Assembly: GCF_001592735.1 (NCBI RefSeq)
Contig: NZ_LUKE01000005.1
Coordinates: 1-64,000 of the forward strand
Direction: 5' to 3'
DNA from: Bdellovibrio bacteriovorus
GTDB lineage: Bacteria > Bdellovibrionota > Bdellovibrionia > Bdellovibrionales > Bdellovibrionaceae
DNA: 64,000 nt
Under the pieces are notes generated by a model. The model was given only the letters and a program-made list of their open reading frames with translations, was not told the DNA's origin and did not search any database. The position numbers and the translations under genes were made by a program. Shown here in pieces: positions 1 through 64,000 of this stretch (position 1 is the first letter of the stretch; the number at the start of each line of letters is the position of its first letter).

Positions 1-135
1 AAAAAGCGAACCACCCAAAAAAATAAAAGAAAGAGACCCCGCTGGCAGGCGGCAAGCAAAAAAAAAATCCACAAAAGTTGACAACGGTAAAAGCCCGACC
101 CCAAAAACCCCCGGCACAAGCAAAAAAAACACTCC

Positions 136-852
136 TTAACGTTTTGGTACCCACCCCAACCCCAGCCACCGCGGCAAACCCCCTCGGGAGCGCAAACCCA
201 AAAAAAGCAATCCCGCCTGCAACATCCCCCCAACAAGAACCCCCCAGGCCAACCCATCCCCGGCCCCCTGAAACCATTCCGGCGGCATAAAGGTGAAGAT
301 CAACATAGAAACATTGAGTAAAGCCGGAGCCAAAGCCGGAAGACCAAAACTCCCCAGGGCATTTAAAAGTCCCATGTAAAAGGCATACATCGTCACAAAG
401 AACGTGAACCCAAACATGATTCGTCCCATGCGCAGGGTGAGCTCCCACTTTTCCGCAGAAAGAACGTAAAGGTCCGAAAGCAACAGTCGAAACAGGGGTT
501 CGACAAATACAACCCCCAATAGAGTCAAAATCCCCATGCCGATCAAAAGAACGCTATAAACCCCATTGGCCACGTTTTTCGCGCGAAGGCCTGAAGGGTC
601 CCCGGCTTTTTCTTCCATAAAAACGGGAATAAAACTCACAGAAAGGGAGCCCTCGCCCAAAAGACGACGGAAGAGATTAGGAATACGGAAAGCGGCCGTC
701 CACGCGTCGGTCACCGTTCGATCAAAGAGTGCTCCCAGGGCAATATCCCGGAAAAGCCCTAAGATGCGGCTAGTTAAAGTGCCCGAAGCCATATAAAGGG
801 CCCTTTGCAGGACATTCTTGGGCTGATCTTTTGCACTTGCTTCGTGAGACAC
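136..852 (-). CDS. murJ: MurJ lipid II flippase, N-terminal part (truncated or interrupted)
   Basis: MurJ (MviN) flips the peptidoglycan precursor lipid II across the inner membrane. The 238-residue frame has the family N terminus (SRILGLFRD near residue 28, then FRIPNLFRRLLGEGSLS) and several membrane segments. MurJ is normally about 500 residues, so only the first half is present. An in-frame TAA ends it at 136, yet the same frame read on to base 1 still looks like MurJ (LLVPGVFGVG, then RLPAGSLSF). The + strand over the first ~290 bases is strikingly poor in T and full of A and C runs. A sequencing or assembly error at a contig edge therefore seems more likely than a real nonsense mutation. 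The family call is firm; the 3' boundary is not. It diverges from rpsT. Confidence 0.8.
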   Translation of the reverse strand: MSHEASAKDQPKNVLQRALYMASGTLTSRILGLFRDIALGALFDRTVTDAWTAAFRIPNLFRRLLGEGSLSVSFIPVFMEEKAGDPSGLRAKNVANGVYSVLLIGMGILTLLGVVFVEPLFRLLLSDLYVLSAEKWELTLRMGRIMFGFTFFVTMYAFYMGLLNALGSFGLPALAPALLNVSMLIFTFMPPEWFQGAGDGLAWGVLVGGMLQAGLLFLGLRSRGGLPRWLGLGWVPKR

Positions 853-902
853 CGTATGTTAATCCCTGTGGTTCGTTTAAATAGTATTTAAATTTGATTT
901 AA

Positions 903-919
903 GGACTTATTAAAAGTCC
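903..919 (+). other. Short hairpin in the rpsT leader
   Basis: GGACTT (903-908) and AAGTCC (914-919) form a perfect 6-bp stem with a 5-base loop, in an AT-rich stretch about 37 bases before the UUG start of rpsT. It could shape the leader mRNA used for S20 autoregulation, or be incidental. Confidence 0.35.
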
Positions 920-955
920 ATTTAAGAATTCGAAGATTACTGTGGAGGTTATCCC

Positions 956-1216
956 TTGGCAAATCATAAGTCGGCAGCAAAAAGAGCTCGTCAATCTATC
1001 CGTAAAACTGCTGTTAACAACGCTCGCATGAGCACTGTTAAAACTGCAGAAAAAAAACTAGTGAAAGCTATCACAGCTAAAGACGTTAAAGCTCTTCCTG
1101 AGTTGTTGAAAAACTTCACTTCTCAAGTGATGAAAGCTGCTAAAACGGGCGTGATCAAAAAAGAAACGGCATCTCGTAAAATCAGCCGTCTTTCTACACG
1201 CGCTTCAGCGAAATAG
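956..1216 (+). CDS. rpsT: 30S ribosomal protein S20
   Basis: S20 binds 16S rRNA in the body of the small ribosomal subunit. The 86-residue protein starts ANHKSAAKRARQ after the initiator, is rich in Lys, Arg and Ala, and has the usual family length. The start codon is TTG at 956, placed by a GGAGG Shine-Dalgarno about 9 bases upstream and by the invariant N terminus. In E. coli rpsT also starts with UUG and is translationally autoregulated by S20; similar control here is an inference. It stands alone between murJ (divergent) and a PilZ gene (convergent). A small hairpin (903-919) lies in its leader. Confidence 0.97.
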   Translation: MANHKSAAKRARQSIRKTAVNNARMSTVKTAEKKLVKAITAKDVKALPELLKNFTSQVMKAAKTGVIKKETASRKISRLSTRASAK

Positions 1217-1240
1217 TTTAAAGAAGGAAATAGCAGACTC

Positions 1241-1612
1241 TTATGCCGCTTTAGGGACGGAGTCTGTGCGAGCCGAAACAAAGGAACGAATTTGGCGTTT
1301 GATGCCGAATTCGATTTCTAAAAAGCTCAATCCATGGGTGACTCTTGAGTCACCCTCTTTTTTTTGGGTTGAACGCACGAGCGCTCTTAAAAACACAAAG
1401 TCCCCTCCGGGCACCTGAAAGCTGACGACCAATTCGTGGCCCTCGGTCAATACGAACTCAGAAAGAATAGCCATCCCCCCCTCGCCCACTTCGCCAGATT
1501 CACACACAAAATAAGTTCCATCGCAAAGCACACCGACTTTACGCTTCATCGCTCGGCGTGGATACTGCCGACGGAAAAATCCCTTATCTTCGTGTTTTGT
1601 TCCTGGATCCAT
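1241..1612 (-). CDS. PilZ-domain protein
   Basis: This 123-residue soluble protein is made almost only of a PilZ domain, the fold that reads cyclic di-GMP in many bacteria. The first signature RxxxR is present in the RRQYPRR stretch (residues 14-20). The second, normally D/N-x-S-x-x-G, is degenerate: residues 41-46 read EVGEGG, with E for D/N and G for S. The following beta strands (LVVSFQVPG, VFLRALVRS, HGLSFLEI) fit the barrel. It may therefore bind c-di-GMP weakly or act as a non-binding adaptor. It is convergent with rpsT and lies about 46 bases beyond the 3' end of the chemoreceptor gene upstream on the same strand, so the two could be co-transcribed. Confidence 0.8.
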   Translation of the reverse strand: MDPGTKHEDKGFFRRQYPRRAMKRKVGVLCDGTYFVCESGEVGEGGMAILSEFVLTEGHELVVSFQVPGGDFVFLRALVRSTQKKEGDSRVTHGLSFLEIEFGIKRQIRSFVSARTDSVPKAA

Positions 1613-1658
1613 CCTTTTCTTATCGGCGCGGAGGGACGTCTTCTAAATAGCTCAAAGT

Positions 1659-3203
1659 CTAGGCCTGATGACGACCCGAGCTTTGGGGGCTTTCAAAATC
1701 AGACATTTTCTTAGGCTTAAACTGAAACACCTTGGCCGGATGTGGCCCTGAGTTCCCTGCCAACACCTTCTCGGATCCTCCATGCACGACGCGAATCAAG
1801 AGCTGGACTACTTTACGCATTTGCAGAGCTTGGGCGGAAAGTTCTTCAGCCGAAGCGGCGGTTTCTTCTGATGTGGCGGCATTAATCTGGGTTGCTTGAT
1901 CAAGTTGGTTCATGGCTTGACTGATCTGCGAAATCCCCTGAGATTGTTCCGCATTAGCCGCCGCCATTTCGACATTCAATGCCGCCACCTGCTCGATGGC
2001 GCGCATCACTTCCTCTAACACCTTTCCACTTTCTTCAGCCTGACCTTCCCCTTGCGACACTTTTTCAACGCTGGCGCGAATCAATTGCGAGATGTCTTTT
2101 GAAGCGGCCGTGGTTCGCTGCGATAAGGTGCGTACGGCTTCGGCGACCACCGCAAAACCTTTTCCTTGCTCGCCGGCGCGGGCAGCTTCCACCGCCGCAT
2201 TTAAGGCTAGCAAGTTTGTTTGAAAGGCGATCCCTTCGATGACCGCAATGATCTCTTCAATTTTTTTAGAATCACTGGCGATGTCTTTCATCGAAGACAT
2301 CAGCACATGAATTTTCTGATCTCCTTGGGCCGCAATATTCTTTGCATGCGCTGCTAAGCCCGAGGCCTTTTGTGCGTGATCGGCGTTGATCTTAACCATG
2401 CCGGTCAACTCTTCAATGGCGGCGACGGTTTCTTCAAGCGAAGAGGCTTGTTCCGTGGAGGCATGCGACAATTGCACCGAGGCTTCAGCGATTTGTTGAG
2501 AAGCTTCGGTGACTTGATCCGAGCCCCCATTCAAATCCAGAATCACTTCGCTTAGCAACTTGCTTAAGGCTCTTAAAATAAGAGCCGCGAGGACGACACC
2601 TAAAAAAATCGAAACACCGCTAAAAATCAGCATCCATTTTTTGGCTTCCTGGTAATCCGCATCCGCCATCTGTTTATCCGCATTTAAAGCCTCGTTTTGG
2701 TGATGCACAATTTCTTCTAATTCAGAGTCTACTTTTTGTCTCAGCGGCAGTGAGTTTTGTTTAGAGAATACCCGTGCTTCATGAGATTTTCCGTCACTGA
2801 TCATCGCCACGATTTGATGATCTACCTTGTACCATTCCAGATATTGATTTTGAATCAGCTGCATTTCTTTAAGGTCCGCTTCGGGAGTGTTTGGTACTTT
2901 TAAAAATTCTTGGATTTTACTAAGAATATCCACATGACGAGACTCAATGCTTTTCACCGCATCGGCGATCTCTTCCGGGGATTCTGCTAACATCACGTCG
3001 CGCTGTTTTATGGCTTGAGCATCAATCATGCTGCGCACGTCTTTGGCAAGAAGGGTGCGTGTTACCGATTCATCAAGCATTTCGTGAACCATGTCATCCA
3101 TATGATGAAGCTTACTTAAGCCCATGGTGGCAATGCCAATAGATCCGATAATAAGGATAAGAACGATGGATCCGACTTTAAAATTTAAACTTCGATTTTT
3201 CAC
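1659..3203 (-). CDS. Methyl-accepting chemotaxis protein with four-helix-type sensor and no obvious HAMP
   Basis: A membrane chemoreceptor that would control the CheA kinase through CheW. TM1 is at about residues 10-28, a helical periplasmic region (29-188) resembles a four-helix-bundle ligand domain, and TM2 is at about 190-212. The cytoplasmic hairpin tip is classical ([20 protein letters not shown], residues 325-344, followed by [14 protein letters not shown]). Between TM2 and the signalling coiled coil there is little room for a HAMP domain; the sequence runs almost directly into Ser/Ala/Glu-rich heptads. No CheB/CheR docking pentapeptide is visible at the C terminus. The ligand is unknown. 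A PilZ gene follows on the same strand. Confidence 0.93.
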
Positions 3204-3365
3204 CCGAACTCCCAGTTATGACGTGCCGAAATGTCCTTTATTACTTTTCGGATAGTATGGCGATGAACTGTTGAATAATTAAGATCTCAAGAAAAATTGA
3301 GACATTGAAATTTGCTTAGGCAGCCTAGCAGTCGAGGTGTTTTTTTAGATCTTTTTGAGACTTTT

Positions 3366-4385
3366 TTAGTGCGCCATGACGGGCAAGGCGGAGCACGTTT
3401 TAAGCACCATGTTTTCAAGCCAAATATGACTTGAAAGTGGTGAGGACTTTAAAGCTTTATCAGTTTCAGACAAAACCACTAAAGTTTGTTCTAGCTTTTT
3501 AATTGTCCAAAGACGGGACTGATCTAGATAGTTTTCTAAGAAATAAGGCGGCACTTGGGCGAAGTGCGCAAGTTTTGCCCCGTGCAGGCCTTCTTCCGTG
3601 CCTCTTTTTAAGGTGAGAAGAATGCGCACGTGGCGCGCAACCAGTGACACAATACCGATTTCGTTTTGGCCTTGATCCAGCAGATGAACCAGATGCTCGA
3701 GGGCCTTAACGCGATCGTTTTCACCGATAGCTTTAGTAAAATCAAAAACGTTTTCTTCTTTAGAACGAGACACAGCTTGCGCCACATCTTGCATTTCGAT
3801 ACGACGTTCACCACCGACGAATTCGCCTAGCTTTTTGAGCTCTGCTTCGATTTCCGTTAAGTGATTGCCTACAAGTTTATGTAACAAGTGAATCGCGTCG
3901 TTACTGATGGTCAGGCCCAAGCTTTGCGCGATGTAATTCACCCAAGATGGAATCTGATTTTCATAAGGTTTTTTAAATTCGACACAATCCGCTTTATCTA
4001 AAAGCTGGCGGATTTGTTTTTTACGTTTGTCGATTCTGGAAGCCAAGATCACAAATACGCTGCTGTCCACCGGGCTTTCAATCAAAGATTCAAGCTCTGC
4101 CCATTCTTTGTCCGTCAGTTCCTGGGCTTCTTTAATGATGATCAAACGTTTGGCGGCCATCATCGGCAAAGTTTCAACCGCGTCTTTGACCGCGACGATA
4201 TCCGCATCGCTCGCGTAAAAAAGGCTGTAATTAAAATCAACCGCACCTTCGGTCAAAACCGCGTACTTAAAACGTTCCACACTTTGATTAAGTAAATAAG
4301 GCTCTTCACCGAATAGGAAATAAATGGGCGCAAGCTGACCTCTTTCGAGATCTTTATAAAACTTTTGCGCGTCAATGAGTGCCAT
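3366..4385 (-). CDS. holA: DNA polymerase III subunit delta
   Basis: Delta opens the beta sliding clamp within the clamp-loader complex. The 339-residue length, the N-terminal motif APIYFLFGEEPYLL (residues 18-31), the AAA+-like core without a functional P-loop, and the C-terminal helical domain (LVARHVRILLTLKRG) fit HolA. It follows lptE by 29 bases on the same strand, the widespread lptE-holA arrangement, which supports both calls. The ATG at 4385 is the natural start. Confidence 0.92.
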   Translation of the reverse strand: MALIDAQKFYKDLERGQLAPIYFLFGEEPYLLNQSVERFKYAVLTEGAVDFNYSLFYASDADIVAVKDAVETLPMMAAKRLIIIKEAQELTDKEWAELESLIESPVDSSVFVILASRIDKRKKQIRQLLDKADCVEFKKPYENQIPSWVNYIAQSLGLTISNDAIHLLHKLVGNHLTEIEAELKKLGEFVGGERRIEMQDVAQAVSRSKEENVFDFTKAIGENDRVKALEHLVHLLDQGQNEIGIVSLVARHVRILLTLKRGTEEGLHGAKLAHFAQVPPYFLENYLDQSRLWTIKKLEQTLVVLSETDKALKSSPLSSHIWLENMVLKTCSALPVMAH

Positions 4386-4414
4386 GCTTTGTTGAAATCC
4401 TGTTGTGAACCGAT

Positions 4415-4993
4415 TTAAAAATTCTCGGTGATACGATCATGGGCTTCGACCATCATGTCGTTCGCCATAATGTCAATGTTCTGCCTGCGGGCTGAAAGAT
4501 TGTAAAGAGGATTTACCGAGTTCACGCCTGCGAGCGTCACTTGCGGAGCCGCGTAGGTTCGCTCCCCCGTAAAATTGCCGGACCACAGCTCTGTTCCATC
4601 AGCCTGACGCACCAGTTTTACCGTCACACTCATCAAGATACGATATTCCGCAGCAAGGACGGTGCCTTCGGGTAAGTAGGTGGTTTTTCCATCGGCCACT
4701 CGTTTTGCGCCGGGAATGTATTGAACGGAATCAATTTGTCCAATGATTGCAACTTCGGACAAAGAGTTGTCCACAATTCGCGCAATGCGAGAACGGTGAA
4801 ACTCTTGAACCAATGCATTGGTGTAACCAACCTCAATACCGACTTCTTGCGTTTTATTTTTAAAAACAGGAATAGAAATTTGCTTATATCCGCCCGGAAT
4901 CGAACGCGCGCCAGAGCCTACCGAATAAGCACAGCCCGAAGAAAAAAGTGCGGCAAAGCCCGCGATGAGAAGACCTTTAAGTATTGCGTCCAC
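4415..4993 (-). CDS. lptE: LptE-like LPS-assembly lipoprotein
   Basis: LptE plugs the LptD barrel that inserts lipopolysaccharide into the outer membrane. The 192-residue protein has a lipoprotein signal ending in FSSGC (Cys21 lipidated). It then has the LptE pattern: G-G-Y-K-Q-I-S-I-P-V-F-K-N-K-T, followed by V-Q-E-F-H-R-S-R-I-A-R-I-V. LptE is poorly conserved, so the call rests on size, lipobox, this motif and position just before holA. It diverges from the aminotransferase gene at 5038. Confidence 0.85.
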   Translation of the reverse strand: MDAILKGLLIAGFAALFSSGCAYSVGSGARSIPGGYKQISIPVFKNKTQEVGIEVGYTNALVQEFHRSRIARIVDNSLSEVAIIGQIDSVQYIPGAKRVADGKTTYLPEGTVLAAEYRILMSVTVKLVRQADGTELWSGNFTGERTYAAPQVTLAGVNSVNPLYNLSARRQNIDIMANDMMVEAHDRITENF

Positions 4994-5037
4994 AACCCCA
5001 GTTGAGTATAAATTGAACTAGAGATCAAGGAAGAAAA

Positions 5038-6213
5038 ATGACATCTTTGCCCGATAATTCCGATTCTTACAGCTTATTAGCCCCCGGCCCGGTCAATCTG
5101 CATCCCGAGGTGCTAAAAACGCTGGCACTTCCTATGATTCATCATCGCACCCCTGAATTTGATGCGATTCTGAAACGTGTTTTAAAAAAAATGAAGGACA
5201 TTTTTCAGACGACCGAAGACGTTTACATGCTGACCTCCACCGGTTCTGGCGGCATGGAAGCCTTGCTCGTCAATGTGCTCTCTCCGGGCGATAAAGTGAT
5301 CGCGATTGTCTCTGGAAAATTTGGTGAGCGCTGGGCTGAAATGGCGAAAACTTTTGGCGCAGAAGTTCACGTTATTGATGTTCCTTGGGGTGAAACGGTT
5401 TCCGTCGCCGCAGTGTCAGAATTATTAAAAAAACATCCTGATACGCGTGCGGTTCTTTGCCAAGCTTGCGAAACCAGCACGGCCGTCGCCCATCCGATTG
5501 AAGATCTGGGCCGAGTGATTGCCCCTTATACCGAGACTCTTTTTTTTGTTGATGGCATCACCGCTTTAGGAGCTTACCCACTGCCGATGGACGCTTGGGG
5601 CATTGACGGTATTGTCGCCGGCTCGCAAAAAGCTTTTATGTTGCCAACAGGAATGAGCTTTATTTCGTTTTCTAAAAAAGCGGCGAAGTTTTTTGATTCA
5701 GCGAAATCTCCCAGATTTTATTTCGATGTTCGTAAAGAAAAAAAAGCCAATGCCGCTGGGGAAACTTTTTTTTCTTCGAATGTGGCTTTGATTCGCTGTT
5801 TAGATGTGGTTTTAGATCTTATCTTAGCTGAGGGTTTGGATGCGCACTATGCCCGCATTCACCGCAGAGCTGAATTCACGCGTAAATTTGCTCAAGAACT
5901 GGGCTTCACTCTTTACGCAAAGTCCCCGTCGGACTCTGTCACGGCACTCAAAGTCCCCCCCGCCATGGATGGACAAAAAATTCGTCTGCATTTAGAGGAA
6001 GTTCACAACATCACCATCATGGGTGGACAAGATCAGGCCAAAGGTAAAATCATTCGCATTGGACATATGGGTTATATCCAAGATGCAGAAATGTTGCGCT
6101 TGATTGAATGCCTGGGACAATGTCTTTACCATTTTGACTCGGGCTTTATTACGCTGGAACAGGTGGCGATGGTGGTCCGAGACGCCCAAAATTACTTGGA
6201 GCAAAACGGATGA
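5038..6213 (+). CDS. Class V aminotransferase (serine-glyoxylate / alanine-glyoxylate / phosphoserine type)
   Basis: A PLP-dependent fold-type I aminotransferase of 391 residues. It opens with LLAPGPVNLHPEVL, typical of this group. PLP contacts are visible: TSTGSGGMEA (residues 66-75, phosphate cup), D172 in FFVDGITALG, and the Schiff-base Lys198 in GSQKAF. The last four bases (ATGA) overlap the start of a SerA-like dehydrogenase. A role in serine synthesis (3-phosphohydroxypyruvate to phosphoserine), or serine/glyoxylate exchange, is inferred from that coupling; residues alone do not settle the substrate. The ATG at 5038 is preceded by AAGGAAG. Confidence 0.9.
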   Translation: MTSLPDNSDSYSLLAPGPVNLHPEVLKTLALPMIHHRTPEFDAILKRVLKKMKDIFQTTEDVYMLTSTGSGGMEALLVNVLSPGDKVIAIVSGKFGERWAEMAKTFGAEVHVIDVPWGETVSVAAVSELLKKHPDTRAVLCQACETSTAVAHPIEDLGRVIAPYTETLFFVDGITALGAYPLPMDAWGIDGIVAGSQKAFMLPTGMSFISFSKKAAKFFDSAKSPRFYFDVRKEKKANAAGETFFSSNVALIRCLDVVLDLILAEGLDAHYARIHRRAEFTRKFAQELGFTLYAKSPSDSVTALKVPPAMDGQKIRLHLEEVHNITIMGGQDQAKGKIIRIGHMGYIQDAEMLRLIECLGQCLYHFDSGFITLEQVAMVVRDAQNYLEQNG

Positions 6214-7196
6214 AAAAGAAAATCTTAGTCACCGATCGTTTTGCGCAAGACAGTTATTTATTCTTGCAACAGCATGCCCAGTTTGAACTCGTGCGCAGTG
6301 ATCACCCCCAGCATCTGCCTTTAGAACATTTGGTCAGTGCCAATGCACTTTTGATTCGCAGTCGGACCTTGATCAATGAAGAGCTTTTAAAAAAAGCCCG
6401 TCAGTTGCAGTTGATTATTACGGGTACTAGCGGCTTTGATCATATTGATTTAGAGGCGACACAAAAATGGGGTGTCACGGTCATGCACACTCCTTCAGCA
6501 AATATTGAATCTGCGGCCCAGTTAACATGGGGTTTGGTTTTAAGCTGCGTCAATAATATCCAGCAAGCGCACAAAATGATGAAGGCTGGAGAATGGCGTC
6601 GCGATGCGATCACGGGCATAGAACTTAAAGGCCGAACTTATGGGATCGTAGGTTTGGGACGTATCGGCAGTCGCGTGGCAGAAATTGCCCAAGCTTTCGG
6701 CATGACCGTCATTGCTTATGATCCGTACCAAGAGGACGACGTTTTCGCTCGGCTGAAAGTGCCGCGCTTAAGTTACGAAGAAGTTTTAAAAACTGCGGAT
6801 ATTTTAAGCTTTCACGTGCCGAAGACCTTAGAAACCGAGCATATGCTCAATCGCTCCCAGTTTGAGTACATCCATCGCGGGATTGTTTTGATTAACACTT
6901 CGCGTGGCTCGGTGATCAATGAAAATGATCTCGTCGAAGCAATTGAGAACGGTTATCTTCGCGCCGTGGGTTTAGACGTGTTTGAAAAAGAACCTCTGCC
7001 GCGCACTTCGAATCTTTTAAATTACCCTCACGTGGTTTTGACACCGCATATTGGCGCTAATACCGAAGATGCTTTCTTTAAAGCGTCTCAAGTGGCCGCT
7101 AATAAGCTTATGGCGTTCTTTAATGACGGCAGTACTTCTGACACACTTCCCCCAAGAGCTCCTTGGTACGGAGCGACTCCATTTAAAGGTGAATAA
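6210..7196 (+). CDS. serA: D-3-phosphoglycerate dehydrogenase-type 2-hydroxyacid dehydrogenase
   Basis: A 328-residue NAD-dependent D-2-hydroxyacid dehydrogenase, probably doing the first step of serine synthesis. The Rossmann motif is GIVGLGRIGSR (residues 145-155). The catalytic triad is visible: Arg232 (NTSRG), Glu261 (FEKEP) and His280 (TPHIG). It is a short form with no C-terminal ACT regulatory domain, so allosteric serine inhibition of the E. coli type is not expected. Translational coupling with the preceding aminotransferase (ATGA overlap) supports a shared pathway. Other D-hydroxyacid substrates remain possible. Confidence 0.85.
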   Translation: MKKKILVTDRFAQDSYLFLQQHAQFELVRSDHPQHLPLEHLVSANALLIRSRTLINEELLKKARQLQLIITGTSGFDHIDLEATQKWGVTVMHTPSANIESAAQLTWGLVLSCVNNIQQAHKMMKAGEWRRDAITGIELKGRTYGIVGLGRIGSRVAEIAQAFGMTVIAYDPYQEDDVFARLKVPRLSYEEVLKTADILSFHVPKTLETEHMLNRSQFEYIHRGIVLINTSRGSVINENDLVEAIENGYLRAVGLDVFEKEPLPRTSNLLNYPHVVLTPHIGANTEDAFFKASQVAANKLMAFFNDGSTSDTLPPRAPWYGATPFKGE

Positions 7197-7259
7197 TTTC
7201 TTGCATGAATTTCCCGCTTAGGAGACAGTTCTTATGTCTTTTTTTCTAGGGGAAAATTC

Positions 7260-8561
7260 ATGGCAGGTATTGTTGTAGTCGGCGCCCAGTGGGGCGATGA
7301 AGGCAAAGGTAAACTCGTTGACGTGTTCGCAGAAAAAGCCGACATGGTTGTGCGCTATCAAGGTGGCGCCAACGCAGGTCACACGCTGGTCGTTAACGGA
7401 GTTAAAACCGTTCTGCACTTAGTCCCTTCCGGCATCTTACGCCAAGACACTCAATGCGTGATTGCCTCTGGTGTTGTGATCGATGTTTTTTCTATCCGCG
7501 ATGAAATCAAAAAACTACGTGCCACAGGTTACTTAGAAAACGCGAAGCAGCTGATGATTTCGGATACGGCCGCAATCATCCTTCCTTACCATAAAGCTTT
7601 GGATGCCGCCCGCGAAGCTTCTTTAAGCAAGGATGCTAAAATCGGAACGACGGGAAAAGGTATCGGTCCTGCTTATGAAGACCGTGCTTCTCGCCGGGCT
7701 GTTTTATTTGGTGATATTTTTGATCAGCAAACATTGCGCACCAAAATTGAACTGGCTTTAAGAGAGAAAAACTTCATCTTAGAAAATTATTATAAAGCTC
7801 CTACCTTCAATATCGATGACATCATGAAGTCGTTAGCGGAAGTCGCCGAAGATTTAGCTCCGTACCGTTGCCGTGATACTTCACTGGTCGTAGGTAAACA
7901 GCTTAAAGCCGGAAAACGCGTTTTGTTTGAAGGCGCTCAAGGTACCATGTTAGATATCTTGCACGGAACTTATCCGTTTGTAACAAGCTCTTCGACCTTG
8001 GCTTCAAATGCGTGCGCCAGTGCGGGTATCGGTCCTACGAATATTCAAAAAGTGATCGGCGTCTTTAAAGCTTACACGACTCGTGTGGGTGGCGGTCCTT
8101 TCCCCACGGAACTCAATGACGAAGTCGGCGCAAAAATTCAAGCCGATGGTCATGAATTTGGCGCGACCACCGGTCGTCCCCGTCGTTGTGGGTGGTTAGA
8201 TCTTGTGGCTTTGAAATACGCGATTCGCATTAACGGTATTACGAACTTAGCGATGATGAAACTAGACGTCTTGACGGGACATGATCGCATCGGGGTTTGC
8301 ACGGCTTACAAAGTCAACGGCGAACTGGTCACAGAACTTCCGACATCCCCTTATGAGCTTGAAAAAGTGGAGCCGGTGATCGAATGGATTCCGGGCTGGA
8401 AGGAAGATTTAACGAAGGTAAAAACCCTCTCGGACCTTCCACGCCCGACCACCAACTACATCGACTACTTGGGGTCTCAATTAGGGACACCGATTGATGT
8501 GATTTCAGTCGGACCGGGTCGTGAACAAACGCTTTGGGTTAAGCCACTGTTTAATAATTAA
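7260..8561 (+). CDS. purA: Adenylosuccinate synthetase
   Basis: PurA joins IMP and aspartate using GTP in the first committed step of AMP synthesis. The 433-residue length is typical. The N-terminal GAQWGDEGKGK loop carries the catalytic Asp, NAGHT carries the conserved His, GTTGKGIGPAYEDR is present near residue 130, and the C-terminal GPGREQT closes the protein. The start has an AGGGG Shine-Dalgarno. It is followed by a GC hairpin (8571-8595). Confidence 0.98.
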   Translation: MAGIVVVGAQWGDEGKGKLVDVFAEKADMVVRYQGGANAGHTLVVNGVKTVLHLVPSGILRQDTQCVIASGVVIDVFSIRDEIKKLRATGYLENAKQLMISDTAAIILPYHKALDAAREASLSKDAKIGTTGKGIGPAYEDRASRRAVLFGDIFDQQTLRTKIELALREKNFILENYYKAPTFNIDDIMKSLAEVAEDLAPYRCRDTSLVVGKQLKAGKRVLFEGAQGTMLDILHGTYPFVTSSSTLASNACASAGIGPTNIQKVIGVFKAYTTRVGGGPFPTELNDEVGAKIQADGHEFGATTGRPRRCGWLDLVALKYAIRINGITNLAMMKLDVLTGHDRIGVCTAYKVNGELVTELPTSPYELEKVEPVIEWIPGWKEDLTKVKTLSDLPRPTTNYIDYLGSQLGTPIDVISVGPGREQTLWVKPLFNN

Positions 8562-8570
8562 AAACACTTC

Positions 8571-8595
8571 CCCCTGTTTGCCGAGCGAACAGGGG
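8571..8595 (+). terminator. Hairpin after purA, possible terminator
   Basis: CCCCTGTT (8571-8578) pairs with AACAGGGG (8588-8595) around a 9-base loop, 10 bases after the purA stop. There is no long T run after it, so it may be a weak terminator or an mRNA-stabilising end. Confidence 0.55.
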
Positions 8596-8691
8596 ATTGT
8601 CTCAATCCAAGACCTTTGTATGATCTGTTAGCCAAGAGATTTTCGCCACAGCCGAACACGTGTTATTATTAGAGAAATCTTAACATGTGGT

Positions 8692-9516
8692 GTGATGAAA
8701 AATAACAAGGGCTTTTCACTTATAGAGATCATGGTATCTCTGCCAATTGCTTTAACTGTTCTGGGTGCCGTTGGCGCAGCCATCATCGCTTTTTATTCCA
8801 TGTCGTCACGGACTAAGGAAAATATCAGCACCGATCAAGAATTGAACTTAATGCTGAACAGCTTGCGAACAGCGGCTCGTTTGGGAATCAACGTTCGTTG
8901 GGCGAATACGTCAGGTGGTGGTTTGCGCAACACCGGATCCCAACCTTCGGGCGGTGAAGGCTATGTTTTGAACAACTTCACCTATTCTCAATTTACTCAT
9001 CTGAATGGTCCCGCTCCTCTGATGTATTTTAATCGCGAAACGGCACAGTCCGGCACCTCCGCCCCGCGCGCCACGGCTTTATTTTTTGTTCCGCCAACGG
9101 CAAATACTCCCGGACAGTTGCAACTGACATTAGCCAATACGGCCGGTGCCCTGACTTTAAGTCCTTGCCTAGCCACCGGCCCTTGTACGGCCAACCCTCC
9201 ACCTTCGGTGATTCTTAATAACGTGGTGGGTGTGCGACTTTATGACAATCAAAATTCTCCTGTCTATCGCATGATGAACAGCGTGAAGCTGGGTATCACT
9301 GTGCGCAGTTTTATTGCGAACTCGGACAAACCCCGCCGATATTGCCCCCAAGCGGACTGGGCAGCCTCTTGCGCTGACGGCGGTCCTTACCGCGATTTCG
9401 AGCGCATCGTAGTTTTGCAATTTGATAACAACCGACAAGATTCGATGAATGCAGGATTTGATTTGCCCTATGGTGTTTACTTTTTTCGGCCCGCCGGGCC
9501 CCGCTGGTCGAATTAG
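8692..9516 (+). CDS. Type IV pilin-like minor (pseudo)pilin, PilW-like
   Basis: An exported pilin-fold protein of about 274 residues. The class III signal KGFSLIEIM gives cleavage between Gly and Phe by prepilin peptidase, with Glu at mature position 5, followed by a hydrophobic helix. The remainder is Ser/Thr/Asn/Gly-rich with paired Cys residues, as in PilW-type minor pilins that prime pilus assembly. The start is GTG at 8692 or, one codon later, ATG at 8695; no strong ribosome site separates them. It heads an operon of three pilin-like genes followed by membrane and redox genes. Its stop overlaps the Shine-Dalgarno of the next gene. Confidence 0.85.
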   Translation: MMKNNKGFSLIEIMVSLPIALTVLGAVGAAIIAFYSMSSRTKENISTDQELNLMLNSLRTAARLGINVRWANTSGGGLRNTGSQPSGGEGYVLNNFTYSQFTHLNGPAPLMYFNRETAQSGTSAPRATALFFVPPTANTPGQLQLTLANTAGALTLSPCLATGPCTANPPPSVILNNVVGVRLYDNQNSPVYRMMNSVKLGITVRSFIANSDKPRRYCPQADWAASCADGGPYRDFERIVVLQFDNNRQDSMNAGFDLPYGVYFFRPAGPRWSN

Positions 9517-9528
9517 GAGGGGCGCAGA

Positions 9529-10143
9529 ATGGGTGTGTTAGCTCCTTTAATAGCTTTGATCGTCGGAATAACATTGATGGCTAATGTGTCTGATTTCTTT
9601 GTTTCTTCGCGAGAAACTTCAAAGCAAAACTTTATGGCCATGACAAAATTAGATGTGGCGCGGGAAATGGGTCCTATCGTGCGTAATGCGTATGACATGC
9701 GTTTGCGAGGCGCCTGCCCATCGGGAACAACCGCAAGAAATTCCGTAGAAGGCATTCAACTTTGCTGGAGAACCTTAGACAACGGATGCATTCGCCCCAT
9801 GGATAAAACGATTTGTTTAGCCTCCGGGTTTGTATCACATCACTCTTCCCCTATCCCCTGGTATTTGAAATTTCTTGGCGTCGAAAACGCCTACGCTCAA
9901 CGTGCGGCTCCTTGGCCAACTTCTCCGCGCGGGGGAGTGGCTTCCGGGAACGGAGTTTGGGTGGGAGCCCCCATTCCGGGTCCCGCCGCCGCCGCAACGA
10001 CGTTTTCGCCTGTCTGCGGATCGGCCGGCACAGTTTGTATCACGATGGATTTCTGCTTAGGCGAAAAAGATATTAAGGTGAATGGCTGTGCCTCGACCAG
10101 TCCGATTTATATTCGCCAGACTTTTGCTATTTGGAATTTTTAG
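9529..10143 (+). CDS. Secreted or pilus-associated protein with N-terminal membrane helix, PilX-like position
   Basis: No family was recognised. The 204-residue protein starts directly with a hydrophobic helix (GVLAPLIALIVGITLMANV) that resembles the body of a pilin N terminus, but the prepilin peptidase leader and the G|F-x-x-x-E signature are absent. It has eight or so Cys residues, a Gly/Pro/Ala-rich middle, and a ...YAQRA sequence that is not a signal site given its position. The AGGAGGGG ribosome site overlapping the previous stop supports this start. Lying between two clear prepilins, it may be a minor pilin analogous to PilX; that is inference from position. Confidence 0.7.
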   Translation: MGVLAPLIALIVGITLMANVSDFFVSSRETSKQNFMAMTKLDVAREMGPIVRNAYDMRLRGACPSGTTARNSVEGIQLCWRTLDNGCIRPMDKTICLASGFVSHHSSPIPWYLKFLGVENAYAQRAAPWPTSPRGGVASGNGVWVGAPIPGPAAAATTFSPVCGSAGTVCITMDFCLGEKDIKVNGCASTSPIYIRQTFAIWNF

Positions 10144-10181
10144 TTTTTAATTTTTTGAAACGTTTAACTAAAGGACTTAAA

Positions 10182-11597
10182 ATGTCATCACAACAGCTCA
10201 GCAAAAAACAATCTGGGTTCTCGCTTGTAGAAATGTTGATTGGGTTGACGATTGTCGGAGGCGTCTTTGCCATCCTTTACAATTTCGGACGTATGAACGC
10301 TCAGCGCGTAAGTTCAGAGTCCATCACCGCCTGTGAACAAATCGCGCGATCATCCTTAGACAATTTAAGATCTTTTGGTCTTGAGAGAACCAGTGCCAAT
10401 ATCAATAGGGAAGCTAATCTCATCGGACCACCCGATGGTACTAAGGTAAACAGTACTGTCATTCGAACAGAAGATGCTTGGGGTGTCACGGATCCTTCCC
10501 GAATTCTGTTGGATCGCAATACGCCCCCAAATCAACCATCTACATCCAACTTTCATCTAAATACCATCGGGACCATGAGTACCCTGGCCAAGCTTTACTC
10601 TACCAATCCTACCTACTGCTCAGGAAGTGTTCCTTATCCTGGCAACCTTTTAGTACAAGGAGGAATCGCCAATGGTGGTAATGACCGTTTTCAATCTGTG
10701 AATACGACACTTAAGATTCAATCTTATCAACTTTCGACGGGACAAATCGGTTGCCATCCCTTTTACCCTGTCCCTGCTTCCGCGGACGCCAGCCCGACAG
10801 CAGGCGGCACGGTTCGACTTCCACCGGAAGCCTCGTCGGATTACGGATTCTGGGTGACCGTAAATACATCTTATGCTGAAGCGAATGGCAAAACCGGATC
10901 ATGTACGGCCTCTTCGCTCTTTCAGTATCCCGCCAAACGAAGACCCAGCAGTTCAAGTCCTTCAGGATTTATGACAGCCTCGGATCCCGGCGGGCCGGGT
11001 GTGTGTAAACCGACTATGACAGGCACAACCACAACAATCTATATGCCCGCCCAAAGTGAAGGCAAAGATTGGGTCATGGTTTGCCAAGATGCTTCTTATT
11101 CAAGTCCGTTATCAGGCCCATCTTGCTCAGGAAGGGTCAGTCAAGAGCCGTTTACGGTTGCTAACAATGCGTGGGTAGACTGCCGGCAGGTCACATTATG
11201 CAACGAGCCTGCGGCAAACAACTCTGTATGGGTGTCACCCAATGAAGTGAGAGTCTTCCATTCGAAATTAAAATGGGGCTGTCACCCAAGAATGAATGTC
11301 CGAGTTGTCGATTCCGCTCAAAACTTGGTCGGCAGTCAAATAACGATTACAGACCCCAACATAGATAGTTGGTGGTCTCAGGGACCTGGTTGCCACGGTC
11401 CAAACAGATGTGGACACACATGGTGTGACTCGGAGCCGTACTGTCCTCCAATTGACCCAACTCCTCCTTGCTCTGGTTGGTGGTGCGGTTGGTATGGCGG
11501 CGGTGATGGCGGCGGCTGGAGCGGCGGTGGCGGCGATGGTGGTGACGGCCACGATGGCGGTGACGGCAGCGGAGGCGGAAGTGACGGATGCGACTAG
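10182..11597 (+). CDS. Minor pilin with Cys/His/Trp/Gly-rich C-terminal tail
   Basis: A 471-residue prepilin. The start at ATG 10182 is chosen because an AAAGGA ribosome site lies about 8 bases before it; the frame is open further upstream but overlaps the previous gene. The class III signal is QSGFSLVEML, with Gly12|Phe13 as cleavage site and Glu17 as mature position 5, followed by the membrane helix. It is much longer than ordinary minor pilins. The last ~95 residues are unusual: dense in Cys, His and Trp (CHGPNRCGHTWC, CSGWWCGWYGGG) and then an almost pure Gly/Asp/Ser/His tail ending in Cys. The tail could bind metal, form disulfides or be an adhesive tip. The downstream hydroxylase gene starts inside its last 17 bases. 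Confidence 0.85.
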   Translation: MSSQQLSKKQSGFSLVEMLIGLTIVGGVFAILYNFGRMNAQRVSSESITACEQIARSSLDNLRSFGLERTSANINREANLIGPPDGTKVNSTVIRTEDAWGVTDPSRILLDRNTPPNQPSTSNFHLNTIGTMSTLAKLYSTNPTYCSGSVPYPGNLLVQGGIANGGNDRFQSVNTTLKIQSYQLSTGQIGCHPFYPVPASADASPTAGGTVRLPPEASSDYGFWVTVNTSYAEANGKTGSCTASSLFQYPAKRRPSSSSPSGFMTASDPGGPGVCKPTMTGTTTTIYMPAQSEGKDWVMVCQDASYSSPLSGPSCSGRVSQEPFTVANNAWVDCRQVTLCNEPAANNSVWVSPNEVRVFHSKLKWGCHPRMNVRVVDSAQNLVGSQITITDPNIDSWWSQGPGCHGPNRCGHTWCDSEPYCPPIDPTPPCSGWWCGWYGGGDGGGWSGGGGDGGDGHDGGDGSGGGSDGCD

Positions 11598-12708
11598 CGT
11601 CTTCCTCTCGTTTTTAGACTGGATTAAAAGCTCTGCTTTAATTCTTCCGACTCGCTTTTTGAGCGAGTCGGATTCGCTTTCATGGCGATGGTTTTTTTCG
11701 GCGTTTTTAATAGCCTCTTTAAGCACGCTGCTCTTTTCAAAAAATTTAAAAAGATCCTTACGTCGTCTTAAAGCCCATTTGTTTTCCAAGCGAGCGAAGG
11801 GTGAGCTTGCATTGGATTTAAAGTTTTTCGCTTTTAAATTTTTCTATGACCCCATCGAAATGATTTTTTACGGAATCTTTTTTGCGCATGCGACAGTGTG
11901 GGTGGAGCGCAGCCTGCGCTATCTCATGTACCCCCTTTTGCCTCAACCCCTGATCTTTTTTGATCCTGTTTTTGGGCCCATTGCTTATATCATCCTTCTG
12001 TTTTTACTAAACGATTTTGCTTTCTTTATCTTTCATTACCTTAGCCACAAGTATGCTTCGCTGTGGGATCTGCATGCCGTTCATCACCGCGCCCGGCACT
12101 TAAATCCTTTAACCAAATACCGGGTTCACCCCCTTTCCATGGTGATCAGCTTTTTTGTTAGCATTGCCGTGGTGGGCGTCACCCTGGGGATCGTAAAGTC
12201 GTTTGTTTATTTTCCGCGCTATTCAGCCAACGACACGACTCGTATGCTACAAAATATAATTCTTTTTAGTTTCGCCTGGAGTCACCTCCGCCACAGCGCT
12301 TATTGGATCTCTTTCGGTAAGTTCTTAAGTTACATTCTTATTAGCCCTGCCATGCACCAGATCCATCACAGTCGTAAGCCTGAACATCTCAATAAAAATT
12401 TTGGATCTGTTTTTGCCGTTTGGGATTATATCTTTGGGACTCTTTATATCCCCGTGAAAAAAGAAAAACTGTGGCTTGGCGAAAGCGCGCTGGTTCAAAA
12501 AGAACCTTGGACTTTTACCAAAGAAATGCTGGAACCTTTGCGTTCTGTCAAACGTCGTTGGATGCGGAAAGTTCCCTATCCACGACTCGCTTTTGCAGTT
12601 ACTATTCTTTTCTTGATGGCTTCTTTGCTTTCCATGCGTTATTTCGATCACAACATGGGAACTGAGTCACGGGTCTCAACAAGGGTTTCCAACGCTGACA
12701 CTGATTAA
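11581..12708 (+). CDS. Fatty acid hydroxylase / sterol desaturase superfamily membrane protein (copy 1)
   Basis: A di-iron, integral-membrane oxygenase-family protein. Histidine clusters are visible in order: HYLSH, HAVHH, HLRH and MHQIHH, the pattern that holds the two iron atoms in this superfamily. The frame is open back to 11410, but I place the start at GTG 11581: GGAGG lies 5 bases upstream, and the resulting 375-residue protein lines up end to end with the paralogue at 18715-19797 (both have LLFSKxxKRSxRRLKAHL near residue 45-62). The substrate is unknown; lipid tail or head-group modification is plausible. It overlaps the last 17 bases of the Cys/Gly-rich pilin gene and precedes a CxxC protein. 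Confidence 0.87.
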   Translation: MTDATSVFLSFLDWIKSSALILPTRFLSESDSLSWRWFFSAFLIASLSTLLFSKNLKRSLRRLKAHLFSKRAKGELALDLKFFAFKFFYDPIEMIFYGIFFAHATVWVERSLRYLMYPLLPQPLIFFDPVFGPIAYIILLFLLNDFAFFIFHYLSHKYASLWDLHAVHHRARHLNPLTKYRVHPLSMVISFFVSIAVVGVTLGIVKSFVYFPRYSANDTTRMLQNIILFSFAWSHLRHSAYWISFGKFLSYILISPAMHQIHHSRKPEHLNKNFGSVFAVWDYIFGTLYIPVKKEKLWLGESALVQKEPWTFTKEMLEPLRSVKRRWMRKVPYPRLAFAVTILFLMASLLSMRYFDHNMGTESRVSTRVSNADTD

Positions 12709-12723
12709 AAGGAATTTATCAAT

Positions 12724-13200
12724 ATGAAAGCAACTTGTATCACCTTCTTGGTATTCACTTTAGTTTCTTTATCCTCGCACGCTCGAACGAATTATCTTTT
12801 TCAATCCCTCAATGATCTTGATAAGTATATAGTTACTCCGCGAGATTTAAAGGGCACCGCTTTGATCATCAGTATCCCAGAGCCCTGCAATTCTTGCGAA
12901 TCGCTTAAACCTTTCCTTAATGATTATATCGCTGATGAAAATAGACCCCGTGCCGAACTCATCATCGCGGTGGGAGCTCCCCTGTGGCGTAAAGCAAAAG
13001 ACATGATTGACAAAGCCACCTGGCTTACGGCCACTGAAAAACAAATGACCTACAATGACCCGAATGCCCGTTTCCGCAAGACGGTGGGAGGGAATGACAT
13101 CCGCGTCGTCTTAATGGAAAGAGACGGATCCGTGAAGAAAAGTGCCTCGTTCGATATCAAAACCCGTTACAAAGATTTCGTTGCCCAAGGAGACAAATAA
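12724..13200 (+). CDS. Secreted CxxC protein, possibly thioredoxin-like
   Basis: A 158-residue protein with an N-terminal signal peptide (to about residue 20, SSHA). A single redox-type motif CNSC sits at residues 55-58 after a hydrophobic beta strand (GTALIISIPEP), as in thioredoxin folds, but the usual following cis-Pro region is not clear. No defined family was recognised. It lies 15 bases after the hydroxylase gene and 2 bases before the rhodanese-like gene, so the three are probably one transcript. A periplasmic thiol role, perhaps related to the Cys-rich pilin tail, is only inference. Confidence 0.75.
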   Translation: MKATCITFLVFTLVSLSSHARTNYLFQSLNDLDKYIVTPRDLKGTALIISIPEPCNSCESLKPFLNDYIADENRPRAELIIAVGAPLWRKAKDMIDKATWLTATEKQMTYNDPNARFRKTVGGNDIRVVLMERDGSVKKSASFDIKTRYKDFVAQGDK

Positions 13201-13202
13201 AG

Positions 13203-14528
13203 ATGCGCCGCTTGATTATTTTCTTCAGCTTGAGTTTCAGCCTTGCCTCTTATGCGCAGAACTGCAAAAGCATTTCTCAGGTTCAAGTGCCGGGCGCTTT
13301 TTTAGAGGAATTTTTTAAACCCTCCCAAAATAATAAAAAATATTTTTTCACTCTTCCGGAATCCTATTGCTCTCAAGTCGGAAAAAGAATTCAGCTTATG
13401 GATCCTTACGGAAATGAAGCGGGCACGTTCACGGTGCGGCAGCAATGGACAGGAAAATACAACCTAGACACGCTGTCAAACTCTCCACGCGAATCATTGC
13501 CGGTAATGTACCAAGAGTTCTTAAAATCAAAAATATTGGATGACACTTCTTTGACAACGCTGATGCGCCTTAGCTTTGATCCGGATTTTTCCCTGGAAAA
13601 ATCTAGCGTGCACCTTTTAGAGGGCGGCTTTGTCGTCAACGATCGCTACACGCTAAACTGGAATATTAAGACGGAGCCTCTCTCACTAAAAACTGTAAAA
13701 AAAATCGACTATGAGGGCGTAGTTGATTTGCTCGGATCGTCCTTAGTCATTGATGCGCTTCCGGATTCCCCCTCGCGACCTAAAAACAACTGGAAAATTC
13801 CCACCGCCATCGCTTCCCCGCTTCCGCCCCGTTTTCCTTGTGGGCTTAGCAATTGGCGGGAAATTCTTTCTTTAAGTCAAAGTATCAAATTTGAAAAATA
13901 CCAAGACAAAAAAAATCAGCCGGTGATTGTATACTCCTCGTATCTTGAGCCTTCCTGCGCCATAAATACCATCGTTTATTTGCAGCTGCAGGGTTTTAAA
14001 GATGTCCGTTGGTTTGAACTTGCTGCCAGAGAATGGCAATACGGTGCGGAAAAAGCGCGCCAAGATCAAATGAAACCAGATATCAAGCAAATCAACGGTG
14101 CCGAGATTCTAAAAATGAAATCCTCCCCCGACGTAGCGATTATAGACGTAAGAAGCGAAGACCTCTACAAACAAGGACACATCCCGGGCGCCTTTAATAA
14201 TCAATTCATCCTGGTGAATGTGTCAGATTTCAATAAGCAAACCAAAGCGACCCCGTGGGCGAAAAGCATGGTGAACCAAAAGATGGAGACGGCCGGTATC
14301 TTTAAGACTACGTTTGAAAAAATGTTGTCGGATAAAATGACGACCGTGATTTTTTACACCCAGACGTTTTTACCTACGGACTTTGTGGGTGTGGCCAAGC
14401 AACTTCACCGTCACCATAAGATGCCTGAAAAACTCAAAGTTTACTTTTACCAAGGTGGTATGGCCGAGTGGATCGGAGCGGCAGAGTGGCAGCCCGATCT
14501 CTACAAGATAGAGTCTAAATCCAACTAG
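13203..14528 (+). CDS. Secreted protein with two rhodanese-like domains
   Basis: A 441-residue protein with a signal peptide (cleavage near ASYAQ, residue 18). After a novel N-terminal region there are two rhodanese-like domains: a degenerate one at about 165-285 (QPVIVYSSYLEPSC, with Cys252) and a clearer one at about 295-425 (VAIIDVRSEDLYKQGHIPGA). In the second domain the active-site loop reads FYTQTFLPTDF, with no catalytic Cys. Sulfur transfer by the second domain is therefore unlikely; binding or regulation is more plausible. It is the last gene of the pilin-hydroxylase operon, and its stop overlaps by 4 bases the stop of the convergent PQQ-propeller gene. Confidence 0.82.
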   Translation: MRRLIIFFSLSFSLASYAQNCKSISQVQVPGAFLEEFFKPSQNNKKYFFTLPESYCSQVGKRIQLMDPYGNEAGTFTVRQQWTGKYNLDTLSNSPRESLPVMYQEFLKSKILDDTSLTTLMRLSFDPDFSLEKSSVHLLEGGFVVNDRYTLNWNIKTEPLSLKTVKKIDYEGVVDLLGSSLVIDALPDSPSRPKNNWKIPTAIASPLPPRFPCGLSNWREILSLSQSIKFEKYQDKKNQPVIVYSSYLEPSCAINTIVYLQLQGFKDVRWFELAAREWQYGAEKARQDQMKPDIKQINGAEILKMKSSPDVAIIDVRSEDLYKQGHIPGAFNNQFILVNVSDFNKQTKATPWAKSMVNQKMETAGIFKTTFEKMLSDKMTTVIFYTQTFLPTDFVGVAKQLHRHHKMPEKLKVYFYQGGMAEWIGAAEWQPDLYKIESKSN

Positions 14529-15814
14529 GGACTTTCTAACACAAAAGTCCCGCCCCTCTCGGGGATGAGATAAACTTTCCCCTCATGGGGAACGACTTCA
14601 CCAGAAAGTCTTCCGGGTAAATCCCAAGTTTTAATTCTTTTAAAGGTTTCTGAATCAAAAACACAAAGGCGGGTGTCATCACACCCCGTCCACACCAAAA
14701 ACTTGTTCTTACGACCTTTGTCTTTCGTTATAATCGGCGAAGCCTTTCTGGCCCCCCGAGTGTATTCTTTTTCTTCACAGACCAAATCTTGTTGCGGGCT
14801 TAACGTGAATCGACAAAGCCCCCGGCTGCTATTGATAAAACCGTATTTACCGTCGGGCGTAATGGCGATGCTGGACTGATTGGGAATTTGGATTTCTTTT
14901 CTCCAGAGCACAGTTCCGGTAGCGACATCCAGGGCATAAACATGGCTATCCCAAGTCGATAGATAAGCGATTTCGTTATGAATGCTGGCCGTAGATTTCA
15001 TCGGCTTCCCGATATAAAGCCGCCATGCCGTTTTGCCATCGGTTTCACGGATGCCGTTGACGTAGCCCGCATTATCCCCGACCACTATGATCTTTGTTCC
15101 CTGATATTCCTTGGCCGACAACGAAGGCGACGAATGGCTGTGATCCCCCAGCCATGCCGATCTCCAAATGACTTTTCCTGTGTTGGCCTCAATCTTCGCG
15201 ATAAAACCATTGGGTGCATTCGTTTCAACGCTGATCAGAACATATCCATCATCCGTAATCAAAGGTGATGCACCAAAGGTATCCCCCAACTGCAAAATCC
15301 AGGACAGCTGGCCATTATTTTTGTCTAATCCCAGCATAAGCCCGGAATAATCACCGGCAATAATTAGATCTCCCCAGGCCGCGGGCGTGCCGTGAAATCC
15401 GTAGGCGGAAGTAAAGTTGCGCAAGTTCCATTTCACATTTCCCTGCAAATCCACCGAACGGAGCAAACCCGCGTCGGTCGCAATCACCACCTGATCGTCC
15501 AAGACCAACGGACTTGATTTACTCGCCTGGTGAACAGAGATATTTGTAGCGTCATTAAGTTTTCTAAGCTTAAGGGAGGTTGAAATTTCAAGATCAAAAA
15601 AACCCGTTCGTTGAACGTTATGACGATAAAATGTTTTTGGCGCAGCCACGTCCGGATTTAGTTTTTTTAAAATCACACTGGGTCCGACCTGTGGGATTTG
15701 TTGAAAATACGGTCGCTCCGTCCACCATGTCGCCCCTTGGTTGCCCGATAGGACCAACAAGCCGAAGCTTGAGGCTAAAACAAAAAAGCCGTAAATACTA
15801 AAAAACCGAAGCAT
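14525..15814 (-). CDS. PQQ-type beta-propeller repeat protein
   Basis: A 429-residue protein with an N-terminal hydrophobic signal or anchor (FFVLASSFGLLVLSG). It has repeated PQQ-propeller blades with the motif G-x-x-x-W near the strand ends: GNVKWNL, GQLSWIL, GKVIWRS, GKTAWRL, GTVLWRK. Such propellers are either quinoprotein dehydrogenases or non-enzymatic scaffolds such as BamB. Catalytic quinoprotein residues are not evident, so a scaffold or binding role in the periplasm is more likely. It is the last gene of a minus-strand cluster; its start overlaps the HTTM-like gene upstream by 17 bases. Confidence 0.85.
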   Translation of the reverse strand: MLRFFSIYGFFVLASSFGLLVLSGNQGATWWTERPYFQQIPQVGPSVILKKLNPDVAAPKTFYRHNVQRTGFFDLEISTSLKLRKLNDATNISVHQASKSSPLVLDDQVVIATDAGLLRSVDLQGNVKWNLRNFTSAYGFHGTPAAWGDLIIAGDYSGLMLGLDKNNGQLSWILQLGDTFGASPLITDDGYVLISVETNAPNGFIAKIEANTGKVIWRSAWLGDHSHSSPSLSAKEYQGTKIIVVGDNAGYVNGIRETDGKTAWRLYIGKPMKSTASIHNEIAYLSTWDSHVYALDVATGTVLWRKEIQIPNQSSIAITPDGKYGFINSSRGLCRFTLSPQQDLVCEEKEYTRGARKASPIITKDKGRKNKFLVWTGCDDTRLCVFDSETFKRIKTWDLPGRLSGEVVPHEGKVYLIPERGGTFVLESP

Positions 15815-16958
15815 ACGAATCCTGACAGAAATCAGTGGTGTTTCTTATGATGCGAAATTCGCTGTCCGTCGAGCGTCGGGAATAAAGAATAAATCCCAGC
15901 TTCTGGTCCGCATTTAGATTTTCACAATAACGTCTTAACTGCGACTCAAACGAACCAGGATCACAGCGCGTGCGCATGGCATTGGACTGTGAGGTCTCGA
16001 CAAAGTAAGTAGAAGAGTTTTTAGGATCCTGCACATAAACCAAGGGATAACACACCGGACGGGCGTCCAACATATTGACGCGTAATCCGCGAAAATGACC
16101 TTCCAGCGCGGGATCGCGTCCCCAGAAAAAGGGGTACGAGTTAAAGATCAAAAATGCGACTAGAACCGAAGCCGTCACCGGCGAAATTTCTTTTAGAATC
16201 TCTCGGTCATATTTCTTCCAAAGACTCATGGCATAAGGTGCTAAAGCCAGAAACATCATCACCGGATAAAAATATCCAACGATGTGCCAAGAAAACAAAT
16301 GAAACAAAAACAACTGCAATAAGGTCACAATCCGCAAAGGAAGACTTTTTGAAAGCAATCCCCATACCAAAATCAGCTCAAGAATAACGACATACGCCAG
16401 GGCCCAAGCCAGCCACTTGCCCTGAAGTATAATACTGGGAACCAGAAGTGCAGCCCCGCTCAGCCATTCGTTATTGAGCTTCAATGTCCCGGCAAGAAAG
16501 TAAAACATCGCCAACACTAAAAAATAAGAAACGCGTTTTTTGGGTAGGAAAAATAAGGCCCCTACCAAAAAGAATTGAATCAGATGGTAATTCCCCATCA
16601 AATTAAATCGACTTAAAAAAAGCCCCAGCTTAACTGCGGTTACTAAGAGCAACAAACCCAAAGCAAATCGGCGAAAGCGAGGAATTAAAATAAGAATCAA
16701 GGCGCTCGACGCAACAAAGGCGTAAGAATAAAGGATTCCGCGAGCGAGGTCCGAAGAAAACTTGATGGTCTGCGCGCAGGAAGGAAAAAATCCGTGGCAC
16801 ATAGCATGGCCATTTGTGTCGGGAAAGGCTTTCATAAAATTCGGAGAATGCCAAAAATACGCCGTCACCAAGTGCATCACGATCAAACAGACCGAGGCCA
16901 CCCAAAGAACGGGATCATGAAGGATCTCGTCAGTTGTTTTTTTCCACCAATTTTTCAT
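15798..16958 (-). CDS. HTTM-like multi-pass membrane protein with soluble C-terminal domain
   Basis: A 386-residue membrane protein with about seven or eight hydrophobic helices up to residue ~275, then a soluble Cys-containing tail of about 110 residues. The helices around NYHLIQFFLVGALFFLPKKR and FYFLAGTLKLNNEWLSGAALL resemble HTTM proteins, the bacterial relatives of vitamin-K-dependent gamma-carboxylase. The nearby gene at 19897 is a clearer HTTM protein whose soluble partner is a separate gene, so this one may be a fusion of the two parts. Bacterial HTTM function is largely unknown. It overlaps the pentapeptide gene by 29 bases and the propeller gene by 17, indicating tight coupling. Confidence 0.72.
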   Translation of the reverse strand: MKNWWKKTTDEILHDPVLWVASVCLIVMHLVTAYFWHSPNFMKAFPDTNGHAMCHGFFPSCAQTIKFSSDLARGILYSYAFVASSALILILIPRFRRFALGLLLLVTAVKLGLFLSRFNLMGNYHLIQFFLVGALFFLPKKRVSYFLVLAMFYFLAGTLKLNNEWLSGAALLVPSIILQGKWLAWALAYVVILELILVWGLLSKSLPLRIVTLLQLFLFHLFSWHIVGYFYPVMMFLALAPYAMSLWKKYDREILKEISPVTASVLVAFLIFNSYPFFWGRDPALEGHFRGLRVNMLDARPVCYPLVYVQDPKNSSTYFVETSQSNAMRTRCDPGSFESQLRRYCENLNADQKLGFILYSRRSTDSEFRIIRNTTDFCQDSYASVF

Positions 16959-17526
16959 CGCTGATCATCCCCAACTCGTGTGCCGTACTGATAGAAAAAG
17001 GTAATTTTGTTTTTGAATCAAATCTAGCTCCACGAAATGTGGTGCCTAAAACCCAACTGTTCTTAAGATTCGCGCCTCTTAAATCCGCTGACGAAAAATC
17101 ACAGAAGCTTAGATCCGTTTCTCTCAAGTCTGCTTTTTGAAAGGATGAAGAAACAAATCGGGCTCGATAAAACTTGCTGCCGCGTAAATCCGCATGGTCA
17201 AAGATGGAGCGGGAAAAATTGCTGTCTTTCCCGCGGAAACCCCTCATATTCACCCAGGTAAAATTTGAGTCCATAGCTAAGCCTGACCACAGTTCAGCCT
17301 CTTTCAGCTCTGCGCCTTTTAAATTTTTCTTTTTTAAAGTTCCGGGAATGCGCATCTTATAAAAGGTGCTAAAACTTAAGTCGTCCGGCAATTCTTTAAC
17401 TTGCAAACGTCCTTGAATTTCATAATTCACGCAAGCCCCTTTGGATTTATCCCCTTCACACAGATAAGAATCCGCTCCTGCAGTTGCGGCTAAACCCATA
17501 GAAAGGACCAGAATCAGCAATCGCAT
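16930..17526 (-). CDS. Secreted pentapeptide-repeat protein
   Basis: A 198-residue protein with a signal peptide (LVLSMGLAATAGA, cleavage near residue 18). From about residue 70 to 175 it has A(D/N)LxX-type pentapeptide repeats (DHADLRGSKFYRARF, FQKADLRETDLSFCDF, SSADLRGANLKNS) that should form a right-handed quadrilateral beta-helix. It has no enzymatic residues; such helices act as scaffolds or DNA mimics, and export makes DNA mimicry unlikely here. It lies one base downstream of the Tat propeller gene and overlaps the HTTM-like gene. Confidence 0.87.
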   Translation of the reverse strand: MRLLILVLSMGLAATAGADSYLCEGDKSKGACVNYEIQGRLQVKELPDDLSFSTFYKMRIPGTLKKKNLKGAELKEAELWSGLAMDSNFTWVNMRGFRGKDSNFSRSIFDHADLRGSKFYRARFVSSSFQKADLRETDLSFCDFSSADLRGANLKNSWVLGTTFRGARFDSKTKLPFSISTAHELGMISDEKLVEKNN

Positions 17527-17527
17527 C

Positions 17528-18655
17528 TTAAGCCTTTTTTAAAGAACCAAAGGGGTATAAGTGAATGGAATAAAAATCACTCTTAGATGAACCTAAGCTT
17601 TTTATTTCTTCAAAACTTTGAATATCAAAAAACTTTTGAGTTCCTTTGTCTTCTCCGTCTCGATAGTAAGACACCGAAAGGACTCGTCGACCCTCAACGT
17701 CAATTTCAACCATGGATCGCGGACGTTCTTTAACATCAATGGATTTAATCACTTCAAAACTCGATTTATCGACGACCAGAATTCGATCCGAGATCGTCAA
17801 GGTCAACCAAATACGGTGATTGGCTTCATCCACAAAGGCGTTGAGGGTTTCCCCTTTCAAGGTGAGGCCCCAGTTTGCAGAAACCACTTCCATTATTTCT
17901 TTTCCCGGACGGTAAACTGAAAAAGAGATATTTTCATCCTCAGTTCTTTTTTGGTTATCCGCCCCAGTAAAATAAATTTCGCCATTGGGCTGCTGCCAAA
18001 TATGCCCTGGCGCGTATCCAGGTTTATCCAAAAAAATTTGTCGTTCTAATTTTCCGGTAGCTAACGATATCCAAGAGACATTCGCCTCATTTTTTCGCGT
18101 GCCCGCATTCACGATTAAAAATTGATCCGGGTTTTTTAAGTCCACCTGCAAGTCGTGAGGGCGATAACCGTGCGAATCAATTTGCTGCAACACTTGCATC
18201 GAAATGCTGTCATAAACAAGAATCACACCTTCTCGATTTTTTTTCTGCGCGGTGATATAAATCAATGAACCATCCGCCGAAAAAAAACCATGTCCATAAA
18301 ACCGGGTTCCTTCAGGTGATTGAACGATCCGCGGGTGCATGTGTTCATTCTGCACGTCAATAACAGCTCCCAATAAGCCATCTTTTTCAATGGCCATAAG
18401 CTGCCATGGCCTTGCCTTATTCTGCCACACGGAATGCGCCTTTAAGGGTATGGTCCAGCTCCGCAAAAGCTCTGCTTTTGCGGAAATAAGACCGACTCTT
18501 CCCAGCTTGTCCACGCGACGATCGTAATCTCCGATGATGAACTTCGCATCGATAGGCTCTTGCAGGGATGGCTCCACCCAGCGCCACAGTGCAAAGGTCC
18601 CCACACCCACGGCAGAGATGGTCAAAAATTTTCGGCGTGAAATGGCTATAGACAT
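17528..18655 (-). CDS. Tat-exported beta-propeller protein, DUF1513-like
   Basis: A protein of 375 residues with a twin-arginine signal (SRRKFLTISAVG) and blades typical of seven-bladed propellers (GLLGAVIDVQNEH, GHGFFSADGSLIYIT, YRPHDLQVD, APGHIWQQPNGEIYFTG). This layout matches DUF1513-type proteins, found elsewhere beside iron-uptake lipoproteins; no such gene is seen here. I choose ATG 18655 because AAGGTAGGT precedes it and the Tat motif then lies at the N terminus; an upstream ATG at 18682 is possible. Tat export suggests folding, perhaps with a cofactor, before translocation. It is translationally linked to the pentapeptide gene. Confidence 0.78.
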   Translation of the reverse strand: MSIAISRRKFLTISAVGVGTFALWRWVEPSLQEPIDAKFIIGDYDRRVDKLGRVGLISAKAELLRSWTIPLKAHSVWQNKARPWQLMAIEKDGLLGAVIDVQNEHMHPRIVQSPEGTRFYGHGFFSADGSLIYITAQKKNREGVILVYDSISMQVLQQIDSHGYRPHDLQVDLKNPDQFLIVNAGTRKNEANVSWISLATGKLERQIFLDKPGYAPGHIWQQPNGEIYFTGADNQKRTEDENISFSVYRPGKEIMEVVSANWGLTLKGETLNAFVDEANHRIWLTLTISDRILVVDKSSFEVIKSIDVKERPRSMVEIDVEGRRVLSVSYYRDGEDKGTQKFFDIQSFEEIKSLGSSKSDFYSIHLYPFGSLKKA

Positions 18656-18714
18656 ATGACCTACCTTAACATACTTGAGCACTGAGTGACCCGTTCACCT
18701 AGACCTTAAACTGA

Positions 18715-19797
18715 TTAAAATGCGTAAACTTTTAAAGCGCAGCTTGCCAGCATTAAGACCAATGTAAGACAAAGAACTAAGCGCCAACCATAACGAGGCT
18801 CTTTGGCTCGCACCCACGCACCAAAACCAGGTAAAGATTCGACCGCTTTTACGACGGGCGTTTTAAACTCTCCCCACAGGGTTTTCTTTTCGTGTTTTGC
18901 TTCAGCGGACTCACCAAATTGCAGGGCTTCTTTTTTTTCTGGAACGTACAGTGTTCCAAACATTAAATCCCAAATGGCAAACATGCTTCCCAGATTTTTC
19001 CCTTGATGCTGAGGAGCATAGCTATGATGGATTTGGTGCATCGCGGGGCTCACCAGAACTCGACTTAAAACCGGCCCATAGGAAATCCAATAGTGACTGT
19101 GGCGGATGTGCCCAAAGATAAAATGGGCGCCAAAAGCGACCGCTAAATAACCAAAGTCATATCCCGGAGTCGAACCTTGAATGGAAAAAAAGGCGTTAAA
19201 TACACCCATCATGAACGCGCCCATCGTGAATGAAAAAGCATTGTTAATCAAATTATCAAAGGGATGGGTGCGATATTTTAATAGTGGTGTTAAGTACGTC
19301 GAGCGATGATGAACAGAGTGCAAATGCCAAAAAAAGTTCACCTGATGTTGGATTCGATGACTCCAATAATAAGCCAGATCATAAAATAACAAGACCCATA
19401 ACGCTTTGAACGCATATGCCGGAACCCCATGGAGCACAATAGCATGAGCTTCCGTAAGATATCGCGTTAGACCCAACCCGTGCCAACGAGCAACGCTTGA
19501 AATCCAAATAAAAATGGGCGTTAAAAAAACAATCTTCAAAGGTTGGTATAAGATTTTAAGGATAAAGAACTGAACATCTAAATGAGCTTCACTGCGCGCG
19601 CGTCGCGAGCGTAAATGAGCTTTTAAACGTCGCCATGAGCGTTTTTTACTTTTTGAAAAAAGCAGGGTCAGAAGAACAACCGCCAGCAGATTCCAGGCAA
19701 ACCACTGCCAATGAAGCAGATCCTCCAAATTGGAAAATCCCCCCGGGAAATCAGAGAAATTTTGGATGTATTCATCGACCCAGTTTTTTATCATCAT
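18715..19797 (-). CDS. Fatty acid hydroxylase / sterol desaturase superfamily membrane protein (copy 2)
   Basis: A 360-residue paralogue of the protein at 11581-12708. It shares LLFSKSKKRSWRRLKAHL near the N terminus and all the metal-ligand histidine clusters: HRIQH, HLHSVHH, HIRHSHYW and MHQIHHS. The N-terminal start is uncertain: ATG codons at 19797 and 19794 and an in-frame TTG at 19806 are all close. I use 19797. It sits between the HTTM pair and the Tat propeller on the same strand. Two diverged copies within 8 kb, in operons facing each other, suggest related but distinct substrates. Confidence 0.88.
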   Translation of the reverse strand: MMIKNWVDEYIQNFSDFPGGFSNLEDLLHWQWFAWNLLAVVLLTLLFSKSKKRSWRRLKAHLRSRRARSEAHLDVQFFILKILYQPLKIVFLTPIFIWISSVARWHGLGLTRYLTEAHAIVLHGVPAYAFKALWVLLFYDLAYYWSHRIQHQVNFFWHLHSVHHRSTYLTPLLKYRTHPFDNLINNAFSFTMGAFMMGVFNAFFSIQGSTPGYDFGYLAVAFGAHFIFGHIRHSHYWISYGPVLSRVLVSPAMHQIHHSYAPQHQGKNLGSMFAIWDLMFGTLYVPEKKEALQFGESAEAKHEKKTLWGEFKTPVVKAVESLPGFGAWVRAKEPRYGWRLVLCLTLVLMLASCALKVYAF

Positions 19798-19896
19798 CGC
19801 GCCCAATACTTTATTGTACTGCGATGCCGAGTGCGAGTAAACAGCCGTCCCGAACAGTCCTGTTTCAAAATGAGATCAGGAAATTTTGCCGAGCGA

Positions 19897-20805
19897 TCAC
19901 TGTCCCGAATTAACACATGAGCTAGACTTCGTCTTCCGCCCTTCGATAAAACTTAAAAGTCCCGCGACCATCACCCACTGAAATATATTGATCACCATCG
20001 TCGCTTCAAGAGCCAAATGAAAGCAGATGGCCAAAGCTAATAACCAATACCTTAAGCGAGGAATCCAGATTAAAACCGCCAGCACTCCTTCAATGATCAA
20101 AGTTCCATAGGTTGCCAGATTGATTAGAATTCCAGAACTTACTAAAAATTCAAATTGAGTCCTAAAATAAGGCGGCAATCGGGTGGCATAGTAAACGGCC
20201 GTCCCCGCTCGCCAGTTTGGCCCGTCCAATTTATATATGAACGTGGAAAAATAAAGAATGCTCATCTGAAACTGCATGGCTCTCACGGCCCAGGCATTTT
20301 TAATAAGCTGCTCTTGCCAAAGATTTTTGAATGACCGCGTCTTAAGATACGCGCCCACTGATGCCACCCTATCTGCCGGAACGAAGATCATAAAAAACAT
20401 CAGATTCGCCGCAAGATTATGGCCGGAATCAAAAACTAAATAATTCCGCAATGTAAAATAATTTAGAATAATCCAAACAGTAAACGCAGACACGCGGTAA
20501 AGCGAACCCAACGTGAACAACAAAATACCACAAATGAATAAGGCATAAACGAAGTCCAATCCTATAGGTGACAGCGCAAAAACATCACCCGAAATACCAA
20601 AAAATTTAAGCAGCGTCGGAAAAGATCTTTCACTGCCCGCTGGCCCGAAAACGCCCCCTTCACCAAACATGGCATGACGTTCGGGCAAGTAAGAAAGCGC
20701 ATCGTAAAGAAGGGCCAGACCTAAAATAATGCGGGTTCCGGCCATAGCTCGGGCTGAGGCCGTCATAAACCAAAAACCTGTAAGAGATCTTAGCTTAAGG
20801 CTCAT
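19897..20805 (-). CDS. HTTM domain membrane protein
   Basis: A 302-residue protein with about seven membrane helices. Family features include the N-terminal ARAMAGTRIILGLALLYDAL, LRNYLVFDSGHNLAANLMFFMIF near residue 120-142 and QMSILYFSTFIYKLDGPNWRAGTAVYY near 183-209, all typical of HTTM proteins related to vitamin-K-dependent gamma-carboxylase. Catalysis by the bacterial members is not established. Its start overlaps by 11 bases the stop of the upstream gene, whose product has the MFAPxP motif seen next to HTTM proteins. The pair probably works as one membrane complex. Confidence 0.87.
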   Translation of the reverse strand: MSLKLRSLTGFWFMTASARAMAGTRIILGLALLYDALSYLPERHAMFGEGGVFGPAGSERSFPTLLKFFGISGDVFALSPIGLDFVYALFICGILLFTLGSLYRVSAFTVWIILNYFTLRNYLVFDSGHNLAANLMFFMIFVPADRVASVGAYLKTRSFKNLWQEQLIKNAWAVRAMQFQMSILYFSTFIYKLDGPNWRAGTAVYYATRLPPYFRTQFEFLVSSGILINLATYGTLIIEGVLAVLIWIPRLRYWLLALAICFHLALEATMVINIFQWVMVAGLLSFIEGRKTKSSSCVNSGQ

Positions 20806-21361
20806 AGGTTTTACTAAATCCTATGACTTCTGTGGGTGGCAACCGCCTCATGTCCTGTAACGTTAAGATGCCTTCATTAATATTAGGAATTCGACCTTCC
20901 TGCCACACGAGTTCGGCCCGCAATATTTTTTCACCTGAAATACTTTTTCTCTTCGTTACTAAAGCATCCAAAAAATTCTCGCAATTGGTACGGCAATCTG
21001 TTTCGCCCCAAAGACGAATATAAAATAGAGCCCACAACGTTTGATCGACGCCTTTAAAAAAGCCGTGCTCACGGAGGCTGTAAAAATCAAATATTTTTTG
21101 CTCTGAAAACTGATGGCTTGAAACATTGCTATAAAAACGCGCCGTCAAAACCACGGGATATTCACGACGGGGGCCCGGGGCAAACATACTCCACTGCGTT
21201 TTCCACCCCAGGGTTTGAAATCCTCGACGAACGGAGTGGACCGGTTGAACCTCGCGCAGTCCGGGTATCGTGGCCAAAAAATAAAACAGCGTGATCAACG
21301 TCATTAAAATCGCAGCAAGCATTTTTAATTTCGTCTCACGCTGTTTCACATCGGTCTTCAT
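20795..21361 (-). CDS. HTTM-associated membrane-anchored protein with WSMFAPGP motif
   Basis: A 188-residue protein with one N-terminal membrane helix (about residues 13-32) and a soluble domain carrying the sequence TQWSMFAPGPRREYPV near residue 55-70. A W-x-MFAPxP motif followed by an aromatic and basic stretch is typical of small proteins encoded beside HTTM membrane proteins. Two Cys lie close together (ETDCRTNCENF). It overlaps the HTTM gene by 11 bases. The domain probably sits outside the inner membrane and binds the HTTM protein; function is unknown. Confidence 0.75.
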   Translation of the reverse strand: MKTDVKQRETKLKMLAAILMTLITLFYFLATIPGLREVQPVHSVRRGFQTLGWKTQWSMFAPGPRREYPVVLTARFYSNVSSHQFSEQKIFDFYSLREHGFFKGVDQTLWALFYIRLWGETDCRTNCENFLDALVTKRKSISGEKILRAELVWQEGRIPNINEGILTLQDMRRLPPTEVIGFSKTYEP

Positions 21362-21411
21362 GGCACTATATTACCTGCGACCGAAATCGAATTCACGATA
21401 TCTTTTAAAAA

Positions 21412-21840
21412 CTAATCTTTTTTGGCCTTTTTCAGTTCTCCGGATTTCGCGTCGATCACGTATTCCATTTCTTTACCGTTTTCAAAACCTTGGAATTCGT
21501 AAGCCCAACCCGTTAATGTCCCTTTTTCTAGAGACCACTTGCCTACAGGGTTTTTGCCGGCTTTTTTCGCTGCCGCCACCGCATCTTTTAAGGTCAGCAT
21601 TTTATCCGGTGGATTAAAGACGTCTTTATCGACGTTTGTTCCTGAAGCTTCATTGAAGGCCCCGTCCATACCGAACTCGATATCAATAAGGCTGCCATGA
21701 TCAGTTTGCATTTTTACTTCTTTTGAAGTTTCGTGGACAACTTTGCTGTTGGGAACAAATTTAGAAGCCATATCCGCCGACTTGGCTGCAAGTGCGAGTG
21801 ATGATGCAAAAAGCAGAGAACCGATAATTACTTTCTTCAT
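21412..21840 (-). CDS. Secreted PepSY-like protein
   Basis: A 142-residue protein with a signal peptide (LLFASSLALAA, cleavage near residue 19). The C-terminal half reads like a PepSY-type repeat: LTLKDAVAAAKKAG near residue 80, then WAYEFQGFENGKEMEYVIDAKSGELKKAKKD. The pattern of a helix followed by strands ending in a D-A-x-S-G-E turn is the PepSY signature. PepSY domains are often inhibitors or binding modules for secreted enzymes. GGAGG lies 5 bases before the ATG. It lies 50 bases before the HTTM-associated gene on the same strand, so linkage is possible. Confidence 0.7.
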   Translation of the reverse strand: MKKVIIGSLLFASSLALAAKSADMASKFVPNSKVVHETSKEVKMQTDHGSLIDIEFGMDGAFNEASGTNVDKDVFNPPDKMLTLKDAVAAAKKAGKNPVGKWSLEKGTLTGWAYEFQGFENGKEMEYVIDAKSGELKKAKKD

Positions 21841-21928
21841 AAAACCTCCGTTGATTTACGATGCTAAGTACAGAGATTTAATGAAGTCAAAGTACTGTAA
21901 CTAAATTTGCCCAGACACAAAGTTTTGC

Positions 21929-22744
21929 TCACTTTACTAATTTTTTTGTATGTTCAATTAAGTCCGGCGAATAACTAGTGCCATGCCCCGGAATCACCCA
22001 CTTGGCGTCAAAGCGCGACATCTTATCAAGTGCCTTTGGCCATTCTTTTAAGTCGGCCTCTTTGATATATCCAAGCTTTGGCAAGCCCACGATAAAACAA
22101 CCGCCGTAAAGAATTTTATAATCCGGAAGATAAACAACCACGTTGTCTTTGGTGTGGCCATGGCCTGGGTAAAAGATTTCAGCCTTTTTTTCGCCAAAGC
22201 TTAAGGTCTTGCCTTCTTTCAAAGGAAAAGAATGATTGGCTTCGCGGATTTTCATTTTTGCAAACTCTGCTTTAATTGCGGGATCTGACACGCGCGACGC
22301 CAATGATTTTAACTCCGTCGGTTTGCTTTTTTTGACATATTTTATGGTCAGGTCTGAACTATAAACGTCGGCCCCTTCAGCTAAAAACACATCGTTTCCC
22401 GCAACGCGATCCATATGTGAATGCGTATTGATGGCCGTGATTTTTCTGTCACCAAATGTATCTTTGGCCCATTTTAAAAGATCGCGTGTTGAAGCGGATG
22501 TCCACGGCGCATCGATGATTAACAAATCTTTAGGGGAAATATCCACGACCATCGAGTTTGCTTGCGCAATCGGGAATTCGTGACTGACAACGAAAACCCC
22601 TTTTTCGATTTCAAGCACAGACAAATTAGGCGCAATCGTCACCGGTGCCGCTGGCGACGGAAGGGTCGTGTGTGCTGGCGCGGGCGCTTTAGAATTGCAC
22701 GCTGCAAGAAAAAATAGAATTGGTAGAACTAAAAATCTTTTCAT
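21929..22744 (-). CDS. Subclass B1 metallo-beta-lactamase, lipoprotein
   Basis: A zinc-dependent beta-lactamase of 271 residues, anchored by a lipoprotein signal (FFLAAC, Cys16). The whole subclass-B1 ligand set is visible: His108, His110 and Asp112 in NTHSHMD, His197 in the GHTKDN motif, Cys216 in GGCF, and His254 in IPGHG. A Lys in the LPKLG stretch matches the substrate-binding Lys of B1 enzymes. It should therefore hydrolyse beta-lactams at the periplasmic face of a membrane. It lies about 90 bases downstream of no mobile element or integron feature; it looks resident. A 34-codon frame lies just upstream on the same strand. Confidence 0.9.
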   Translation of the reverse strand: MKRFLVLPILFFLAACNSKAPAPAHTTLPSPAAPVTIAPNLSVLEIEKGVFVVSHEFPIAQANSMVVDISPKDLLIIDAPWTSASTRDLLKWAKDTFGDRKITAINTHSHMDRVAGNDVFLAEGADVYSSDLTIKYVKKSKPTELKSLASRVSDPAIKAEFAKMKIREANHSFPLKEGKTLSFGEKKAEIFYPGHGHTKDNVVVYLPDYKILYGGCFIVGLPKLGYIKEADLKEWPKALDKMSRFDAKWVIPGHGTSYSPDLIEHTKKLVK

Positions 22745-22775
22745 GCCCCCAGCCTAAGCTAGGGACGTGATTTTT

Positions 22776-22880
22776 TCAATCGCCGACTATCAGATCGTAA
22801 AGACAGGCCCATAAGATCAGACCGCGGCACGCCATGGCTGGGCTTAATAAAAAAATGAACCCTATAATCATCGATTTCAT
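22776..22880 (-). CDS. Possible 34-residue membrane peptide
   Basis: An ATG frame of 34 codons encodes a hydrophobic peptide (MIIGFIFLLSPAMACRG, then LILWACLYDLIVGD). It could form one membrane helix. It is 31 bases upstream of the metallo-beta-lactamase gene on the same strand. The Shine-Dalgarno is poor, and the frame can be extended upstream without benefit. It may be an unannotated small protein or chance; I rate it low. Confidence 0.25.
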   Translation of the reverse strand: MKSMIIGFIFLLSPAMACRGLILWACLYDLIVGD

Positions 22881-22987
22881 AGATTTAGTATGAAACTTTT
22901 GAAACGGCCTTGTAACTACGCACAGAGTTAGTGTCTTGGGAGTCTGAATTGCTCGATCTTTAAGAATAACGGTGCTAGATTCCGCCC

Positions 22988-23935
22988 ATGGCAAAACGTT
23001 TTCAAAAGATCAATATCGAAATCAGCAATATCTGCAACCTTCAATGCAGCTTTTGCCCCGAGGTCGTGCGTTCTAAGAAAATTATGCCTTTGGATCTGTT
23101 TGAACGAATCATCCAACAAGTAGCCCCATTAACCGAACAAGTTTGCTTTCATTTGATGGGTGATCCCTTGGTTCACCCCGAGCTTGCTGACTTTGTGCGA
23201 ACTTGCGAAAAGCACGACGTTAAAATTTTCTTTGTGACGAACGCCGTTCTTTTACGCGAAAAACAGGCCGAGCTTTTACTAAGTCCCGCCTTTCGCCAGG
23301 TGAACTTTTCTTTGCACAGCTTTCATGACAATTATCCCGATCGCGATCCCACCGCGTATCTGGAAAAAGTTTTTGCCTACACCGAAAAAGCGATGCTTCA
23401 GCGTCCAGATCTTTACATCAATTACCGCTTGTGGAATCTACAAGAAGTCCGCGGAGCTTCAAGCCGCAATCAAGACATGCTTCGCCGAATCAGCGAGCGC
23501 TTTGAGTTTGATATAGATACCATGATCGACGTGCGCCTGAAAAAAAGTGTGCATTTAAAAAACCGTCTGTATCTTCACTTTGACACGGAATTTATTTGGC
23601 CGTCGGTGGACTTGCCGATCCTAGGAACCAAAGGCAGCTGTTACGGCCTGACTTCCCATTTCGGAATTTTAGTGGACGGAACTGTCGTCCCTTGTTGTCT
23701 AGATAAAGAAGGTGCGATCCCGCTGGGAAATATTCAAGATCAAGATATCGTCGATATTTTAGCAAGCCCGCGTTCGCAAGCCTTGCTAGAAGGCTTCCGC
23801 AAAAAAAAGCTGGTCGAAAACCTTTGCCAGCGCTGCCAGTATATCGAACGGTTTACAAAAGCTGTGCCGAGCTCAGTCTCTATTTCGCCCACGGGTAATC
23901 CAAAAAATGTTTTACTACGGAATGATCAAATGTAG
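22988..23935 (+). CDS. Radical SAM/SPASM protein
   Basis: A 315-residue radical S-adenosylmethionine enzyme. The cluster motif is NICNLQCSFCPE, with Cys16, Cys20 and Cys23 (CxxxCxxC). MGDPLVHPEL is the GGEPLL-like SAM-binding motif. The C-terminal part has a SPASM-type Cys pattern (CYGL, PCCLDKEG, NLCQRCQY) that can bind an auxiliary 4Fe-4S cluster. Such proteins often modify peptides or cofactor precursors; no candidate peptide gene was found beside it. Its last 56 bases overlap the convergent AT-rich gene. Confidence 0.9.
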   Translation: MAKRFQKINIEISNICNLQCSFCPEVVRSKKIMPLDLFERIIQQVAPLTEQVCFHLMGDPLVHPELADFVRTCEKHDVKIFFVTNAVLLREKQAELLLSPAFRQVNFSLHSFHDNYPDRDPTAYLEKVFAYTEKAMLQRPDLYINYRLWNLQEVRGASSRNQDMLRRISERFEFDIDTMIDVRLKKSVHLKNRLYLHFDTEFIWPSVDLPILGTKGSCYGLTSHFGILVDGTVVPCCLDKEGAIPLGNIQDQDIVDILASPRSQALLEGFRKKKLVENLCQRCQYIERFTKAVPSSVSISPTGNPKNVLLRNDQM

Positions 23936-24563
23936 TTGGATCAATAGCATCACGATACAGGCTTTCTAAATCCATTTTACTTATATGTTCGCGCAATTTT
24001 AAATGTTCAGAATCTAGAGTTGTATTTATCCAATCAATTGCAATATTTGTTGTATATACAAAGTTGTTAACTAATGCCGGCTCTAACCCGATTGTCATCG
24101 TCATGCCGCGATATATATCTAAAACAGCTTTTGAAGATGAATTAGGTTCTAGAGCTATATTGAGAAGAATGGCTCTGTATGGACTCTTATCCGCATGAGC
24201 ATAAAGCTTATCTCGAAAAACCTGTATCTCGTTGTGAACATCCTTTACCGCCGGCTCTTTAAAAATATCATCAGGATTTAACTTCCTAATACTTCGACTA
24301 TTTCCGGGTTTAAAAGGACGGCAGTACGCAAGGATCCCCTGACTCACTAGAGATCCATAAATCGTGGGCGACTCCAAATAATTCTGACTTTCGATAAATA
24401 GTTCTTTAGCTGAATCGAAGTCTTGAGCCATTCCGGCGTAAGCAAAAAAGTCTCTAGCGAATAAAGTATCTTCCGTTAGAGGAACAAATGGACATTCAGT
24501 TCCATCTTTTTTAGCCAGGAAAACGTGCACGACACCTGTGGTACTCTCTATGATATTTTTCAT
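23880..24563 (-). CDS. Hypothetical protein, HEPN-like motif, AT-rich orphan
   Basis: A 227-residue soluble protein of no family I can name. Helical segments around YGSLVSQGILAYCRPF (residues 69-84) and FRDKLYAHADKSP (116-128) resemble HEPN-type proteins; Arg117-x5-His123 fits the R-X4-6-H ribonuclease motif of that superfamily. HEPN proteins are common in toxin-antitoxin and phage-defence loci. Base composition is clearly richer in A and T than the neighbours, and the gene sits directly 3' of two tRNA genes and overlaps the end of the radical SAM gene. That suggests later acquisition. No antitoxin partner is adjacent. The functional reading is inference. Confidence 0.7.
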   Translation of the reverse strand: MKNIIESTTGVVHVFLAKKDGTECPFVPLTEDTLFARDFFAYAGMAQDFDSAKELFIESQNYLESPTIYGSLVSQGILAYCRPFKPGNSRSIRKLNPDDIFKEPAVKDVHNEIQVFRDKLYAHADKSPYRAILLNIALEPNSSSKAVLDIYRGMTMTIGLEPALVNNFVYTTNIAIDWINTTLDSEHLKLREHISKMDLESLYRDAIDPTTFDHSVVKHFLDYPWAK

Positions 24564-24620
24564 CGCCTTATTTTATAACCGCAATTTGGGACAATATCGC
24601 GCTAAATTAGGGCAAAAACA

Positions 24621-24652
24621 AAAAACCCCGCATCTTTCGATACAGGGTTTTT
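24621..24652 (-). terminator. Intrinsic terminator of the tRNA-Lys/tRNA-Glu transcript
   Basis: On the minus strand a 14-bp stem (24639-24652 with 24621-24634, three of the pairs G-T or similar) closes on a GAAA tetraloop and ends in a run of six T. It lies 15 bases beyond the CCA end of tRNA-Glu. Confidence 0.85.
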
Positions 24653-24666
24653 ATTTTTCACAAAAT

Positions 24667-24742
24667 TGGCGTTCCCAAGGGGATTTGAACCCCTGTATCC
24701 TCCGTGAAAGGGAGGTGTCCTAGGCCCCTAGACGATGGGAAC
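24667..24742 (-). tRNA. tRNA-Glu (anticodon UUC)
   Basis: Cloverleaf of 76 bases with CCA encoded. The acceptor stem GTTCCCA/TGGGAAC is perfect. The anticodon loop CTTTCAC presents TTC, and the T arm contains GGTTCAAATCC. It forms a tandem with tRNA-Lys, 21 bases apart, followed by a strong terminator. Confidence 0.96.
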
Positions 24743-24763
24743 GTTTAGGTCCGAAACAGAAAA

Positions 24764-24839
24764 TGGTGGCTCGCGATGGATTCGAACCATCGACCCCTTC
24801 ATTAAAAGTGAAGTGCTCTACCAGCTGAGCTAGCGAACC
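24764..24839 (-). tRNA. tRNA-Lys (anticodon UUU)
   Basis: Cloverleaf of 76 bases with CCA encoded. The acceptor stem GGTTCGC/GCGAGCC has one G-T pair. The D arm is AGCTCAGCTGGTAGAGC, the anticodon loop presents TTT, and the T arm has GGTTCGAATCC. It is the first gene of the tandem. Confidence 0.96.
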
Positions 24840-24861
24840 ACTGTCCGTTTAGGAAGTGCTA

Positions 24862-24889
24862 ATTTGTAGTAACCGGACCTTATTGTCAA
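24862..24889 (-). promoter_or_regulatory. Probable promoter of the tRNA operon
   Basis: On the minus strand a perfect TTGACA (24884-24889) is followed 15 bases later by TACAAA(T), ending about 23 bases before tRNA-Lys. The -10 match and the spacing are only fair. Confidence 0.45.
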
Positions 24890-25071
24890 TACGATTTCTT
24901 ACGGATTTTTTAGAATTTATTGATTTTTTTTGCCGAAAATCCCCCCTTGCTTAGCCCTTAAGCAAATACGCGCGCTCCAAGCTTTGAACCTGAGGGTTCT
25001 TTGGGCTTCTTTCCCGCGCCTGCCTTGAATATCAGCAATTCCCCCCTGCTTTCCAGTAGTTATACGGCCCC

Positions 25072-25139
25072 TTGACGTGCCGCTTAAAGATGGTTTATAT
25101 TTAACTTACTAGTTAATTAACTGATAAGTTAAATATAAA
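25072..25139 (+). promoter_or_regulatory. Promoter with 46-bp palindromic operator for the ArsR-type regulator
   Basis: TTGACG (25072-25077) and TATATT (25096-25101), 18 bases apart, form a sigma-70-like promoter. Over the -10 lies a palindrome from 25094 to 25139. A 15-base arm (25094-25108) is exactly mirrored at 25125-25139, and the same centre carries the perfect 12-base palindrome AGTTAATTAACT (25111-25122). Only two base pairs of the 46-bp element do not match. It ends 20 bases before the regulator ATG, so autorepression is likely. The rest of 24890-25071 shows nothing gene-like. Confidence 0.8.
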
Positions 25140-25159
25140 ATGGATTTTGGAGGTGCCCG

Positions 25160-25525
25160 ATGCGAGATCATTTAAGCCAGACATTCTCTGCCTTGGCGGA
25201 TCCTACCCGTCGGGCGATCTTGGCCCGATTATCTCAAGGGGAAGCCAGTGTTTCCGATTTAGCAGAACCTTTTCTAAAAGACATGAGTTTGCCCGCGATC
25301 ACCAAGCACCTCAAAGTTTTAGAAAAATGCGGCCTGGTCACCAAGACGCGCGAGGCGCAGTGGCGACCCTGCAAACTCAATGGCGCTCCCCTTAAGGATG
25401 CCACTGACTGGATGGAACAATACCGACAATTCTGGGAAGAAAGTTTTGATCGACTTGATGCTTATTTAAAAACCGTCACAGCAAAAAAGAAAACCAAAGG
25501 AAAAAAACATGGCAACAAAAAATAA
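25160..25525 (+). CDS. ArsR-family transcriptional regulator
   Basis: A 121-residue winged-helix repressor. The N terminus FSALADPTRRAILARLSQGEASVSDLA and the recognition helix region LPAITKHLKVLEKCGLV match the ArsR/SmtB group that is encoded with AHSA1-type proteins. No Cys-based metal site is evident (the only Cys are in EKCGL and PCKL), so it probably senses an organic ligand or the cell state. The ATG has GGAGG 8 bases upstream. Its last 17 bases overlap the AHSA1 gene, and a large palindrome over its promoter suggests autoregulation. Confidence 0.92.
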   Translation: MRDHLSQTFSALADPTRRAILARLSQGEASVSDLAEPFLKDMSLPAITKHLKVLEKCGLVTKTREAQWRPCKLNGAPLKDATDWMEQYRQFWEESFDRLDAYLKTVTAKKKTKGKKHGNKK

Positions 25526-26465
25526 ACCCAACGAAATCTATATCAACCGAATCTATGATGCTCCGGTAAAGCTGGTATGGGATGCATGGACAGACCCCAA
25601 AAAAGTAGCACTGTGGTGGGGCCCACGTGGTTTCACCATCACCACACACAGTAAAGACCTAAAACCCGGTGGGCATTGGGCTTACACAATGCACGGACCT
25701 GACGGCACGAACTGGGAAAACAAAACGATTTATCACGAGGTCGAAAAATACTCACGGCTGGTTTACGATCATGGTGGCAATGATGATCGCCCTCCCCTTT
25801 TTCGTGTGACCGTTGATTTCACGGAAATCGGAAAAAATAAAACTAAAATGGAAATGACCATGGCCTTAGCCACAGCCGAAGCCGCCGCTGAAACCAAAAA
25901 GTTCATCAAGCAAGCCAGTGGCAATTCCACTTGGGATCGTTTGGCAGAATACTTAGAAAAAGAAGCTTCTGGAAAAGAAAACTTCGTCATCAATCGCGTC
26001 TTTGAAGCGCCGATCAATTTGATGCGCGAAATGTGGACGAACCCCAAACACTTCTCACAATGGCTGGCCCCCACAGGTTTTAAAATGGAGTTTTTGCGTT
26101 CAGATATCAAACCGGGCGCATCGACATTTTATTTTATGACAAACGGTCAAGGTGTCGATATGTATGGAACCGCTAAATACTTAGAGGTGTCTGCGGATCG
26201 CATCGTGTACACGCAACAGTTCGCCGACAAAGATGAAAATATCTCTCGCCACCCCATGGCGCCGACGTGGCCTGAAACGATGCTGACCACGGTACAACTA
26301 GCAGAAGAAAGTCCCACCGAAACACGCGTCACCGTGACATGGGAAATCTTTGGCGAGGCCACTCCGGCAGAGATCGCGACATTCGTTAAAGAAAGAGCCG
26401 GCATGACTCAAGGATGGACCGGGTCCTTTGATAAGTTGGAAGAGTACCTGCTTAAAGTTAAATAA
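25509..26465 (+). CDS. Tandem SRPBCC (AHSA1-type) protein
   Basis: A 318-residue protein built from two START-like SRPBCC domains of the AHSA1 kind: residues ~8-150 (INRIYDAPVKLVWDAWTDP, WWGPRGFT) and ~160-318 (INRVFEAPINLMREMWTNP, WLAPTGFK). These folds have a deep hydrophobic pocket and bind small lipophilic ligands. Most ArsR-linked AHSA1 proteins have one domain; the internal duplication here is notable. It is translationally coupled to the regulator and followed by a good terminator. Confidence 0.88.
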   Translation: MATKNKPNEIYINRIYDAPVKLVWDAWTDPKKVALWWGPRGFTITTHSKDLKPGGHWAYTMHGPDGTNWENKTIYHEVEKYSRLVYDHGGNDDRPPLFRVTVDFTEIGKNKTKMEMTMALATAEAAAETKKFIKQASGNSTWDRLAEYLEKEASGKENFVINRVFEAPINLMREMWTNPKHFSQWLAPTGFKMEFLRSDIKPGASTFYFMTNGQGVDMYGTAKYLEVSADRIVYTQQFADKDENISRHPMAPTWPETMLTTVQLAEESPTETRVTVTWEIFGEATPAEIATFVKERAGMTQGWTGSFDKLEEYLLKVK

Positions 26466-26470
26466 AACAC

Positions 26471-26499
26471 AAAGCCCGGGTTTCGATCCGGGCTTTTTG
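26471..26499 (+). terminator. Intrinsic terminator after the AHSA1 gene
   Basis: AAAGCCCGG (26471-26479) pairs with CCGGGCTTT (26488-26496), followed by TTGTTTG. It lies between convergent genes and could also slow transcription from the other side. Confidence 0.85.
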
Positions 26500-26507
26500 T
26501 TTGTGTC

Positions 26508-26924
26508 TTAAGAAATCTTCACCGCCGGAAAATCTTCAACGTAAGATTCACCCAACGCTCCATAATAAGTGACCTTGCGATTGATAAGATCCGCGACATA
26601 GCTCACAACACCTGATTCCCAAGTAGATTTGATAAATTCAGGGAAGGTGCTATCCCCGTTTTGGCTGATGCGCAAAATATTAATAAATGCATTTTTATCA
26701 AATGCAGGCACATCGGCCATGCCTTTGACTAGAAGCTCCCCTTGGCTGACGACATTTCCTTTATCGGTGATATAGATACTTTGACACGAAGGAAGATTGT
26801 ACGTGTACTTTTGAACTCCGGCCTGCCTTAGACATTCAGCGAGGTAGGGATAGCCGCCGACTTTAGGTTTTATTTCCATCGCGCGCTGATAGGCATTTTG
26901 AATAGCCTCTTGTGGGCTTGTCAT
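26508..26924 (-). CDS. DUF1398-family protein
   Basis: A 138-residue soluble protein. The pattern EAIQNAYQRAM..KPKVGGYPYLAECLRQAGVQKYTYNLPS near the N terminus and GDSTFPEFIKSTWESGVVSYVADLINRKVTYYGALGESYVEDFP near the C terminus matches DUF1398, which has no established biochemical role. It is 16 bases from a MarR-type gene on the same strand, so the regulator may control it. Confidence 0.82.
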   Translation of the reverse strand: MTSPQEAIQNAYQRAMEIKPKVGGYPYLAECLRQAGVQKYTYNLPSCQSIYITDKGNVVSQGELLVKGMADVPAFDKNAFINILRISQNGDSTFPEFIKSTWESGVVSYVADLINRKVTYYGALGESYVEDFPAVKIS

Positions 26925-26940
26925 TACAGGCTCCTTTTAT

Positions 26941-27405
26941 TTAATCAATCGGCAGGGCTTTAATTTTTTCGTGACCCGCCATTTTCATTAATAGAACTTT
27001 TAATTGATCACGTTCTGATTTTGTCAAAATCGAAAAAAAGGATTGGTCATTTTCATCAGCAATCTTGGCCAACTGAGGCACAAGATTTTTACCCTTGCCA
27101 GTCAGCTTGATGTCTTGATAGCGCCGGTCATCCGACGATTCTTTGCGGCTGACTAAATCCTTATCTAAAAGACGCGTGATCAATTTTGAGACAGCTCCCC
27201 GAGTGAGTCCGGTCAATTCGGCAACAGTACTTGGAGTCGTAGTATCTTGATTTTCAAACATCTCCCGCAAGATAACCCATTCAGCCACCGTCACCCCTTT
27301 GGATTCAAGCTTTCGAGCAAAGGTGTGCGAAACACCGTTGGAAACCATGCGCATCCAGTACCCTAAATGTTCCTTTAAATGACTGACCTCTTTAGCTGGC
27401 GGCAC
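26941..27405 (-). CDS. MarR-family transcriptional regulator
   Basis: A winged-helix dimeric regulator. The wHTH core is STVAELTGLTRGAVSKLITRLLDKDLVSRKESSDDRRYQDIKLTGKG. I propose GTG 27405 as the start: AGGAGA lies 6 bases upstream. The two upstream ATG codons (27426, 27423) have no ribosome site and lie in what looks like the promoter and operator (27429-27446). The longer form would add 7 residues. It is followed by the DUF1398 gene and divergent from a zinc-free oxidoreductase gene, either of which could be its target. Confidence 0.88.
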   Translation of the reverse strand: MPPAKEVSHLKEHLGYWMRMVSNGVSHTFARKLESKGVTVAEWVILREMFENQDTTTPSTVAELTGLTRGAVSKLITRLLDKDLVSRKESSDDRRYQDIKLTGKGKNLVPQLAKIADENDQSFFSILTKSERDQLKVLLMKMAGHEKIKALPID

Positions 27406-27428
27406 CGGGTATCTCCTAGACATCATAT

Positions 27429-27446
27429 TAGTTTACTAGGAAACTA
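27429..27446 (-). promoter_or_regulatory. MarR-type operator overlapping a promoter
   Basis: TAGTTTACTAGGAAACTA is an 18-base palindrome with one mismatched pair, the size and spacing bound by MarR dimers. On the minus strand TTTACA, 17 bases and TAATAT overlap it as a possible promoter. Binding would block transcription of the MarR gene. Confidence 0.65.
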
Positions 27447-27613
27447 TTGTAAAGAAAAATGAGCTATTTCTTATAAGTTGTTGATTTCATTCAGCGACCC
27501 CAGAGTGCCGACAATTACCAAAGAAGAATTCTTTGCTAAACCCATGATGTAGAAGATAACTTTCAAGGGAGGCGTAAAAACCTTTCTTAAAAAATTTTTC
27601 TATCGAGGTTTTC

Positions 27614-28606
27614 ATGAAAGCATTGGGATATAAAAAAGCGCACACGTTGGCTGACTTTGAAATTTCTGAAATTCAAATCCCCGTGCCAAAACTTAAGCCC
27701 CATGATGTCTTAGTCAAAGTAAAAGCCCTGGCGATCAATCCTGTCGATATCAAGATACGCCAAAATCGTAATGCTTCAGGCGAATATGTTATTTTAGGCT
27801 GGGATGCCGCCGGAGTGATTGAAGACCTGGGTACTGACGTTCATGGCTTTGCCAAGGGCGACGAGGTTTATTATGCCGGAGATTTAAATCGCGACGGCAG
27901 TTATGCCGAATTCCAAGCGGTGGATCATCGTATCATCGCTAAAAAACCGCACAGCTTAAGTTTTATCGAATCCGCCGCACTGCCATTGACCTCACTGACC
28001 GCTTGGGAAGCTTTATTAGAAAGACGCTTTGAATACACCCCTGAAACAAAAGTCCTTGTAATTGGTGGAGCTGGCGGCGTTGGATCGATTGCCGTGCAAC
28101 TTTTAAAGTCAGAAACCAAAGCCAAAGTGATCGCGACAGCCTCGCGTCCAGAAACAAAAGCATGGTGTGAAAAATGGGGCGCAGATCATGTGATCGATCA
28201 CCGCCAAAATCTTGCCACTGAACTTGCGAAATTAGATATCAAATACGTGGATATTATTTTCGGCACCACGCATTCTGCCGATTATTTGACGCAAATTCCG
28301 GGAATCCTAAAACCTTTCGGTCATTTTGTTCTTATTGATGACCCGAAAGTTTTAGATATCGCGGCTTTCAAATCAAAATCGCTTTCGGTGCACTGGGAGT
28401 TCATGTTCGCGAAAAGTTCGCACGGATATAAAATGGAAACCCAAGGCCATATCCTAAAAACCGTCGCCCACTTAGTGGACTCACGTAAAATTCAGTCCAC
28501 CGGAAATACCGTCTTAAAAGGTCTTACGCCAGGACACATTCGCCAAGCCCATCAAATGATTGAAAATGGGACCAGCATCGGAAAGATCGTGATCAGTATT
28601 GATTAG
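27614..28606 (+). CDS. Zinc-independent medium-chain alcohol dehydrogenase / quinone reductase-like protein
   Basis: A 330-residue NAD(P)H-dependent reductase of the quinone oxidoreductase group. The N-terminal GroES-like domain contains AINPVDIKIRQN and GWDAAGVIEDLG. The nucleotide site is VLVIGGAGGVGSIAVQLLK (about residues 148-166). The structural and catalytic zinc ligands of classical alcohol dehydrogenases are missing, as in the ZADH/YhdH-like groups. It diverges from the MarR gene and may be under its control, which would fit a response to electrophiles or quinones. GAGG precedes the ATG. Confidence 0.9.
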   Translation: MKALGYKKAHTLADFEISEIQIPVPKLKPHDVLVKVKALAINPVDIKIRQNRNASGEYVILGWDAAGVIEDLGTDVHGFAKGDEVYYAGDLNRDGSYAEFQAVDHRIIAKKPHSLSFIESAALPLTSLTAWEALLERRFEYTPETKVLVIGGAGGVGSIAVQLLKSETKAKVIATASRPETKAWCEKWGADHVIDHRQNLATELAKLDIKYVDIIFGTTHSADYLTQIPGILKPFGHFVLIDDPKVLDIAAFKSKSLSVHWEFMFAKSSHGYKMETQGHILKTVAHLVDSRKIQSTGNTVLKGLTPGHIRQAHQMIENGTSIGKIVISID

Positions 28607-29836
28607 TTAAGCGCGCGCGGGTTTTCTTTTTTGGTGAAAGCCCGTGATCCACTCAGTGGCAAAAGCTAACAGTGCCAGGGCGGGCATCGCCATTCCCACG
28701 ACGGATGTCAAAGCCCAGCCGCCTTTGGCGTAAGCCCAGGCTCCCAAAAAAGAACCCGCCGCACCGCCGACAAAGATCATCGCGATATAAAGCCCATTTA
28801 AGCGACTGCGATACTTGGCTCGCAATGAAAAGATCGCGCGCTGACCTAAAACTAAGTTCGCGGTAATGCCGGCATCTAATAAAATGGCCGATAAAACTAA
28901 GAACACCAAAGACATCATCGAACCTGGCGCAAAAATATGAGTCATCAAAAAGGCAGCAATCGCTGAAAACATCGCAACGGCCGTTCCCTGCCGACTCATC
29001 CCTAAATCAGCGGCTCGCCCTGCTAACGGAGCAACGATGGCCCCCGCCACACCCGCTAAAGCAAAAAGGGCGATTTGAGTTTGTGAAAGATGATATTCTG
29101 GACCCGCTAACAAGATAGGAGTTGTCGTCCAGAAAAGACTGAAAGCCCCAAACATAAAAGCTTGATAGAGCCCACGGCGGCGCAAAACCGGTGTACGCAA
29201 AACAAGTTGCACCATGGACCCTAGCAAATCGAGATAACCAATTCCCAGGTGGTTCGGTTTCCTTTGCGGAAGAAATTTCATCAGAACCAACGACAACACT
29301 AACATCAAAGCGGCAGAAAGAAAGAAAACCGCGTGCCATGAAAACATATCTGTTAAAAAACTTGCGATGGGACGCGAAAGCATGATGCCCAACATAAGGC
29401 CGCTCATCAAACTTCCGACCACCCGGCCACGGCTCGCTTCCGGAGTTAAGTGAGCCGCATAAGGAACAATGATCTGCACGGCTGAAGCCCCTAAACCCAA
29501 AACAAAGGCCGCGATAAAATACGGAACACTTTGCGTAACGAAAGCCAAGGCCAGCAAAGACACAATCAATAAGCCGATCAAAGAAAATATCAGCTTTTTA
29601 TTTTCAACAATATCCCCCAGCGGCACTAAAAATAGAACCCCGACCCCATATCCAATTTGGGTCAGCATGAGGATCATTCCAGCTAAGGCCGGATTTATTT
29701 CTAGTGATCCCGCAATCAGCGCCACGATCGGTTGGGCATAATAAAGATTGGCAACGATAAGACCCACCGCTGTTCCCAGCAGAAGAGTAAGACCTTTAGA
29801 CATTTGGGTATTGGCAGAAGAAGTAATAGAACTCAT
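28607..29836 (-). CDS. MFS transporter, drug or metabolite efflux type
   Basis: A 409-residue inner-membrane transporter with twelve predicted helices. The N-terminal LLLGTAVGLIVANLYYAQPIVALIAG and the loop 2-3 motif GDIVENKKLIFS are typical of DHA1-like exporters in the YgaY/NepI neighbourhood. It lies next to the oxidoreductase gene with its stop directly abutting, so both could belong to a stress-response module. The substrate cannot be read from sequence. Confidence 0.9.
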   Translation of the reverse strand: MSSITSSANTQMSKGLTLLLGTAVGLIVANLYYAQPIVALIAGSLEINPALAGMILMLTQIGYGVGVLFLVPLGDIVENKKLIFSLIGLLIVSLLALAFVTQSVPYFIAAFVLGLGASAVQIIVPYAAHLTPEASRGRVVGSLMSGLMLGIMLSRPIASFLTDMFSWHAVFFLSAALMLVLSLVLMKFLPQRKPNHLGIGYLDLLGSMVQLVLRTPVLRRRGLYQAFMFGAFSLFWTTTPILLAGPEYHLSQTQIALFALAGVAGAIVAPLAGRAADLGMSRQGTAVAMFSAIAAFLMTHIFAPGSMMSLVFLVLSAILLDAGITANLVLGQRAIFSLRAKYRSRLNGLYIAMIFVGGAAGSFLGAWAYAKGGWALTSVVGMAMPALALLAFATEWITGFHQKRKPARA

Positions 29837-29978
29837 AGGGCATCTCTTTTCAGACGATCAGAGCTTATAAAGTAAACCCGTTTAAGATGAAGCGCAAGTT
29901 AGGATACCTCGTATTTTCTTGAACAGAACAAAGACCTTCGATTAGCATCAGATATTATTAACTACTAAGGAGTCACTC

Positions 29979-30326
29979 ATGAAATATACCGGCGGTTGTC
30001 ATTGTCAGAAACTTCGTTTTGAAGTCGAAGCCAACATCGAAAATCTTTTAGCGTGTAATTGCTCTATCTGCGGTAAAAAGGGGCACCTTTTGACGTTTGT
30101 GCCAGACAGCCAATTCAAAATGCTCACCTCCACGGAAACTCTTTCAGACTATCAATTCGGAAAAAAGAATATTCATCATCATTTTTGTTCAAATTGTGGC
30201 GTCAGTGCTTTTGGTGCGGGCTCAATGCCAGACGGAACTAAAATGCGTTCGATCAATGCCCGCTGCTTAGATGGACTGGATGTGACGAAATTTCCGGTTC
30301 ACCATTATGATGGAGCTAGTCTTTAA
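29979..30326 (+). CDS. GFA-family (glutathione-dependent formaldehyde-activating-like) zinc protein
   Basis: A 115-residue protein with the Mss4-like GFA fold. Zinc ligands are visible: GGCHCQKLRF near the N terminus, CNCSICGKKG, and HHFCSNCGVSAFG. The family was named from an enzyme proposed to promote S-hydroxymethylglutathione formation, but most members have no proven activity. AAGGAG precedes the ATG. The stop overlaps by 4 bases that of the convergent gene. Confidence 0.9.
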   Translation: MKYTGGCHCQKLRFEVEANIENLLACNCSICGKKGHLLTFVPDSQFKMLTSTETLSDYQFGKKNIHHHFCSNCGVSAFGAGSMPDGTKMRSINARCLDGLDVTKFPVHHYDGASL

Positions 30327-31021
30327 GGAGTGCCTGACGGAGGCGCGTCGGCGTTTTCACCAGGGAATAAGACTTTAATAGGTAAAGCGGTGGTATTCTC
30401 TGTCACTTGGGATGCCACCCATCCACGAACGAATTGTTCAATCGACAACCGTGCTTCGGTGCGCACTTGTTCACGTAACGCGATAGAGTTTTCAGATAAA
30501 AAACCCGTAAGTTCTTTTTGCAGTCTTTCACGAACTTGATTTTCGTCTCTGATAAAGCTGCCTTTTTTAATTTCAAATTTCATTTCACTGACATTCACCG
30601 CAGGTGTTTGCCCCGACAACTCTGGCGCATAAACCATAAGCATCCCATCACGTTTTTCAAACTTCCAACCCGCTGTAAGACTGACATTGTAATTGTATTC
30701 CACCGGAAAAGTGATGCTGACAATGACGTCTGGCAAAGAAAAACCGAAAGCTTTGGCTTTCGATGTGCGTTCATAAATTTCCATGCGATTTAATCGAGCG
30801 ACATGCAAGCTCTGTTTGCCGCTGACTTTCGTGGCATAGGCGTGAAACTTATCGTTCACATCCTCAGAAAATATCTTTTCTAAAAGGTGGGGCACCACAT
30901 TTTGCGTGCGATAAACAGAGTACATGAGCAAAGCTCCCCCGCCGATGATCACGGCGAGGAAGGTCATCTTAAAAGAATTCTTCATCCCTTTAAGAGTAAA
31001 ACAATTATTAAATTCTGCCAT
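30323..31021 (-). CDS. Membrane-anchored hypothetical protein, DUF4230-like
   Basis: A 232-residue protein with one N-terminal membrane helix (about residues 19-39) and a soluble domain outside. The body (SITFPVEYNYNVSLTAGWKFEKRDGMLMVYAPE) and the helix RDENQVRERLQKELTGFL resemble DUF4230-type proteins, but the match is from memory and weak. It ends in a short Pro-rich tail. The ATG directly follows the rsgA stop, so it is co-transcribed with rsgA; an alternative start is Met13. Function unknown. Confidence 0.65.
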   Translation of the reverse strand: MAEFNNCFTLKGMKNSFKMTFLAVIIGGGALLMYSVYRTQNVVPHLLEKIFSEDVNDKFHAYATKVSGKQSLHVARLNRMEIYERTSKAKAFGFSLPDVIVSITFPVEYNYNVSLTAGWKFEKRDGMLMVYAPELSGQTPAVNVSEMKFEIKKGSFIRDENQVRERLQKELTGFLSENSIALREQVRTEARLSIEQFVRGWVASQVTENTTALPIKVLFPGENADAPPSGTP

Positions 31022-32125
31022 CTATTTTATCCGTCTTTTATTTTCACCTCGAGCTCGGCCAGCAAGAGTCAGCTTCTTCCATAGCTTGCGATCTTCGGCA
31101 TACAGGCTGCGATCTTGTTTACGAAGCGCATGTCGAATCTCAGCGGCAAGCTTTAAATAACTGGCCCATCTGTCGGGACTGATGAGTCCTTCGTCTAGGC
31201 CACGTTGAATGGCGCAGCCGGGTTCGCCGTGATGCTGACAATCTGAAAAACGACATTGTCCAATCAGCTCTTCGATTTCAGAAAACTGCGCATGCAAACC
31301 CTCTTCATGATCCACCATGGAAAGCTCGCGCATCCCTGGCGTGTCAATAATCCAACCTTCAAATCGAGTCGGAAAAAGTCCGCGTGAAGTTGTCGTGTGT
31401 CGTCCTTTGCTATCGTCTTCTCGAATACCTTGGGTTTTTAAAACCTCGTGACCAATAAGATAATTCACCAAGGTGGACTTACCTACACCCGACGAGCCCA
31501 CGACCACCACCGTTTGTCCCGGGCCCAGATACTTTTCAAAAAACCGAGCTTGAGCAAAATCATTCATCGAGAGTGTATACACCCCGGTTCCCGGGAACTC
31601 GGCGTGAACCTCGGTGATCACCGAAGCTCCGCCATCTGATAACAAGTCGGCTTTGGTTAATAAAATCACCGGCCTTGCCCCTGAAGAAAAAGCCACCGTC
31701 ATATAACGATGCAAACGCCGAACATTGAAATCATCATTGAGCGATGTCGCAATAAAAATGGTGTCGATGTTGCTAGCGATGATTTGCACATCAGCCGCGG
31801 TGGAGGCAACTTGCTGCCTTTGCATCACGGTTTTTCGCGGGCACACGGCATGAATCACCGCACGATCGGCCCCCGGGGGGTGATCGATTAAAACCCAATC
31901 CCCGACGGCCGGGTAATCGGCTCGTCCGCGCGCACGGTGTTGCAGTTTTCCGGTGATCGCTCCCCAGAAAGATTGATCCGGCTGTGTTTGTAAGCGATAA
32001 AGTTCGCGCTCTTCGCCAATAACACGCGCCGGGGTTAGGGTTGATAAAAATGGATCTTTAAATATACTTTCAAAAAACTCATCCCATCCTTGACGGGATA
32101 AAAAATCATTGTCGTTGAACGACAT
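31022..32125 (-). CDS. rsgA: Ribosome small subunit-dependent GTPase A
   Basis: RsgA is a late-stage 30S assembly factor. The circularly permuted GTPase order is visible: G4 LLTKADL (about 155-161) comes before G1 GSSGVGKST (210-218) and G3 DTPG (261-264). A C-terminal zinc knuckle CRFSDCQHHGEPGC follows (291-304). The 367-residue length fits, with an N-terminal OB fold. The start ATG at 32125 has AGGAG upstream. A 16-codon frame with a perfect ribosome site lies about 107 bases before it. Confidence 0.96.
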   Translation of the reverse strand: MSFNDNDFLSRQGWDEFFESIFKDPFLSTLTPARVIGEERELYRLQTQPDQSFWGAITGKLQHRARGRADYPAVGDWVLIDHPPGADRAVIHAVCPRKTVMQRQQVASTAADVQIIASNIDTIFIATSLNDDFNVRRLHRYMTVAFSSGARPVILLTKADLLSDGGASVITEVHAEFPGTGVYTLSMNDFAQARFFEKYLGPGQTVVVVGSSGVGKSTLVNYLIGHEVLKTQGIREDDSKGRHTTTSRGLFPTRFEGWIIDTPGMRELSMVDHEEGLHAQFSEIEELIGQCRFSDCQHHGEPGCAIQRGLDEGLISPDRWASYLKLAAEIRHALRKQDRSLYAEDRKLWKKLTLAGRARGENKRRIK

Positions 32126-32232
32126 TGGTGAACTCCTAAAAATTTATGAAGTGAACGAAGCCCCAAATGCTAGGGGACTGACTTTCCATGAATTTTAAAG
32201 AGCCTGGCTTTTAACGATTTATCAGGATCGAT

Positions 32233-32283
32233 TTAGATTGAAGAACCGCAAAGAAGGCTCTGTGTGACTTTAGTTACAATCAT
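32233..32283 (-). CDS. Possible 16-residue leader peptide upstream of rsgA
   Basis: ATG at 32283 is preceded at 5 bases by a perfect AAAGGAGG (32289-32296 on the other strand), and encodes MIVTKVTQSLLCGSSI before TAA. It could be a leader peptide for rsgA. An inverted repeat, AGAGCCT with AGGCTCT (32255-32261 and 32199-32205), links its interior to the region after its stop. No regulatory run of one codon is evident. The gap between rsgA and the protease gene holds nothing else I can support. Confidence 0.4.
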   Translation of the reverse strand: MIVTKVTQSLLCGSSI

Positions 32284-32473
32284 AATGTCCTCCTTTGGGT
32301 GAATGCGGCCTTTAAATGGGCCTAATTCAAAAAAGATAATAAATACTCGTGACTCCGTCAACAACTGTCTCTAAAAGGGGCCATCAAGGTCCCAAAATCG
32401 TTCGGCATAGATTTTGGATATCTGGGTCCATCGGCCAAAATGCCGGTGTCGTTTTATCCTTCGGGGGTGCTGT

Positions 32474-35400
32474 TTGAATCTTTTGGCGAATTTCTTAAGC
32501 AAAAAGACCGCGGTGAGCGGTGTACTTTTTACCGTGATGTTAACTGCTTGTACGGATCAAACAAGCCTTCATCTTCTGACAGGTCCTGAACTTAAAGATG
32601 GATTGTACACCACCCGTTCTGAAGTTGCAGAGCCCTTTGTCACGATCCTTCGCCTCAAAAACCCAGCACTTCTGGAAACTGCAAAGCGCGTTGATGGCAA
32701 ACTGGTTATCGATCCGGAGCTTTTAGCAAACATCGAAGCCGAACAAGAAGCCACGATCGAAGAGCTTAAAGGCATCTCGTCTGAAATCCGCGTTTTGATC
32801 CGCTATAAATCCGTTTTAAACGGCATTGCAATCTGGGCCCCCGCCGACACCTTAGAAAAAATCACTTCGATTCCGAATGTCACTATGACCGAGCGTTCCG
32901 GGCATTTCCGCAGATCTACTTTGGCCGAAGTTAAAGCTTTTACCCCCGTCGGTAAAAAGACCTCTGTCAACTTTATCGGTGCGGATAAAGCCCACGCGAA
33001 TGGGATCCGCGGCCAAGGTATGAAGGTAGGTATCATCGATACCGGGATCGACTACACCCACAAAATGTTGGGCGGAGAAGGTACAGAAGAAGCGTTCAAA
33101 GCGATCGACCCTTCGGCCGCTACACCGGCGTTCCCGAATAAAAAAGTAGTCGGTGGTATTGATTTAGCCGGATCTAAATTTAACACATCATCAAACAATC
33201 CTGCAGAACGTATTCCTGTTCCAGATAGCAACCCGATTGATGAATCAGGTCACGGCACTCACGTGGCCGGAACCGTTGCGGGTATTGGTGATGGTGTAAA
33301 CACTTATAGTGGCGTGGCTCCCGACGCCGTCCTTTACGCGATCAAGGTTTTTGGCGCCGGGGGAACAACCAGTGACGAGGTGGTTATTGCCGCCCTTGAG
33401 TACGCGGTCAATCCTTCAGGAGATTTAAAATACGAAGATCAATTAGACGTCGTGAACCTTTCGCTAGGCGGTGGTTACGGCAATCCACATATCATGTATG
33501 CCACAGCGATTAAAAACACCGTGCGCGGCGGGACCGTCGTGGTGGCTTCCGCCGGTAACGAAGGTGATAAAGGTTATATCGTCGGCGCACCGAGTATTTC
33601 CGATGAAGCTATTTCGGTGGCCTCTAGCATCGACAACATGGATCAGAATGTTTTCTTTCCGGCCGCGACCTTTATGTTTGGTGAGCAGAAGTTAAAGGCT
33701 GAATTTTCTGAAGCTGCTATCACTAAGTCATTGTCAACGCTTGAAAGCCTTCAAGGCGAACTTGTAGATATCGGGTTTGCCGATGCAGAACTCGCCCCTG
33801 AATTAAAGCAACAACTTGCTGGCAAAGTCGCCTTTATTGAACGTGGCAAAGTGTCCTTCGCCGATAAAATAAAACGGGCTCAAGAAGCTGGCGCCATCGC
33901 CGTGGTCGTGATGAATAACAGCGACACCCCGGTCCTTTTTGTGATGGGTGGAGACGCCACTTTTAATATTCCAGGAGTGATGATCTCTCGCAAAGATGGC
34001 ATTAAAATCCGTGAAGAGATGGCCCGCAGTCCAGTTTCGGTGAACTTAAAAACGACCGACAAAGTGGAAAAACCTTGGTTGATCGATACCATTTCTGATT
34101 TCTCATCGCGCGGTCCCCGCTCTGAAGATGGCATGATTAAGCCTGAAATTGCGGCACCCGGTACAAACATCATCTCGGCAGATATGGGTATGGGCGATAA
34201 GGGCGCCGCGCTTTCGGGAACTTCCATGGCCGGCCCCCATATTGCGGGCGTCATGGCGTTGTTGAAACAAAAATTTCCTAGCTTAAGTGGCTTAGAGTTA
34301 AAATCCGTCCTTTTAGGTCACGGAAAAGTGATCGCTGATGCCAAAGGAAATACTTACTCCGTGAGCCGCCAGGGTGCGGGACGCGTGCAGGTATTTAGTT
34401 CCTTTAACGCCACCGTCGTGACGACGCCTTCGACTTTGTCATTTGGGATCACGGATTTAGAAAAACAAAAAACTTTAAGTATGAATCTTAAAGTTAAAAA
34501 CATCTCTGCTAAAGCAGTTTCTTTAACGCCGACATGGAAGGGATCCAAGGCTTTAAAAGTTTCGGTACCGGCAATCTCGCTTGCCGCCGGAGAAGAAAAA
34601 ACGGTTCTAATCAAGGCCGCTTTAACAGGCTCTCTGATGACCGCGCAAACAGAAGAGCTTGATGGGTTCTTGCAGCTGCGTGATGGTGAAGACTTAGCTT
34701 TGCAAATCCCTGCCCTTGCGATTGTTCGTCAAATTTCGCAAGTTAAAGCCACCTCTTTAGTTGTTGCGGCGACTTCGGAAGTCGACAGCTCTGGCAGTAC
34801 GACGGAGTTAACCTTGGAAAACAAAGGGGTGAATTCGGGGGATGCTTATATCTTTAATTTGTTGGGGGTTGATAATCGCAAACCTAACAACAAACCGGAC
34901 TGGTTCCCGAATCGCAATTGCGATATGCAATCAGCGGGTTACCGTATCGTGGAAAAAGACGGCACCCGTATCTTGCAAATCGCCGTGAAACTTTATGAGG
35001 GCATGACCACATGGCATTCTTGTGAAGTGAACGTGCAGATCGATTCTAATAACGACAATATCACTGATCAAGAAATCGCGGGCTTGCCGATGTCGAGCCT
35101 TCCGGGCCTTGATGGCGATCAATTTATCAGCCTTCTTTTAGATGGAACTAAAGCCCGTCAGTTGCGTAAGCAATTTGAAGCCGCGGTCAAAGAAGATCCC
35201 AAACTAAAAGAAGACTACACGGCCGCGGTTCAAGACACGCGGGGCATGTTGGCGGTTGATAACTCAACTCTTGCCATCATCGAGGCGAATATTTCTAAAC
35301 TTGCGCTGTCAGACGGTGGCGAATTAAGTCTTAAGATTTCAACCACGCATCAAGATGCGGGAATTAATGAGTATGACGACTATCTAGAAAAGCAATCCAC

Positions 35401-35632
35401 CCAATGGAAAAAGATTTCCGTGCACGCGCAAGCTCAAGGATATGTGAATATTCCAGAGGCTGTCACCCTAAAGGCGCAAGAAAAAGTGCAAGTGTCTTTG
35501 ACGAAGGGTTATGGCGCGGAAAGTTTAGTGGTGTACATGCCACAAAATCGTTCGGTGCGTGATGTGCTTTTAGAAGACTCGCAGTCCCAAGTGATCAGTC
35601 CGGTGTTTAAAGTCACTGACGAACAAGAATAA
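32474..35632 (+). CDS. Large lipoprotein subtilase (S8 family) with PA-domain insertion
   Basis: A secreted serine protease of about 1052 residues. I place the start at TTG 32474: GGGGG lies 5-6 bases upstream, and this gives a clean lipoprotein signal ending VMLTAC. The frame is open back to another TTG at 32414. An I9-like propeptide follows. Numbered from 32414, the triad is Asp209 (GIIDTGID), His280 (ESGHGTHVAG) and Ser604 (SGTSMAGP). A PA (protease-associated) domain (GKVAFIERGKVSFADKIKRA) is inserted between His and Ser, as in cell-envelope subtilases. The last ~400 residues look like beta-rich Fn3-type modules. It should act on proteins outside the inner membrane; prey or envelope turnover is inference. 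Confidence 0.92.
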   Translation: MNLLANFLSKKTAVSGVLFTVMLTACTDQTSLHLLTGPELKDGLYTTRSEVAEPFVTILRLKNPALLETAKRVDGKLVIDPELLANIEAEQEATIEELKGISSEIRVLIRYKSVLNGIAIWAPADTLEKITSIPNVTMTERSGHFRRSTLAEVKAFTPVGKKTSVNFIGADKAHANGIRGQGMKVGIIDTGIDYTHKMLGGEGTEEAFKAIDPSAATPAFPNKKVVGGIDLAGSKFNTSSNNPAERIPVPDSNPIDESGHGTHVAGTVAGIGDGVNTYSGVAPDAVLYAIKVFGAGGTTSDEVVIAALEYAVNPSGDLKYEDQLDVVNLSLGGGYGNPHIMYATAIKNTVRGGTVVVASAGNEGDKGYIVGAPSISDEAISVASSIDNMDQNVFFPAATFMFGEQKLKAEFSEAAITKSLSTLESLQGELVDIGFADAELAPELKQQLAGKVAFIERGKVSFADKIKRAQEAGAIAVVVMNNSDTPVLFVMGGDATFNIPGVMISRKDGIKIREEMARSPVSVNLKTTDKVEKPWLIDTISDFSSRGPRSEDGMIKPEIAAPGTNIISADMGMGDKGAALSGTSMAGPHIAGVMALLKQKFPSLSGLELKSVLLGHGKVIADAKGNTYSVSRQGAGRVQVFSSFNATVVTTPSTLSFGITDLEKQKTLSMNLKVKNISAKAVSLTPTWKGSKALKVSVPAISLAAGEEKTVLIKAALTGSLMTAQTEELDGFLQLRDGEDLALQIPALAIVRQISQVKATSLVVAATSEVDSSGSTTELTLENKGVNSGDAYIFNLLGVDNRKPNNKPDWFPNRNCDMQSAGYRIVEKDGTRILQIAVKLYEGMTTWHSCEVNVQIDSNNDNITDQEIAGLPMSSLPGLDGDQFISLLLDGTKARQLRKQFEAAVKEDPKLKEDYTAAVQDTRGMLAVDNSTLAIIEANISKLALSDGGELSLKISTTHQDAGINEYDDYLEKQSTQWKKISVHAQAQGYVNIPEAVTLKAQEKVQVSLTKGYGAESLVVYMPQNRSVRDVLLEDSQSQVISPVFKVTDEQE

Positions 35633-35634
35633 AA

Positions 35635-36171
35635 CTAAAACGATCCTGTTTTATAAACCCTGCGCCAATCCCGCAGGGTTTTTACTATCAAGACCTTGCT
35701 TTTAAATTCTTCCCTAGCAAAGATGCGCAACAGTTCCGGTCGCATTTGTTTATGCGCGCTTTTTAAAACCTTAAACATCTTTTGCGTGTGTTCCCAGTTT
35801 CGTTCATCGCATTCAGGTGGCAACTCAGGCCGGCGTGACCATAAGTTCTTGATTTGTCTTTTTACCAGCCACCACTGATGGCGCCATAAAGGGAAATCGA
35901 TAAAGATAATGCGATCGGCAAGTTTAAAACGATTTTCCAGCATGTCCAAAGGGCCATAACCATCAATCAACCAACGCTCTTGGTTTTCAATCGCTTTAAT
36001 CGCCGTGCGAATTTCCGGCAAGGCGCGAATCTTCATTCCTGGCAAAAATTGAACACTATCAATATGCATCAGGGGCAGATCCCACAGGGTGGCTAAACGG
36101 CGGCTTAAGCGCGTTTTTCCGGCAGCGACGTTACCCACGACCATGACTTTTTGGGGAGCATTTTGCCTCAA
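35635..36171 (-). CDS. P-loop NTPase, adenylate-kinase-like (topology-modulation-type)
   Basis: A 178-residue small kinase-like protein. The Walker A is GNVAAGKT (about residues 13-20), followed by LMHIDSVQF, RWLIDGY and DRIIFIDFP, the layout of the shikimate/adenylate-kinase-like group often labelled DNA topology modulation protein FlaR. The true substrate of this group is uncertain. Its start overlaps the stop of the next gene upstream by 4 bases, so the two are coupled. It converges with the protease gene. Confidence 0.82.
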   Translation of the reverse strand: MRQNAPQKVMVVGNVAAGKTRLSRRLATLWDLPLMHIDSVQFLPGMKIRALPEIRTAIKAIENQERWLIDGYGPLDMLENRFKLADRIIFIDFPLWRHQWWLVKRQIKNLWSRRPELPPECDERNWEHTQKMFKVLKSAHKQMRPELLRIFAREEFKSKVLIVKTLRDWRRVYKTGSF

Positions 36172-36437
36172 CTTAAAATCCTTTTAAACTCTTCCCGTTC
36201 CGCAGCTTCCATGACGAGCCATTCGGGTGGCACAAGCTCCACCACTTCTTTCCATGAAGCGATCACCATTTGTTTGGCTAGGGGCTTGGCGTGCAGATCT
36301 TTAAGTAATTGCAAATGGCGTAATAAAATCGTGCGTGTGGGTTTATAAAAACCGTCTTTGTCCTTACCGGCGTTAGAAATCTCTTCGGAGTTTTCGACGC
36401 GAATGATTAAATCTGCAAAGAATTTATCCAAGCTCAT
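36168..36437 (-). CDS. Small hypothetical protein
   Basis: No family recognised. From ATG 36437 it is a soluble 89-residue, mostly helical protein with charged helices (LDKFFADLIIRVENSEEISN, LLRHLQLLKDLHAKPLAKQMVIASW). The frame stays open to 36536, but that part would cover the promoter space of the divergent osmC-like gene, and reads unlike coding sequence. No strong ribosome site helps. It is coupled to the P-loop NTPase gene by a 4-base overlap, which suggests a shared role. Confidence 0.6.
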   Translation of the reverse strand: MSLDKFFADLIIRVENSEEISNAGKDKDGFYKPTRTILLRHLQLLKDLHAKPLAKQMVIASWKEVVELVPPEWLVMEAAEREEFKRILS

Positions 36438-36567
36438 GGATTTATCATAAAGAACTTCCCCGCGTTTGCCTATTCTTTGTCGATCAGCATGACTAAAAAT
36501 CTGTATTTTAACGAAGCTTTGCCATCTTGGGCGCAAGTTTTTAGACTGCCCTTTTAAGGAGGTCCTT

Positions 36568-37017
36568 ATGGACAGAAAAGCCAGTGCATTATGGGAAGGT
36601 GATATTAAGAATGGCCGCGGTCAACTTTCATCAGACAGCGGGGTTCTAAAAAACCATCCGTATTCTTTTGCCACACGATTCGGCGATACACCGGGTACTA
36701 ATCCCGAAGAACTTATTGCCGCCGCCCATGCGGGCTGTTTTACCATGGCGTTAGCGGGAGCTTTGGGTAAAAAAGGATTTACAGCTGATAAGCTGGAAAC
36801 CTCTGCAACCGTCACAATCGGTAAAGACGGCGAAGGTTTCAAGATCGGATCTTCACGTTTGAAATTGCGCGCCCAAGTTCCAGATATTGACGAAAAAACC
36901 TTTCGTGCCATTGCCGAAGACGCTAAAGCCAATTGCCCGGTGTCTAAAGTTCTGAATGCCGAAATCTCACTAGAAATTGATTTCCATCAATCCATTCATG
37001 CGGGTGCTTCCCACTAA
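36568..37017 (+). CDS. OsmC-family peroxiredoxin
   Basis: A 149-residue thiol peroxidase of the OsmC/Ohr superfamily, which reduces organic hydroperoxides. The two redox Cys are Cys57 (HAGCFTMAL) and Cys123 (ANCPVSKVLN), and the N-terminal pattern of LWEGDIKNGRG..., with TNPEELIAAAHAGC, is typical of the OsmC branch. AAGGAGG lies about 7 bases before the ATG. It stands alone and diverges from the small hypothetical gene. Confidence 0.93.
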   Translation: MDRKASALWEGDIKNGRGQLSSDSGVLKNHPYSFATRFGDTPGTNPEELIAAAHAGCFTMALAGALGKKGFTADKLETSATVTIGKDGEGFKIGSSRLKLRAQVPDIDEKTFRAIAEDAKANCPVSKVLNAEISLEIDFHQSIHAGASH

Positions 37018-37103
37018 CTCTTAGCAGCACGTCGTAGAACTTTTGTGATGCCATCTCTTCCAAGAGGTGGCATTTTTATTAAGAACCTTTAGAAAGGATA
37101 TTT

Positions 37104-37628
37104 ATGAGAACTCTTTATGTAGGTCTTCTTGTCGTAGCTTCGGCTTCTCTTTTGTCCGCGTGTGCCAGTACCAACACCATTCGTGATGTGCCTAAAATCG
37201 ATCCTGAAAAAATCGAAGTGCCGGCATTAAGTGCTCTGCCCAAAAGAGACATCAATTTGCAAATCGTAGATGCCCGCAGTGCTTCCGTGAAAGAACAAAG
37301 CTTGGAATTACAAGCCGAAGTGGAACGCGCCACGAGCCGTGCTTTAACTCGCACGGGTATTGCGGTGACTGGATTAAGCAACAATGCTTTGACGATCACG
37401 GTGCAAGATTATGCCACCGAAAAATTCCAAGAAGGCTGTGTTAAAATCAATGGCGCTTTATTGATCCCTAAAAAAGCGAAATTAAGTTCCGACGCCACTA
37501 GCTGCTATGAAATGAAAACTCCGGGTGGACGTTTGATGAGCAGTGATATCACTAAAGCTTACGAAGAGGCTTTGACTTTGGTTTTTAAAAATCTAGATCA
37601 AGCTTTGGGAAAACTGCAAACTATGTAA
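37104..37628 (+). CDS. Hypothetical lipoprotein
   Basis: A 174-residue protein with a lipoprotein signal (SASLLSAC, Cys20). The mature part has the sequence PKRDINLQIVDARSASVKEQSLELQAEVERATSRALTRTGIAV, then LTITVQDYATEKFQEGCVKINGALLIPKKA, the alternating pattern of small envelope lipoproteins with an alpha/beta fold. No family recognised. AGAAAGG precedes the ATG. Location in a membrane envelope is inferred from the signal only. Confidence 0.8.
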   Translation: MRTLYVGLLVVASASLLSACASTNTIRDVPKIDPEKIEVPALSALPKRDINLQIVDARSASVKEQSLELQAEVERATSRALTRTGIAVTGLSNNALTITVQDYATEKFQEGCVKINGALLIPKKAKLSSDATSCYEMKTPGGRLMSSDITKAYEEALTLVFKNLDQALGKLQTM

Positions 37629-37636
37629 TAAAAAGG

Positions 37637-37800
37637 TCCTGTAACTAAGATATACACTTTGGGGCAAATTCTTCTTTGCCCCAAAGAAGTCTTAAAGTGA
37701 GACAGGACGTTCTATTAATTTCGGTCTGATTTACTTCATCCTCCCGCCTCACATTCCGATGAGGACATGTGCTCTGTGAGAGCCTCGATTCAGCGGAGGT
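37637..37800 (+). ncRNA. Structured leader upstream of the diguanylate cyclase
   Basis: A perfect 12-bp hairpin (37658-37669 with 37676-37687, arm CTTTGGGGCAAA) is enclosed by AAGA/TCTT and by GTCCTGT (37637-37643) with ACAGGAC (37704-37710). Further on GCTCT/AGAGC closes on GTG, just before the GGAGG of the GGDEF gene. No T run follows the big hairpin, so it is a poor terminator. It does not match the c-di-GMP riboswitch core as I know it. Could be a leader, an sRNA or a 3' end of the lipoprotein mRNA. Confidence 0.4.
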
Positions 37801-37806
37801 AGTTCC

Positions 37807-38931
37807 TTGAAAACGTGGATGAAAAAGCTTGTCGACCAATTCGATATGGACTGGGGTGGAGCTCACCCAAATTCAGAAGATGGCACAGCCAAGAAACCTA
37901 ATACGCCGGTCTTAACCGAAGATCGTGCGACGTTGCTGTATATTTTAGACGTCTATAATAAGCATCTTTTTGAAATCCAGAATCATTCCGTGCGCAAAGT
38001 GCGCGCTAAGCTTGATACTTTTGCTAAAGAGCTAGTACAAGCCAATCCTGAAGAAGCCGAAAAAACGATGTTCCGCATCCGTCAGTTTATTTCAAGCTAT
38101 CGCATTGATGAATACTCTTACGTGCAAAACACCTTTGATGATTTTAAGCGCATCATCTGGGACTTTGCCGACCACTTAAGCGAAGAGGCGCACGCCGAAG
38201 ACTCTTCCCAAGCGGACATCAACCAAAGCCTTGAGGGCTTACGTGAAGCCGTAGAATCAAATTCGATTGAAGACTTGCGTGCAAAATCTCGTGAGTTCAT
38301 CAACTTCTATTTAAAGCACCAAACGACGAAAAATGATCGTCGTTCAAAACGCATGGAATCTATCAAAAAGAATCTGACGACGGTGAAAAAACAACTGATG
38401 GAAGCCAATCAAACGGCCCGGCGCGATCACATGACCGGCGCCCACAATCGTCGCAGCTATGATGAACAAGTCCGCCGTTACTTGCAATTGCAAGACATCG
38501 ATAAAGAACCGATGACGTTGATTATTTTAGATATCGACTTCTTTAAAAAGATCAACGACAACTATGGCCATGATTTTGGCGACTTCGTCTTAAAAGAATG
38601 CGTGCGCTTATTACAGGAAAGCTTTTCACGCGAAGAAGACTTTATTGCCCGCCTAGGTGGTGAAGAATTCGGGGTCATCCTTCCGGGATGTAACGTCGAA
38701 GCGGCAACAAAAATGGCTGACGAGGCCATGGCTCGCATCCGCAAGGAAGCCTTCGTTCATGAAAACCAAACGATTCGCTTCACCGTTTCTATGGGTATTG
38801 CTCAATACTCCCCCGGTGAATCACCCGATAACTGGTACAAACGCGCCGATGAAGCTTTATATGAGTCCAAACAAACTGGACGAAACAAGTATTCTCTGGC
38901 CTCTAAACCCGGTATCAAGCGCGTGGCATAA
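37807..38931 (+). CDS. Diguanylate cyclase (GGDEF domain)
   Basis: A 374-residue cytoplasmic enzyme making cyclic di-GMP from two GTP. The active site is GGEEF (residues 284-288). The inhibitory I-site RxxD is at 275-278, at the right distance, so product feedback is likely. The N-terminal ~200 residues are helical and charged with no known sensor domain. The start is TTG at 37807, set by GGAGG 7 bases upstream. With the PilZ protein at 1241 it shows c-di-GMP signalling in this organism. Confidence 0.95.
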   Translation: MKTWMKKLVDQFDMDWGGAHPNSEDGTAKKPNTPVLTEDRATLLYILDVYNKHLFEIQNHSVRKVRAKLDTFAKELVQANPEEAEKTMFRIRQFISSYRIDEYSYVQNTFDDFKRIIWDFADHLSEEAHAEDSSQADINQSLEGLREAVESNSIEDLRAKSREFINFYLKHQTTKNDRRSKRMESIKKNLTTVKKQLMEANQTARRDHMTGAHNRRSYDEQVRRYLQLQDIDKEPMTLIILDIDFFKKINDNYGHDFGDFVLKECVRLLQESFSREEDFIARLGGEEFGVILPGCNVEAATKMADEAMARIRKEAFVHENQTIRFTVSMGIAQYSPGESPDNWYKRADEALYESKQTGRNKYSLASKPGIKRVA

Positions 38932-38941
38932 TCCACAAAAA

Positions 38942-38971
38942 AATGGCCTTACCCGCGCAGGCAAGGCCATT
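38942..38971 (-). terminator. Intrinsic terminator of the 38993-39508 gene
   Basis: A 9-bp stem AATGGCCTT/AAGGCCATT (38963-38971 with 38942-38950) is followed on the minus strand by a T run of seven. It lies between convergent genes and may serve both. Confidence 0.85.
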
Positions 38972-38992
38972 CTATCGGTCCTTAGCACAACT

Positions 38993-39508
38993 TTACTTTC
39001 TTTGTCCCAGACCGTAACGAGCTTCACAATTGATATGAATGGCTCCTTTACCCAGCGTAAAAAACTCCACACCTGTATCTAAGCCTCCGGTAGCTCGCGT
39101 GAAATTTTTCATAGGATCAAACAGTCCTTTTTGGTAAGTAACGATGGTCACCCCCGGCCAAAACTTATCCTTATTCATATCCGGTCCTGGCTCGTTCACA
39201 TGATAAGAGGGGTACTGTCCCACACTTGCAATACGGAAGTACGTCGTGACGCCATCCCGCTCGACATTTCCCACAAATAAAAATCCCGATTTGTCGACCA
39301 CTTTACCTTCCACACCATCACTAAAGCTCTTTTGAGTCAGATCAACAGACCTATCGTTCACTTGGCAACGCACATCTTGGAAAGATTTTAGTTTGTTAGA
39401 TAAAAAACGGCCTTCATCTGCAGAGCCGATTTGCCCATTGCCTGCAAAAGCCGAGATACTTAAAGAAAGTAGGGTCATAAGAACCGCAGCGTTGATTGAT
39501 TTTTTCAT
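38993..39508 (-). CDS. Secreted hypothetical protein
   Basis: A 171-residue protein with a signal peptide (LMTLLSLSISAFAG, cleavage near residue 22). The mature part has two Cys (VRCQV and INCEA), which could form a disulfide, and strand-rich sequence (GKVVDKSGFLFVGNVERDGVTTYFRIASVGQ). No family recognised. GGAGACC precedes the ATG on its strand. It ends at a strong terminator, so it is its own transcript. Confidence 0.8.
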   Translation of the reverse strand: MKKSINAAVLMTLLSLSISAFAGNGQIGSADEGRFLSNKLKSFQDVRCQVNDRSVDLTQKSFSDGVEGKVVDKSGFLFVGNVERDGVTTYFRIASVGQYPSYHVNEPGPDMNKDKFWPGVTIVTYQKGLFDPMKNFTRATGGLDTGVEFFTLGKGAIHINCEARYGLGQRK

Positions 39509-39660
39509 TTTGGTCTCCTTGGTTTTGTGGAGAATCTCACCAGACTCGCGAGGGGCGGAGGACTGATCTTCTCATCGTTTATTACGGACCTCCCTACAAG
39601 CAGTGTGCCATCCATCCAAAGAACCTTTATGGCTCATAGGCATATTAAAACTTACAGACT

Positions 39661-39723
39661 GCCGCAAATGGCGGCCTCATTGGTGTCAAAGTGCTCCGAG
39701 TGGAGCACCTAATAGTTTTTGAC
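39661..39723 (+). other. Tandem hairpins in the gap before the TIGR02147 gene
   Basis: The 256-base gap 39509-39764 holds two close hairpins: GCCGC/GCGGC (39661-39675) and a stem GTCAAAGTGCTCC (39685-39697) whose inner seven bases pair with GGAGCAC (39702-39708) and whose outer six pair with TTTGAC (39718-39723). They lie 41-100 bases before the start of the next gene and could be an operator or leader structure. Nothing else was found there. Confidence 0.4.
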
Positions 39724-39764
39724 TTTGGGGGCACAATCTTCTGAACTAATTCTTTGGGGGATCT

Positions 39765-40664
39765 ATGAAAAAACCATCCGTTTTTGAATATTTAGATATC
39801 GTCACCTTTTTGCGTGACGATTTCGCGTATAGGAAATCCGTGGCGCCCAATTTCTCTTATGAGGCATGGGCCTCAGAGTTGGGTTTCCAAAGTCGCTCTT
39901 ATGTCCGTATGATCTTGTTAGGCAAAAAAAAAATATCCGATAATTTCGCCGAATACTACATAAAAGCTTGCCGTATGAATTCCAAAGAGGCCGAGTATTT
40001 TTTAATCCTATTGAAATACTCACAGACAGGAAGGCTTGAAGAAAGGCAAGTTTACGGGGAAAAATTGATGCAGATTCTGAGAAGTGTCTCACAAAGAGAA
40101 ATCATAAATCCATCGGCAGAATTTTATTCCCGCACGCTTTATTCCCGCCTTCTAACACTTTTGGGTTTCAAAGATATCCAAACCTCCGTGTCTTCTTTGT
40201 CCGAAATTCTTGTGGTGGACCCCATGGAAGTGCAAAAAGCCCTGGAGCTTTTGGAACAATTAGGATTGGCGGCGGCCAATGAGCACCAGGGCGTGCGGGT
40301 TTGGCAAACGGCGCTTGGAAAATACACCGTGCCTTCTCAGATCGGCAGTGCTGATTTGATGAAATATCACGAGGGTAGCTTGATGGAAGCCATTCAGGCT
40401 TTTCCCCAGTCTAAAGAAAATCGATACTATAAAAGCTTACTCGTCCCTCTTTCCCCAGAAGAGGTCGATCAATTAAAACAACTAGTTGAAACCTTTTGCT
40501 CTGAACAGCTAACCCGCTTCCAATCTTCTTATTTAGCGCAGCGGCGGCTCTTTCAGGTGAATCTGAATTATTATGCTGTTTCCCAACCCTTGGCCGACAC
40601 GATTGTCGAGAGCGATGTTTCTCTTTCAGAGGAGAAGTGTCGAAACTTTAGACAACTGTCATAG
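39765..40664 (+). CDS. TIGR02147-family protein
   Basis: A 299-residue protein of the TIGR02147 group, known mainly from Fibrobacter and Bdellovibrio relatives. The N-terminal signature is visible: EYLDIVTFLRDDFAYRK...NFSYEAWASELGF, then SYVRMILLGKKKISDNF and a helical AEYFLILLKYSQT. A winged-helix-like segment (LSEILVVDPMEVQKALELLEQLGL) points to DNA binding, so it is probably a regulator, but no member has a firm role. GGGGGATCT precedes the ATG. The next genes, a subtilase and a nuclease, are possible targets. Confidence 0.87.
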   Translation: MKKPSVFEYLDIVTFLRDDFAYRKSVAPNFSYEAWASELGFQSRSYVRMILLGKKKISDNFAEYYIKACRMNSKEAEYFLILLKYSQTGRLEERQVYGEKLMQILRSVSQREIINPSAEFYSRTLYSRLLTLLGFKDIQTSVSSLSEILVVDPMEVQKALELLEQLGLAAANEHQGVRVWQTALGKYTVPSQIGSADLMKYHEGSLMEAIQAFPQSKENRYYKSLLVPLSPEEVDQLKQLVETFCSEQLTRFQSSYLAQRRLFQVNLNYYAVSQPLADTIVESDVSLSEEKCRNFRQLS

Positions 40665-40808
40665 GGCTTTTGGTGACCAGAATTTTCTGGTCATTTGATC
40701 TCGTTTACTATGCGCATAGAAATTTCAGTGCACTTTTTCGAAACTTACAGTCGAAATTAAAATTACGCGCACTACAGGCTGGCAAGCTCGTTGCTTTAGG
40801 TGAATGTC

Positions 40809-41681
40809 ATGAAAACTGTGACACTCACAACGAAACTTTTTATCTCAGCAATTTTACTTTTCCCTGCGATGGCGCGACCACAACAACAAGAAGATGTGGT
40901 GGTCGCGATCATCGACACCGGAATTGATGTGAATCATCCCTTATTAAAAGATCACCTTTGGACGAATCCCGTTGGCGGACTCCACGGATGGAATTTCTCT
41001 TCTAACAATAGCGATATCGAGGACAACCACGGACACGGTACTCATATCGCGGGGATTATTTTAAGAAAGGCTCCTTCGAAACGCATCAAGTTTATGGTCT
41101 TAAAATATTATGACCCCTTAAAAACCGGCGAGGACAATTTAACGGCGTCCATTGAGGCCATTAAGTACGCCACAAAAATGAAAGCAGATATTATCAACTA
41201 TTCGGGCGGTGGTGATTTAAAGAGCCCGCTGGAGGAAGCTGCCATTCGTGATGCGCAAAAACAGGGAATCGTTTTTGTCGCCGCGGCCGGTAATGAAGGG
41301 CGCAATACCGATCGCGTCGGCTACTTTCCAGCGGGCTATCGTTTGAGCAATATTATTTCGGTGGCGGCCACCGATTCGCGCCAACGTTTACTTGCAAGCT
41401 CGAACTATGGGTCTGAATCCGTCGACATCGCTGCCCCCGGCAAGAATGTTTACTCTAGCTTGCCCGGCGGTAAATATGGATTTATGTCTGGGACCTCCCA
41501 AGCCACGGCCTGCGTGACGGGACTCGTAGCGGCCCTCATGGTGCGCACCGAAAAAACTTTGAGCCCCGAGGATGTAAAGCGGGTTTTGGTCAAAGCCGCG
41601 ACCAAAGATCGTCAATTGGCTAAAAAAATACGCTCAGAGGCCCGGATTTCATCTCTTCAAGCCTCATTTTTTACGAACTAA
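40809..41681 (+). CDS. Secreted subtilase (S8 family), compact
   Basis: A 290-residue serine protease with a signal peptide (FISAILLFPAMA). Numbered from ATG 40809 the triad is Asp36 (AIIDTGID), His76 (NHGHGTHIAG) and Ser230 (SGTSQATA); the oxyanion Asn is in AAAGNEG. Unlike the large subtilase at 32474 it has no room for a long propeptide, and no insertions. I choose ATG 40809 (AGGTG 7 bases upstream) over GTG 40800. It follows the TIGR02147 gene by about 145 bases. Confidence 0.93.
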   Translation: MKTVTLTTKLFISAILLFPAMARPQQQEDVVVAIIDTGIDVNHPLLKDHLWTNPVGGLHGWNFSSNNSDIEDNHGHGTHIAGIILRKAPSKRIKFMVLKYYDPLKTGEDNLTASIEAIKYATKMKADIINYSGGGDLKSPLEEAAIRDAQKQGIVFVAAAGNEGRNTDRVGYFPAGYRLSNIISVAATDSRQRLLASSNYGSESVDIAAPGKNVYSSLPGGKYGFMSGTSQATACVTGLVAALMVRTEKTLSPEDVKRVLVKAATKDRQLAKKIRSEARISSLQASFFTN

Positions 41682-41718
41682 TTTGACCTGGCCCAGGATG
41701 GGATTCTAGGCTTTAAGG

Positions 41719-42246
41719 ATGAAGCCACATCTTTTTCTAACCTCTATCATTGCTGCTTCCGGAATTTTAAGTGCCTGCTCTCCGTCCACCCCCGCTCAAG
41801 CCGACTTTACGGTGACGACAAAACCTTCTGAGGAATGCCTTCACGATGAAAAGACCTTTCGCTGCGTGAAGGTTTTAAAGAACTATGACGGCGACACGAT
41901 CACCGTGAACATCCCTAATGTTCCACCCTTGATTGGCAAAAATATTTCGGTGCGGGTTTTCGGAATCGACACCCCGGAAGTAAAAACTAAGAACCAGTGT
42001 GAAAAAGAGGCCGGCCGCATTGCTAAAAACTTGGTCAGCGCGACTTTAAAAAATGCCAAAACAGTAGAACTGCACAATGTTCGCCGTGATAAGTATTTTC
42101 GTATTTTAGCGGATGTGAAAGTCGATGGTCGTTCTTTGAAAGATATTCTTTTAAAGAACAAATTGGCTTACGAATACGATGGTGGCACCAAGAAACGCCT
42201 TGATTGGTGCAAGGTTGTTCGTCTGCCCGCCAATTCGGGACGATAA
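41719..42246 (+). CDS. Lipoprotein thermonuclease (SNase family)
   Basis: A 175-residue nuclease with a lipoprotein signal (GILSAC, Cys20). The staphylococcal-nuclease fold is clear: LKNYDGDTITV with the calcium-binding Asp, VRVFGIDTPEVK with the catalytic Arg and Glu, and RDKYFRILADVKVDGR with the second Arg. It would cut DNA or RNA outside the inner membrane. It lies 37 bases after the subtilase gene on the same strand, so the two hydrolases are probably co-expressed. Confidence 0.92.
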   Translation: MKPHLFLTSIIAASGILSACSPSTPAQADFTVTTKPSEECLHDEKTFRCVKVLKNYDGDTITVNIPNVPPLIGKNISVRVFGIDTPEVKTKNQCEKEAGRIAKNLVSATLKNAKTVELHNVRRDKYFRILADVKVDGRSLKDILLKNKLAYEYDGGTKKRLDWCKVVRLPANSGR

Positions 42247-42247
42247 A

Positions 42248-42751
42248 CTATCGGATATCAGATCCGGGTTTGATTTCCTCAAACATCGGAGCGACTTCTG
42301 AATCCACAATCTTTGCCTGCATGCAGAACTCTTTCATAAGACCGGCAAGTTTGGCTGTTTTTTCGGGATTCATATTTTGCAAAGTCTCAAGCATTTGTTC
42401 TTGAATCGTACCCGGGATGGTCTCTAGTTTCGCAAGACCCGCTTCCGTCAAGGAAACCACCACACGGCGAGAGTCTTCAACAGAAACCGTGCGAGATACC
42501 AACCCCTGCTCTTCCAGCTTTTTTACGACAACCGAAACCGAACTCTGATGAGTTGTCGTTCTTAGAGCAAGGTCATTAATAGAAAGACCCGGCTCATCTT
42601 TTAGTTTTTTTAAAACAAAAATCTGCGCCACACTTAATCCCAATTCTTTTTCAAAATGGCTAGAAGAGACACGCAGAGCTTTAAAGATATGACGGATGTA
42701 ATCCATCACTTCACCGACTTCAGGACGATATTTAACAGAAGTTTGACTCAT
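42248..42751 (-). CDS. MarR-family transcriptional regulator
   Basis: A 167-residue winged-helix regulator. The core is LSINDLALRTTTHQSSVSVVVKKLEEQGLVSRTVSVEDSRRVVVSLTEAG, with the wing Asp-Ser-Arg-Arg typical of MarR. Flanking helices would form the dimer interface. It abuts the convergent nuclease gene (one base apart). No neighbouring target is clear; the next gene upstream encodes a pseudouridine synthase. Confidence 0.92.
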   Translation of the reverse strand: MSQTSVKYRPEVGEVMDYIRHIFKALRVSSSHFEKELGLSVAQIFVLKKLKDEPGLSINDLALRTTTHQSSVSVVVKKLEEQGLVSRTVSVEDSRRVVVSLTEAGLAKLETIPGTIQEQMLETLQNMNPEKTAKLAGLMKEFCMQAKIVDSEVAPMFEEIKPGSDIR

Positions 42752-42827
42752 GAAAATATTTAGGATGATAGCAGCTTAACATGCAACATTATTATATATG
42801 AACGCGCATACATGACATTTTGCAGAT

Positions 42828-43508
42828 TTATAGAGCAATGACTTCAATTTTTGAAGGCAGTCCGAATTTTGCGGCTTGCGCACAACTCTGAAAATCGATG
42901 CGGTAAGAGCGAAGCGCGATTGTGTTCGGCGCGCATTCCACACTGGATCCGTACAAAATGTCTCCAACAATCGGAAACCCGTGGCGACTGAGATCAAAGC
43001 GCAGCTGATGCGGTCTTCCAGTCACCGGCTCTAAATCCCATTGCAAAAATCCGGCGGGATTTGTTCCTAAAAAGTGAGCATGAGTCAGACATGGCTTTCC
43101 TTGTGAACTTTCATAAGCTCGACGTTTCCCACGCAGCTGGCGGCTTTCCCAGGCATACCCTTGTCCCGGAACCAAAGAAATCGCCTCGCGATTGTTTTCA
43201 ACATCGGCCGGTATGTGAACAAAACTTTGAGATGTCGTCAGAGCTTGATAGGACTTATGGACCTGTTTTTTTTCAAACCAGCCGTTGGCCGCGCGATGGC
43301 TGTCGGCGTTCTTGGCGAAGACAACAAGCCCTGAGACCTCAAAATCCAAACGGTGTACGGGGTAAATTTGAAAGCCCAACTGATCTTGCAGTTCCTTACC
43401 TAAACAGCGACGCCCATCTTCTTCCGCAAACCGACTGGGGGTCGTCAAAACTCCAGAAGGTTTATCAGCAATAAAAAAATGTTCATTTTCAAAAACGGCC
43501 GAGATCAT
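42828..43508 (-). CDS. RluA-family pseudouridine synthase
   Basis: A 226-residue enzyme that isomerises uridine to pseudouridine in rRNA or tRNA. The N terminus HFFIADKPSGVLTTPSR and the catalytic VHRLDFEVSGLVVFAK, with the essential Asp, are clear. GRPHQLRFDLSRHGFPIVGDILYG completes the core. No N-terminal S4 domain is present. The ATG overlaps the rlmE stop by 4 bases, so both RNA-modifying enzymes are co-translated. The exact target base is unknown. Confidence 0.92.
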   Translation of the reverse strand: MISAVFENEHFFIADKPSGVLTTPSRFAEEDGRRCLGKELQDQLGFQIYPVHRLDFEVSGLVVFAKNADSHRAANGWFEKKQVHKSYQALTTSQSFVHIPADVENNREAISLVPGQGYAWESRQLRGKRRAYESSQGKPCLTHAHFLGTNPAGFLQWDLEPVTGRPHQLRFDLSRHGFPIVGDILYGSSVECAPNTIALRSYRIDFQSCAQAAKFGLPSKIEVIAL

Positions 43509-44095
43509 TTTTTCGTGATTCCCACCAAGAATATTTCTTTAGAAATCTTGCGGGTCGAGTCCGGCTTCACAGCTTCCACTTTCTGGAAAACCCTTTTCAT
43601 TTCATCACGAAGCTTGCTGAAATCGTCGCTATGAAAAAGTTTGCAGACAAAGTGCCCGTCTTTTTTTAGAAATCTTCGCGCCACATCCAACGCCAGTTCA
43701 CAAAGCTCCATGGACCGGGCTTGATCGGTCATGCGGATGCCCGTGGTTTTTGGCGCCATGTCGGACATAACAATATCAAAAGGTGGCAGAAACCCGTGCT
43801 CCTTAAAAATATCTTCTAAATTGAGATCGCGTAAATCTGCTTGGATAAAAACGGCGTTTTTAAGTTTCACCGTGACTGGACTTAGGTCCACACCCAAAAC
43901 GCGGCCGTGATCGCCCACCACTTTTGAAGCATATTGAGACCAGGAGCCGGGTGAAGCCCCTAGATCTAAAACCGTTTTTACGCCACGAAAGATTTTGAAC
44001 TTTTGGTCGATCTCTTCAAGCTTAAAAACGGAACGAGCCGCGAAGTTTTCTTGCTTGGCTTTACGGAAATAGTGATCACGAGGATTGTAAGTCAT
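43505..44095 (-). CDS. rlmE: 23S rRNA (uridine-2'-O) methyltransferase, RlmE/FtsJ family
   Basis: A 196-residue SAM-dependent methyltransferase. The SAM motif is VLDLGASPGSWSQY, and the K-D-K-E catalytic set of FtsJ enzymes is visible in order: Lys in ARSVFKLEEID, Asp in VMSDMAP, Lys in FVCKLFHS, and Glu in SKEIFLVG. In bacteria RlmE methylates U2552 of 23S rRNA in the A loop. It is coupled to a RluA-type synthase gene. Confidence 0.93.
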   Translation of the reverse strand: MTYNPRDHYFRKAKQENFAARSVFKLEEIDQKFKIFRGVKTVLDLGASPGSWSQYASKVVGDHGRVLGVDLSPVTVKLKNAVFIQADLRDLNLEDIFKEHGFLPPFDIVMSDMAPKTTGIRMTDQARSMELCELALDVARRFLKKDGHFVCKLFHSDDFSKLRDEMKRVFQKVEAVKPDSTRKISKEIFLVGITKK

Positions 44096-44201
44096 ATCGA
44101 AGGTTTATGTCTTTTCAACCCTCGATTGTCCACCACTTCTTTTGTGGTTCCCTTTTCTAAGCACATATAATAGAAAAGATTCATCTTAAAGAGGAGATAT
44201 C

Positions 44202-44408
44202 GTGAATTTGATTCTAGGCATGGCCTTCTTTTTTATCATTATCACGCTGATATTTGTGGCGATTGCCATTTTCTTACCAGAGTGGATGGGAATCACCGGC
44301 AATCACGCCAAACGCATTATCGCGGAACAACAGGAACAAAAACCGGAAGAACAAGGGGCCGAAGAAAAAGACTCTGCATCACCGACTTCCTCCCCTAAAA
44401 CTCACTAA
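44202..44408 (+). CDS. Small single-pass membrane protein
   Basis: A 68-residue protein with one N-terminal membrane helix (FFFIIITLIFVAIAIFL, about residues 9-25) and a charged tail rich in Glu, Gln, Lys and Ser. The start is GTG at 44202, well supported by AGAGGAG about 7 bases upstream. No family recognised. It lies convergent to, and overlapping by 4 bases, the transporter gene. Confidence 0.65.
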   Translation: MNLILGMAFFFIIITLIFVAIAIFLPEWMGITGNHAKRIIAEQQEQKPEEQGAEEKDSASPTSSPKTH

Positions 44409-45655
44409 GCCGGCTCTTTCACCTTCATTAAAAGCCAGCTGCCCGAAATAAAGAGCACTAAAAGACCCACCAATCCTAAACGCGAATTGCCCGTCACGGT
44501 CACACCGACGGCCACCACCAATGGCCCCAGGATCGAAGCAAAGCGGCCCACGATATTGAAAAATCCAAAGTACTCGCCACTAAGGTCTTTAGGAATCATG
44601 CGCGCAAACATGGAGCGGCTTAAAGACTGAACACCCCCTTGCACCATCCCGATCATGATCGCCAAAGCATAAAATTGCCAAGCTTCGGACATCCAGGTCG
44701 CCAAAATCACGGCGACGGAGTAAGCCGCGATACAACAGAGAATCGGTTTTTTTGTGCCCCAACGCTTGGTCACTGTTCCGAAGTAATAAGCACAAGGGAA
44801 GCCAATGAACTGGGTGATCAGCAAAGCCGCAATCAAATCTTTTGATCCCAATCCAATCGACATACCGTAATCCACGGCCATCGTCATCACGGTGTAAACG
44901 CCGTCAATAAAGAGCCAATAAGAAATTAAAAAGATCGCGATATTCGGTTCGGCCTTCATGGATTGTGCAGTCTCTTTAAGCCGTTGAATACTGGCTAACG
45001 TCAAACGCCCTACGTTTTCAACCGATCGCTCCGCTGCCGGCTCCGGAATATTTTTAAACAACGGAATACTGAAGATCGTCCACCACACCGCCACCGTCAC
45101 AAAAGATAAGCGCACGGCGGTGACGCCATCTGTAATTCCAAACCAGTGTGGGAATAAGTACATCAAGACGTTAAATAAAAATAAAACACCGCCGCCCAAA
45201 TACCCCATCGAATATCCCAGCGAGGAGACGTAATCTAAGTCTTTCGCGGGAGCCACATGAGGCAGTAATGATTCATAAAAAACAATGGCCGCATTAAACC
45301 CTAAAAACCCGATCCCGTAAGCCCACATGGCCGCTTCCCAGCCCCCCATGGGAATGAATCCCAACCAGAAGCTGCTAAGAACTCCCATCGCGGTGAAAAA
45401 AAAGCAGAAACCTTTTTTAAAGCCCTTGAGGTCGGCCACCACTCCTAATGTGGGGCTTAGGCAAGCCATGATAAGACTGGAAATAGAGATGACGGTCCCT
45501 AAGCGGGCCGTGGTGGTGACGGCGTCAATACCGGGGCTCCAGTATTCTTTAAAAAATACGGGAAAAAACCCGGCCATGATCGTGGTTGCAAAGGCACTAT
45601 TGGCCCAATCATAAAAAGCCCAACTGCGAATACGCTTTTTTTCTGCCACGTCCAC
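44405..45655 (-). CDS. MFS transporter, UMF1 / Atg22-like family
   Basis: A 416-residue permease with about twelve helices. The N terminus KKRIRSWAFYDWANSAFATTIMAGFFPVFF is diagnostic for the UMF1 group (relatives of yeast vacuolar Atg22, an amino-acid exporter). The substrate is unknown in bacteria; amino-acid or metabolite transport is inferred. A small membrane protein is encoded upstream on the same strand. Confidence 0.92.
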   Translation of the reverse strand: MDVAEKKRIRSWAFYDWANSAFATTIMAGFFPVFFKEYWSPGIDAVTTTARLGTVISISSLIMACLSPTLGVVADLKGFKKGFCFFFTAMGVLSSFWLGFIPMGGWEAAMWAYGIGFLGFNAAIVFYESLLPHVAPAKDLDYVSSLGYSMGYLGGGVLFLFNVLMYLFPHWFGITDGVTAVRLSFVTVAVWWTIFSIPLFKNIPEPAAERSVENVGRLTLASIQRLKETAQSMKAEPNIAIFLISYWLFIDGVYTVMTMAVDYGMSIGLGSKDLIAALLITQFIGFPCAYYFGTVTKRWGTKKPILCCIAAYSVAVILATWMSEAWQFYALAIMIGMVQGGVQSLSRSMFARMIPKDLSGEYFGFFNIVGRFASILGPLVVAVGVTVTGNSRLGLVGLLVLFISGSWLLMKVKEPA

Positions 45656-45719
45656 TTGTGACCTCCAACGTCTTCATTAGAGTTCACGCTTTCAGTATCA
45701 CGGGCAACAAAAAAATCTT

Positions 45720-45959
45720 TTACTTACGCGCAGGTTCGACTTGTTCCGGTCGCTCTAAATTTTCACTTTTAAATTCTTGGATCAAGCACACCGCGCCAAT
45801 TATCGTGCACGATGCGCCTAAGAGCAGGTAGACGTAGATACTCCGCCGATTCTCTTTAAAAAGATAAAAAGACAATCCGGTTATTATTAGCAACGGTCCT
45901 ATGACCGCAAGCGAGTTGAGCATTTGCCTTAAGGCAAATGTCCCGAAATCAAAGTTCAT
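45720..45959 (-). CDS. Small hypothetical membrane protein
   Basis: A 79-residue protein with two predicted membrane helices (LAVIGPLLIITGLSFYLF, and IYVYLLLGASCTIIGAVCLI) and a charged tail ending PEQVEPARK. ATG 45959 is preferred over GTG 45968 because AGGTGG lies 5 bases before it. No family recognised. It lies 64 bases upstream of the UMF1 transporter on the same strand. Confidence 0.6.
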   Translation of the reverse strand: MNFDFGTFALRQMLNSLAVIGPLLIITGLSFYLFKENRRSIYVYLLLGASCTIIGAVCLIQEFKSENLERPEQVEPARK

Positions 45960-46127
45960 AACCACCACCTACGTTCCGTTATTTGGTTACACTTTTACAT
46001 TTAATTATTAAACTTATCGGTGGTTAGATCGGGATCTTAAGTGGACTCGCATTACATTTCGCCGAAACGAATATAAACCGAGAGTCTCAAGAAGGGTCGT
46101 CTCGGTTTGGTAACTGATGAACAAAAA

Positions 46128-47762
46128 CTAGCGTGCCGCCAGTTCCTGTTGTTTTTTATGTTGGTAATAGTCGTAATCACCCTCATAGATGCGCAAATGA
46201 TTGCGATCAACTTCAAACACGCGAGTGGTGACTTCTCTTAAGAAATGGCGGTCATGCGATACGAGCATAACCGTGCCCGGGAAGTTTTTAATAGCTTCTA
46301 AAAGCAATTCACGCGAAACGATATCTAAATGATTCGTCGGCTCATCCAGAATTAAAAGATTCACCGGTTGCGCTAAGATCGTCGCTAACACCACGCGGGA
46401 TTTTTCACCTCCAGAAAGGATCGAGATTTTTTTCTCTGCATCTTCCCCGGAAAACTTAAAGGCCCCTAATAGAGTTCGCACGGTGCCTAACCCCGCATTG
46501 GGCATGCGTGAGTGAACCTCATCAATGATCGTCATTTTAGGATCTAAAACGTCCAAAGAGTTCTGGCTGAAATAACCTAAATTGATCGAAGCCCCTAAGG
46601 CCACCTTGCCCGAAGTCGGCTCGGTTTCACCGGCGATAATTTTTAACAACGTGGATTTACCTGCCCCGTTGACCCCGACCACCGCGATGCGATCCATGCG
46701 TTTAACTAAGGCGTTGGCCCCGGAAAATACGTTTTTCTCTTTGCCGTCATCGGTCTTCCAAATTTTTCCTAGGTTTTCAAATTTAACAACCTCATCCCCG
46801 CCGCGAGGGGGGACGGGCCATTCAAATTTGATTTCCAATTCTTCTGGCGGGATTTCGATACGATCAATTTTTTCCAACTTCTTCACGCGCGATTGCACTT
46901 GCGCCGCATGGGAGGCGCGGGCGGCAAAGCGCGCGATAAATTCTTCTTCTTTCGCGAGCATGTCTTCTTGACGTTTTGCCGCGGCAATCAATTGCTCTTT
47001 GCGAACTTGGCTTTCACGTTCATAGAAATCGTAGTTGCCCCCGTAAACGGTGATGGTTTTATTAGCGATTTCGACAATCTTCGTGACCAAGCGATTCATA
47101 AAATCACGGTCATGCGATGTCATTAAGATGGCACCTTTAAAATTCACCAGCCACTCTTCCAGCCACACGATAGATTCCACATCTAAGTGGTTCGTTGGTT
47201 CGTCCATCAGCAAAACTTCAGGATTGAGTACAAGGATTTTTGCTAAGGCGATACGCATTTTCCAACCGCCGGAAAAGCTTTCGGTCGGACGATTATAATC
47301 ATCAGGGCCGATACCAAGACCGGTTAAGATTTCTGCGGCACGTGATTCAAGATCGTATCCACCAAGACGTTCAAACTCCCCTTGAAGTTCCCCGTAGGTC
47401 TCTAAGATCTTCATCATTTCATCCGGATCTAAATCTGGATCCGAAAGTTTGGCTTCGTATTCCTGCATGCGTGCTTGCATGTCACCGATATTGCCCACCG
47501 CGGATTTCACTTCTTCCAGTGCCGTTTTCCCGCGCATGTCTTCGATGTTTTGCGAGAAGTAACCAATCACCGTGCGATCCGATTTTGAAACCGTTCCGCC
47601 GTCTACACCCTCTTCGCCGGTGATGATACGAAAGATCGTGGTTTTACCCGCACCATTGGGACCAACCAGGCCAATTTTTTCGCCGGAGTTAATTTGAAAA
47701 GAACCGTTACGGTACAGGATCTTATTCCCGTGCTGCTTAGAAATATTGCTTAAGTGAATCAT
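46128..47762 (-). CDS. ABC-F family ATPase
   Basis: A 544-residue soluble protein with two ABC domains and no membrane segment. The first Walker A is GPNGAGKTT (residues ~34-42) with signature FSGGWKMRIALAK and MDEPTNHLD; the second is GVNGAGKST with LSGGEKSR and LDEPTNHLD. The linker has the long charged helices of ABC-F proteins. Members act on the ribosome (EttA-, Uup- and YbiT-like) or give antibiotic resistance by target protection. The C-terminal extension is short, closer to YbiT. The ribosomal role is family knowledge. Confidence 0.94.
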   Translation of the reverse strand: MIHLSNISKQHGNKILYRNGSFQINSGEKIGLVGPNGAGKTTIFRIITGEEGVDGGTVSKSDRTVIGYFSQNIEDMRGKTALEEVKSAVGNIGDMQARMQEYEAKLSDPDLDPDEMMKILETYGELQGEFERLGGYDLESRAAEILTGLGIGPDDYNRPTESFSGGWKMRIALAKILVLNPEVLLMDEPTNHLDVESIVWLEEWLVNFKGAILMTSHDRDFMNRLVTKIVEIANKTITVYGGNYDFYERESQVRKEQLIAAAKRQEDMLAKEEEFIARFAARASHAAQVQSRVKKLEKIDRIEIPPEELEIKFEWPVPPRGGDEVVKFENLGKIWKTDDGKEKNVFSGANALVKRMDRIAVVGVNGAGKSTLLKIIAGETEPTSGKVALGASINLGYFSQNSLDVLDPKMTIIDEVHSRMPNAGLGTVRTLLGAFKFSGEDAEKKISILSGGEKSRVVLATILAQPVNLLILDEPTNHLDIVSRELLLEAIKNFPGTVMLVSHDRHFLREVTTRVFEVDRNHLRIYEGDYDYYQHKKQQELAAR

Positions 47763-47972
47763 GGTTCTTTATATATAACCCACGATCGACCAAGTCTCTG
47801 TTTAAATTTTTATTTTTTCGACCAGAATCTGGGCACACTTCACACCTTAAACAAAATGCCGCAAATTCAGGATTCTTTAAGATTAAAAACCTTAGATTTT
47901 TCAAATACTTCCGTAACACTTTGGATCCTCACATGGCCCGCCCGTTGCTTAGTTCTAGCGTAAGGGGCCCCG

Positions 47973-48755
47973 ATGACGACAAAAACACAATTTTTCACTC
48001 TGAAAAGCATGCAGTCCGTTTTGGTCGTAGCTTACTTATCTCTGATGTCTATAGGTTGTGCAAAAATGGGGCAATTCCCAGCTCTCTCTATCGACAATTC
48101 GAATTTAAGTTCGGGTATTGAGACCCCGGATAATGACTCTGCGGGCGGGCTCCCCCCTCCGGTGACGGAAGATCCCAGTTACAAAATGAAGCCCCTGGCT
48201 TGGGAATCAAGCTCTTACCCGGAACGCGCGAAGTGGTCGGCGTATTTACAAAGCATCATCATGAACCAATGGAGCAGTCTTCTTTCTGGCTCCTCCGACA
48301 TCACCGCTTTTTGCCCGACCTATAACTCTTTACAAAATGCCGAGCGCGCCAACGTGTGGGCGCAGATTTTTGTCGCCATCACTAAATATGAGAGTGCCTA
48401 TAGTCCCGTGTCCCGCATGCACGAAACGACGATGGGAACAGACCCGGTCACGGGGCAACCTGTGTACTCTGAAGGGCTTTTACAGCTGTCCTATCAAGAC
48501 GTGCAGTGGGCCAAGTGGTGTGAGTTTAGCTGGGCTGCGGATAAAAATTTAAGCCCTACTTCGCCTACGAAATCCATCTTAGACCCTTACAAGAACCTAA
48601 ATTGTGGAGTCGGCATCATGGCTCAACAGATCAAAAATAAAGGCGCTATCGTCTTGAATTCCGGGGTGTATTGGGCCGTGCTCAAGGGCAATGGTAAGTA
48701 CCAGCAAATAAGCGGAATTCAGTCTATTGTGAAGTCTCTTTCATTATGCAAATAG
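47973..48755 (+). CDS. Lysozyme-fold (transglycosylase SLT-like) lipoprotein, paralogue A
   Basis: A 260-residue protein with a lipoprotein signal (LMSIGC, Cys29) and a Pro/Ser-rich linker to about residue 68. The domain beyond has a lysozyme/SLT pattern: ITKYESAYSP with Glu140 as a candidate catalytic acid, SEGLLQLSYQDV, and NCGVGIMAQQI. It shares this order and spacing, and conserved Cys (ITAFCPTYNSL, AKWCEF, NLNC, final LSLC), with the protein at 50967-51854. Peptidoglycan cleavage is likely but not shown. It is upstream of a DEAD-box helicase gene. Confidence 0.78.
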   Translation: MTTKTQFFTLKSMQSVLVVAYLSLMSIGCAKMGQFPALSIDNSNLSSGIETPDNDSAGGLPPPVTEDPSYKMKPLAWESSSYPERAKWSAYLQSIIMNQWSSLLSGSSDITAFCPTYNSLQNAERANVWAQIFVAITKYESAYSPVSRMHETTMGTDPVTGQPVYSEGLLQLSYQDVQWAKWCEFSWAADKNLSPTSPTKSILDPYKNLNCGVGIMAQQIKNKGAIVLNSGVYWAVLKGNGKYQQISGIQSIVKSLSLCK

Positions 48756-48784
48756 TTCATAAAAACGCGGCTGAGGCAAAATAT

Positions 48785-48856
48785 ATAGAGCTTTTGCCCG
48801 CCACATCGTCTATCTTGCGCTTTCATAAAACAGAGGGCATTTGATAGAGCTTTTGC
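48785..48856 (+). repeat. Short direct repeat in the leader of the DEAD-box gene
   Basis: ATAGAGCTTTTGC occurs at 48785-48797 and 48844-48856, 59 bases apart. The bases after the copies (CCGC and GGGC) are nearly complementary, so they could pair. It lies about 100-170 bases upstream of the helicase start. Confidence 0.5.
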
Positions 48857-48952
48857 GGGCTAATGAGAGTTCGCATTCGACGAAGCTTCACTGAAGGTCC
48901 TCTCCATATTTGGGTGCATTTTATTTGATCACCCTTCAGGAAGGTTCCCTTA

Positions 48953-50803
48953 ATGACTCCAGTCACTACTGTTGATAATTTTGAAAGCTTTGGTTTAAGC
49001 ACGCTTCTTTTAGCGTCTATGTCTGACATGGGTTTCACCACCCCTACTCCCATCCAACGCCAAGCTTTGCCTTTGCTTTTAGCCGGCGCTCAAGACTTTA
49101 TCGGTCTTGCTTCTACGGGCACGGGTAAAACAGCGGCTTTCGGTATTCCTCTTATTGAAAACATTGATGCCACCATCAAAGACACCCAAGCTCTGGTGAT
49201 GAGCCCCACGCGTGAATTAGCCCTGCAAGTGGCTGAGCAATTGGCTTTGTTAGGTAAGAAAAAAGGCGTTCGCGTCGTGACGATTTATGGTGGTTCCAGC
49301 TACCGCACACAAATGGAAGGTATTAAACGTGGCGCCCACATCGTGGTCGCGACACCGGGCCGTTTGGTAGATTTCTTAGAACAAAAAATCATCAAACTGC
49401 AAAAAGTGAAAACGGTCGTTTTAGATGAAGCCGATGAGATGCTTTCTATGGGCTTTAAAGAAGACATGGAATTTATCTTAAAAGCGACTCAACCCGATGA
49501 CGCTGCTGATTCGGCACGCGCGGCTTGCCGTACTTGGTTGTTTTCCGCAACGATGAGCCCTGAAGTAAAACGTCTTTCATCGACTTACTTAGACAATCCA
49601 GAAACTGTTCAAGTCAATAAAGTCGGCGCAGCTGAGACTATCGAACAAGTTTATTACACGGTGAAAGATTCTTATAAAACAGAAGTGATCGGCCGCTTGT
49701 TACAAACTCTTCCAGAATTTTACGGCATCATCTTCTGCCAAACCAAAATGGAAGTGGCAGAGCTTGCTGACGTATTAACTCAACGGGGTTTCCCCGCAGA
49801 TTCTTTGCACGGGGATAAATCACAACAAGAGCGTGAAGCGACTTTGAAAAAGTTCAAACGCCGTGACGTGAAAGTCATCGTGGCGACGGACGTGGCGGCG
49901 CGTGGTTTAGACATCAAAGATCTTACTCACGTGATCAATCACTCTTTACCATGGGATTCAGAGTCTTATGTTCACCGTATCGGTCGTACCGGCCGTAACG
50001 GACAAAAAGGCACGGCGATCACTTTGGTCAATCCCGCGCAATTAAACCTTCTTCGTCGCGTGATGATCAATACAAAAGCGGTCCTTGTAAAAGGCGTGAT
50101 CCCTTCAGCAGATGAAGTTGCGGGTCTAAAAATCAAAGACGTTTTAGAGCGCGTCGGCACCATGAAAACCGAAGCTCCAGAACTCGAGTTGGCGGCGGAT
50201 TTAATCCAAGATCTTATCCAAGCCGGCGAAATCGACTTTAAAGAGCTTTCTAAAGAAGATCTTTTAGCTCGCTTTATTGTCGCTTACTTCCCGAACGTGT
50301 TTGTTAAAAATGATTCTTTCATGGATTATATGGGCGACCGTATTCCTCGCGAATTGTTGCCTCGTGATGCTCAAGACAACCGCTTCACTCGCAACCGTGA
50401 AGGTGGCGGTGATGATCGCGGGCCTCGTCGTGGCGGTGGTCGCTTCGGCGGTCGCGGCGGTGGCGGCGGATTCCGTGGTCGTAATGACCGTGGTGATCGC
50501 GGCGAGCGCGCTGAATTTTCTGGCGGCGGTGAGCGCTCTGAGCGTCCTCGTTTTAACGACCGTGGTGGTGAAGACCGCGCCCCGCGTGGTGAGCGTTCTT
50601 TCCGCGCAAGACCTTCTGAAGGTGGCGTAGGTGGGTTTCGTTCTGAGCGTGCTCCCCGCGCGGAAAGATCTGAGCGCAGCGAGCGTTCTGAAAGACCGGC
50701 TTCTGCTCGCGGGGCCGAAGCCCGTGGTGGGGACCGTCCAGAACGCCGTGACCACCCCGGAATCAAAAGATTCCGCGCGGGTAAAAAGCGTTACGATGAC
50801 TAG
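48953..50803 (+). CDS. DEAD-box RNA helicase with Arg/Gly-rich tail
   Basis: A 616-residue ATP-dependent RNA helicase. Motifs in order: Q motif PTPIQRQALP (31-40), Walker A ASTGTGKT (53-60), PTRELA, TPGRLVDF, DEAD (158-161), SAT (198-200) and HRIGRTGR. The helicase core ends near residue 375, followed by a helical segment and, from about residue 475, an Arg/Gly/Ser-rich disordered tail with RGG-like repeats that would bind RNA or drive condensation. It resembles DeaD/CsdA/RhlE-type factors in ribosome assembly and cold adaptation. Lysozyme-fold paralogue genes flank it. Confidence 0.94.
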   Translation: MTPVTTVDNFESFGLSTLLLASMSDMGFTTPTPIQRQALPLLLAGAQDFIGLASTGTGKTAAFGIPLIENIDATIKDTQALVMSPTRELALQVAEQLALLGKKKGVRVVTIYGGSSYRTQMEGIKRGAHIVVATPGRLVDFLEQKIIKLQKVKTVVLDEADEMLSMGFKEDMEFILKATQPDDAADSARAACRTWLFSATMSPEVKRLSSTYLDNPETVQVNKVGAAETIEQVYYTVKDSYKTEVIGRLLQTLPEFYGIIFCQTKMEVAELADVLTQRGFPADSLHGDKSQQEREATLKKFKRRDVKVIVATDVAARGLDIKDLTHVINHSLPWDSESYVHRIGRTGRNGQKGTAITLVNPAQLNLLRRVMINTKAVLVKGVIPSADEVAGLKIKDVLERVGTMKTEAPELELAADLIQDLIQAGEIDFKELSKEDLLARFIVAYFPNVFVKNDSFMDYMGDRIPRELLPRDAQDNRFTRNREGGGDDRGPRRGGGRFGGRGGGGGFRGRNDRGDRGERAEFSGGGERSERPRFNDRGGEDRAPRGERSFRARPSEGGVGGFRSERAPRAERSERSERSERPASARGAEARGGDRPERRDHPGIKRFRAGKKRYDD

Positions 50804-50880
50804 TCGACATTAAAGATGTGCAAATATTACCCGGCGACCGAAATGGTCGCCCCCTAACAGGGGCTTTGGGGGAAAATTAC

Positions 50881-50911
50881 AATAGGAAGGGCTGAAACCC
50901 TTCCTATTTTT
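50881..50911 (+). terminator. Intrinsic terminator after the DEAD-box gene
   Basis: AATAGGAAGGG (50881-50891) pairs perfectly with CCCTTCCTATT (50898-50908), followed by TTT. A separate GGCGACC/GGTCGCC hairpin (50833-50851) lies upstream. Confidence 0.88.
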
Positions 50912-50966
50912 ATTTGGCGAAGGCCCTACTGTTGCTATGCCCCCTGATAGGATGGAGTGCCCCCGC

Positions 50967-51854
50967 ATGAAAAAAATGGCTCTGATTATTTCGATGGTTG
51001 TTGGAAGTTTGGCTCACGCTTCTTTAAGTTCGAACGCGGACCTAGATTACGGCCAAACCCCTTCTGCGCAGTTTTACACCAGTTATCAATTAGAAAAACT
51101 GAACGCCGAACTCCTAAGAAACCTTTATTCCGTCGAAGTCGCCGGTGCAGGTGCCGAGTCCATTGGCAAAGTGAATGATCTTATGCGCTTTGCAAACAAA
51201 TGCGACAACTTTGCCACGCTTGATGATATGGGCAAGTGGGGTCAGCTGATTTTAGAAGAGCTAAAACGCAATCGTTACACCGAGCTTTATCGTGGAGCTC
51301 CTGATTTAACCCAAAGCTGCCCTAACTTTAACAGCATGAACGACGACGGTCGCGAAGTCGTATGGGTGATGGTGGTCAATGCCATGGCTCACCTTGAAAG
51401 TTCGTGCACTTTAAACATTCCTGCCAAAGGCCCCAACGGTGCTTTGATCGGTCTTTTGCAATTGCACAATGGCGCTGAACAAAAGTATGCGAAATATTGC
51501 AAAAAAGGAGATGGCAAAACAGCCGAAGGCACTTTCCGTTGCGGTCTTTCTATGCTTGAAGGTCAGCTTTCTCGCGACAACTCTTTGTTTTCGAGAAAAT
51601 CTTACTGGGATGTTTTACGCCCACAAGCGAAGAGCCAAAAATATTTGAAGATCCAAAAGGCTTTGAAAAATCTTTCTATCTGCAAGATCGGTTCAGCGCC
51701 GATTCCAAGCCAAAGCGAAATAAAGAATATCCCAGTGCCAATTCCACGTCCGTCGATCGTTGAACCTTCCACTGTGGAAGAAGCAATTCAAGCAAGTGAA
51801 CCCGTCGATGAGGGCAAACAAGCGGGCTCCTTAGGGGGGCAAACGGGGCTGTAA
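50967..51854 (+). CDS. Lysozyme-fold (transglycosylase SLT-like) secreted protein, paralogue B
   Basis: A 295-residue protein with a cleavable signal peptide (ALIISMVVGSLAHA) from ATG 50967; GGAG lies about 9 bases upstream. The frame is open 10 codons further up. A domain of about 130 residues parallels that of the 47973 protein: CPNFNSMNDDGREVVWVM, AMAHLESSC (candidate Glu144), IGLLQLHNGAEQKYAKYC, FRCGLSMLEGQL, and a final ALKNLSIC. A Pro/Ser/Glu-rich tail of about 60 residues is unique to this copy. Cell-wall cleavage is probable but not proven. Confidence 0.78.
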   Translation: MKKMALIISMVVGSLAHASLSSNADLDYGQTPSAQFYTSYQLEKLNAELLRNLYSVEVAGAGAESIGKVNDLMRFANKCDNFATLDDMGKWGQLILEELKRNRYTELYRGAPDLTQSCPNFNSMNDDGREVVWVMVVNAMAHLESSCTLNIPAKGPNGALIGLLQLHNGAEQKYAKYCKKGDGKTAEGTFRCGLSMLEGQLSRDNSLFSRKSYWDVLRPQAKSQKYLKIQKALKNLSICKIGSAPIPSQSEIKNIPVPIPRPSIVEPSTVEEAIQASEPVDEGKQAGSLGGQTGL

Positions 51855-51939
51855 TAAGCTCCCCACACTAAGACGCAATTGACTTTTTTTAGAGTGAGGC
51901 TTACCTCTTTCTTCATCAAAATTTAGAGGAGCCTCTCTC

Positions 51940-53253
51940 ATGAAGTCTGTAGTAGTTCTTGCCTTGAGCCTGTTAGTTGCGACGTCTGCTGTTGCAGGTC
52001 CAACAGTCACCGTTAATGCCAGTGTCCTTCGCAAAACGTACCTAGCTCGCAACACTCAAGTCGCGCGCGCTTTGAATGAAGTGAATATTGCGAAAGCCCA
52101 AGTAGCCCAAGCGCGTATGAGCTTGTTACCGGCCGTCAACCTAGGGGCTGTTCTGGGTGGGGGCCAAAGCTTCATGCTTAACTCCATCCAAGTCCTTTTA
52201 CCTTTCTTGCTTCCAAGCAACTGGTTGAATCTTCGCGAAAACCAATATCTTTTAAATGCTCAAGGCTCTGCTTACTATCTAGCACAACTTAACGGTTACG
52301 CTTCGGCTTACTCTTTGTACGCGACGATCGTTGGTGACATCAAATTGCGTTCAGCTTTACAAACGCAATATGAAATCTACCAACAAATCGAAGAGCAACT
52401 TCGCATTCCAGCTGAACAAGGCATCATCCGCAAAGAAGACTATCTTCAAGCGCAAGCCCAAACTCAAATGGCTCGCGTTCAGCTTTCTCAAGTTTCAGAG
52501 CTTGTGAAACGCGAAAAAGCGGCCGTTCGCCAAATGTTGGGTTTACCTTTAACGACCGAAATTCTTTTTGAAACAAATCGCGTTCCGGCCTCGGCGTTTG
52601 AAGGCATGAGCACTTCAGGCTTGTTGGCGAAAGTTCAAGCGCGTTCTCCGGAAGTAGCGCAAATGAATTCACTTTTGCAAGCGGGTAAAACAGCCACTTG
52701 GAAAGCAGCTTTCAGTTTCTTAAGTGGTGCTTCGATGAGCTCAACTCGCGATCCCATGGGGGGCTTTACCAACGTTAAAGGTCTTGGTTCTGTGGACTGG
52801 GGCTTTGGCTACTTCCCGAACCTCGAAATCTCAAACTTGAACGTGCGTGATGTGCAATTACAAAGACAGCAATTAAACTATGACCAAGCTCAATTGGTCG
52901 AAGTGAACTTGCTTTCATTACAAGAAGCAAAAATTCAGTACGATGCTTCAGCTTCTGCTGAAAGAAATCTTAAAGAAGTTTATGAAGCTGAAATCCTTCG
53001 TTACCAACAAGGTATCATCAGCATCGTGGACCTTTTGCAAATTGGTACTAACCAAACAAATGCCATCATGGCGCGCATCAAAGCTTCCACTTCGATCGAC
53101 ACGATTCGCATTAACTTGCACCGTATGACTTTGTCTGACCAGTTCCAATACATCCCGAACTGCGTGATCAAAACTAAAGCGGCCAAAAATTTGGGCGACA
53201 TCTTTAAACCAAAAGAATTGGTCACTTTGGACCAAGCTTGTCTTCGCCGCTAA
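51940..53253 (+). CDS. TolC-family outer-membrane efflux protein
   Basis: A 437-residue outer-membrane channel subunit. It has a signal peptide (VVVLALSLLVATSAVAG), long amphipathic helices rich in Gln/Ala/Glu, typical of the periplasmic coiled coils (AKAQVAQARMSLLPAVNLGA, and KEDYLQAQAQTQMARVQLSQVSELVKREKAAVRQMLG), and a repeat of that pattern in the second half (YEAEILRYQQGIISIVDLLQ). No RND or ABC partner or adaptor gene is beside it. It ends at a strong terminator. Confidence 0.9.
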   Translation: MKSVVVLALSLLVATSAVAGPTVTVNASVLRKTYLARNTQVARALNEVNIAKAQVAQARMSLLPAVNLGAVLGGGQSFMLNSIQVLLPFLLPSNWLNLRENQYLLNAQGSAYYLAQLNGYASAYSLYATIVGDIKLRSALQTQYEIYQQIEEQLRIPAEQGIIRKEDYLQAQAQTQMARVQLSQVSELVKREKAAVRQMLGLPLTTEILFETNRVPASAFEGMSTSGLLAKVQARSPEVAQMNSLLQAGKTATWKAAFSFLSGASMSSTRDPMGGFTNVKGLGSVDWGFGYFPNLEISNLNVRDVQLQRQQLNYDQAQLVEVNLLSLQEAKIQYDASASAERNLKEVYEAEILRYQQGIISIVDLLQIGTNQTNAIMARIKASTSIDTIRINLHRMTLSDQFQYIPNCVIKTKAAKNLGDIFKPKELVTLDQACLRR

Positions 53254-53277
53254 GATTTTTTTTAAAGTCTTAAAACT

Positions 53278-53313
53278 AAAAACCCACAATCTTTCCGGAC
53301 TGTGGGTTTTTTA
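53278..53313 (+). terminator. Bidirectional intrinsic terminator between convergent genes
   Basis: AAAAACCCACA (53278-53288) and TGTGGGTTTTT (53301-53311) form an 11-bp stem with a 12-base loop. T runs follow on both strands, so it could stop both TolC (+) and the small secreted protein gene (-). Confidence 0.9.
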
Positions 53314-53320
53314 TTTTTAA

Positions 53321-53653
53321 CTACTGCACGCCGCTAGACTCATTGCGCGGAGGACGTCGTCCCTCGCCGCCACCGCGGGGGCCTCCGCCACGATGGGGAG
53401 GAGCCTCAAATCCCTTATCCTTCATACAGGCGTCGATCTTTTCTCGTGTCTCTTCATCGGGGGCTTGGGGCCGTTCGCCTTGAGCGGGCTTTTCAATTCC
53501 CAGCTCTGCCAGGCAAACCCGAAAGGCGGCTCGGTGCTCTTCATGGCTGGTATCATCACTCTGGGCCATGGCCGAGGTGGCAAACAGGCAAACAATCGCT
53601 ATAAGCATCAGGACTTCTTTAAACACATTCTTTTTTGAAGGGGCTGGGATCAT
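53321..53653 (-). CDS. Small secreted hypothetical protein, Gly/Arg/Pro-rich tail
   Basis: A 110-residue protein with a signal peptide (MLIAIVCLFATSAMAQ; start ATG 53653 has AAGGAGG about 5 bases upstream). The mature part has two Cys (FRVCLAEL and DACMKDKG, with a x-x-x-x spacing typical of paired helices) and a low-complexity tail of Pro, Gly and Arg (PPHRGGGPRGGGEGRR). No family recognised. It is probably periplasmic and may bind nucleic acid or anionic surface through the tail, which is inference. Confidence 0.72.
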   Translation of the reverse strand: MIPAPSKKNVFKEVLMLIAIVCLFATSAMAQSDDTSHEEHRAAFRVCLAELGIEKPAQGERPQAPDEETREKIDACMKDKGFEAPPHRGGGPRGGGEGRRPPRNESSGVQ

Positions 53654-53787
53654 AGATCCTCCTTTTAAATAAGCTTAGAATGCGACCGTGGAGCCACCAT
53701 GGAGGGTCTTATAATGAGACGGTCCAGAATATCCCCCATCCTCACGAAAAGCCTCTGTTTTGCTCTTAATCCCCGTATTATGGTGTT

Positions 53788-54327
53788 ATGAAAAAATACT
53801 TCTTTATCGCGCTTCTGGCTTTGGCTTCTTGTACGACCACACCTGTAAAACCTCCGGCGGCACCTTCCGTCCCCGCGGACAATGATAAAGAAATTTCCAT
53901 CGATTATGAATCCATCAAAAGACACCTTAAGATGGAGCGCGAACGTGATTCTTTAGGTTATGCGGAAAAATCTTTTAATACTTGCGAAACGGGATATGGC
54001 TATTCTCGTTCCCAAAACTGCCGCCAACAAAATTTGACCGTGATTCATTTCCGTCTGCTGTGCCGCGACTCTGAAGGTACGATTTCAACAGTTTTAACCG
54101 AGTCCGATTTGCGTCCGTTAGATCGCCGAAGTGTGCGCTGGAATTTAAAAGGCACCCAAGGGGTGACGTACACCGATAGCGATGGCTACGGACAAATCCT
54201 GGCGGCCTCCACCGGGTCACAAAAAAACCAACGTGTGCGTTTGGCCATCGGAAATGAATTTCTTTATATGAAGGCCGGTGAACTGCAAAGAGTGATCACG
54301 CCACGCCCTTGGTGTAATCAATATTAA
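53788..54327 (+). CDS. Hypothetical lipoprotein
   Basis: A 179-residue protein with a lipoprotein signal (LALASC, Cys15) and a Pro/Ala linker. The mature domain has four Cys (FNTCETG, SQNCRQQ, RLLCRDS and PWCNQY) and a strand-rich core (LTVIHFRLLCRDSEG, VRWNLKGTQGVTYTDSDGYG). The VTYTDSDGYGQI segment looks like a beta-sandwich edge. No family recognised. It ends overlapping by 4 bases the convergent cvfB gene. Confidence 0.78.
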   Translation: MKKYFFIALLALASCTTTPVKPPAAPSVPADNDKEISIDYESIKRHLKMERERDSLGYAEKSFNTCETGYGYSRSQNCRQQNLTVIHFRLLCRDSEGTISTVLTESDLRPLDRRSVRWNLKGTQGVTYTDSDGYGQILAASTGSQKNQRVRLAIGNEFLYMKAGELQRVITPRPWCNQY

Positions 54328-55157
54328 GCTTTAATAAGGCGGATGCCGTTGTCTTCAATGGCGATTTGGCGTTTTTTATACAGGCCGCCTAAAGCCATTT
54401 TATACTTTTTTTTACTCACGCCAAAAAGCCGGTAAATTTCTTCCGGATCCGTTTTGTCTGTTACGGGTAAGAAACCCCCTTTGGCCTTTAAAGCTTCTAA
54501 AATCTTCACGGAAAGATCCGAAGTCCCAAAATTTCCCATCGCTTGCATTAACAAATCGATCTTTCCATCAGGACGGACTTGCTTTACAAAGCCATTGATT
54601 TTTTGACCGATGTCTAAGCGTTCAAAAACTTCGTTGGCGTAAAGCATCCCAGAATGCTTCCCCTCAACTAAGGCTTTATAACCTAAATCCGTGCGCCCCA
54701 TGATCACCAAACTCACGGCTTGATTGGCCTTATAAATCGCGGGCTCTTTAGAAAGATGACGATCCCAACGCATAGATGCCGCGATTCGATCGGAATTATC
54801 GATATACACGGCCACCGTCACGTATTGACCGGGAATAAGATCTCGAGTTTGTTCTGAAAAAGGCAAGAAAAGATCTTTTGGCAGGCCCCAATCCAAGAAA
54901 GCGCCCACTTTGTCCACGGATTTGACCTTTAAGGAAGCAAAGGCGCCGACTTCTACAAAAGGACGATCTAATGTCGCAATCAAGCGATCCTCGGAATCAC
55001 GATAAATAAAAACCTCAAGCTCTTGACCCTGTTGGCTGTCAGGTGGAACTTCTTTAAGAGGCAATAGGACTTCATTGCCATGCCCGTCATCCAGGTAGGC
55101 TCCGCGTTCTATAATTTCGACGATTTTTAACTTTTGAATGTGACCCAGATCTAACAT
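54324..55157 (-). CDS. cvfB: CvfB-like S1 RNA-binding protein
   Basis: A 277-residue protein of the CvfB/YitL family. Three S1-like barrels are visible in order (IVEIIERGAYLDDGHGNEVLLP; VKSVDKVGAFLDWGLPKDLFLP; and YKALVEGKHSGMLYANEVF), followed by a C-terminal winged-helix segment (EIYRLFGVSKKKYKMALGGLYKKRQIA). CvfB was first studied as a virulence regulator in Staphylococcus and binds RNA. It diverges from hflX. Confidence 0.9.
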   Translation of the reverse strand: MLDLGHIQKLKIVEIIERGAYLDDGHGNEVLLPLKEVPPDSQQGQELEVFIYRDSEDRLIATLDRPFVEVGAFASLKVKSVDKVGAFLDWGLPKDLFLPFSEQTRDLIPGQYVTVAVYIDNSDRIAASMRWDRHLSKEPAIYKANQAVSLVIMGRTDLGYKALVEGKHSGMLYANEVFERLDIGQKINGFVKQVRPDGKIDLLMQAMGNFGTSDLSVKILEALKAKGGFLPVTDKTDPEEIYRLFGVSKKKYKMALGGLYKKRQIAIEDNGIRLIKA

Positions 55158-55238
55158 GGGCTACAAATGACATAACATAGATACAAACTCAAAGAAATTC
55201 CCCTGCCTTCCCAAAAGCTTCATGCTATATCAGCCCTC

Positions 55239-56657
55239 ATGGACGAATTCTTAGATCCCCAACCATTAAAAGCCCTTCTTATCGGCGTGCAGCTGCCGAA
55301 AGTGTCAGACCAAGAAACTCAATACTCCCTGGCGGAACTATCACGCTTAGTGACGACCTTGGGTTACGAGGTTGTTGGACAAACCTCTCAAAAACGCAGT
55401 TCGACTCGTTCGGCGACCGTTTTAGGTGAAGGTAAACTGAAAGACATAGCCAAATGGACCGGTGGCCCGGGATTTTTAGGTCCGATGTTTAAAAAGAAAA
55501 AACATAAAGCCGCCCTTCGCTTTGAAAAAGAGGAAGAAGAAGATTCTTTTGAAGGTGAAGAGTTTTTTGAAGAATCAGATGAGCCTGAAATCTTGGAAGA
55601 ATCATCCGGTGAAACCGCTCCTCAAGAAAAAGCGCAAGTCGCTATTTTTGACTGTGAACTTTCTCCGTCGCAGTTGCGCAACATGGAACACGTATTAGGC
55701 GTTCCGGTTTTAGATCGCACCGGCGTGATCATTGAAATCTTTAATCGCCATGCACGCACTCGCGAAGCTAAACTTCAGGTTGAAATTGCACGTTTAAGAT
55801 ACGTGGCTCCCCGTTTGCGTGAAACCGGTGGTGGCGAAGACCGTGGTGGTGGCGGCATTGGGGCTAAAGGGGCCGGTGAATCCGTGATTGAACTGGATCG
55901 TCGTCACATCCGGGATCGCATCAAAGAACTTAAAGACGAGTTGGCTTCGATTTCTCAAGAACACGAAACGCGTCGTGCCCGTCGTTCTCAAGAGCTGGTA
56001 GTGGCGCTTGTTGGCTACACCAATGCCGGAAAATCTTCGTTGATGCGTGCGCTGACTGGCAGTGAGATCTATGTCGCCGACAAGTTGTTTGCGACCTTAG
56101 ATACCACTGTGCGTATCTTGCAACCAGAAACCAAGCCGAAGATTTTAGTTTCTGACACTGTGGGGTTTATTAAAAAACTTCCGCATGATCTGGTCGCTTC
56201 TTTTAAGTCGACTTTGGATGAAGCTTCTAATGCGTCTTTATTATTATATGTGGTCGACTGTTCCGACCCCACATTCCGCTCGCAATTAGAGGTTACCAAA
56301 ACCACTTTGCGAGAAGTGGGCGCCGGTGAAATTGACAATGTTTTGATCTTAAACAAAGTTGATCGTTTGACGGCAGAAGAACGTGCCTCGCTCGCGGCCG
56401 AATTCCCGCAAGGGTATTTCTTATCGGCGCACAATCCGGATGACATCACGCAGCTGCATACGTATTTAGTAAAACATTTTGAAAACAGTATGGTCGACGA
56501 AGATCTCTTCATTCCCTATGATGTACAAAAAGCCATCGGAGAGATCCGCGGAAAATTTGCGATCTTAGGTGAAGAATACGATGAAAGAGGTGTCACTTTA
56601 AAAGTGCGTGCTTCGCCCGAAGACATTCGTCGTCTTAAGACCCGTCACGGCATTTAA
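55239..56657 (+). CDS. hflX: Ribosome-rescue GTPase HflX
   Basis: A 472-residue GTPase that splits stalled 70S ribosomes. The HflX domain (VGQTSQKRSSTRSATVLGEGKLKD) has an acidic insertion of about 60 residues (near 85-130, EEEEDSFEGEEFFEESDEPEILEE) that E. coli HflX lacks. The glycine-rich linker GGGEDRGGGGIGAKGAGES and GTPase motifs (G1 GYTNAGKSS, G3 DTVGF, G4 NKVD) are typical. It ends before a hairpin and a TPP riboswitch. Confidence 0.95.
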   Translation: MDEFLDPQPLKALLIGVQLPKVSDQETQYSLAELSRLVTTLGYEVVGQTSQKRSSTRSATVLGEGKLKDIAKWTGGPGFLGPMFKKKKHKAALRFEKEEEEDSFEGEEFFEESDEPEILEESSGETAPQEKAQVAIFDCELSPSQLRNMEHVLGVPVLDRTGVIIEIFNRHARTREAKLQVEIARLRYVAPRLRETGGGEDRGGGGIGAKGAGESVIELDRRHIRDRIKELKDELASISQEHETRRARRSQELVVALVGYTNAGKSSLMRALTGSEIYVADKLFATLDTTVRILQPETKPKILVSDTVGFIKKLPHDLVASFKSTLDEASNASLLLYVVDCSDPTFRSQLEVTKTTLREVGAGEIDNVLILNKVDRLTAEERASLAAEFPQGYFLSAHNPDDITQLHTYLVKHFENSMVDEDLFIPYDVQKAIGEIRGKFAILGEEYDERGVTLKVRASPEDIRRLKTRHGI

Positions 56658-56673
56658 AAATTATTGACGTCCA

Positions 56674-56698
56674 TTGGGGTTATCTAGCATAACCCCAA
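56674..56698 (+). terminator. Strong hairpin after hflX
   Basis: TTGGGGTTAT (56674-56683) pairs perfectly with ATAACCCCAA (56689-56698) around CTAGC. No T run follows. It lies directly before the TPP riboswitch and could end hflX transcripts or insulate the riboswitch. Confidence 0.55.
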
Positions 56699-56699
56699 A

Positions 56700-56782
56700 C
56701 CAACTAGGGGTGTTCTGCGTGGGTGCAGGACTGAGAGAGTCCCTTTGAACCTGAAAGAGATAATGCTCGCGCAGGGAAGTGG
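56700..56782 (+). promoter_or_regulatory. TPP riboswitch (THI element)
   Basis: The conserved core is visible: CTAGGGGTG (56704-56712), CTGAGAGAG (56731-56739), CCCTTTGAACCTGA (56741-56754), AGATAATGCTCGCGCAGGGAAGT (56758-56780, split by the loop). P1 is CCAACT with AGTGG, with one bulged A. The Shine-Dalgarno-like AGGGAAG lies in the 3' part and only a few bases before the start codon at 56784, so TPP binding would hide it. Confidence 0.93.
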
Positions 56783-56783
56783 T

Positions 56784-58862
56784 ATGAAAATCGATATCCT
56801 ATTTATTGTTCTATTTGCGGTTCTTTATTCTTTAAATCTTTCCGCACAAAATCATAGTAATGCTTCTGAGCTTTCAACCGTTGAAGTTTCAGCAAGCCAA
56901 GAGGCTTCGCCTGCAACTTATTTCCCACAAATTCCGTTAGAAAGTCTGCCACTAAGTTCGCAAGTACTTTCTGAAAGTGAAAAAGACAGCGCCCAGATTT
57001 TGCGTCTTTCCGATATCACTCGCGTGGATGCTTCGGCGTCGGATTCTTATAATGCTAGCGGATACTGGGATTTTTTAACCGTTCGCGGATACACTTTAGA
57101 CAATCGCTTTAGTTACTTGCGAGAAGGACTGCCAATCAATGCCGAAACCTCTATCCCCTTAGACAACAAAAAATCCATCGAAATTCTAAACGGACTTTCT
57201 GGCATGCAAATAGGCGCAAGCTCGCCGGGCGGCATGGTAAACTTGAATGTTTTGCGCCCCCCCGCTTTGGGAACTGCAAAAAAGATTTTCACCTCTGTCA
57301 ACGACGAGGGTGGCTATTTATTCGGAGCTGATGTCGGTGGCCGACTAGAAAAAAATGCTTATCGTGCCGTCGTCGCTTATGAAGAACTAAAACCACCCAT
57401 TGATCACAATCAGGGCCATCGTTATCTTGTCAGCTATGCCCATGACTTTATATTTAGTGACACCACTCTTTTACAGTTTGAAATTGAAAACTCTAAAAGA
57501 TCACAACCTAGTCAAGCCTCTTTAAGTCTTTTAGGAAACCGCATCCCAGATCCGGCTCCACGTGTAAATTTAAACAACCAACCTTGGACGACCCCGGTGG
57601 TTTTTGGCGCAACCACAAGCACACTGGCCTTTCATCACCGTTTTTCGGCTTATCTGCAGGGTTCTGTCATTTTCGGCATTCAAGATCTAAAGACGGACGA
57701 CCGCTTGGCCTATCCCTATGGATGTTCGGCAGAAAATAATTTCGATCGTTATTGTTCCGATGGCAGCTTTGACGTTTATGATTTTCGCAGTGATAACGAA
57801 CATCGCCGAAGCGAAAGTGCTAAGGTCGTACTGAGTTGGACAGATTCATCCGGGGCTTTGTCGCACGCTTTACAAGTAGGTGCTTTGGCGTATCAGAATC
57901 GCGATCGCTTTAATAAGCAGGCTTATAATTATGTGGGGATAGGCAATACGAACACCTCCCCTGTTTTACCTGAAGATGGATCTTTAAACGATGAAAACAC
58001 CAACCGCGATTCAGATGTTTTGGATCTGTTCGCCTATGATTCGGTAAAGTATTATTCTTGGGGCCTATGGGCCGGAGCAAGGTCAAGCCATATTAAGCGC
58101 TCCAGCGTTCGCACCAATGGTTCGCGTCCTACAAGTTATGATGAAAGTTATCTTTTACCTTGGGCCGCCGTTTCTTATGACTTTGAAAATGCTTTTGCCT
58201 ATTTGAGTTATGGCACTGGCGTGGAAACCTTTGTGACCCCCAATCGTCCGACTTACACCAACCCGGGTCAGTTCGTCGATGATGTGCGCAGCCAGCAGTT
58301 TGAGCTGGGTTTGCGTGATCCGAAAGGAGCCGCTTGGAAAATCGCTGTTTTTGAAATCCACCGGCCGGTCGTGGCCGATGCGGCCCCCGAATACAAAGTG
58401 GATGGGAAAGCCGCACATCGCGGCATTGAAGCCGAAGTTAAAACAGATGTTTCCGCGTGGACGCTAGGCGCTTCCACCATGCTTTTAGAAGCTAAGCGTG
58501 TCGAGAGTACCTTACAGCCCGATCTCAATGACAAACGTCCCGTGAATGTTCCCAAAAGTATTTGGCGCGCTTTTACGAATTATAATGTCAACGCGAACCT
58601 TAAACTGTCAGGATTATTTTCCTATGAAGGCGATCGCGCGATCACCGGTGACAATTCGTTACTTTTAAAATCGTGGAGTCGCTGGGACTTAGGCGGCATC
58701 TATACTTGGCGTCGTTCACCAAACACATTCAATGCGCAGCTCTTTATTGAAAACGTTTTAGATTCAAAATTCTGGAAAGAATCACCGACTCAATATGGTC
58801 ATATTTATCTTTACGCGGCCAAAGAGCGCACTTTGACCTTAAGTCTTAATACCACGTTTTAG
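56784..58862 (+). CDS. TonB-dependent outer-membrane receptor under TPP control (thiamine-related uptake)
   Basis: A 692-residue outer-membrane transporter with a signal peptide (IVLFAVLYSLNLSAQ). The plug shows DFLTVRGYTLDNRFSYLREGLPI, IEILNGLSGMQIGASSPGGMVNLN, and the barrel ends in a terminal Phe after alternating strands (RTLTLSLNTTF). I take ATG 56784 because it lies directly after the riboswitch; the frame is open to 56745 inside it. TPP riboswitches before such receptors are known in other Gram-negatives and point to uptake of thiamine or a precursor, energised by TonB. The ligand itself is inferred. Confidence 0.92.
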   Translation: MKIDILFIVLFAVLYSLNLSAQNHSNASELSTVEVSASQEASPATYFPQIPLESLPLSSQVLSESEKDSAQILRLSDITRVDASASDSYNASGYWDFLTVRGYTLDNRFSYLREGLPINAETSIPLDNKKSIEILNGLSGMQIGASSPGGMVNLNVLRPPALGTAKKIFTSVNDEGGYLFGADVGGRLEKNAYRAVVAYEELKPPIDHNQGHRYLVSYAHDFIFSDTTLLQFEIENSKRSQPSQASLSLLGNRIPDPAPRVNLNNQPWTTPVVFGATTSTLAFHHRFSAYLQGSVIFGIQDLKTDDRLAYPYGCSAENNFDRYCSDGSFDVYDFRSDNEHRRSESAKVVLSWTDSSGALSHALQVGALAYQNRDRFNKQAYNYVGIGNTNTSPVLPEDGSLNDENTNRDSDVLDLFAYDSVKYYSWGLWAGARSSHIKRSSVRTNGSRPTSYDESYLLPWAAVSYDFENAFAYLSYGTGVETFVTPNRPTYTNPGQFVDDVRSQQFELGLRDPKGAAWKIAVFEIHRPVVADAAPEYKVDGKAAHRGIEAEVKTDVSAWTLGASTMLLEAKRVESTLQPDLNDKRPVNVPKSIWRAFTNYNVNANLKLSGLFSYEGDRAITGDNSLLLKSWSRWDLGGIYTWRRSPNTFNAQLFIENVLDSKFWKESPTQYGHIYLYAAKERTLTLSLNTTF

Positions 58863-58869
58863 GGCTTGA

Positions 58870-61800
58870 TCATTTCAAGCCCAACAACATGTCGAAGTCA
58901 TCTTTACTCAAAGCGCCAGAGCCTGGCCCCAGATCTGCCTCTTTTTCAGAGTTCGAGAATAACACTTCGAACTTTTTATCCTTGCGGACCTTCAGGAGTT
59001 CGATCTTTTCCTCTAAAGACTCATGCATGATATAACGAAATACTTGCACGGCTTTGTTTTGTCCTAAGCGGTGCGCACGGTCGGTGGCCTGATTTTCTAC
59101 GGAGGGATTCCACCACGGTTCTAAGTGGAATACATAACTCGCTTTGGTCAGATTTAAACCCACACCACCGGTTTTTAAAGTCATCACTAAGACCGCACCA
59201 CCTTCAAGTTTATTAAACTCTGTCAGGATTTTTTGGCGCTGCTTTGTTGGCACCCCGCCGTGCAGAACAAATACCGGAATTCCGGCCTGCGCCAATAACT
59301 TGGCCGTGTGTTCGAGGGTTTGAATAAATTGCGTAAAGACCAAAGCACTTTCGCCAGATTCTACAATTTCCGTTAGAGAATCCAGCAGCGCTTCTAACTT
59401 CGGCGGCACTTTGTCGTACTGAATATTGGGCAGGGCCCCGGGGTCTGAACACGCTTGGCGCAAGCGCAATAGCGCCGTTAACATCTGCAACTGCACGCGC
59501 GCTTCACCTTGAGTCATCAGACTTTCTTGGACGCTGTTGTTATAAGCTAAGGCGATATCGCGATAGATTTCCTTTTGGCGTTCTTCAAAGGCGATGCTGA
59601 CTTTGGTTTCTTGTTTTTCGGGCAACTGATCAAGGATTTCTTTTTTGGTCCGTCTTAAAAGCAAAGGTTTGATTTTAAGCTTTAGGTCCTCCATTTGCTC
59701 GCGGGACACAAGATCGGTATTCACAAATTCACGACGGAAGTCTTCGACTTTTCCTAAACTGCCCGGAACTAGGATATCCACTAATGAATAAAATTCGCCG
59801 TAGTGATTTTCCATGGGCGTCCCCGTCAGGCAAATTTTAAATTGTGCGGCTAAGGAGCGTGCCGAACTTGTTCGCTTAGTCGTGATATTTTTTAAGTTTT
59901 GCGCTTCATCAAAAATCACCACGCGATATTTGTATTGCGCAAAGAACTGTTCTTGTTCCATTAAAAGACCATAGGTTGTCATCACGACCAGATCTTCTTT
60001 ATGTTCCAGACGACGACCCACGCGGTCCATGTCTTTACTAGTAAACACCGCCAACGGCAACTGAGGTGTGAACTTTTCAATCTCACTTTGCCAGTTGTAA
60101 ATAAGCGAAGACGGCACAACGACCAGGACTTGCCCCAATTCCCCCTTAGATCGCAAGTCTTCTAAGAACGTCAAGGTCTGCAAGGTCTTTCCTAAACCCA
60201 TATCATCGGCCAGCAAAGCTCCCAGGCGCAGACTGTAAAGATCCCGCAGCCACTGCACTCCGCGCAGCTGATATGGTTTTAAATCTGCTTTGACCGTTTT
60301 TGGGATTTCAATCTCATGACGTGTTTCACCTAAAGAGTCATAAAACGCACAAAGACGCTTCCACTCTTCATCCCCCCGAATACCGTACCCCGACGCCCTC
60401 AAAGCCAAAAGTTCTAAAACTTGATGACGAGGCAGCTGGTAAATCTTGTCGCCATTCTTTTTGGCGGCCGCGTCTTTTTTTCCTTTTTGAAGCTTCAACC
60501 AGAAATTTTCCAGGCGGCGTAAGGACGGCATCTGTTTTTTAGGAACCAGATAAATCTTTCCTTCATGCTCAATCACACCACCACGACCTAACGCGCCCAC
60601 TTCATTGGGGTCTAACTCGACGCCGTGTAAGAAAAATCGCGGGTGCAACTCAAACCAGTTAAAGTCTTTACCGTGGCCATCGGCCTGTAAGTTGAAATCA
60701 ACTAAGAAGTCATCATCGTTCAGCTCTTGTAATGCCTGACCATGATAGAAAAGTTTAAACCCATGCAGCAAAAGATCTTGTAAAGACTCTAAAGTTTCGT
60801 GAACCCGAGAATCCTCTTCCGAATTTCTTGGAAAATGAAACAGGCCTTCTTTTAATGCCGAATCTTTTTCCGCATCTCCGTCCCAAATACGAGATAAGAA
60901 CGACGTGCGCGCTTTGCGGAAAATCTCTCCGCGTGTGCGCAGGGCCAGTTTTTTTAGAAGCTCAAAGATCAAACGGAATTCACGCTCGACCACACCTTCT
61001 AAAATCACTTCACCGGCTTCAGAGTAAAAAGATTCAGGGGACTTCATCACTTTCAAAGTTTTAGAAACGAAATCTTCAAAACAGCTTAAAACCGGTTTAG
61101 AAATAAGCTCAGACAATGTCATGTCTTTAGCTAAGATCACTCCGGATCCTGCAATAAGCAGGGCATGAACGTTTCCATGCAATAACGGAAAAATCTCTTT
61201 TTCGCTGACGATACGACCATCGGTCAATTCACCTTCAAAATGATAGGACAAAGTTTCCAGCAACAGGTATTGCAGCACTCCGAGATGTTTTAAAAGCTTA
61301 ATATCCCATTCGCGACTGCGACGAGATTTTGTCGCCATATCTTTGGCGTCAGAGTTTAATAAATAAGGTAAGCCTTCAGAAAGGGCCCGCAGGTACAAGA
61401 CCGAGCGTGGGGTCCAACCACGGCTGATGACATCTTTTTGTCCCATCACGCGCGCACGATGTTGGATATAGAAATCACCCTTATCGTTCAGATAAATATC
61501 CGTCAAACTGCGCTCTGCACCCAAAGTTTCACTGCCGCCCGTGATTTTAACGGGAATGCTGCGGTGACGAAGATGCTTCAATAAAGATTTCGCTTCAAGG
61601 TCTCCGGTCACTTCCACGGAAGGCATGGCCCCGGGCGTGAATGTCAATTCAGCGCGATCCTCACCTAATAAAGACAATGACTGCTCTAAGCCACGGAACT
61701 CTGTCAGCCATGGATGCACGATCATCGCTCCGTCTTCCGGCTGCAAAGCAAATGTATCAAAAAAGTGATAGAATTTTTTACGACTGGACACCAGCTTAAA

Positions 61801-62439
61801 TTCCGCAATCAGTTCTTGCTTATCCGCGAACTCTACGCGCCAATCTAGTTCTTCACTGGGGTCAAAGCTGACGGAACGAACTAAGAACCCACGTTCGGGT
61901 TCAAATTTGGTCTGGATGTATAATGGAATCTTTCCTTGACGATGCTCAGTCACAATTTGGGCAAACAGGGCCTGCATAATATCCGCCACTTCTCGCATAT
62001 TATGACTTAAAAACACATTTTCTTTTTGTTGCCCCAGCGGCCAGCGCTGAAAAACATCCACATTTTCTTTACGAGGTTGCGGCAAAAGTTCGCGCGGAAC
62101 AATTCGATGAAAGGGATGACGTAAGATCTCACGCGAGCTTAACTGCAAACCATTGCTAAAGTTATAAACAATGATGGAAGTCCAACGATTCTGTTCATTG
62201 ACCTCGTTAAAGTAGTGTTCGGAAAAGGCGGTTAATTTTTTTCGGAAGACTTCCGGCATATGCCAGGTAGAGGGGGCCAACAGCTCACGGTGTGGATTGG
62301 GCGTGTGAAATGAATAAGCGCTTAAATCTTCAGTTAAAAATGACGATAAGGACTCGTCTTTCAACAAAGGCGCGTCTTCTAAAAAGAAACTGATCGAATC
62401 TAACTTTGTCACCGGCTCGGACACTCTTGGATACCCCAC
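58870..62439 (-). CDS. Large SNF2-family helicase (Rad54/SWI2-like) with long N-terminal region
   Basis: A 1189-residue DNA translocase. The SNF2 core is in the C-terminal half: LLADDMGLGKTLQTL (Walker A), DEAQNLKN (Walker B), LTGTPMEN, and helicase C with ALVFTQF, LHGGVPTKQRQ, TDRAHRLGQ. The N-terminal ~700 residues are unrelated to familiar domains apart from a possible SNF2-associated region. Start is GTG, at 62439 or, with GGGG 9 bases upstream, at 62424. Bacterial SNF2 proteins are involved in transcription recycling (RapA) or mobile defence; this one has no partner nearby, so its role is open. Confidence 0.92.
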   Translation of the reverse strand: MGYPRVSEPVTKLDSISFFLEDAPLLKDESLSSFLTEDLSAYSFHTPNPHRELLAPSTWHMPEVFRKKLTAFSEHYFNEVNEQNRWTSIIVYNFSNGLQLSSREILRHPFHRIVPRELLPQPRKENVDVFQRWPLGQQKENVFLSHNMREVADIMQALFAQIVTEHRQGKIPLYIQTKFEPERGFLVRSVSFDPSEELDWRVEFADKQELIAEFKLVSSRKKFYHFFDTFALQPEDGAMIVHPWLTEFRGLEQSLSLLGEDRAELTFTPGAMPSVEVTGDLEAKSLLKHLRHRSIPVKITGGSETLGAERSLTDIYLNDKGDFYIQHRARVMGQKDVISRGWTPRSVLYLRALSEGLPYLLNSDAKDMATKSRRSREWDIKLLKHLGVLQYLLLETLSYHFEGELTDGRIVSEKEIFPLLHGNVHALLIAGSGVILAKDMTLSELISKPVLSCFEDFVSKTLKVMKSPESFYSEAGEVILEGVVEREFRLIFELLKKLALRTRGEIFRKARTSFLSRIWDGDAEKDSALKEGLFHFPRNSEEDSRVHETLESLQDLLLHGFKLFYHGQALQELNDDDFLVDFNLQADGHGKDFNWFELHPRFFLHGVELDPNEVGALGRGGVIEHEGKIYLVPKKQMPSLRRLENFWLKLQKGKKDAAAKKNGDKIYQLPRHQVLELLALRASGYGIRGDEEWKRLCAFYDSLGETRHEIEIPKTVKADLKPYQLRGVQWLRDLYSLRLGALLADDMGLGKTLQTLTFLEDLRSKGELGQVLVVVPSSLIYNWQSEIEKFTPQLPLAVFTSKDMDRVGRRLEHKEDLVVMTTYGLLMEQEQFFAQYKYRVVIFDEAQNLKNITTKRTSSARSLAAQFKICLTGTPMENHYGEFYSLVDILVPGSLGKVEDFRREFVNTDLVSREQMEDLKLKIKPLLLRRTKKEILDQLPEKQETKVSIAFEERQKEIYRDIALAYNNSVQESLMTQGEARVQLQMLTALLRLRQACSDPGALPNIQYDKVPPKLEALLDSLTEIVESGESALVFTQFIQTLEHTAKLLAQAGIPVFVLHGGVPTKQRQKILTEFNKLEGGAVLVMTLKTGGVGLNLTKASYVFHLEPWWNPSVENQATDRAHRLGQNKAVQVFRYIMHESLEEKIELLKVRKDKKFEVLFSNSEKEADLGPGSGALSKDDFDMLLGLK

Positions 62440-62489
62440 TTGCGCAAAAAAGGCATCGCTCAGAGTTGCTTACTTTTAGCAAAAAGTCA

Positions 62490-63230
62490 TCATAAAACTC
62501 CCTCTGAATCCTTTTCTTCTGCGGGTGGTTTTAAAGCAATGCCATGGGAATCCACTATTTCCAATGGTTCCAGACTGAACTGGATATTTGCACTTGCATT
62601 TTTTCGCGTTTGATACTTATGCCATAAGCGATTCACCCAATGTCGAGTCAGGGGGTTTTCAAAGGCTCGCTCGCGCTTTTTCTCAAAAACAACGACGGCA
62701 CACTCGTAATTCATTTTATTCACATAGCCCCGAATGCTGGCTCCTAAACGCGCACACATTTGATCCACTTTAAGATCCGTCCTTGGGGTGCCCACACCTA
62801 GCTCCACACAGGATTGATCCATGTATTGCAAACCTAATCCCGCTAAGATCTCACCCCAGTGTATTTCTTTATTCTGTTTGCGCCATTGCGGTGCCACGGT
62901 GAAATATTCCATCGTCATGACCTTTCCAGACTTTGAGGTCACGCTTTCTATCATTCCCGCATCTAGACCTTTGAAGTAAGGGTGATCACGATGCGCGTGC
63001 AGTTGAAAGTTAAAGTTGGTAAAAAGATTAAAGGCGACGACTTCTTCTTGATAAGTCAACACCCCCGCGTTGTGAGAGCGGAAAAAATCCCCGATGTCTA
63101 GCTCTGCACCGGCGTTTTCTAACACTCGACCGAAAGTATTCTTCCAGATGGTGTAAATATCGTTCACCAGTTCTTGCTGTGTTTCACATACTTGCTGTAA
63201 AGGCACAATAGCATAATTGAATTTTGGCAT
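62490..63230 (-). CDS. GNAT-like hypothetical protein
   Basis: A 246-residue soluble protein. A segment around MTMEYFTVAPQWRKQNKEIHWGEILAGLGLQYM resembles the acetyl-CoA-binding region of GNAT folds, but the signature Q/R-x-x-G-x-G/A is not intact (RKQNKE). No defined family recognised. It lies 50 bases upstream of the helicase gene on the same strand, so it could be transcribed with it. Confidence 0.6.
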   Translation of the reverse strand: MPKFNYAIVPLQQVCETQQELVNDIYTIWKNTFGRVLENAGAELDIGDFFRSHNAGVLTYQEEVVAFNLFTNFNFQLHAHRDHPYFKGLDAGMIESVTSKSGKVMTMEYFTVAPQWRKQNKEIHWGEILAGLGLQYMDQSCVELGVGTPRTDLKVDQMCARLGASIRGYVNKMNYECAVVVFEKKRERAFENPLTRHWVNRLWHKYQTRKNASANIQFSLEPLEIVDSHGIALKPPAEEKDSEGVL

Positions 63231-63377
63231 GAATTAACATTGAGGGATTGCAATGAAAATACAGAGTCCTGATTTACATTTCCAGTCCATCGTAACAGTC
63301 CTGTGTCAAATGTCGGTGAGACTTTAGCCGAAAAGTTGACAGCGTTGTAATACTCCCCTACAAACGGCGATTGAAAC

Positions 63378-64000
63378 ATGAATATCCTCTATGAAGATTC
63401 TCACTTTTTTGCGATCGACAAGCCGGCGGGGCACTTCGTGCATCCCCCCGAACGCTCGCCTTATCCCGTTCCGCCAGAAAAAATCTGTTTGTACACCTTA
63501 AGACGTCACTACAAACAAGAAGTCTTTCCGGTTCACCGTTTAGATGCGCCCACCACCGGGATCGTCTTATTTTCATTTGAAAGATCCGGCGCACGTGAGC
63601 TGGGTCGTCTTTTTATGGAAAGGCGCATGCATAAAGGTTACGAAGCTGTCGTGCGCGGGCATTTAGAAAAACAAGGCCGTATTGATCTGCCGCTAGAAGT
63701 TTTAGGCGAAGAACAAATGATGGAGGCAAAAACCCAATATCAAGTTCACGCCGAAATAGAGTTGCCGTTTTCAGTGGGTAAGAAATATTCAACCAGCCGT
63801 TATTCTTGGCTTAAGATCCAACCAGAAACGGGCCGCTGGCACCAGATCCGCCGCCACTTTGATCGTATTGCGCATCCTTTGATTGGCGATATTGAACATG
63901 GTGATACCTATCACAATCGGTTCTTCCGCGATCAGCTAGGCATTCAAGGTCTTTGCCTGAAAGCAACACAGCTAGAGTTCGTTCATCCGTGGACCAAAAA
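63378..64000 (+). CDS. truC: TruC-type tRNA pseudouridine synthase, C terminus beyond the window
   Basis: From ATG 63378 an open frame runs to the last base (at least 207 residues). It starts with NILYEDSHFFAIDKPAGHFVHPP, then carries the catalytic HRLDAPTTGIVLF motif with its Asp. GRWHQIRRHFDRIAHPLIGD, and the later HGDTYHNRFFRDQLGI, match TruC, which modifies U65 of tRNA. It is cut by the window edge. It is a third member of the RluA superfamily type here, distinct from 42828-43508. Confidence 0.9.
   Translation, partial: MNILYEDSHFFAIDKPAGHFVHPPERSPYPVPPEKICLYTLRRHYKQEVFPVHRLDAPTTGIVLFSFERSGARELGRLFMERRMHKGYEAVVRGHLEKQGRIDLPLEVLGEEQMMEAKTQYQVHAEIELPFSVGKKYSTSRYSWLKIQPETGRWHQIRRHFDRIAHPLIGDIEHGDTYHNRFFRDQLGIQGLCLKATQLEFVHPWTK

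What the first reader, a model, noticed from the sequence alone, without database searches (positions are those of the whole stretch)
8692..21361. Two facing operons, each with a hydroxylase paralogue, built around pilins, HTTM proteins and propellers
A plus-strand operon (three pilin-like genes, hydroxylase copy 1, CxxC protein, double rhodanese) ends with a 4-base overlap against a minus-strand cluster (MFAPxP protein, HTTM protein, hydroxylase copy 2, Tat propeller, pentapeptide protein, HTTM-like fusion, PQQ propeller). Gene overlaps of 4-29 bases show strong coupling. Known facts: di-iron hydroxylase-family proteins act on lipids, HTTM proteins relate to gamma-carboxylase. Inference: together they may make and export a modified envelope lipid or surface structure, with minor pilins and redox proteins as the delivery part. 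I know of no such combination described.
Basis: partly seen in the sequence, partly recalled or inferred. Interest (0 to 1): 0.72.

Follow-up and report, generated by a model that had tools for sequence, protein, structure and literature searches.

The report
Carboxylase-like enzyme beside tail-tagged pilins
In predatory Bdellovibrio and its relatives, a previously unnamed membrane protein that folds like the human vitamin-K blood-clotting carboxylase sits, with a beta-propeller and a pentapeptide-repeat protein, next to pilins and prey-adhesion fibres whose ends carry a peculiar glycine/aspartate tail, which suggests a dedicated system that modifies those surface proteins.

Summary
The stated theme (paired hydroxylases making an envelope lipid) is not supported: both hydroxylases lack close relatives in the order, and relatives' hydroxylase genes have no such neighbours.

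The conserved heart is three minus-strand genes: a pentapeptide-repeat protein, a 386-aa membrane protein with no Pfam match, and a BamB-type propeller. The order recurs across Bdellovibrionales, and the last two are fused in five genera. The 386-aa protein is modelled confidently (pLDDT 89). Its only convincing structural matches are human gamma-glutamyl carboxylase (GGCX), Z 18 over 343 residues; the GGCX base Lys218, Trp223 and Asn159 align with conserved residues.

Next to it, in eight genera, lie unrelated secreted proteins (pilins, adhesion fibres, Ig-like proteins) with Gly/Asp(/Cys)-rich C-termini; here it is the third pilin. Strictly defined, such tails occur in 0 of 720 control proteins and 0 of 69 pilins elsewhere. 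All nine genomes tested encode menaquinone synthesis (MenD) and VKOR.

Best explanation: a menaquinone-dependent, GGCX-like enzyme module that modifies the tails of surface fibres. The homology is well supported, the tail link is statistical, and the chemistry is inferred.

The parts
8692..9516 (+). pilin-like gene 1 (N_methyl signal)
   Evidence: PF07963 E 7e-5
9529..10143 (+). secreted or pilin-like gene 2, hydrophobic N-terminus, no N_methyl match
10131..11597 (+). pilin-like gene 3, 488 aa, proposed substrate
   Evidence: PF07963 E 2e-5; Gly/Asp tail
11490..11597 (+). Gly/Asp-rich C-terminal tail of pilin 3 (GGGDGGGWSGGGGDGGDGHDGGDGSGGGSDGCD), mixed codons
   Evidence: the only GDGGDG site in the genome
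11646..11672 (+). 12-bp hairpin behind pilin 3, possible transcript end or attenuator
   Evidence: best of 18 terminator-like sites; total number is not above shuffles
11599..12708 (+). fatty-acid-hydroxylase-family gene, copy 1; start uncertain, frame open from 11410; local addition, not core
   Evidence: PF04116 E 7e-23
12724..13200 (+). secreted CxxC protein, possibly thioredoxin-like
   Evidence: no Pfam match; a thioredoxin sits in the equivalent place in L181
13203..14528 (+). secreted rhodanese-fold protein; relatives beside the module in G005 and G035
   Evidence: PF00581 E 1e-15
14525..15814 (-). core: membrane-anchored 8-bladed BamB-like propeller with NxxxHxASKSSP motif and invariant Cys pair
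   Evidence: next to or fused to the GGCX-like gene in 51 of 71 copies
15798..16958 (-). core: GGCX-fold integral membrane protein, 386 aa, no Pfam match; N123, K160, W165, F219, H220 align with GGCX N159, K218, W223, F286, H287
16930..17526 (-). core: secreted pentapeptide-repeat protein
   Evidence: PF00805 E 2e-17; directly precedes the GGCX-like gene in 38 of 71 copies
17528..18682 (-). recurrent accessory: Tat-exported DUF1513 propeller
   Evidence: PF07433 E 3e-15; also near the module in G005, G057, G216
18715..19806 (-). fatty-acid-hydroxylase-family gene, copy 2; local addition, not core
   Evidence: PF04116 E 1e-22
19897..20805 (-). HTTM/SdpB-like protein; separate common gene pair with the next
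   Evidence: PF05090 E 1e-14, TIGR04033 below its cut-off
20795..21361 (-). MFAPxP protein, partner of HTTM (SdpA-like position)

Best explanation
The locus is a surface-fibre gene set (pilins) with its own protein-modification module. The core is a secreted pentapeptide-repeat protein, a GGCX-fold integral membrane enzyme and a membrane-anchored BamB-like propeller. I propose that the enzyme uses menaquinol and O2 (and probably CO2), with Lys160 as the base corresponding to GGCX Lys218. It would modify acidic residues in the Gly/Asp(/Cys)-rich C-terminal tail of the neighbouring secreted fibre protein: pilin 3 here, an adhesion fibre (MAT) or an Ig-like protein in relatives. The propeller and the pentapeptide protein would recognise or hold the tail. 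Shown: the genes, their conserved order, the fusions, the predicted GGCX fold, alignment of key catalytic residues, and tail enrichment. Inferred: that the enzyme is active, that the tails are its substrates, and that the chemistry is of the GGCX type. The hydroxylases and the MFAP-HTTM pair are local additions.
For: GGCX fold: model pLDDT 89; top 16 PDB hits all GGCX; Z 18.0, rmsd 4.1, 343 residues, next unrelated Z 7.6; profile alignment P 1.6e-5 local with K160=K218, W165=W223, N123=N159 (roles from PMC12589487). Module: propeller follows or is fused in 51 of 71 copies, pentapeptide gene precedes in 38 of 71; five genera have the fusion. Tails: strict 11/456 near, 0/277 further out, 0/720 controls; pilins 5/19 near versus 0/69 elsewhere (P 3e-4); seven new tailed loci appeared in loci fetched after the pattern was noticed; MAT tail CDGDGDGF identical in ten genomes with varying codons. 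Cofactor: MenD and VKOR in 9/9 genomes.
Against: No biochemical evidence. About half of the copies have no tailed neighbour, including the family-f4 copies, which also lack the pentapeptide gene. The conserved His125 is one residue off GGCX His160, and active-site geometry was not inspected in coordinates. A shared fold does not prove activity. Many tailed MAT cases are orthologous, so independent cases are about eight genera. In the window pilin 3 lies on the opposite strand, five genes away.
Confidence: 0.5

Rival explanations
1. The GGCX-fold protein acts on the tailed proteins but not by GGCX-type chemistry: it processes, anchors or helps export them, as SdpA/SdpB are needed for the SDP peptide. 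The tail would be a sorting signal that is cut, cross-linked or retained.
For: HTTM proteins sit in peptide gene clusters (SdpB match; crdG in a linaridin cluster, PMC9927463). Tails contain recurrent Cys and sit at the extreme C-terminus. Fibre and pilin partners are surface proteins.
Against: No protease or transpeptidase motif was found in the core; residues for quinol chemistry are conserved.
Confidence: 0.27
2. The tails are passive linkers or calcium-binding ends typical of fibre and pilin operons, and the module serves the same operons in another way (for example fibre assembly); the two are linked only because both go with surface fibres.
For: DGDGDG resembles calcium-binding repeats; tails vary in length and pattern; several module loci have no tail.
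Against: 69 pilins elsewhere in eight genomes have no strict tail; the tailed hosts near the module are of unrelated families; MAT genes with DGDGDGF at the end were found only next to the module.
Confidence: 0.15
3. One reading: two hydroxylases with HTTM proteins make and export a modified envelope lipid, with minor pilins as the delivery part.
For: Both hydroxylases are intact, resemble the ornithine-lipid hydroxylase OlsE weakly (far below its cut-off), and are embedded in the cluster.
Against: 13 of 23 same-genus genomes have no match; 29 relatives' hydroxylase loci lack the core genes; the core recurs without hydroxylases.
Confidence: 0.05

Closest known systems
Vitamin K-dependent gamma-glutamyl carboxylase (GGCX, human)
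   Same: Fold over residues 58-502 of GGCX including part of the lumenal domain; Lys base, Trp, Asn and Phe-His positions align; acts on secreted proteins at the non-cytoplasmic face
   Different: About 13% identity; lacks the C-terminal third of GGCX and instead has a propeller next to it or fused; conserved Cys residues; no propeptide known; tails are rich in Asp and Gly, not Glu
HTTM / SdpB family (PF05090, TIGR04033)
   Same: Related membrane core with the same K...W motif; often beside secreted peptides or repetitive proteins
   Different: The 386-aa protein has no Pfam HTTM match and an extra C-terminal domain; the window's own HTTM gene is a separate family
C-terminal tag systems (PEP-CTERM/exosortase, GlyGly-CTERM/rhombosortase)
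   Same: Unrelated secreted proteins share a short C-terminal tag encoded next to a membrane protein
   Different: No hydrophobic helix or basic cluster follows the tag; the membrane protein is not protease-like (comparison from general knowledge)
BamB / YxaL / quinoprotein-type propellers
   Same: Eight-bladed propeller fold, Z 34-43 to such chains
   Different: Own conserved motif NxxxHxASKSSP and Cys pair; fused to a GGCX-like domain in five genera
Bdellovibrio mosaic adhesive trimer (MAT) fibres
   Same: A MAT-like gene ending CDGDGDGF lies directly before a pentapeptide/GGCX-like pair in ten Bdellovibrio genomes
   Different: The window has pilins, not a MAT, in this role

Membership tests
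GGCX (gamma-glutamyl carboxylase) | GGCX fold across membrane and part of lumenal domain | tested here: met
   Foldseek top 16, Z 18.0 over 343 residues
GGCX (gamma-glutamyl carboxylase) | Catalytic Lys218 and quinone/Glu pocket residues | tested here: met
   K160, W165, N123, F219, H220 align; K160 in at least 90% of 25 sequences, N123 and W165 in all
GGCX (gamma-glutamyl carboxylase) | His160 of the Glu pocket | tested here: inconclusive
   conserved His125 is one position off in the alignment
GGCX (gamma-glutamyl carboxylase) | menaquinone supply and quinone-epoxide reductase family in the genome | tested here: met
   MenD 9/9, VKOR 9/9; VKOR may serve disulfide formation instead
GGCX (gamma-glutamyl carboxylase) | carboxylase/epoxidase activity on Glu | not testable with these tools
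   needs biochemistry
HTTM (PF05090) | match to the Pfam model for the 386-aa protein | tested here: not met
   no Pfam hit up to E 1; only remote profile similarity to the HTTM alignment, P 0.0012
SdpB family (TIGR04033), window HTTM gene 19897-20805 | score above curated cut-off | tested here: not met
   41 bits against 178
   1 of 29 hydroxylase loci has an HTTM-related neighbour (short flanks)
Quinoprotein (PQQ) dehydrogenase | PQQ-type propeller with catalytic ligands | tested here: inconclusive
   propeller fold matches BamB, YxaL and quinoproteins alike; ligand residues not checked

The most novel reading that the evidence does not exclude
A bacterial vitamin-K-type modification system: a GGCX-fold enzyme with a propeller and a pentapeptide partner carboxylates Asp-rich C-terminal tails of pilins and predation fibres, giving them calcium-binding tips.
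Probability: 0.2. Interest if true: 0.92.

Novelty: new variant of a known kind. Interest (0 to 1): 0.74.

Why it matters
Gamma-carboxylation is known chiefly as an animal modification, and what the bacterial relatives of the carboxylase do is open. A GGCX-fold family tied to a recognisable tail on named adhesion proteins makes that question directly testable. In B. bacteriovorus the tailed fibre next to the module is probably one already implicated in predation, so the module may bear on how the predator attaches to or enters prey.

Tried and rejected
Hydroxylase pair as the conserved core: rejected. PDB sequence search with the GGCX-like profile: nothing useful; the fold was needed. GDGGDG by itself as a genome-wide marker: too broad, since most sites lie inside other Gly-rich proteins; the C-terminal position is what matters. 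Futalosine menaquinone route: absent, while the MenD of the classical route is present. The genome-contig scan with one short motif found only 10 loci, all in Bdellovibrionota/Oligoflexia; distribution outside the phylum is therefore poorly tested. Literature searches found no paper joining Bdellovibrio and gamma-carboxylase and, for six guessed HD100 gene numbers around the locus, only Bd2872, within an open-access library only. Searches were wrong references.

Full report
The observation. Every gene named in the finding is present and the family labels are largely right. The plus-strand and minus-strand genes converge with a 4-base overlap, and same-strand overlaps of 11 to 29 bases are real. 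Corrections: the 386-aa 'HTTM-like fusion' (15798-16958) is not a fusion and matches no Pfam family. The second pilin has no pilin signature. A 12-bp hairpin follows pilin 3 (11646-11672) inside the upstream part of the hyd1 frame, so pilins and hyd1-CxxC-rhodanese may be separate units. The window's genome belongs to the genus of G015, whose contig length equals that of B. bacteriovorus strain kdesi, NZ_CP102930.1.

What is not conserved. The genome has four FA_hydroxylase genes. The two in the window are 41% identical to each other; in 60 related genomes the next best match is 40% over half the length, and 13 of the 23 same-genus genomes have no match to copy 2. Twenty-nine hydroxylase loci from relatives carry no GGCX-like, propeller, pentapeptide, rhodanese or DUF1513 gene; one has an HTTM-related neighbour and one a MAT-like neighbour (only about 1.5 kb of flank each side). 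The HTTM gene at 19897-20805 is one of a family present in 42 of 60 relatives, in the genus mostly right behind an MFAP gene. These are independent passengers or additions.

What is conserved. Homologues of the 386-aa protein occur in 57 of 369 genomes of the phylum, 28 of 182 genera, nearly all in one order. In 59 loci examined, 71 copies were found. Of these, 44 are directly followed on the same strand by the propeller gene and 7 are fused to it (five genera); 38 are directly preceded by the pentapeptide gene. The rhodanese protein has relatives beside the module in G005 and G035. DUF1513 propellers recur in G005, G057 and G216. In G193 a thioredoxin and a protein with a rhodanese-like IIDVR motif (no Pfam match) sit beside the GGCX-like gene. 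The window is thus one of several mosaics built on the same core.

The core protein is GGCX-like. An alignment of 25 members (A1) gave a confident model (pLDDT 89.0, pTM 0.89). The first 16 Foldseek hits in the PDB are all human GGCX. VIA-align gives Z 18.0 with rmsd 4.1 over 343 residues, model residues 10-386 on GGCX 58-502; the first unrelated chain has Z 7.6. The tool warns that helical bundles can reach Z 13 by common arrangement; the gap of ten units and the coverage of the extra-membrane part argue against that here. The window's HTTM family matches GGCX by sequence (E 6e-13). Profile comparison of A1 with HTTM plus GGCX gives P 1.6e-5 local and 3.6e-7 global. That alignment pairs K160 with K218 (the base), W165 with W223, N123 with N159 and F219-H220 with F286-H287; roles of K218, N159, H160, W223 and F286 are from PMC12589487. 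The conserved His125 is one position off His160. The genomes tested encode MenD and VKOR, so a naphthoquinol cofactor is plausible.

The propeller family has a conserved motif (NxGIHxASKSSP) and two invariant Cys. The fused G035 protein models as one confident unit (pLDDT 89.9, pTM 0.86), with an eight-bladed BamB/YxaL-type propeller.

The tails. Pilin 3 ends in a Gly/Asp-rich tail of about 35 residues. In the first set of loci I saw similar ends on unrelated proteins beside the module: a 1359-aa Ig-like protein, a pilin in G022, a 173-aa protein in G047, and MAT-like fibres ending CDGDGDGF. I then fetched 40 more loci and 40 control regions. New tails appeared in seven further loci (L152, L153, L155, L160, L179, L181, L185). 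Strict tails: 11 of 456 proteins within five genes, 0 of 277 further out in the same loci, 0 of 720 controls; relaxed: 22, 1 and 2 (the two control cases are acidic ends without the Gly/Asp pattern). Among pilins, 5 of 19 near the module have strict tails against 0 of 69 elsewhere in eight of these genomes (Fisher P 3e-4, and 7e-4 after removing near-duplicates). Among the DGDGDG sites inspected in 60 genomes, the only ones at the end of a long reading frame are ten MAT genes next to the module (about half of the 61 sites were inspected, and a short antisense-like frame was set aside). Their tail is identical in ten genomes while codons vary, so the protein sequence is selected. These ten are orthologous; independent cases number about eight genera.

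Link to predation. G006 is a single contig of 3,782,950 bp, which I recall as the length of B. bacteriovorus HD100. Its tailed MAT has 626 aa. [quoted passage not shown] The identification is an inference from length and position.

Mechanism. I propose that the GGCX-like enzyme modifies the tails, with propeller and pentapeptide protein for recognition. Homology is well supported (about 0.9). That the tails are its substrates is a statistical inference (about 0.6). Carboxylation of Asp is a guess from the fold and tail composition (about 0.2). Against: half of the copies have no tailed neighbour, including nearly all of family f4, so substrates may be encoded elsewhere or the enzyme may have other targets.

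Novelty. GGCX and HTTM proteins are known; MAT fibres are known. I found no description of this GGCX-like family, its module or the tail link in the library searched, which is not the whole literature. I rate it a new variant of a known kind.

Noticed in passing
L034, L036, L041, L042, L044, L045 (HTTM loci of relatives): MFAP-HTTM gene pairs, often two pairs back to back, lie beside secreted proteins with Gly/Asn-rich repeats (GGFVN, GGNGTKG); HTTM proteins may have their own repetitive partners.
   Followed up: no
L094:4743-7571, L179:2825-5638, L181:14141-16873: Large multi-pass membrane proteins of 910-942 aa with similar N-termini and no Pfam match lie near the module in three genera; they look like GT-C glycosyltransferases.
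   Followed up: partly
L094:16184-18517: Sulfatase/phosphoethanolamine-transferase-like membrane protein between the rhodanese and the DUF1513 propeller of G005.
   Followed up: no
L162-L184 (family f4): GGCX-like plus propeller pairs without pentapeptide gene, constantly next to a CDP-alcohol phosphatidyltransferase-like gene and housekeeping genes; no tails. Possibly a different function.
   Followed up: partly
window 11646-11672: Perfect hairpin TCCGACTCGCT-TTTT-GAGCGAGTCGGA right behind pilin 3 and inside the upstream part of the hyd1 frame.
   Followed up: partly
L108:12561-13216 (G056): Broken GGCX-like gene next to an intact propeller gene.
   Followed up: no
L161:4106-5278: Secreted 390-aa protein with Asn/Gln-rich start and a YYGYYGYYGYY repeat, two genes from the GGCX-like gene; a different low-complexity candidate partner.
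   Followed up: no
L179:6221-7291, L181:12074-13072, L153:2655-5576: Pilins near the module with long poly-Pro stretches just before the C-terminus, in L181 followed by DGDGDGGP.
   Followed up: no
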